From: an uncultured Collinsella sp.
GTDB taxonomy: Bacteria > Actinomycetota > Coriobacteriia > Coriobacteriales > Coriobacteriaceae
Direction of reading: 5' to 3'
Length of the DNA: 17,721 nucleotides
NCBI GenBank assembly: GCA_900550815.1
Contig: URTW01000019.1
Span: 1-17,721, forward strand
Shown here: piece after piece, positions 1 to 17,721 of the stretch
Position numbering within the stretch: position 1 is the first letter of the stretch
How the letters are laid out: every line of letters begins with the position of its first letter
Made by a program: the position numbers and the translations under genes
The notes under the pieces: model-generated
Told to the model about the DNA's origin: nothing
Database searches by the model: none
The model's input: the letters and a program-made list of their open reading frames with translations, nothing else

Positions 1-1
1 C

Positions 2-190
2 TCGCTCGTCATGAAGTTCGAGCACCTCACGCCCGAGGAGATCGTCAAGGTCACCAACCCCACCGGTGTGCCGCTCGTCTACCCCTACGCTGCCGAGATC
101 ACCGTCCTCGATCAGCGCTACATCGGCGACCCGGCAACCATCGCCGCCAAGATCGACGCCGTGGCCAATCAGGGCAAGGCGCACAAGTAG
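2..190 (+). CDS. gpmA: 2,3-bisphosphoglycerate-dependent phosphoglycerate mutase, C-terminal end (partial)
   Basis: Open frame entering from the left edge and ending at TAG 188-190; 62 residues are visible. The tail contains NPTGVPLVYPY, then QRYIGDP and IAAKIDAVANQGKAHK. This matches the C-terminal signature of cofactor-dependent phosphoglycerate mutases (E. coli GpmA has a PTG-PLVYE motif, then YYLG, then IAAKAAAVANQGKAK). The enzyme interconverts 3- and 2-phosphoglycerate in cytosolic glycolysis. The catalytic histidines lie upstream of the window. The next gene is on the same strand 75 nt downstream. No T-rich terminator is visible between them, only two direct copies of GCGCGGCGCC at 209-218 and 230-239 that could form a weak stem. 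Identification is confident despite truncation by the window edge. Confidence 0.93.
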   Translation, partial: SLVMKFEHLTPEEIVKVTNPTGVPLVYPYAAEITVLDQRYIGDPATIAAKIDAVANQGKAHK

Positions 191-265
191 CCCCAGCCCA
201 AGCCCAGCGCGCGGCGCCACGTGCTCCAAGCGCGGCGCCGCACCACCCATATGCAGGAACCCACC

Positions 266-1534
266 ATGTTCAACAACATGCTCAACCAACTCAAACATCA
301 ATTTGGCTCCCGACGCACTGGCGGCCACGGAGGCCTAGACATCGCACGGCATATCGGGCCCGGCCTGCTCGTGACCGTCGGCTTTATCGACCCGGGCAAT
401 TGGGCCTCCAATATGGCCGCCGGCTCGCAGTTTGGCTACGCGCTGCTGTGGATCGTCACGCTGTCCACGATCATGCTCATCGTGCTGCAGCACAACGCGG
501 CGCACCTGGGTATCGCCACGGGCGCCTGTCTTGCCGAGGCCACGACACGTTACCTCCCCCGCTTCGTTGGGCGCACGGTGCTCGCCAGTGCCTATCTTGC
601 GACCATCGCCCCCGCCATGGCCGAAGTCCAGGGCGGTGCGATCGCCCTTCAAAAGCTCTATGGCCTGCCCGTCCGCGCCGGCTGCATCATCGTGGCGGCG
701 GCATCGATTGTCATGCTCATGACAAGCTCCTACAAACGCGCCGAACGCTGGATCATCGCCTTCGTGGGCGTGGTGGGACTTTCGTTTTTAGCCGAGCTTG
801 CACTAGTCAAGGTCGACTGGCCGCAAGCCGCCACAAGCTGGATCACACCCAGTATGCCCACCGGCTCGGCCGCGATTATCGTAAGTGTCATAGGCGCGGT
901 CGTTATGCCCCACAACCTCTTCCTGCACTCCGAGGTCATCCAATCCATGCACTTCGAAGGCCAAGGCGAGCAGATTATCGAGGAACGTCTGCGCTACGAG
1001 CTCTTCGACACGCTCTTTTCGATGGGCGTGGGCTGGGCGATCAACTCGGCCATGGTCATCCTGGCCGCAACGACCTTCTTTGCGCATGGCATTGTCGTAG
1101 ACGACCTCGCCGTCGCAGCGGACACGCTCTCCCCCATTCTGGGCCCGGCAAGCTCGACCATCTTTGCGGTGGCACTGCTGATTGCGGGCATATCGAGTAG
1201 TGTGACGGCGGGCATGGCGGCGGGCACCATCACCGCGGGCATGTTCGACGAGGAATACGACATCCACGACCGACATTCCTCGATCGGGGTGGCGGCCTGT
1301 TTCGCCGGCGCAGTGGCGGCGTGTCTGGTCGTCCCAAATCCTTTTGAAGGTCTCATCTGGAGTCAGGCACTGCTGTCGCTTCAGCTGCCGATTACGGTCT
1401 TTGTGCTCATACGGCTCACCAGCTCAGCCCACGTTATGGGCAAATACGCCAACTCGCGCCCGCTCAACGCGCTGCTCGTAGGGATCGGCGTCATCGTGAC
1501 GATTCTCGACATCGTGCTGCTAACGGGGATGTAA
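266..1534 (+). CDS. mntH: Nramp-family divalent metal (Mn2+/Fe2+) transporter
   Basis: A 422-residue polytopic membrane protein of the SLC11/Nramp family, expected to import Mn2+ or Fe2+ with protons. Two family-defining metal-site motifs are visible: DPGN at residues 42-45 (helix 1) and AVVMPHN starting at about residue 211 (helix 6), which keeps the metal-binding Met. That argues for a transition-metal transporter rather than the Mg2+-transporting branch known in Eggerthella, where this site differs. About 11 hydrophobic segments follow in the usual pattern. Start choice: the frame is open from GTG 221 and ATG 251, but ATG 266 has AGGAA at 255-259 with 6-nt spacing, so 266 is preferred. It follows gpmA and is convergent with the rubredoxin gene. 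No Mn riboswitch or obvious MntR site is seen upstream. The gene symbol is by family; substrate is inferred. Confidence 0.85.
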   Translation: MFNNMLNQLKHQFGSRRTGGHGGLDIARHIGPGLLVTVGFIDPGNWASNMAAGSQFGYALLWIVTLSTIMLIVLQHNAAHLGIATGACLAEATTRYLPRFVGRTVLASAYLATIAPAMAEVQGGAIALQKLYGLPVRAGCIIVAAASIVMLMTSSYKRAERWIIAFVGVVGLSFLAELALVKVDWPQAATSWITPSMPTGSAAIIVSVIGAVVMPHNLFLHSEVIQSMHFEGQGEQIIEERLRYELFDTLFSMGVGWAINSAMVILAATTFFAHGIVVDDLAVAADTLSPILGPASSTIFAVALLIAGISSSVTAGMAAGTITAGMFDEEYDIHDRHSSIGVAACFAGAVAACLVVPNPFEGLIWSQALLSLQLPITVFVLIRLTSSAHVMGKYANSRPLNALLVGIGVIVTILDIVLLTGM

Positions 1535-1610
1535 TTGGGATGGCGTGACTGTCCAGATATAACGTCTTAATCTGTAACACGTGAGACCGTTTTAAACCGT
1601 CAGATAAATC

Positions 1611-1646
1611 AAAAGGGTCCCGGCCGAGAATTCGACCGGGACCCTT
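1611..1646 (-). terminator. Intrinsic terminator of the rubredoxin transcript
   Basis: Perfect 11-bp inverted repeat, AAGGGTCCCGG at 1613-1623 and its complement at 1636-1646, with a 12-nt loop. Read on the minus strand it is followed by TTTTGATTT, so it ends the rubredoxin gene. On the plus strand the T tract is minimal, but it may also stop mntH readthrough, since the two genes converge here. Confidence 0.8.
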
Positions 1647-1685
1647 GGACAGAGCTATGTTCGGCTTTCGCCGTGTGCCTGCGAG

Positions 1686-1829
1686 TTACTCCTCGACGAG
1701 CTCAAACTGATCGGGACCGACGCCGCACACCGGGCACACGTAGTCCTCGGGCAGCTCGGGCGTGTCGACCTCAACCTCGTAACCGCAAACGGTGCACACA
1801 AACTTATACGTCTTCTTCTCCTCAGCCAT
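1686..1829 (-). CDS. Minimal rubredoxin (47 aa)
   Basis: A 47-residue protein starting [20 protein letters not shown]. It has two iron-binding knuckles, CTVCGY (Cys12, Cys15) and CPVCGVG (Cys32, Cys35), which would ligate a single Fe(SCys)4 centre. The C-terminal GPDQFELVE is typical of rubredoxins. The segment between the knuckles is only 16 residues, whereas standard 52-54 residue rubredoxins carry a longer D/G/P-rich loop there, so this is a shortened form. ATG 1829 is preceded by AGGAGA with 5-nt spacing. It lies 88 nt downstream of a flavin reductase on the same strand and has its own promoter-like hexamers in that gap. Likely role: cytosolic one-electron carrier taking electrons from the flavin reductase, perhaps to an O2-, NO- or peroxide-reducing enzyme elsewhere; the acceptor is not in this window. 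Confidence 0.9.
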
Positions 1830-1872
1830 GATGTTCTCCTCTCGAACGTGACTGCTGGTGTACTTACTTATT

Positions 1873-1900
1873 AGTATATATTCTCAATAAGATAATGCAA
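1873..1900 (-). promoter_or_regulatory. Predicted promoter for rubredoxin
   Basis: On the minus strand TTGCAT (1895-1900) and TATACT (1873-1878) are separated by 16 nt, in a strikingly AT-rich patch (1861-1920) of an otherwise GC-rich region. The predicted start, near 1866, is about 37 nt upstream of the rubredoxin ATG. The -10 lies in an imperfect AT-rich palindrome (1868-1890), possibly a regulator site. This is a hexamer match only. Confidence 0.55.
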
Positions 1901-1917
1901 GTATTTTTAGAACATTT

Positions 1918-2421
1918 CTAGCCTTGATACGACGAGGCTTTGGGCGGCGTCTTGCCCTTTAGCACCTTGTGATAGTAGTCGTACGTCAGCGGCGTCTCGT
2001 CGCTCAGGCGCTCGGCATCCTCGACCTCGCCAATAAACAGCAGATGCGTGCCCACATCCACTGTGTCGATCAAACGGCAGCTAAACAGGGCCGCCGCGTG
2101 CTCGGGCACATAGGGCATGCCCAGAGCCGTCTCGCGGGTCTCGTATTTGGCAAACTTGTCATAATCGCTGCTGGTGCGGAACCCAAAGTTACCGATGTAG
2201 AGCATGTCGGCGGTCTGATCGATCACGGTCAGCGCGAACGCTTTGGCCGATGCGATGACGCCCGAGGTGACATTGTCCTTGTTCACGGCAACCGAAATAC
2301 GCGGCGGGGCGGATGTCACCTGCACTGCTGTGTTGATAACGCAGCCGGCACGCAGCCCGTCCGCCGCGGCGCTCACCACGTACAGGCCACTCGGCATCGT
2401 AAAGAACGCAGTTTTGTCCAT
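1918..2421 (-). CDS. Flavin reductase-like FMN-binding protein
   Basis: A 167-residue single-domain protein of the flavin reductase-like, FMN-binding split-barrel family. Visible hallmarks are MPSGLYVVSA near the N-terminus, then VQVTSAPPRISVAVNK around residues 33-48, TSGVIASAKAFALTVI, and a YDYYHKVLKGKTPPKA tail, as in the NADH-dependent flavin reductase domain of clostridial high-molecular-weight rubredoxins. The frame is open further upstream, but ATG 2421 has GGGGAG about 8 nt before it and gives the family-typical N-terminus MDKTAFFTMPSG. The downstream neighbour is a separate rubredoxin, so the two probably provide as individual proteins what other anaerobes encode as one fusion: NAD(P)H to FMN to rubredoxin. 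Likely cytosolic, with a role in oxygen or NO defence inferred from those homologues. Confidence 0.85.
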   Translation of the reverse strand: MDKTAFFTMPSGLYVVSAAADGLRAGCVINTAVQVTSAPPRISVAVNKDNVTSGVIASAKAFALTVIDQTADMLYIGNFGFRTSSDYDKFAKYETRETALGMPYVPEHAAALFSCRLIDTVDVGTHLLFIGEVEDAERLSDETPLTYDYYHKVLKGKTPPKASSYQG

Positions 2422-2472
2422 AACGATCACTCCCCTAACCCAGGATTGAACCTCATGGATGTATGTACCCAC

Positions 2473-2506
2473 AAAAAAGGCGACGCCCATAACGGACGCC
2501 GCCTTT
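2473..2506 (-). terminator. Intrinsic terminator after the TPR protein-smpB transcript
   Basis: Inverted repeat AAAGGCGACG (2476-2485) with CGCCGCCTTT (2497-2506), one mismatch in 10 bp and an 11-nt loop. It is followed on the minus strand by TTTTTT. It ends transcription coming from smpB and insulates the flavin reductase gene, whose ATG is 52 nt further on. Confidence 0.8.
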
Positions 2507-2548
2507 GAGACATATGTGTCAGAACAGTAAGAAAGATGAGACGCCCGC

Positions 2549-2615
2549 AGTTGCGGTGAAATAGGGACTGAATAGTCCCTCAATCAGGCAAAACAGTCCG
2601 TATTCCACCGCAACT
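2549..2615. repeat. Nested intergenic palindrome (22-bp arms with inner hairpin)
   Basis: Outer arms 2549-2570 and 2594-2615 pair at 20 of 22 positions (AGTTGCGGTG... against ...CACCGCAACT). Inside it is a second, mutually exclusive, perfect 7-bp hairpin: AGGGACT (2563-2569), loop GAAT, AGTCCCT (2574-2580). It begins 12 nt after the smpB stop and is separate from the true terminator downstream. It has no T tract and no coding content. The shape fits a dispersed REP/MITE-like hairpin or an mRNA 3' structure; copy number cannot be judged from this window. Confidence 0.7.
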
Positions 2616-2627
2616 TATGAAGGGTGG

Positions 2628-3098
2628 TCAGCGATTGCGCTCTTTGAGGGCGCGGTCGATCTCGCGTTGGACATCACGCTTGGCCATGTCCTCGCGCTTG
2701 TCATAGAGCTTCTTGCCGCGACCCAGACCCAGCAGCAGCTTTACGCGGCCGTCGGTATTAAAGTAGAGCTCCAACGGAACCAGCGCATAACCACGGTTGC
2801 GAAGTTTGCCGTCAAGAAAGTCGATCTCCTTGCGGTGCAGCAGCAGACGACGCCGACGGTCGGGATCGCGATTCCACACGCCACCATGGCTATAAGGGTG
2901 GATATGCAGGCCGACGAGCCAGCACTCCCCGCCGCGGATCAGCGCGAAGGTATCGGTAATCTGGCAGGCGCGCTCGCGAATCGACTTGACCTCGGTGCCA
3001 CTCAGTTCGATACCGCATTCGAACGTCTCATCGATAAAGTACTCGTGATGTGCCGAGCGATTCTTGGAAATGAGCTTGCGCTCGCGCTTACTGGGCAT
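2628..3098 (-). CDS. smpB: SsrA-binding protein SmpB
   Basis: A 156-residue basic RNA-binding protein that escorts tmRNA to stalled ribosomes for trans-translation. Recognisable motifs are KRERKLISKNRSAHHEYFI at the N-terminus, ECGIELSGTEVKSIR (about residues 27-41), HIHPYSHGGVWNRDPDRRRRLLLHRKEI, and the terminal GLGRGKKLYDKREDMAKRD with a basic tail to RNR. The length is normal for the family. The frame extends upstream, but ATG 3098 has AGGAGG 6 nt before it and gives the canonical start. It overlaps the end of the TPR-protein gene by 11 nt, so translational coupling is likely. RNase R, its usual partner in decay of tagged mRNAs, is encoded at 11723-13858. The tmRNA gene itself is not in the window. 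Confidence 0.96.
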   Translation of the reverse strand: MPSKRERKLISKNRSAHHEYFIDETFECGIELSGTEVKSIRERACQITDTFALIRGGECWLVGLHIHPYSHGGVWNRDPDRRRRLLLHRKEIDFLDGKLRNRGYALVPLELYFNTDGRVKLLLGLGRGKKLYDKREDMAKRDVQREIDRALKERNR

Positions 3099-4056
3099 CG
3101 CCGGCCTCCTTGGCGCCATCGGCGTTTGAGCCCGCAGCCTCGCGCTTTGCCTTGCGCTCGGCATTGAGCTCAGCATCGCTCTCGCGCACCAGTTTGATAA
3201 TCGCCGCGCAGGCTTCCTCGCCCACCAAGTCGCGAGCACGCACCGTCAGGCGCGTCGCCTCCTGCTTGTCGCCGTCGCTTGCAGCATCGGTCGCGCACAT
3301 AATCAGGCAGATGGCAATCTCGGCCGAAGGTGAGGTCGGAACGCCCTGCAACGCCAGCTCGCCCATCACGTGCTCGTCGCTCTCCTCGGCGGCATCCGGA
3401 TAGGTGGTATGGATCTTGTTGAGCAGGCGCGTCGTATGCGCATCGTTGGGCGCCAGGCGCAGTGCCAGACGCGCGCAGCCCACGGCAGCCGAAACGTTCT
3501 CGGTCTCGGGCTCCAAGAAATACTGACCTAGATTGGCGTAAGCGCGGGCGGCGCACTTGCCATCGCTTGCACGCTCCAGCACCGAGAACGAGAGCGATGC
3601 CCATTCCTGCTTGTCCTCGAGTGCGCGGAACAGCTCGGCCAAATCCAAGCGATAGTTGCAGTTCATGGGGTCCCAACGCACAGCCTGCATCAGGGCATTA
3701 CGAGCGCTCACATAATCCTGCTGGCGAATGTAGGCAAACGCCATATCAGAGTACAGGCGGTCAAACGGCACCTCGACCTGCACGAGCTCGCGCGGATCCT
3801 TCTCCACGCGGCGATAGGCCAAGCGCTCAAACTTGCTATCGAAGCTAAAGTATTGGCGCTTCTCCTCCGTCTTGCACTCAGCGTCGATATACTCCTCGGC
3901 GAGCTCCACCAGACGCTCCAGCAGCGGCGTCGCCGTAGCCAGGTCGCCCTGCGCCAGATAGTTCTCGGCATACGTGATGTCTTGCAAGCTGATGGGCAGC
4001 TCCGTGGCGGCTCCTCGATCTGAGCGAAACACGGCAGGCGCCGTATATACGGTCAA
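3088..4056 (-). CDS. TPR-like repeat protein of unknown function
   Basis: An acidic, mostly alpha-helical protein of up to 322 residues with no signal peptide or membrane segment. Helix-pair repeats resembling tetratricopeptide repeats are visible, for example YSDMAFAYIRQQDYVSARNA followed by LMQAVRWDP, then NYRLDLAELFRALEDKQEWA. The C-terminus is rich in Ala, Glu and Lys. TPR proteins usually mediate protein-protein contacts; no catalytic motif is seen. The start is unsure: the 5'-most in-frame start is TTG 4056, just after the tRNA terminator, and neither it nor GTG 4032 has a convincing ribosome binding site. The stop overlaps smpB by 11 nt, so the pair is cotranscribed. It may be a lineage-specific companion of SmpB, but neighbourhood alone does not give it a function. 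Confidence 0.72.
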   Translation of the reverse strand: MTVYTAPAVFRSDRGAATELPISLQDITYAENYLAQGDLATATPLLERLVELAEEYIDAECKTEEKRQYFSFDSKFERLAYRRVEKDPRELVQVEVPFDRLYSDMAFAYIRQQDYVSARNALMQAVRWDPMNCNYRLDLAELFRALEDKQEWASLSFSVLERASDGKCAARAYANLGQYFLEPETENVSAAVGCARLALRLAPNDAHTTRLLNKIHTTYPDAAEESDEHVMGELALQGVPTSPSAEIAICLIMCATDAASDGDKQEATRLTVRARDLVGEEACAAIIKLVRESDAELNAERKAKREAAGSNADGAKEAGDAQ

Positions 4057-4061
4057 TACAC

Positions 4062-4089
4062 AAAACCCGGGTCTCTTACGAGGCCCGGG
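4062..4089 (-). terminator. Intrinsic terminator of the tRNA-Gln/tRNA-Glu transcript
   Basis: Stem 4066-4075 with 4080-4089 (CCCGGG plus CTC/GAG, 9 of 10 pairs) around a 4-nt loop, followed on the minus strand by TTTTGTGTATT. It begins 10 nt after the encoded CCA of tRNA-Glu. Confidence 0.85.
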
Positions 4090-4099
4090 CGTTCAATTT

Positions 4100-4176
4100 T
4101 GGTAGCCCGTACCAGATTCGAACTGGTGATCTCCGCCTTGAGAGGGCGGCGTCCTAAACCGCTAGACGAACGGGCC
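4100..4176 (-). tRNA. tRNA-Glu (CUC)
   Basis: A cloverleaf can be drawn by eye on the minus strand. The acceptor begins GGCCCGT (ending at 4176) and pairs with ACGGGCT, with a G-U at the terminal pair. The D-arm is GTCT...GGAC. The anticodon arm is CCGCC-CTCTCAA-GGCGG with anticodon CUC. The T-arm is ACCAG-TTCGAAT-CTGGT. CCA is encoded at 4100-4102. It decodes GAG, a frequent codon in a GC-rich genome. Confidence 0.96.
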
Positions 4177-4193
4177 ATATGTAGCAAATGCAA

Positions 4194-4267
4194 TGGCTGG
4201 GATGGAGGGAGTCGAACCCCCATTGACGGAACCAGAATCCGCTGTCCTGCCATTAGACGACATCCCA
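4194..4267 (-). tRNA. tRNA-Gln (CUG)
   Basis: Minus-strand cloverleaf: acceptor TGGGATG/CATCCCA with the U1-A72 pair typical of tRNA-Gln, D-arm GTCT...GGAC, anticodon loop TTCTGGT giving CUG, T-arm GGGGG-TTCGACT-CCCTC with a wobble, and encoded CCA at 4194-4196. It lies 17 nt upstream of tRNA-Glu, and both appear to share one promoter and one terminator. Confidence 0.96.
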
Positions 4268-4311
4268 ATGACTGCATCGCTGCGCTCGGCTGTGCCTTTG
4301 CGCAAGAAAGA

Positions 4312-4340
4312 AATATACGGGAAGTCCCGCCGTGACGCAA
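4312..4340 (-). promoter_or_regulatory. Promoter of the tRNA-Gln/tRNA-Glu operon
   Basis: On the minus strand TTGCGT (4335-4340) and TATATT (4312-4317) are 17 nt apart, placing the start near 4305, about 38 nt before tRNA-Gln. Directly upstream (4345-4377) is an AT-rich inverted repeat, CAATTTTGACT with AGTCAAATTG, in the position of an UP element or operator. Confidence 0.7.
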
Positions 4341-4543
4341 GCCCCAATTTTGACTTTTTTGAAATTCAGTCAAATTGGCCTAATTTAGTCCAACCCGTGA
4401 AGGACCTGTGAAGCCAACCGCTGTACACGAAGGGCAAAACGCCGTGAGCGGTAGCCGTCAACCGTTGGCAGATTCTACCGCGAAAACGATAGCACCAGGC
4501 AACACAATCGAGGTATCAATGATCGCGTAGATATCGAGGCGCC

Positions 4544-4954
4544 ATGGACGAAGAGCTTGATTACCTATGGGAGACCCTGGGCCTCGAGATCACTGCCGAC
4601 CTTTGGCCCGAACGGGACAAAATCCATCCCACACTGCGCCCCGCCATTACTGTGGTGCAGGCAAAATACCGCCGTGCATCCTTTTTGATCATGCGGATGT
4701 CATGGCACGCGGGACTCCCCGACCTTAAGCGAATCCAGGCAAGCCTCGTCGAGCTGTCCGGCATGCCGACCGTCATATCCGAGGCGCACCTGGAGCAGCG
4801 CCAGCGCGAGCGACTGCAACAGCAGCGGATTCCCTTTATCTGCCCCGGCGTCCAGGCATATCTGCCCTTTATGGACGAGGAGTACTGGAGCGGCAAGCCC
4901 AACAAGCACGTAAAAGTCTACGATCCGCACGAATGGGCACAGCTGGCGGACTGA
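4544..4954 (+). CDS. Hypothetical protein, possibly a fragment of a regulator family
   Basis: A 136-residue soluble protein with no signal peptide or membrane segment, and one of the few plus-strand genes here. ATG 4544 follows a GAGG at short spacing (about 4 nt). The visible features are an N-terminal acidic stretch, a central LIMRMSWHAGLPDLKRIQAS, a Gln/Arg-rich helix (LEQRQRERLQQQR), and IPFICPGVQAYLPFMDEEY. The last motif resembles the (I/V)PF-PG-Q-YLPF segment that, from memory, occurs in the N-terminal half of some Firmicutes proteins annotated as MarR-like regulators, where a winged helix follows. Here the protein ends about 30 residues after the motif, with no DNA-binding domain, so it could be a shortened paralogue. 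A weak promoter candidate is TTGGCA (4465-4470) with GATAGC 17 nt on. Function unknown. Confidence 0.6.
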   Translation: MDEELDYLWETLGLEITADLWPERDKIHPTLRPAITVVQAKYRRASFLIMRMSWHAGLPDLKRIQASLVELSGMPTVISEAHLEQRQRERLQQQRIPFICPGVQAYLPFMDEEYWSGKPNKHVKVYDPHEWAQLAD

Positions 4955-4973
4955 CTGAGGCAGGCCCGCCGGC

Positions 4974-5143
4974 GGAAAGTGCGTCCCAGATTTCAAGCTC
5001 AAACTGGCCCCTACTTTCCCGTCGAGCCCTCAACCGGAAACCGTGTCCCGCAATCGAAGCTCAGAATGGGACGTGCTTTCCGCAACCGGCCACTTTGGGA
5101 AAGTGCATCCCATTCTGGAAGCGAATTCCGGGTCGCACTTTCC
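4974..5143. repeat. Tandem array of three 46-nt palindromes at 62-nt period
   Basis: Units at 4974-5019, 5036-5081 and 5098-5143 are each exactly 46 nt, with 16-nt spacers (5020-5035 and 5082-5097) of dissimilar sequence. Each unit begins GGAAA and ends CTTTCC, with a central GAAGC or CAAGC. The left-arm consensus is GGAAAGTGCGTCCCA and the right arm is close to its reverse complement, giving six half-sites in alternating orientation. Units 2 and 3 pair at 13 and 12 of the outer 14 positions (wobbles included); unit 1 is more decayed. The array fills the gap between two convergent genes and ends 7 nt before the stop of the ArsC-like gene. There is no T tract and no coding potential. It may be a lineage-specific intergenic repeat, an mRNA end structure or a protein-binding array. 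Confidence 0.75.
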
Positions 5144-5150
5144 GCAGCCG

Positions 5151-5510
5151 CTACAGCAACGCCTCGGCCCAAGCCGCTTCCCTAAAGCCGGGAATCGCAA
5201 AGTCGTCGCCCACCAGCAGCGGACGCTTGACCAGCATGCCGTCGGTCGCCAGCAGCTCGTAGCACTCCCGATCCGTCATGCCCGCATCCAGACGCGCCTT
5301 CAGGCCCAGCTCTCGATATTTCATGCCCGACGAATTAAAGAAGCGCCGCACCGGCAGCCCCGAACGAGCAATCCAGGTCGCAAGCTCATCAGCCGTGGGA
5401 TTGTCCAAAACGATATCGCGATCGATATACTCTACCCCATGTTCGTCCAGCCATGCCTTGGCCTTCTTACAGGTCGAGCACTTGGGATATTCAACAAACA
5501 GTACAGTCAT
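5151..5510 (-). CDS. ArsC/Spx-family thioredoxin-fold protein
   Basis: A 119-residue protein starting MTVLFVEYPKCSTCKKAKAW, with a CxxC pair at Cys11 and Cys14 at the head of the first helix, then LDEHGVEYIDRDIV, IARSGLPVRRFFNSSGMKYRE (about residues 48-68), and the late MLVKRPLLVGDDFAIPGFRE. This order and length match the ArsC/Spx/YusI family. Members include glutaredoxin-dependent arsenate reductases and the redox-sensing regulator Spx; the CxxC pair resembles Spx/YusI-type proteins more than classical single-Cys ArsC. No arsenic genes are adjacent, so a general thiol-redox role is as likely as arsenate reduction. ATG 5510 has GGAGG 6 nt upstream. It lies 92 nt downstream of mupG with no clear terminator between, so it may be read as the tail of the mur operon or from its own promoter. 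Confidence 0.85.
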   Translation of the reverse strand: MTVLFVEYPKCSTCKKAKAWLDEHGVEYIDRDIVLDNPTADELATWIARSGLPVRRFFNSSGMKYRELGLKARLDAGMTDRECYELLATDGMLVKRPLLVGDDFAIPGFREAAWAEALL

Positions 5511-5602
5511 GGGAATCCTCCGAATATAGATCGGCCAACGCAGGCACACGCCACACGAGGCGCCTTCGTATGATGGGCCAATTGTAGCCCGCGGGTCACA
5601 CG

Positions 5603-6655
5603 TTAAACGAACCGTACCCCGAATCCGCGCTTGATAAACGGCAGCAGTTCCATTGCCTCGGGCGTGATATGGCCCGCAACGTTCATGCGCTCGTCACCGG
5701 GAAGATCGACCCGCGCAATCTCAAGCTCGCCTTCGTAGCGCCCATATCCGCTATTGCTCACAGCGATCGACCCCGCCTTTCGCGGCAGGCCGGCTCCGGC
5801 ATCCGTCGGCACGGAATCCGGCTTAAGCGTCGTACGTGACTCCTGAGACCTAAAAATGAGGACGCTCGAGTCGGGCCGGTCGTGATGAATCTGCCCGCGC
5901 ACATAGGCATAACCGGGCTCAAGCTCACATTGCAGGTCCACGTATCCGGCGGAAACTTGAGCAAACTGCGCCCAGCCCGCATCGGATAGATCGGGGTCGC
6001 CGACCAACACAATGTCGCAATCGGCGCCATGTGCAAGCTCAAGCATATTGAGAGCAACCTTTGACGCGCGACCGCGCTGCGCCTCGACCGTCGGCAGTCC
6101 CTCGAATACCGGCCCGCGAACGATAGCATCACCCGGCACAAAAGCCATGATTTCGAATCCAAGCGCCGCAAGACGAAGATTCACCCGAGCAATGTCCTCC
6201 AGAGCTAAACCGGTATAAGGCTTGGGGTAAAAATTGTGGCAGGCGGCAAAACGAGTCACATCGGCACCGGCCTCACGCCACAATGCGATTTCATCAGAAC
6301 TCACCGTCGATGCATTGACCACAATGTGAAATACACCGGACAGCTCCGCGACCCGCTGGGCGCTAAAGCCATAGTCCAAACGAAGGTATTCCAACCCCAG
6401 ATCGCGCAGGTCCTCGATGCGCTCAAGCCCGAGCAAATCGCACGTGCGAGGCCCCACATCGGCAATGAGCGCAATGCCGCGGGCGGAAAGCAGCGACAGC
6501 ACATGACGGACCTTATCGGCATACGCCGCTCCCCCATCCTCGGGAATATGCAGCGAGGTGAACGCATAGCGCGCACCCGCCGCGGCACCATGTTCAATCG
6601 TCCGCTCAATATCCTGCAGAGGGCTGGAAAGATAAATCGAAATACCCGTTTTCAC
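5603..6655 (-). CDS. mupG: 6-phospho-N-acetylmuramidase MupG (DUF871, GH170)
   Basis: A 350-residue cytosolic protein matching the DUF871 family, whose characterised member MupG of Staphylococcus aureus hydrolyses MurNAc-6P-GlcNAc released from peptidoglycan. Seen here are the N-terminal TIM-barrel start MKTGISIYLSSPL, FTSLHIPEDGG, LIADVGPRT, LGLEYLRLDYGF, VVNAST, ACHNFYPKPYTGL around residues 138-150, then VLVGDPDLS and a smaller C-terminal domain ending FIKRGFGVRFV. The length is that of the family. GTG 6655 is the start; AAAGGAG lies about 10 nt upstream. It is the last mur gene, 117 nt after murP. Its ribosome binding site begins right after the T tract of a terminator-like hairpin, so expression probably depends on readthrough or on an internal promoter. 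Family assignment is strong; the substrate is inferred from family and operon. Confidence 0.9.
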   Translation of the reverse strand: MKTGISIYLSSPLQDIERTIEHGAAAGARYAFTSLHIPEDGGAAYADKVRHVLSLLSARGIALIADVGPRTCDLLGLERIEDLRDLGLEYLRLDYGFSAQRVAELSGVFHIVVNASTVSSDEIALWREAGADVTRFAACHNFYPKPYTGLALEDIARVNLRLAALGFEIMAFVPGDAIVRGPVFEGLPTVEAQRGRASKVALNMLELAHGADCDIVLVGDPDLSDAGWAQFAQVSAGYVDLQCELEPGYAYVRGQIHHDRPDSSVLIFRSQESRTTLKPDSVPTDAGAGLPRKAGSIAVSNSGYGRYEGELEIARVDLPGDERMNVAGHITPEAMELLPFIKRGFGVRFV

Positions 6656-6671
6656 GCTTCAACGCTCCTTT

Positions 6672-6705
6672 AAAAAAGGCCGGCGGAGCAGCTAGCCCCG
6701 CCGGC
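6672..6705 (-). terminator. Terminator-like hairpin between murP and mupG
   Basis: Perfect 8-bp stem GCCGGCGG (6679-6686) with CCGCCGGC (6698-6705) and an 11-nt loop, followed on the minus strand by C then TTTTTT (6677-6672). It has all marks of an intrinsic terminator but lies inside the operon, 16 nt before the mupG start codon, and the T tract abuts the mupG ribosome binding site at 6664-6670. It could reduce mupG expression relative to murP, or protect the 3' end of an upstream mRNA. Confidence 0.75.
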
Positions 6706-6772
6706 ACAACCATAGCATCAAGAAATCTGCTGCGCGCCGCGAACCCCGAGCAACACGGCTCGCGATATCAAA

Positions 6773-8203
6773 CTACTCGCCAAAGAACTCGTTGATCTTC
6801 TGCTCGTCGACACCGAAGAACCACGTCAGGACAAAGCCGGCGGCATAGGCAAGCAGCATAGCGGCAACGTAGCCGAGTTGCTGGCCAGGAACGACGATCA
6901 GCAGGCCAAACAGACCGGAAACGCCCTGAGAAACCGTGCCGATGTGAAGCAGCGCCGCGAGCGCGCCGCCAAATCCGGCACCCAGGCAGGCCGTCACAAA
7001 CGGACGAACGAGCGGCAGCGTAACAGCATACATCAGAGGCTCGCCCACACCCAGGATTCCAACGGGAATGGACTCTGCGACGTACTTCTTGAGCTTGGCG
7101 TTCTTGGTCTTAAAGTACAGCGCCAAACCGGCACCGACCTGGCCGCCGCCAGCCATCATAAGGATGGGAAGCAGGTAATTGATACCCTTGGTAGCGCCGT
7201 CGGGATCGTTGAGCATAGCGTGGATCGGCGTGAGCGCCTGATGCAGGCCGACGGAAACCAGCGGCAAGAAGCCTGCCGACAGGATATAGCCGCCCAGGAC
7301 GCCCAGCTTCTCGAAGATAAAGGTCAAAACGCTAAAGATGGCAGTCGTCAGCCATGCACCAACCGGCTGGATGACGAGCATCAGAGCAAAGGCGCCGATG
7401 ATGAGCACCAGCAGCGGGGACAAGAACGTGTCGAGTGCGTTGGGCATAACCTTGCGAATCTGACGCTCCATCCAGGCAAAAAATGCGCCAGCGATGAGAG
7501 CCGCGATCATGCCGCCCGCTGCGGGGTTGTACTGCGCATTGGTGAGCGGCAGCAGAATGGCAGTGGCAGGATCAGCCGCGCCAGGCGCAAGCAGGGGCAT
7601 GGCACTGTTGGCGATGCACATCATGCCGGCGATGCCGCCCAGCGCAGCGGAGCCACCAAACTCACGTGCCGCGTTATAGCCCACCAAGATGGGCAGATAG
7701 GCAAACAGGGCCCAGCCCATGGAACGAATGCCCTGGTACCACCACTCGCCTGCAAGCGCGCCTGCCGTCGAGACGTTAATGACGTTGCAGATACCGTTGA
7801 TGAGGCCAGCCGCAATGATGCCGGGAAGCAGGGCGACGAAGACATTGGAAATCTTCTTGAGGAAGGCCTGAACCGGCTTAGACTCGTACTTGGCCTTCTG
7901 CGCGGCCTTGTTTGTGGCCGCAGCGTCAACCACGCTCTCGTCAGCAACGCCTTTCGCAAGGCCGGTGAGCTTGGAGAACTCCTCGAGCACCTTATTCACC
8001 TTGCCCGGACCCAGCACGACCTGCATCGTGTCGTCCTCGACCAGGCCCATCACGCCGTCGAGTGCCTTAATGCCCTCCGTGTCGACGTTGCCCGTGTCTT
8101 TGACGGTCACGCGCAGGCGCGTCATGCACGCCGCGTTTGCCAGCACGTTGTCTTTACCGCCCAAAAGGTCCAGCAGCTTTTGAGCCAGCTCTTTGTTCGT
8201 CAT
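6773..8203 (-). CDS. murP: PTS system N-acetylmuramic acid-specific EIIBC component MurP
   Basis: A 476-residue membrane permease of the glucose-type PTS superfamily. Residues 1-85 form the EIIB domain (MTNKELAQKLLDLLGGKDNV start), with the phosphorylated cysteine at Cys26 in NAACMTRLRV. A charged linker then leads to an EIIC domain of about 10 membrane segments (roughly 105-470), with ISNVFVALLPGIIAAGLING at its start and SIPVGILGVGEPLMYAVTLP near residue 380, the GE-P sugar-site loop. There is no EIIA domain, as in E. coli MurP, so a glucose-type EIIA encoded elsewhere must donate phosphate. Specificity for MurNAc, or a MurNAc-GlcNAc disaccharide, is inferred from the neighbours murQ, murR and mupG; on sequence alone it could be a sucrose- or beta-glucoside-type permease. 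ATG 8203 has an AGGAGGAG just upstream. It is 57 nt after murQ. Confidence 0.87.
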   Translation of the reverse strand: MTNKELAQKLLDLLGGKDNVLANAACMTRLRVTVKDTGNVDTEGIKALDGVMGLVEDDTMQVVLGPGKVNKVLEEFSKLTGLAKGVADESVVDAAATNKAAQKAKYESKPVQAFLKKISNVFVALLPGIIAAGLINGICNVINVSTAGALAGEWWYQGIRSMGWALFAYLPILVGYNAAREFGGSAALGGIAGMMCIANSAMPLLAPGAADPATAILLPLTNAQYNPAAGGMIAALIAGAFFAWMERQIRKVMPNALDTFLSPLLVLIIGAFALMLVIQPVGAWLTTAIFSVLTFIFEKLGVLGGYILSAGFLPLVSVGLHQALTPIHAMLNDPDGATKGINYLLPILMMAGGGQVGAGLALYFKTKNAKLKKYVAESIPVGILGVGEPLMYAVTLPLVRPFVTACLGAGFGGALAALLHIGTVSQGVSGLFGLLIVVPGQQLGYVAAMLLAYAAGFVLTWFFGVDEQKINEFFGE

Positions 8204-8260
8204 AACTCCTCCTTGTATTGGGTATCTCGTCTGGATGTCATATCAGCTCACGCCGTGCAC

Positions 8261-9184
<924 letters not shown>

Positions 9185-9194
9185 TTCATTCACC

Positions 9195-10046
9195 TCATCT
9201 TTCCTGTTTCTCGATGTAGTTTTGCTTAATGACATGCGTCGCCCGTTCGTAGTCGCTGGCAACGTAAGCAGCGTACAGGGCATCGACAACCATAAGCTGG
9301 GCCATACGCGAAGCCATGGCACCGCTGCGGACCAAGGGTTCACTCGCAGCGACGCCGAGCACGGCATCGGCCATGGTGGCAAGCTTGGATGATCCATCTA
9401 CTTTGGTAACGGCCACGACGGAACAGTTGTGACGTTGAGCCTCGGCGGTGCAGTCCAGCACCTCTTGCGTCAAGCCCGAGTAGCTAAAGGCGATTGCCAT
9501 ATCGCCCTCATGCATGTTCTTGGCACACAAGAGCTGATCATGCCAGTCGTCGTACAGATGGCACTCTTTGTCGACACGCATGAGCTTTTGCGCCAGATCG
9601 TGCGCGACCAAACGAGAGGCACCAATACCGAACAGATTGACCGCGCGTGCCCGCTTAAGACGGGCCGCGCATCGCTCCAAGACGGTGTAATCGAGCGTTC
9701 GCGCCGTCGCCTCGATCGTGCGCACGTTGCTTTTCATCACCTTCCCCACGATACGTTCGACGCTGTCATCCATGGAGATGTCCTCGAGAGCTATGTCTTT
9801 CTTGTCACCTAAGAGCGCCAGCTCGGCAATCAGTTCGCGCTGGAACTCCTTGTAGCCCGCAAAACCCAAACGCTTGCAAAAGCGCAAAATGCTCGAGGGC
9901 GAGGAGAACGTGACATCGGCAAGACCGCGGACGGACAGCCCGACCACCTCATGCGGATGAGCGCTTACATATGCGATGACATTGCGTTCCGCCGGGCTCG
10001 CGCTGAGCTCACGCTCGCGAAGCCGCAAAAGCAATCCGTTTGCCAT
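9195..10046 (-). CDS. murR: RpiR/MurR-family transcriptional regulator of the MurNAc operon
   Basis: A 283-residue regulator with an N-terminal helix-turn-helix (about residues 1-80, with SVRGLADVTFSSPSSILRFC then KRLGFAGYKEF as the recognition region) and a C-terminal SIS sugar-phosphate binding domain (about 115-255, with NLFGIGASRLVAHDLAQKLM and MAIAFSYSGLTQEVLDC). In E. coli MurR represses murQP and is released by MurNAc-6P. Placed first in the operon here, it would control itself and the downstream genes. ATG 10046 is chosen over GTG 10055 because GGAGG lies 8 nt before the ATG, whereas the GTG overlaps it. The 195-nt gap upstream holds two palindromes that are candidate operators and the terminator of the previous gene. 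Confidence 0.88.
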   Translation of the reverse strand: MANGLLLRLRERELSASPAERNVIAYVSAHPHEVVGLSVRGLADVTFSSPSSILRFCKRLGFAGYKEFQRELIAELALLGDKKDIALEDISMDDSVERIVGKVMKSNVRTIEATARTLDYTVLERCAARLKRARAVNLFGIGASRLVAHDLAQKLMRVDKECHLYDDWHDQLLCAKNMHEGDMAIAFSYSGLTQEVLDCTAEAQRHNCSVVAVTKVDGSSKLATMADAVLGVAASEPLVRSGAMASRMAQLMVVDALYAAYVASDYERATHVIKQNYIEKQER

Positions 10047-10080
10047 CTCAAACACCTCCGTTGAGAAGAATTAAAGACCA

Positions 10081-10093
10081 ACGAACGATTCGT
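10081..10093. promoter_or_regulatory. Candidate MurR operator (13-bp palindrome)
   Basis: ACGAA-CGA-TTCGT is a perfect 5-3-5 inverted repeat, 34 nt upstream of the murR start codon, close to the expected transcription start. RpiR-family proteins bind as dimers to inverted repeats near their own promoters. Assignment is by position and symmetry only. Confidence 0.4.
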
Positions 10094-10113
10094 ACCGGAT
10101 ACAAACAGCTTTT

Positions 10114-10130
10114 GCGGTACATTGTGCCGC
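10114..10130. promoter_or_regulatory. Second palindrome upstream of murR
   Basis: GCGGTAC-ATT-GTGCCGC is a 7-3-7 inverted repeat with one mismatched pair, 20 nt upstream of the first palindrome. It may be a second operator, or a site for a catabolite regulator. It does not match the first palindrome in sequence. Confidence 0.35.
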
Positions 10131-10141
10131 ATCGTGGCGCA

Positions 10142-10169
10142 CAAAGGGCGAGCGTTCTACCGCTCGCCC
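10142..10169 (-). terminator. Intrinsic terminator of the VanZ-like gene
   Basis: Perfect 9-bp stem GGGCGAGCG (10146-10154) with CGCTCGCCC (10161-10169), 6-nt loop, then TTTGT on the minus strand. It separates the VanZ-like gene from the mur operon. Confidence 0.75.
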
Positions 10170-10250
10170 CTCAAATCCGACCGCTCGGAAATACGCGCGA
10201 CACAAAATAATTCAACGAGGTCGCATTATCAGAAACGGGTTTGTTACCGG

Positions 10251-10832
10251 CTAGCGCCTCGCATGGGCGCCGATCGGCCGAGTCGCATGGTGCACCAACG
10301 CCACTGCCAGCAATACCAACAGCATGGCGGTGACATAGCCCGCAGCATCGAATCCTAAATCGATAACGTCGAAATGCCTGCCGGGAACAAAGATCTTATG
10401 TACCTGATCGCCAACGGAGCAGGCGGCGCAAAAGAGCAATACGGGCACGCAACGGGAGCATACGCTCCACGGACGCCTGGAAAAGCAAACCACGACCACC
10501 GAGTCAAACAATCCGACGAAGAAAAACTCTACGGTATGGGCAACGCGACGGACGTTCGTGCCCACCCACATGCGAATGGAAGCAAGTCGGCCAGACCGGA
10601 CATTCGAGGCAGCCGAATCGGTGCCCCCGGTCATTCCGTTCTTCGCCTGAGCTTCACCTGTGGCATCGACAGCCTGAACGCCCGTGGCCTGACCCTCCAC
10701 CACACGCGCGGTGGACTCGCTCAGCAACGACGTCTCCACCGCATTTTGCTCCGTCAGCACCCAGATACCCGCCAGCGTTGCAGCGAACAGAATGATCGCG
10801 GTCCATCCGATTATTTGTTTTATGCGCGCCAA
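10251..10832 (-). CDS. VanZ-family membrane protein
   Basis: A 193-residue membrane protein with about four hydrophobic segments (near residues 8-25, 95-115, 123-140 and 165-182). VanZ-family landmarks are visible: RRVAHTVEFFFVGLF with the conserved H and E, then SVGDQVHKIFVPGRHFDVID with the conserved D-Q-H/K-F-PGR-D pattern. The first loop carries a Gly/Ala/Ser/Thr-rich stretch of about 40 residues that looks disordered. VanZ itself gives low-level teicoplanin resistance in enterococci, but most family members have no known role, so resistance should not be assumed. TTG 10832 is chosen because GGAGGG lies 6 nt upstream; the longer frame from TTG 10877 has no such site. It follows the recombinase gene at a 107-nt gap and ends before a strong terminator. 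Confidence 0.82.
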   Translation of the reverse strand: MARIKQIIGWTAIILFAATLAGIWVLTEQNAVETSLLSESTARVVEGQATGVQAVDATGEAQAKNGMTGGTDSAASNVRSGRLASIRMWVGTNVRRVAHTVEFFFVGLFDSVVVVCFSRRPWSVCSRCVPVLLFCAACSVGDQVHKIFVPGRHFDVIDLGFDAAGYVTAMLLVLLAVALVHHATRPIGAHARR

Positions 10833-10939
10833 GGGCCACCCTCCATTTTTTTTGAATATCAGCGAGTGTAGCCCCAAATGACATCGTCACCGTATCAAAA
10901 TTTGAATCGCAACAGGAAGCGACGAAGCGACGCAAACCC

Positions 10940-11545
10940 CTACCCCGCCTCGCGCATCCAGCGATCGAACGTCCCCACGCACACGCCCAAGCACTTTGCT
11001 GCCTGGCTGCGGGTAATATCGCCCGCCTCATAGCTATCGCGCACCAGCTCAAACTGAGGAGGGCACGGCTTGCGAGGTCGACCGAAACGGACCCCTCGCG
11101 CCCGCGCCGCTGCAATTCCCTCCGCCTGGCGCCGATGGATATTTTCACGCTCCACCTGCGCCACGTAGCTCAGCAGCTGCAGCACAATATCGGCAATCAG
11201 GGTGTTGGTCACATCCGGCGCGCCGCTGGCCCTGACGCGCGTGTCAAGCAATGGCATATCCAACACCACAATGGCAACCCCGAGCTCCTTGGTAATGCGT
11301 CGCCATTCCTCAAGAATCTCGGAGTAATTACGACCAAGTCGGTCGATAGAAAGCACCACCAGCACGTCCCCGTCTCCCAGGACGTGTAGCAGCTCGCGAT
11401 AACGCGGTCGATCGAAGTCCTTGCCGCTCGCATGGTCGGCATAAATATTCGCCGAGCCCACGCCATAGGCGCCCAGCGCATCCAGCTGCCGATTAAGGTT
11501 CTGATCGCGCGAGCTCACCCGCGCATAACCGTACACCGTCGCCAT
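10940..11545 (-). CDS. Small serine recombinase (resolvase/invertase family)
   Basis: A 201-residue site-specific recombinase of the resolvase/invertase type. The N-terminal catalytic domain starts MATVYGYARVSSRDQNLNRQ, with the nucleophile expected at Ser11 in ARVSS. ADHASGKDFDRPRY and LVVLSIDRLGRNYSEILEEW supply the conserved Arg and Asp residues. The long dimerisation helix (VERENIHRRQAEGIAAARARG) leads into a C-terminal helix-turn-helix near residues 165-195 (TRSQAAKCLGVCVGTFDRWM). All core motifs are intact, so it is probably active. ATG 11545 gives the usual length and has GGGGAT upstream. No transposase, cargo or invertible segment is evident next to it, so it may be a chromosomal orphan or the remnant of a mobile element. 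Its upstream gap contains clustered AAACCTGCC-type repeats that could be its sites. Confidence 0.9.
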   Translation of the reverse strand: MATVYGYARVSSRDQNLNRQLDALGAYGVGSANIYADHASGKDFDRPRYRELLHVLGDGDVLVVLSIDRLGRNYSEILEEWRRITKELGVAIVVLDMPLLDTRVRASGAPDVTNTLIADIVLQLLSYVAQVERENIHRRQAEGIAAARARGVRFGRPRKPCPPQFELVRDSYEAGDITRSQAAKCLGVCVGTFDRWMREAG

Positions 11546-11564
11546 CTCATCCCCGCTTTCTTGT

Positions 11565-11603
11565 AAACCTGCCAAAAAGGGACAGGTTTATTTTGGTAGG
11601 TTT
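11565..11603. repeat. REP-like repeat cluster upstream of the serine recombinase
   Basis: Three close variants of AAACCTGCC lie within 39 nt: AAACCTGCCAAAAAGG on the plus strand (11565-11580), and on the minus strand AAACCTGTCCCTTTTT (11574-11589) and AAACCTACCAAAAT (11590-11603). The first two form a hairpin with a perfect 7-bp base. The AATAAACCTGTCCC style recalls short REP sequences that accompany Y1 (RAYT) transposases in many bacteria, but no such transposase is here. The alternative is a binding or crossover site of the adjacent recombinase, whose start codon is 20 nt away. Confidence 0.55.
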
Positions 11604-11668
11604 TACCTCTCAAATAGCAGGTAAGCGGGCGGCCGAGCAGACGGCAAGGTAGTCACGATTCAAATGCG

Positions 11669-11693
11669 AAGGGCGGTCCCGAAAGGCCGCCCT
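11669..11693 (-). terminator. Likely terminator of rnr
   Basis: GGGCGG (11671-11676) pairs with CCGCCC (11687-11692), with an inner CC/GG pair and a single bulged base. It is 31 nt beyond the rnr stop. The following T content (TTCGCATTTG) is weak, so termination may be partial. Confidence 0.55.
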
Positions 11694-11722
11694 CAGCTCC
11701 CCCGCCATGAGTCGGGATTTGG

Positions 11723-13858
11723 CTAATGGATAAGCTTAAAGTCCAAGTGCCCACGCGTGGTATTGACGCGCGAGACCTCGACAATCACGCGCTGCCCCAG
11801 CTCGTAACGGGTACCCGTGTCGGCGCCCGTCAGCGTAAGCGCGTCCTCGTCGAACTCGAACCACTCGTTGCCCAGGCTCTTGATCGAAACCAAGCCTTCG
11901 ACCTGCGTTAGGTCCAAGCGCACAAAAAGGCCCATGCTGCTAACCCACGAGACGGTTCCGGCATAGCGCTCGCCCAGACGGTCCTCATAGTACTGGGCAA
12001 TCTTGATCTTTTGCGTCGCATGGCTGGCGGCATCTGCCGCGCGCTCGGCATCGCTGCATGTGCGGCAGATCTGCGGCAGAATGCGCGGCAGCGACTCGCG
12101 CCCCTTGCCGATCAGCCGCGGCGTGCGAACCAAGGCGTCCTTGCCGCCGAGCTGCTCATAGGCCAACTGCAGCTTGAGTACGCGGTGCACCACCAGATCG
12201 GGGTAGCGACGGATGGGACTCGTAAAGTGACAGTAGCACGGCGCAGCGAGCGCAAAGTGGCCCTCGTTGCGCGGCTTGTACAACGCGCGCTGCATGCTGC
12301 GCAGAAGCAGCGTGTTGACGAGCGGTGCGTTGGCCGTACCGGCGGCAGCATCGACTGCAGCCTGCAGCTCATCGGGACTCCCCAGGGCAATACCGGCAGC
12401 ACGGCGATCGTCGATGATGCCTAGCTGCGCCAGCGCAACGGCGGCACCGTGCAGGCTATCGGGGCTCGGATCCTCATGCACGCGATAGCAGGCCTCGATA
12501 TCACGGTCTGCCAGCCACTCTGCAACGCACTCGTTGGCGAGCAGCATGGCTTCCTCGATAAGCGACGTGGCACACGAACGCTCACGCGCCACAATCTGCA
12601 CGGGTACTCCGTCCTCATCCAATAGAGCGCGAATCTCGGCCGTGTCAAAATCGACTGAGCCGCGGGCGCGACGAATACGACGGCGAAGTTCGGCGAGTTC
12701 GTTGGCGGCGACAAGGAAATCGCCGAGGTCGACGTTGTAGCCGCGGGCGGCCTCCTCGCACGCAAGACCGCGCTCAAGCGCTTCCTCGCGCGAGGTCTCG
12801 GCAGCCGCAACATCCTCGGCCGCACCCTCCAGCACCGAATACTCAACCGCGCCGGCACGCACCAGCAGCGCCTCGGCGCCGTCATAGTCCATACGCACAC
12901 GCGAGCGAATCACGCTGGGATACGGATCGTAATGCCGCACGCGACCCTGCGCATCGAGCTCGATATCGACGGTAAACGCAAGACGGTCCTCGTCAGGGCG
13001 AAGCGAGCACAGGTCACAGGACAGGCGTTCGGGCAGCATGGGAAGCACGCGATCGGCCAAATACACCGATGTCGTGCGATGGCGAGCCTCAAGATCGATA
13101 TGCCCGTCCCAAGCCACATAGTGTGAAACGTCGGCGATATGCACACCCAGCTTATAGCCGCCCTCGGGCGTGCGCTCCAGCGAAATGGCATCGTCAAAGT
13201 CGCGCGCGTCGACCGGGTCGATCGTGATGACAAAGCGGTCGCGCAGATCGCGGCGGAGCGGGTCCTTAAGCGCCGCGGACACATCGAGCGAAAGCCCCTC
13301 GGCCTCGTCTAGCGCGGCCTCGGGATAGCTATCGGTATAGCCGTAACGCGCCATCACATATTGAACGCCCAAATCGGGCGCGTCATCTCCGCCAATGCGG
13401 CGTTCGATCGTCACAGTGCCCGATTCCAGGCGCGTCGGGTAGGTCAAAATGCGCGCGACAACAGCATCACCCGGGTGGACACCCAGACGATCCGCCGAGG
13501 TATCCTCGGGCAGAATGAAGAAGTCGGCCTTCAGACGCGAATCGAGCGGCTCGATCACACCGAGCGGACCGGCGGTCTGGTACGTGCCCACCACGCTTAT
13601 AGCTGCACGCTCAACCACGCCCTCGATCACGGCGCGACGCTCGCCATGCGGGCTGTTCTTAATGCTCACGGCAACGGTATCGCCGTCCATGATCTCGCGC
13701 TTACCGCGGCCCATGACCTTGTAGTCGCCGTTTTCGGTTACAACGTAGGCGCTATGCTCATGGAGCTGCACGCGCCCGGTCAGGCTCGGACGGCGTTCGC
13801 TGCGCACCGGCCCGCGCTGATTGCGAGCTCCACGCTTATGCTTGTTATTGCGCCCCAT
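11723..13858 (-). CDS. rnr: Ribonuclease R
   Basis: A 711-residue RNB-family 3'-to-5' exoribonuclease that degrades structured RNA, matures rRNA and destroys non-stop mRNAs with tmRNA-SmpB. Order of parts: a basic N-terminus (residues 1-25), cold-shock-like domains (about 26-150), the RNB catalytic domain (about 200-540) with the metal-binding signature TIDPVDARDFDDAISL at 212-227 and GVHIADVSHYV just after, and a C-terminal S1 domain starting RYAGTVSWVSSMGLFVRLDL. The helix-turn-helix found in front of longer RNase R proteins is absent, making it shorter than E. coli RNase R (about 813) and in the range of compact RNB exonucleases. ATG 13858 has AGGAGG 4 nt upstream. It stands alone, with its own terminators on both sides. 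smpB is about 8.6 kb away on the same strand rather than adjacent as in many Firmicutes. Confidence 0.94.
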   Translation of the reverse strand: MGRNNKHKRGARNQRGPVRSERRPSLTGRVQLHEHSAYVVTENGDYKVMGRGKREIMDGDTVAVSIKNSPHGERRAVIEGVVERAAISVVGTYQTAGPLGVIEPLDSRLKADFFILPEDTSADRLGVHPGDAVVARILTYPTRLESGTVTIERRIGGDDAPDLGVQYVMARYGYTDSYPEAALDEAEGLSLDVSAALKDPLRRDLRDRFVITIDPVDARDFDDAISLERTPEGGYKLGVHIADVSHYVAWDGHIDLEARHRTTSVYLADRVLPMLPERLSCDLCSLRPDEDRLAFTVDIELDAQGRVRHYDPYPSVIRSRVRMDYDGAEALLVRAGAVEYSVLEGAAEDVAAAETSREEALERGLACEEAARGYNVDLGDFLVAANELAELRRRIRRARGSVDFDTAEIRALLDEDGVPVQIVARERSCATSLIEEAMLLANECVAEWLADRDIEACYRVHEDPSPDSLHGAAVALAQLGIIDDRRAAGIALGSPDELQAAVDAAAGTANAPLVNTLLLRSMQRALYKPRNEGHFALAAPCYCHFTSPIRRYPDLVVHRVLKLQLAYEQLGGKDALVRTPRLIGKGRESLPRILPQICRTCSDAERAADAASHATQKIKIAQYYEDRLGERYAGTVSWVSSMGLFVRLDLTQVEGLVSIKSLGNEWFEFDEDALTLTGADTGTRYELGQRVIVEVSRVNTTRGHLDFKLIH

Positions 13859-13935
13859 GGCGCCTCCTAACTATCGATTGCGAACTCCAAAGAGTCTACC
13901 CAAATGATTCGCTTTCCTGCCGTCCCCTAGGGATC

Positions 13936-13969
13936 AAAAAACGGGCCGCCCCATAAGAGACGACCCGTT
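13936..13969 (-). terminator. Intrinsic terminator of ftsEX
   Basis: Stem ACGGGCCGCC (13941-13950) with GACGACCCGT (13960-13969), 8 of 10 Watson-Crick pairs, one G-U-compatible, followed on the minus strand by TTTTTTGATCC. It lies 24 nt after the ftsX stop. Confidence 0.8.
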
Positions 13970-13993
13970 GGAAGGGATGAATTCCAAGCATGC

Positions 13994-14914
13994 CTACACG
14001 CGCAGGTAGCGGCGCATGGCGATGGCAGAACCAAAGAGACCGATAATCACGCCGACCAGAATCAGCGCAGCATAGGTCACCAAGTAGTACTGCATCGGCA
14101 GGGCAAACGACATCCAGCCGATGCTCTCCTGCAGACGCGGGATCATCAGATTGCGCAGAAGCTCCAGAACGCCGATGGAAAGCAGCGAGCCCAAAATGGC
14201 CTGCAGCACGCCCTCGGTGATAAACGGGCCACGAATGAAGCCGTTGCTGGCGCCGACCAGACGCATAATCGCAATCTCACGACGACGCGCCGTGATGGAT
14301 AGGCGAATCGTGTTGTTGATGAAGATGAAAGCGATAAAGGTCAGAAGGCCAACGAGCACCACGGCGGCGATGCGGATATAGTTGGTCACCTGGAACAGGC
14401 GGCTCACTTCCTCCTGGCCGTACAGCACGCTCGCGTTGACGTCGCCGTCATCCGCGATCTTCTGGAAATCGGCATCCTTCTTGAGCTTCTTTGCCGTGCT
14501 CTCGACCTTGGACGGATCGTCCATCTCAATTGCAAACGAAGCCGGCAGCGGGTTCTGGCCATCGAGCGCGCTCATGGTGGCGTCGGCGTTGCCCGACATC
14601 TTGCTCGTATACTCGGCCAGCGCGTCGTCCTTGTCCTTATAGGTCACGGACTTGACGTTATTCCACGTCTTAAGCTCGGCCTCAAAAGCCTGAACATCGG
14701 CCTGATCGGCGTCATCACTAATGAACGCGTTGATGACAACCTGATCCTCGACGGTGCCGATCACGGAGTTCAGCATCGCGGAGCCCATGATGAACAGGCC
14801 GATGATAAACAGCGAAAGGAAGATCGTGATGACGGCGCCGAGCGAGGTAGTCCAGTTACGGAAGAAGTGGCTGATTGCCTCTTTGAAGGAGTAGCCCACG
14901 TTAGTTGGTGCCAT
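13994..14914 (-). CDS. ftsX: Cell division protein FtsX
   Basis: A 306-residue integral membrane protein of the FtsEX complex, which couples ATP hydrolysis by FtsE in the cytoplasm to control of peptidoglycan hydrolases outside the cell. Visible: a short cytosolic N-terminus with FKEAISHFFRNWTTSLGAVI, a first membrane segment (about residues 25-50), an extracellular domain (about 55-170, Asp/Lys-rich, with FEAELKTWNNVKSVTYKDKD), and three more membrane segments around residues 180-203, 230-255 and 275-300. The RREIAIMRLVGASNGFIRGPF motif of the ABC3-type permease family lies between segments 2 and 3. ATG 14914 overlaps the end of ftsE by 14 nt, with GGAGG inside ftsE. The extracellular loop is of Gram-positive size. 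Confidence 0.94.
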   Translation of the reverse strand: MAPTNVGYSFKEAISHFFRNWTTSLGAVITIFLSLFIIGLFIMGSAMLNSVIGTVEDQVVINAFISDDADQADVQAFEAELKTWNNVKSVTYKDKDDALAEYTSKMSGNADATMSALDGQNPLPASFAIEMDDPSKVESTAKKLKKDADFQKIADDGDVNASVLYGQEEVSRLFQVTNYIRIAAVVLVGLLTFIAFIFINNTIRLSITARRREIAIMRLVGASNGFIRGPFITEGVLQAILGSLLSIGVLELLRNLMIPRLQESIGWMSFALPMQYYLVTYAALILVGVIIGLFGSAIAMRRYLRV

Positions 14915-16121
14915 AGTTGCCGTAACCTCCCCTCTCCTGGTCGCGGATGACGTGGCCGCCCTCGAGGGCGATCACGCGACGGTGCATGCTATCGACCATC
15001 TCGCGGTCGTGCGTGGCGACGATCACGGTGGTGCCAGTGCGGTTAATACGCTCGAGCAGCTTCATGATGCCCAGCGAGATCGCCGGGTCGAGGTTGCCCG
15101 TGGGCTCGTCGCAGATCAGCAGCGGCGGACGGTTGACCATAGCACGGGCGACGGCAACGCGCTGCTGCTCGCCACCGGAAAGCTGGTCGGGCAGCGAGTC
15201 CATCTGATCGGCCAGACCGACCAGACGCAGCACCTCGGGCACCTGGCTGCGAATGACGCCCTTGGGCTTGCCGATGCACTGCAGGGCAAACGCCACGTTT
15301 TCGTAGGCGGTCTTTTGCGGCAGAAGCTTAAAGTCCTGGAACACGGCGCCAATCTGGCGGCGCAGGAACGGAACCTTGCGATTCTTGATCTTCATGAGGT
15401 CCTGACCGGCAACCAGGATGCGGCCGCTCGTCGGCTTGACGTCGCGGTTGAGCGTCGACAGCAGCGTGGTCTTACCCGAGCCGGAGTGACCGACCAGGAA
15501 GACGAACTCGCCCGGATAGATCTCGATGTTGATGTCGTCGAGTGCAGGCTTGTTGGGCTGTGCCGGATAGATCTTGGTGACATGCTCCATAAGGATGACG
15601 GGCTCGACACCGGCCTGCTTGGCCATCTTCTTGCGGCTGGCCTGCGGATCGATGGGCGCAAACACCGACGTGAAATCGGGGTTGTTGAGCGCGTTATCGA
15701 GGCTTGCGACCTCGGCGGCCTGATCGCTCTCGACCACCGGGGCAGCAGGCTGCGTGGGATCGGGAATAGCAGCAAAGAGACCGGACTGCGCAGGCTGAGG
15801 AGCCGGCGTCGCAGGGGCCATGGGGTCGGGAATGCCGGCCATGGTAGGCTGCGGCGTGGCGGCACCAGCCTGAGGCTGCTCCACGCGAGCGGTCACGGCC
15901 TGAACGGGCTCAAAACCCGCCGTGCCGGAAAGCGCGACATCGCTGGTTGGATTGTAGGCAAAGGGATCGGATGCCGGCTGTGCCTGATCTGCCGGCTGAG
16001 CGGGGGCCTGAGCAACAGGCTGGCCCTCTGAATCCGGAGTGGCGAAACGACTGCCCTGGACGCCTGCCTGCGTCTTGGGGGCATCATCGCCCGCACCGGA
16101 GGTACGGAAGTGGTTACCCAC
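14901..16121 (-). CDS. ftsE: Cell division ATP-binding protein FtsE with long N-terminal extension
   Basis: A 406-residue protein. Residues 173-400 are a normal FtsE ABC ATPase: VILMEHVTKIYPAQPNKPAL, Walker A GHSGSGKTT (211-219), the Q-loop in GAVFQDFKLLP, signature LSGGEQQRVAVARAM, Walker B LLICDEPTGNLD and the switch histidine in VIVATHD. The first ~172 residues are extra: low-complexity, rich in Ala, Pro, Gln and Asp, with two IPDP repeats (97-100 and 119-122), and ending in a basic patch ASRKKMAKQAG. FtsE is usually about 230 residues. The extension is probably real, because GTG 16121 has AAGGAG 5 nt upstream and the frame is continuous with no good internal start in front of the ATPase. 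It could be a flexible linker or a docking region for division or cell-wall proteins. It overlaps ftsX by 14 nt. Confidence 0.92.
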   Translation of the reverse strand: MGNHFRTSGAGDDAPKTQAGVQGSRFATPDSEGQPVAQAPAQPADQAQPASDPFAYNPTSDVALSGTAGFEPVQAVTARVEQPQAGAATPQPTMAGIPDPMAPATPAPQPAQSGLFAAIPDPTQPAAPVVESDQAAEVASLDNALNNPDFTSVFAPIDPQASRKKMAKQAGVEPVILMEHVTKIYPAQPNKPALDDINIEIYPGEFVFLVGHSGSGKTTLLSTLNRDVKPTSGRILVAGQDLMKIKNRKVPFLRRQIGAVFQDFKLLPQKTAYENVAFALQCIGKPKGVIRSQVPEVLRLVGLADQMDSLPDQLSGGEQQRVAVARAMVNRPPLLICDEPTGNLDPAISLGIMKLLERINRTGTTVIVATHDREMVDSMHRRVIALEGGHVIRDQERGGYGNYGTN

Positions 16122-16166
16122 TGGTGCTCCTTATCGTCGTGCGTTTAAACTACATGAGCGCTTTGT

Positions 16167-16191
16167 ATTTTAGCAGCATTAGCTTTGCTGC
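16167..16191 (-). promoter_or_regulatory. Extended -10 promoter of ftsEX with a palindrome in the spacer
   Basis: On the minus strand TGCTAAAAT gives an extended -10 (hexamer 16167-16172), placing the start near 16160, about 39 nt before the ftsE GTG. There is no good -35. The palindrome GCAGCA (16173-16178), 7-nt gap, TGCTGC (16186-16191) occupies the spacer, where a bound repressor would block the promoter. Confidence 0.5.
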
Positions 16192-16235
16192 ACATAAGAA
16201 GCATGGCCGTGTTTGGGTCCCTCCGGCCGGACACG

Positions 16236-16336
16236 GGGTTACTTTCCAAATCGTCCTCGGACATGTCGGAGCCCCCGCTGCGCGCTTCGCGCTGCGGGGG
16301 CTCCTCCGTCCTGCGGAAAGATTTGGGAGGTAACCC
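16236..16336. repeat. 101-bp multi-part palindrome in the ftsE-transketolase gap
   Basis: Outer arms of 17 bp (16236-16252 with 16320-16336: GGGTTACTTTCCAAATC against GATTTGGGAGGTAACCC) pair at 15 positions, the other two being wobble-compatible on the minus-strand RNA. The inner arms GGAGCCCCCGC (16268-16278) and GCGGGGGCTCC (16294-16304) pair perfectly for 11 bp, capped by GCGCG-CTT-CGCGC. The intervening segments pair only partly. Smaller stems flank it (CCGTGT 16207-16212 with ACACGG 16231-16236; GCGGCC 16342-16347 with GGCCGC 16362-16367). No reading frame with a start and ribosome binding site is convincing. The whole gap 16122-16568 otherwise contains the ftsE promoter at one end and the transketolase terminator at the other. 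Confidence 0.7.
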
Positions 16337-16480
16337 TGTACGCGGCCTGCGGCTATTAAGGGGCCGCCGCGTTTATCTTGGGGTACTGCATATACAAAGT
16401 TGGAAGGGTCTGAATTGCACTTTGCTGTACTGGGCTCTCTTCCCGGAGAAAGCCTCGCTTGGTGCGGCTCTGATTTAGCT

Positions 16481-16521
16481 GAAATATAAAACAGGGCCGC
16501 CCTCTTTGAGGACGCCCCTGT
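16481..16521 (-). terminator. Intrinsic terminator of the transketolase operon
   Basis: A 14-bp stem, ACAGGGCCGCCCTC (16491-16504) with GAGGACGCCCCTGT (16508-16521), with 12 Watson-Crick pairs, one G-U and one mismatch, and a 3-nt loop. TTTTATATTTC follows on the minus strand. It is 47 nt beyond the stop codon. Confidence 0.85.
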
Positions 16522-16568
16522 CGGCGTTTGAATGCGATTGGCTTGTTGCCGATTGAGCGATGGCTGCT

Positions 16569-17510
16569 CTAGGCCAAGAACTCCTTGGTGGTCGCCATGA
16601 TGTTGGCGGCGTCCAGGCCGTACTTGTGCAGGAGCTCGGCACCCGGGCCAGACTCACCGAAGGTGTCGTTGACGCCAATCTTCTTGAGCGGCGTCGGGCA
16701 CTGCTCGCACAGGACGTCGGCAACGGCGCTGCCCAGGCCACCGATCACAGAGTGCTCCTCGACGGTCACGACGTGGCCGGTCTTGGTGGCGCTCTTGACG
16801 ATCAGGTCGGCATCGATGGGCTTGATGGTGTGCATGTTGATGACCTCGGCATCGATGCCCTCAGCAGCAAGCTGCTCAGCGGCCTCGAGCGCCTCGCCGA
16901 CCATCAGGCCGCAGGCGATGATGGTGACGTCGGTGCCCTCGCGCATGACGATGCCCTTGCCCACCTCGAACTTGTAGGTTTCGGGGTCGTTGATAACCGG
17001 CGAGGCCAAACGGGCGAAGCGCATGTACACCGGACCGTCGCACTCGTAGGCGGCGCGCGTCACGGCACGGGCCTCGACGTCGTCGGCAGGAACGATCACG
17101 GTCATGCCGGGGATGACGCGCATGAGGGCGATATCCTCGCAGCACTGGTGCGTGGCGCCATCCTCGCCCACCGAGATACCGGCGTGCGTGGCACCGATCT
17201 TAACGTTGAGGTGCGGGTAGCCGATGGAGTTACGAACTTGCTCAAAGGCGCGACCGGCAGCGAACATGGCAAAGGTGCTCGCGAAGGCAACACGACCGGT
17301 GGTCGCGATACCGGCGGCGACGCCCATCAGGTTGCTCTCGGCAATGCCCACATCGAAGAAACGATCGGGGCAGGCGGCCTTGAACTTGCCGGTCTGCGTG
17401 GCGGCGGCCAGGTCGGCGTCGAGGACCACAAAGTCATCGTGCTCGTTGGCGAGCTCGACGAGGGCCTCGCCGTAGCTTACACGCGTGGCGATTTTCTTGA
17501 CGTCTGCCAT
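16569..17510 (-). CDS. Transketolase, C-terminal subunit
   Basis: A 313-residue protein carrying the pyrimidine-binding and C-terminal domains of a split transketolase. It moves two-carbon ketol units in the non-oxidative pentose phosphate pathway, using thiamine diphosphate at the interface with the N-terminal subunit. Visible: RVSYGEALVELANEHDDFVV, DADLAAATQTGKF, then FFDVGIAESNLMGVAAGIA (about residues 54-72) with the Glu expected to activate the thiazolium cofactor, THAGISVGEDGATHQCCEDI, and VTVEEHSVIGGLGSAVADVL in the C-terminal domain. ATG 17510 begins MADVKKIATRVSYG, with GGAG 7 nt upstream; the frame is open further but overlaps the other subunit. It starts 1 nt after the stop of the N-terminal subunit, so the two are translationally coupled. 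Confidence 0.94.
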   Translation of the reverse strand: MADVKKIATRVSYGEALVELANEHDDFVVLDADLAAATQTGKFKAACPDRFFDVGIAESNLMGVAAGIATTGRVAFASTFAMFAAGRAFEQVRNSIGYPHLNVKIGATHAGISVGEDGATHQCCEDIALMRVIPGMTVIVPADDVEARAVTRAAYECDGPVYMRFARLASPVINDPETYKFEVGKGIVMREGTDVTIIACGLMVGEALEAAEQLAAEGIDAEVINMHTIKPIDADLIVKSATKTGHVVTVEEHSVIGGLGSAVADVLCEQCPTPLKKIGVNDTFGESGPGAELLHKYGLDAANIMATTKEFLA

Positions 17511-17511
17511 C

Positions 17512-17721
17512 CTAGAGCTCCTCTCCGGCGGCCGTGAGCTCTGCCATGGCCTGCTCAAACTGTTCATCGTTGGGGGCCTTGCCGTGCCAACCCACCTGGT
17601 TTTCCATAAAGGCAACGCCCTTGCCCTTCATGGTCTCGGCGATAATGGCGGTCGGCTGCCCCGTGGTGGCGCGAGCCGCGGCATAGGCGGCGCGGATCTG
17701 GTCGATGTCGTTGCCGTCGGC
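17512..17721 (-). CDS. Transketolase, N-terminal subunit (partial, C-terminal 69 residues)
   Basis: This frame enters from the right edge and ends at TAG 17514-17512. It reads ADGNDIDQIRAAYAAARATT, then GQPTAIIAETMKGKGVAFME and NQVGWHGKAPNDEQFEQAMA, ending LTAAGEEL. The DGND followed by TMKGKGV and WHGK-P pattern is the end of the thiamine-diphosphate binding domain of transketolases. Separate N and C subunit genes are a normal arrangement in Coriobacteria, many Firmicutes and archaea, not a frameshift: the stop is followed after 1 nt by a well-formed ATG with its own ribosome binding site inside this gene. The pyrophosphate-binding motif lies outside the window. Confidence 0.93.
   Translation of the reverse strand, partial: ADGNDIDQIRAAYAAARATTGQPTAIIAETMKGKGVAFMENQVGWHGKAPNDEQFEQAMAELTAAGEEL

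Follow-up and report, generated by a model that had tools for sequence, protein, structure and literature searches.

Arrays of inverted GGAAA-N6-CCC half-sites at fixed spacing in the Collinsella aerofaciens clade: possible protein-docking sites with a BIME-2-like build

A family of short repeats with a fixed geometry is present in Collinsella. Its half-site is 14 nt long and reads GGAAA-N6-CCC, the half-sites form inverted pairs at an offset of 32 nt (the units), and the units are strung together at a period of 62 or 61 nt. Only two blocks of the half-site, GGAAA and CCC, are conserved. The array analysed here is one copy of this family, which, in the genomes sampled, is limited to the C. aerofaciens clade. 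From comparison of sequences, the case for and against is about evenly balanced that such arrays are protein-docking sites, resembling BIME-2 of E. coli in build and lacking traits that define REP elements.

The window (the whole stretch of DNA that was analysed, 17,721 nt) is from a member of the C. aerofaciens group. The nearest compared genome is G001, which has 68% of the window's sampled words in common with it, and a C. aerofaciens record matches the array region at 99.0% identity across 201 bases. The preliminary description had claimed three units of 46 nt, two spacers of 16 nt and six half-sites in alternating orientation, and this was confirmed at 4974–5143 (Table 1); the script calls for the half-sites were 4974 (+), 5005 (−), 5036 (+), 5067 (−), 5098 (+) and 5129 (−). 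The array begins 19 nt after the stop of its left neighbour, and 7 nt lie between the array and the 3′ end of the arsenate reductase family gene.

Table 1. The array in the window and the genes on either side of it
Feature	Positions	Strand	Remarks
Unit 1	4974–5019 (46 nt)		Half-sites 4974–4987 (+) and 5006–5019 (−); centre 18 nt
Spacer 1	5020–5035 (16 nt)		Read from sequence
Unit 2	5036–5081 (46 nt)		Half-sites 5036–5049 (+) and 5068–5081 (−); centre 18 nt
Spacer 2	5082–5097 (16 nt)		Read from sequence
Unit 3	5098–5143 (46 nt)		Half-sites 5098–5111 (+) and 5130–5143 (−); centre 18 nt
Left neighbour, hypothetical protein	4544–4954	+	No Pfam match; matching C. aerofaciens record: "hypothetical protein"
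Right neighbour, arsenate reductase family protein	5151–5510	−	Pfam ArsC, E 1.5e-13; convergent

The geometry was determined in 238 loci (1.44 Mb, many loci being overlapping or orthologous). Half-sites above threshold numbered 1599 (a single shuffle gave 89), of which 1549 were at most 130 nt from another. The step from a plus to a minus half-site was 32 nt (697 cases) and that from minus to plus was 30 nt (474) or 29 nt (78), any other step occurring at most 13 times. Chaining of the half-sites into units gave 167 distinct arrays of one to eight units: one unit in 31, two in 33, three in 63, four in 22 and five to eight in 18. Steps between units were 62 nt (259) or 61 nt (43) in 302 of 309 cases, and there were almost no indels within units. 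The claim that selection acts on the geometry fits this rigid spacing of half-sites and units. The period had also been described as close to six turns of DNA, which would put all units on one helical face; with 10.5 bp to the turn, 62 nt corresponds to 5.9 turns, and the half-site steps are 32 and 30 (or 29) nt. As many as 165 of the 167 arrays lie clear of called genes (24 of these are at locus ends, and the gene calls are crude); the two that do, L206 and L214, were left out of the locus grouping and later counts. A convergent setting was found for 76 of 141 classed arrays; among the gaps of 60 nt or more in those loci, the figure was 101 of 463 (Fisher p 2e-12, with orthologous loci counted repeatedly).

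Of 43 Collinsella genomes, 22 had 8–30 matches each to a strict pattern for the 46-nt unit and the other 21 had none; the reversed control of this pattern had no match in any of the 43. A looser pattern was matched in 22 of 396 genomes of the class: 21 in the genus, with 13–45 units each, and G370, with one match. The array region itself was matched in 14 of 39 relatives, all 14 of the same genus and mostly with many matches per genome. Titles of array loci from named genomes read Collinsella in 75 of 80 cases among the matches listed; those without such titles (L130, L132, L139, L145, L201) were left out of the geometry and co-variation sets and later counts. Thus, the consensus search across the genus proposed in the preliminary description, for copy number, spacing and context, found many copies, and their presence and 62/61-nt spacing in relatives exclude the chance local duplication that the preliminary description had set as the alternative. 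Absence of the family from 21 genomes of the genus means that its role is not essential to the genus. A phage or plasmid origin was rejected: the strict pattern was found in no viral contig, the array matched no phage record, and the one match to the array in the plasmid collection was a 0.9-Mb record with housekeeping genes. This record, NZ_OY725717.1 (899,693 bp; "plasmid 6" of C. aerofaciens TSDC17.2-1.1; L352–L355), carries gltB, smpB, ftsX, sufB and asnS; it is probably a contig of the chromosome. No description of such arrays was found in the literature on Collinsella repeats, as covered by open-licence PMC papers and the accessible part of PMC8040213.

When arrays were grouped by both flanks, 173 arrays fell into 44 loci. 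Divergence between orthologues was counted in ungapped pairs of 75–99.5% identity (177 pairs in 26 groups, many pairs being non-independent). It was 0.9% in GGAAA (35/3740) and 1.9% in CCC (43/2244), versus 12.6% in the N6 between the blocks (565/4488), 9.5% in the centres (642/6732), 8.4% in the spacers (265/3152) and 8.5% in the flanks (1087/12780). Most arrays had been fetched by motif, which biases the set toward intact motifs. A control less exposed to this bias used interior units that were placed by the period alone and counted if both arrays held another exact unit (72 pairs); differences were 8/730 in GGAAA, 0/438 in CCC, 108/876 in N6, 115/1314 in the centre and 100/1168 in the spacer, and by locus (n = 14) the core was below centre plus spacer in nine, with the reverse in none. 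At the window locus, fetched in nine positive genomes by the neighbouring protein alone (14 units), 1/140 bases were off consensus in GGAAA and 4/84 in CCC. The earlier statement that centres and spacers are unconserved needs correcting for the centres, which are kept in part: C or T occupies position 19 in 205 of 210 half-sites (counted without typing), positions 17–21 and 29–30 have an orthologue divergence of 2.9–7.2% versus 9.5% in the whole centre, and the units have a polarity.

The arms of a hairpin kept by selection should change together, and the preliminary description had proposed a test for such compensatory changes. In 105 units differing pairwise at more than eight positions, 324 of 630 cells at arm positions 6–11 agreed, versus 316.4 in shuffles (sd 10.6, z 0.72), and a smaller first set gave z 0.14 (65 units); co-variation is thus lacking, which argues against the hairpin. 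The refutation rule of the preliminary description therefore gives a divided answer, spacing in relatives speaking against chance and the arms against a hairpin. In the positive control, a family of 67-nt palindromes, 564 of 616 cells agreed versus 521.1 (sd 8.2, z 5.2, 28 elements), a score of which part may reflect common ancestry of subfamilies. This REPIN-like family is represented in the window at 2549–2615, has co-varying arms, GTTGCGGTGRAATANGGACT, and is present in 23 of the 43 genus genomes, namely in every array-positive genome (22) and, as one copy, in G045. Pairing had also been claimed between units, 5062–5081 matching 5098–5117 at 17 of 20 positions; this is right by inspection, and the RNA fold of the stretch spanning the two has −29.2 kcal/mol (z −6.0). 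As a general alternative fold, pairing between units was rejected, adjacent arms of neighbouring units being not clearly above shuffles (224 pairs, z 1.46). Thus, the retention of GGAAA and CCC while N6, centres, spacers and flanks diverge, taken together with arms that do not co-vary, points to selection on a DNA half-site and its spacing, not on a hairpin.

A docking array for a DNA-binding protein, one of the roles suggested at the outset, fits both the rigid spacing and the conservation of the two blocks between orthologues. GGAAA and CCC, about one helical turn apart, may be read by a protein which would bind half-sites on duplex DNA, with two bound per unit and nearly on the same helix face. 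Binding would be cooperative along the array, and the array would serve, in the manner of BIME-2, as a site for docking on the chromosome or for organising it. The family may have begun REP-like, and would now change mostly by loss or exchange of units between short arm sequences held in common. Docking is supported by the fixed steps that were kept while other bases diverged, and by the polarity. Against it stand the lack of the family in 21 of the 43 genus genomes and the gain and loss of loci between strains, and the conserved blocks count against it too, as they would be equally expected from recognition by a transposase.

Several hallmarks distinguish REP/BIME elements: they are extragenic; copies alternate; the REP is an imperfect palindrome and forms a stem-loop; one end has a GTAG or CGTC tag; a RAYT gene is flanked by copies; and gyrase, IHF or DNA polymerase I is bound. 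Of these traits, the Collinsella arrays share the extragenic position and the regular alternating spacing. Self-pairing of the half-site is limited to G1–C14 and G2–C13, plus A4–T11 where base 11 is T (from column counts), which leaves it without the REP stem-loop. CGTC can be read at half-site positions 9–12, though positions 9–11 vary. A REPIN is an inverted pair of REPs moved by a RAYT, and its arms pair. Like a REPIN, the smallest array is a single inverted pair at fixed distance (31 of the 167 arrays); unlike a REPIN, its arms do not co-vary, and the 67-nt family fits the REPIN far better than the arrays do. The arrays are not filed as REP or REPIN, because the motif does not fold on itself, the arms do not co-vary and none of the RAYT-like loci examined has the repeat on its flanks. 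E. coli BIME-2 elements, according to the accessible part of PMC2817692, consist of REP sequences repeated in tandem with alternating orientation, and they bind DNA gyrase. The Collinsella arrays are like them in being extragenic, in having a short motif in regular alternating orientation, in their variable copy number and in their limitation to a clade; they are unlike them in that the 14-nt half-site has two conserved blocks and no stem of its own, the arms do not co-vary and no RAYT gene with flanking copies was found among the 32 RAYT-like loci examined. The Neisserial CGTC-1/dRS3 clusters, by the description in the accessible part of PMC3733652, are likewise short inverted repeats clustered between genes and without a dedicated transposase, and the arrays are likened to them by that description only; unlike the arrays, the Neisserial CGTC elements have stems of 8–9 bp.

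Y1-transposase-like genes (PF01797) are present in 37 of the 43 genus genomes, array-positive and array-negative alike. One RAYT-like family (L283, L287, L289, L291–L294, L296, L297, L299, L321–L331), with 71–100% identity, is present in 21 of the 22 positive genomes, the exception being G007; the negative genomes have distant members only (best E 5e-51, 39%), with 0/21 at that similarity. This match in distribution is weak evidence, because it is to be expected of every gene of the clade, and the 67-nt family has it too. All 21 members of the RAYT-like family have an open frame; a serine is present at what we take to be the position of the catalytic tyrosine in 17, the residue presumed to be the second histidine of HUH is missing in 11, and four are intact. 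The median dN/dS, for pairs with dS over 0.1, is 0.30 for degraded genes (125 of 136 pairs) and 0.10 for intact ones (5 of 6 pairs). This clade-specific, mostly degraded RAYT-like gene is a candidate for the array-binding protein. A RAYT gene flanked by arrays was looked for and rejected: none of 32 RAYT-like loci (20 + 12, some from the same genomes) has paired half-sites beside the gene, and lone half-site matches above 8 bits number eight, in six of the 32. The RAYT-like genes at L284, L285, L286, L288, L298, L300 and L301 are flanked by short repeats of their own, which by eye share GGGAC.

The alternative that survives best, although rather unlikely, is a mobile element of REP/REPIN type: carried around as single-stranded DNA by a transposase of the HUH (RAYT) type, with the blocks as recognition sequence and with no role for the host. 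The BIME-like alternation, the extragenic placement and the nearly identical distribution of the RAYT-like family favour this, as does the orientation bias relative to replication, which would be expected of lagging-strand insertion such as is reported for IS608. In addition, at L300 the RAYT-like gene of a negative genome adjoins GGGGACGCACC, which by eye resembles the half-site read backwards. However, known RAYT targets are stem-loops and the arms lack co-variation, RAYT-like loci lack paired half-sites, two polymorphic loci (L026 and L118) revealed neither target duplication nor clean insertion, and the units have diverged at most loci. As to the proposal of a hairpin repeat mobilised by a transposase elsewhere, a transposase may have spread the family, but the absence of paired half-sites from the 32 loci goes against it.

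At one and the same locus, the number of units varies between strains by whole units, from one to three at the window locus, and in strains without some units the join is, by inspection, in arm sequence common to two units. Whole loci are also gained or lost. In a search for joined flanks in nine positive genomes, L026 had three units in two genomes, one unit in one and none in four (in which the intergenic sequence differs), the flanks being far apart in two; L118, with an array in G009, had none in seven genomes, another palindrome in one, and a unit cut by that palindrome in G012. At L347 (G012:C12:115150–115850), an array unit is interrupted by another REPIN-like palindrome (the TAGCTAATTTGGGACGGGG family), as if inserted there. 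An inert minisatellite, i.e., an ancient repeat that recombination alone maintains and reshapes, is improbable: it would account for the differing unit numbers and for joins in short common arm sequences, and the arms could be kept alike by conversion among units, but conversion should not spare N6 (12.6%) beside blocks at 0.9–1.9%, and indels within units are almost absent. Transcribed hairpins, acting as an attenuator, a bidirectional terminator or the mRNA 3′ stabiliser suggested in the preliminary description, are very improbable and were disfavoured, for although placement is often convergent and the single units of the window have better folds than shuffled sequence (z −2.3, −2.4 and −4.5), as inverted repeats tend to do, the arms do not co-vary where those of the positive control do, no terminator-like site (a G+C-rich hairpin followed by a T run) occurs in the window at 4900–5250, Rfam at gathering thresholds matched two tRNAs alone in the window and nothing at the array, and RNA has no need of fixed spacing.

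The docking reading draws in part on polarity. Half-sites were typed as A or B by the bases after CCC, using positions 17 and 30 of the oriented centre; an apparent conservation of T at these two positions was therefore rejected, being set by the typing itself. Typed units (n = 105) were AB in 65 cases (42.7 expected), AA in 22 (33.2) and BB in two (13.8), and 16 had no clear type; neighbouring units had the same direction in 135 cases and opposite directions in 40. With the origin placed at dnaA, A-to-B pointed toward the origin in 15/17 typed units of G040, 18/21 of G014 and 22/29 of G024. By locus, with 17 loci joined by hand, the polarity was toward the origin in 12 versus 3 (p 0.035), two being mixed or uninformative; one of the three exceptions is the window's own locus, and this contrary locus and the counts themselves weigh against docking. 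Four G001 loci were typed and left out of the polarity counts; in a rough mapping by eye, one of the four falls toward the terminus. Between co-directional genes, arrays pointed against the genes in 23 cases and with them in nine (p 0.02), so that effects of replication and of transcription are not separated. On the way from origin to terminus, only one of the 17 loci is past the 62% mark (p 0.005, with the cut-off of 0.62 picked after the data were seen), versus 7/16 copies of the 67-nt family in G040 (p 0.017 against the joined arrays) and 6/20 in G014 (p 0.10). Tests of position within single genomes are weaker (Kolmogorov–Smirnov p 0.049 in G040 and 0.16 in G014; Fisher p 0.02 and 0.37). 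These modest statistics suggest that units are polar toward the origin and that arrays avoid the terminus side; the origin-side bias would also be explained if old repeats outlast, in conserved origin-side DNA, those lost elsewhere. A more specific form of docking, in which the arrays would be polar, origin-proximal docking sites of a clade-specific chromosome-organising protein, namely a domesticated RAYT, is a long shot; it is based on the 21/22 distribution, the degraded catalytic residues, the open frames and a dN/dS of about 0.30.

BIME-like arrays have long been known and have, to our knowledge, no agreed function. The Collinsella arrays are a separate, clade-limited system with a BIME-like architecture in a common gut bacterium. 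Here, sequence comparison alone parts the features that are retained, two short blocks at an exact spacing, from hairpin pairing, which is not, and this separation makes the docking idea directly testable. The degraded RAYT-like gene, with its nearly identical distribution, may serve as a concrete first candidate for the protein that binds.
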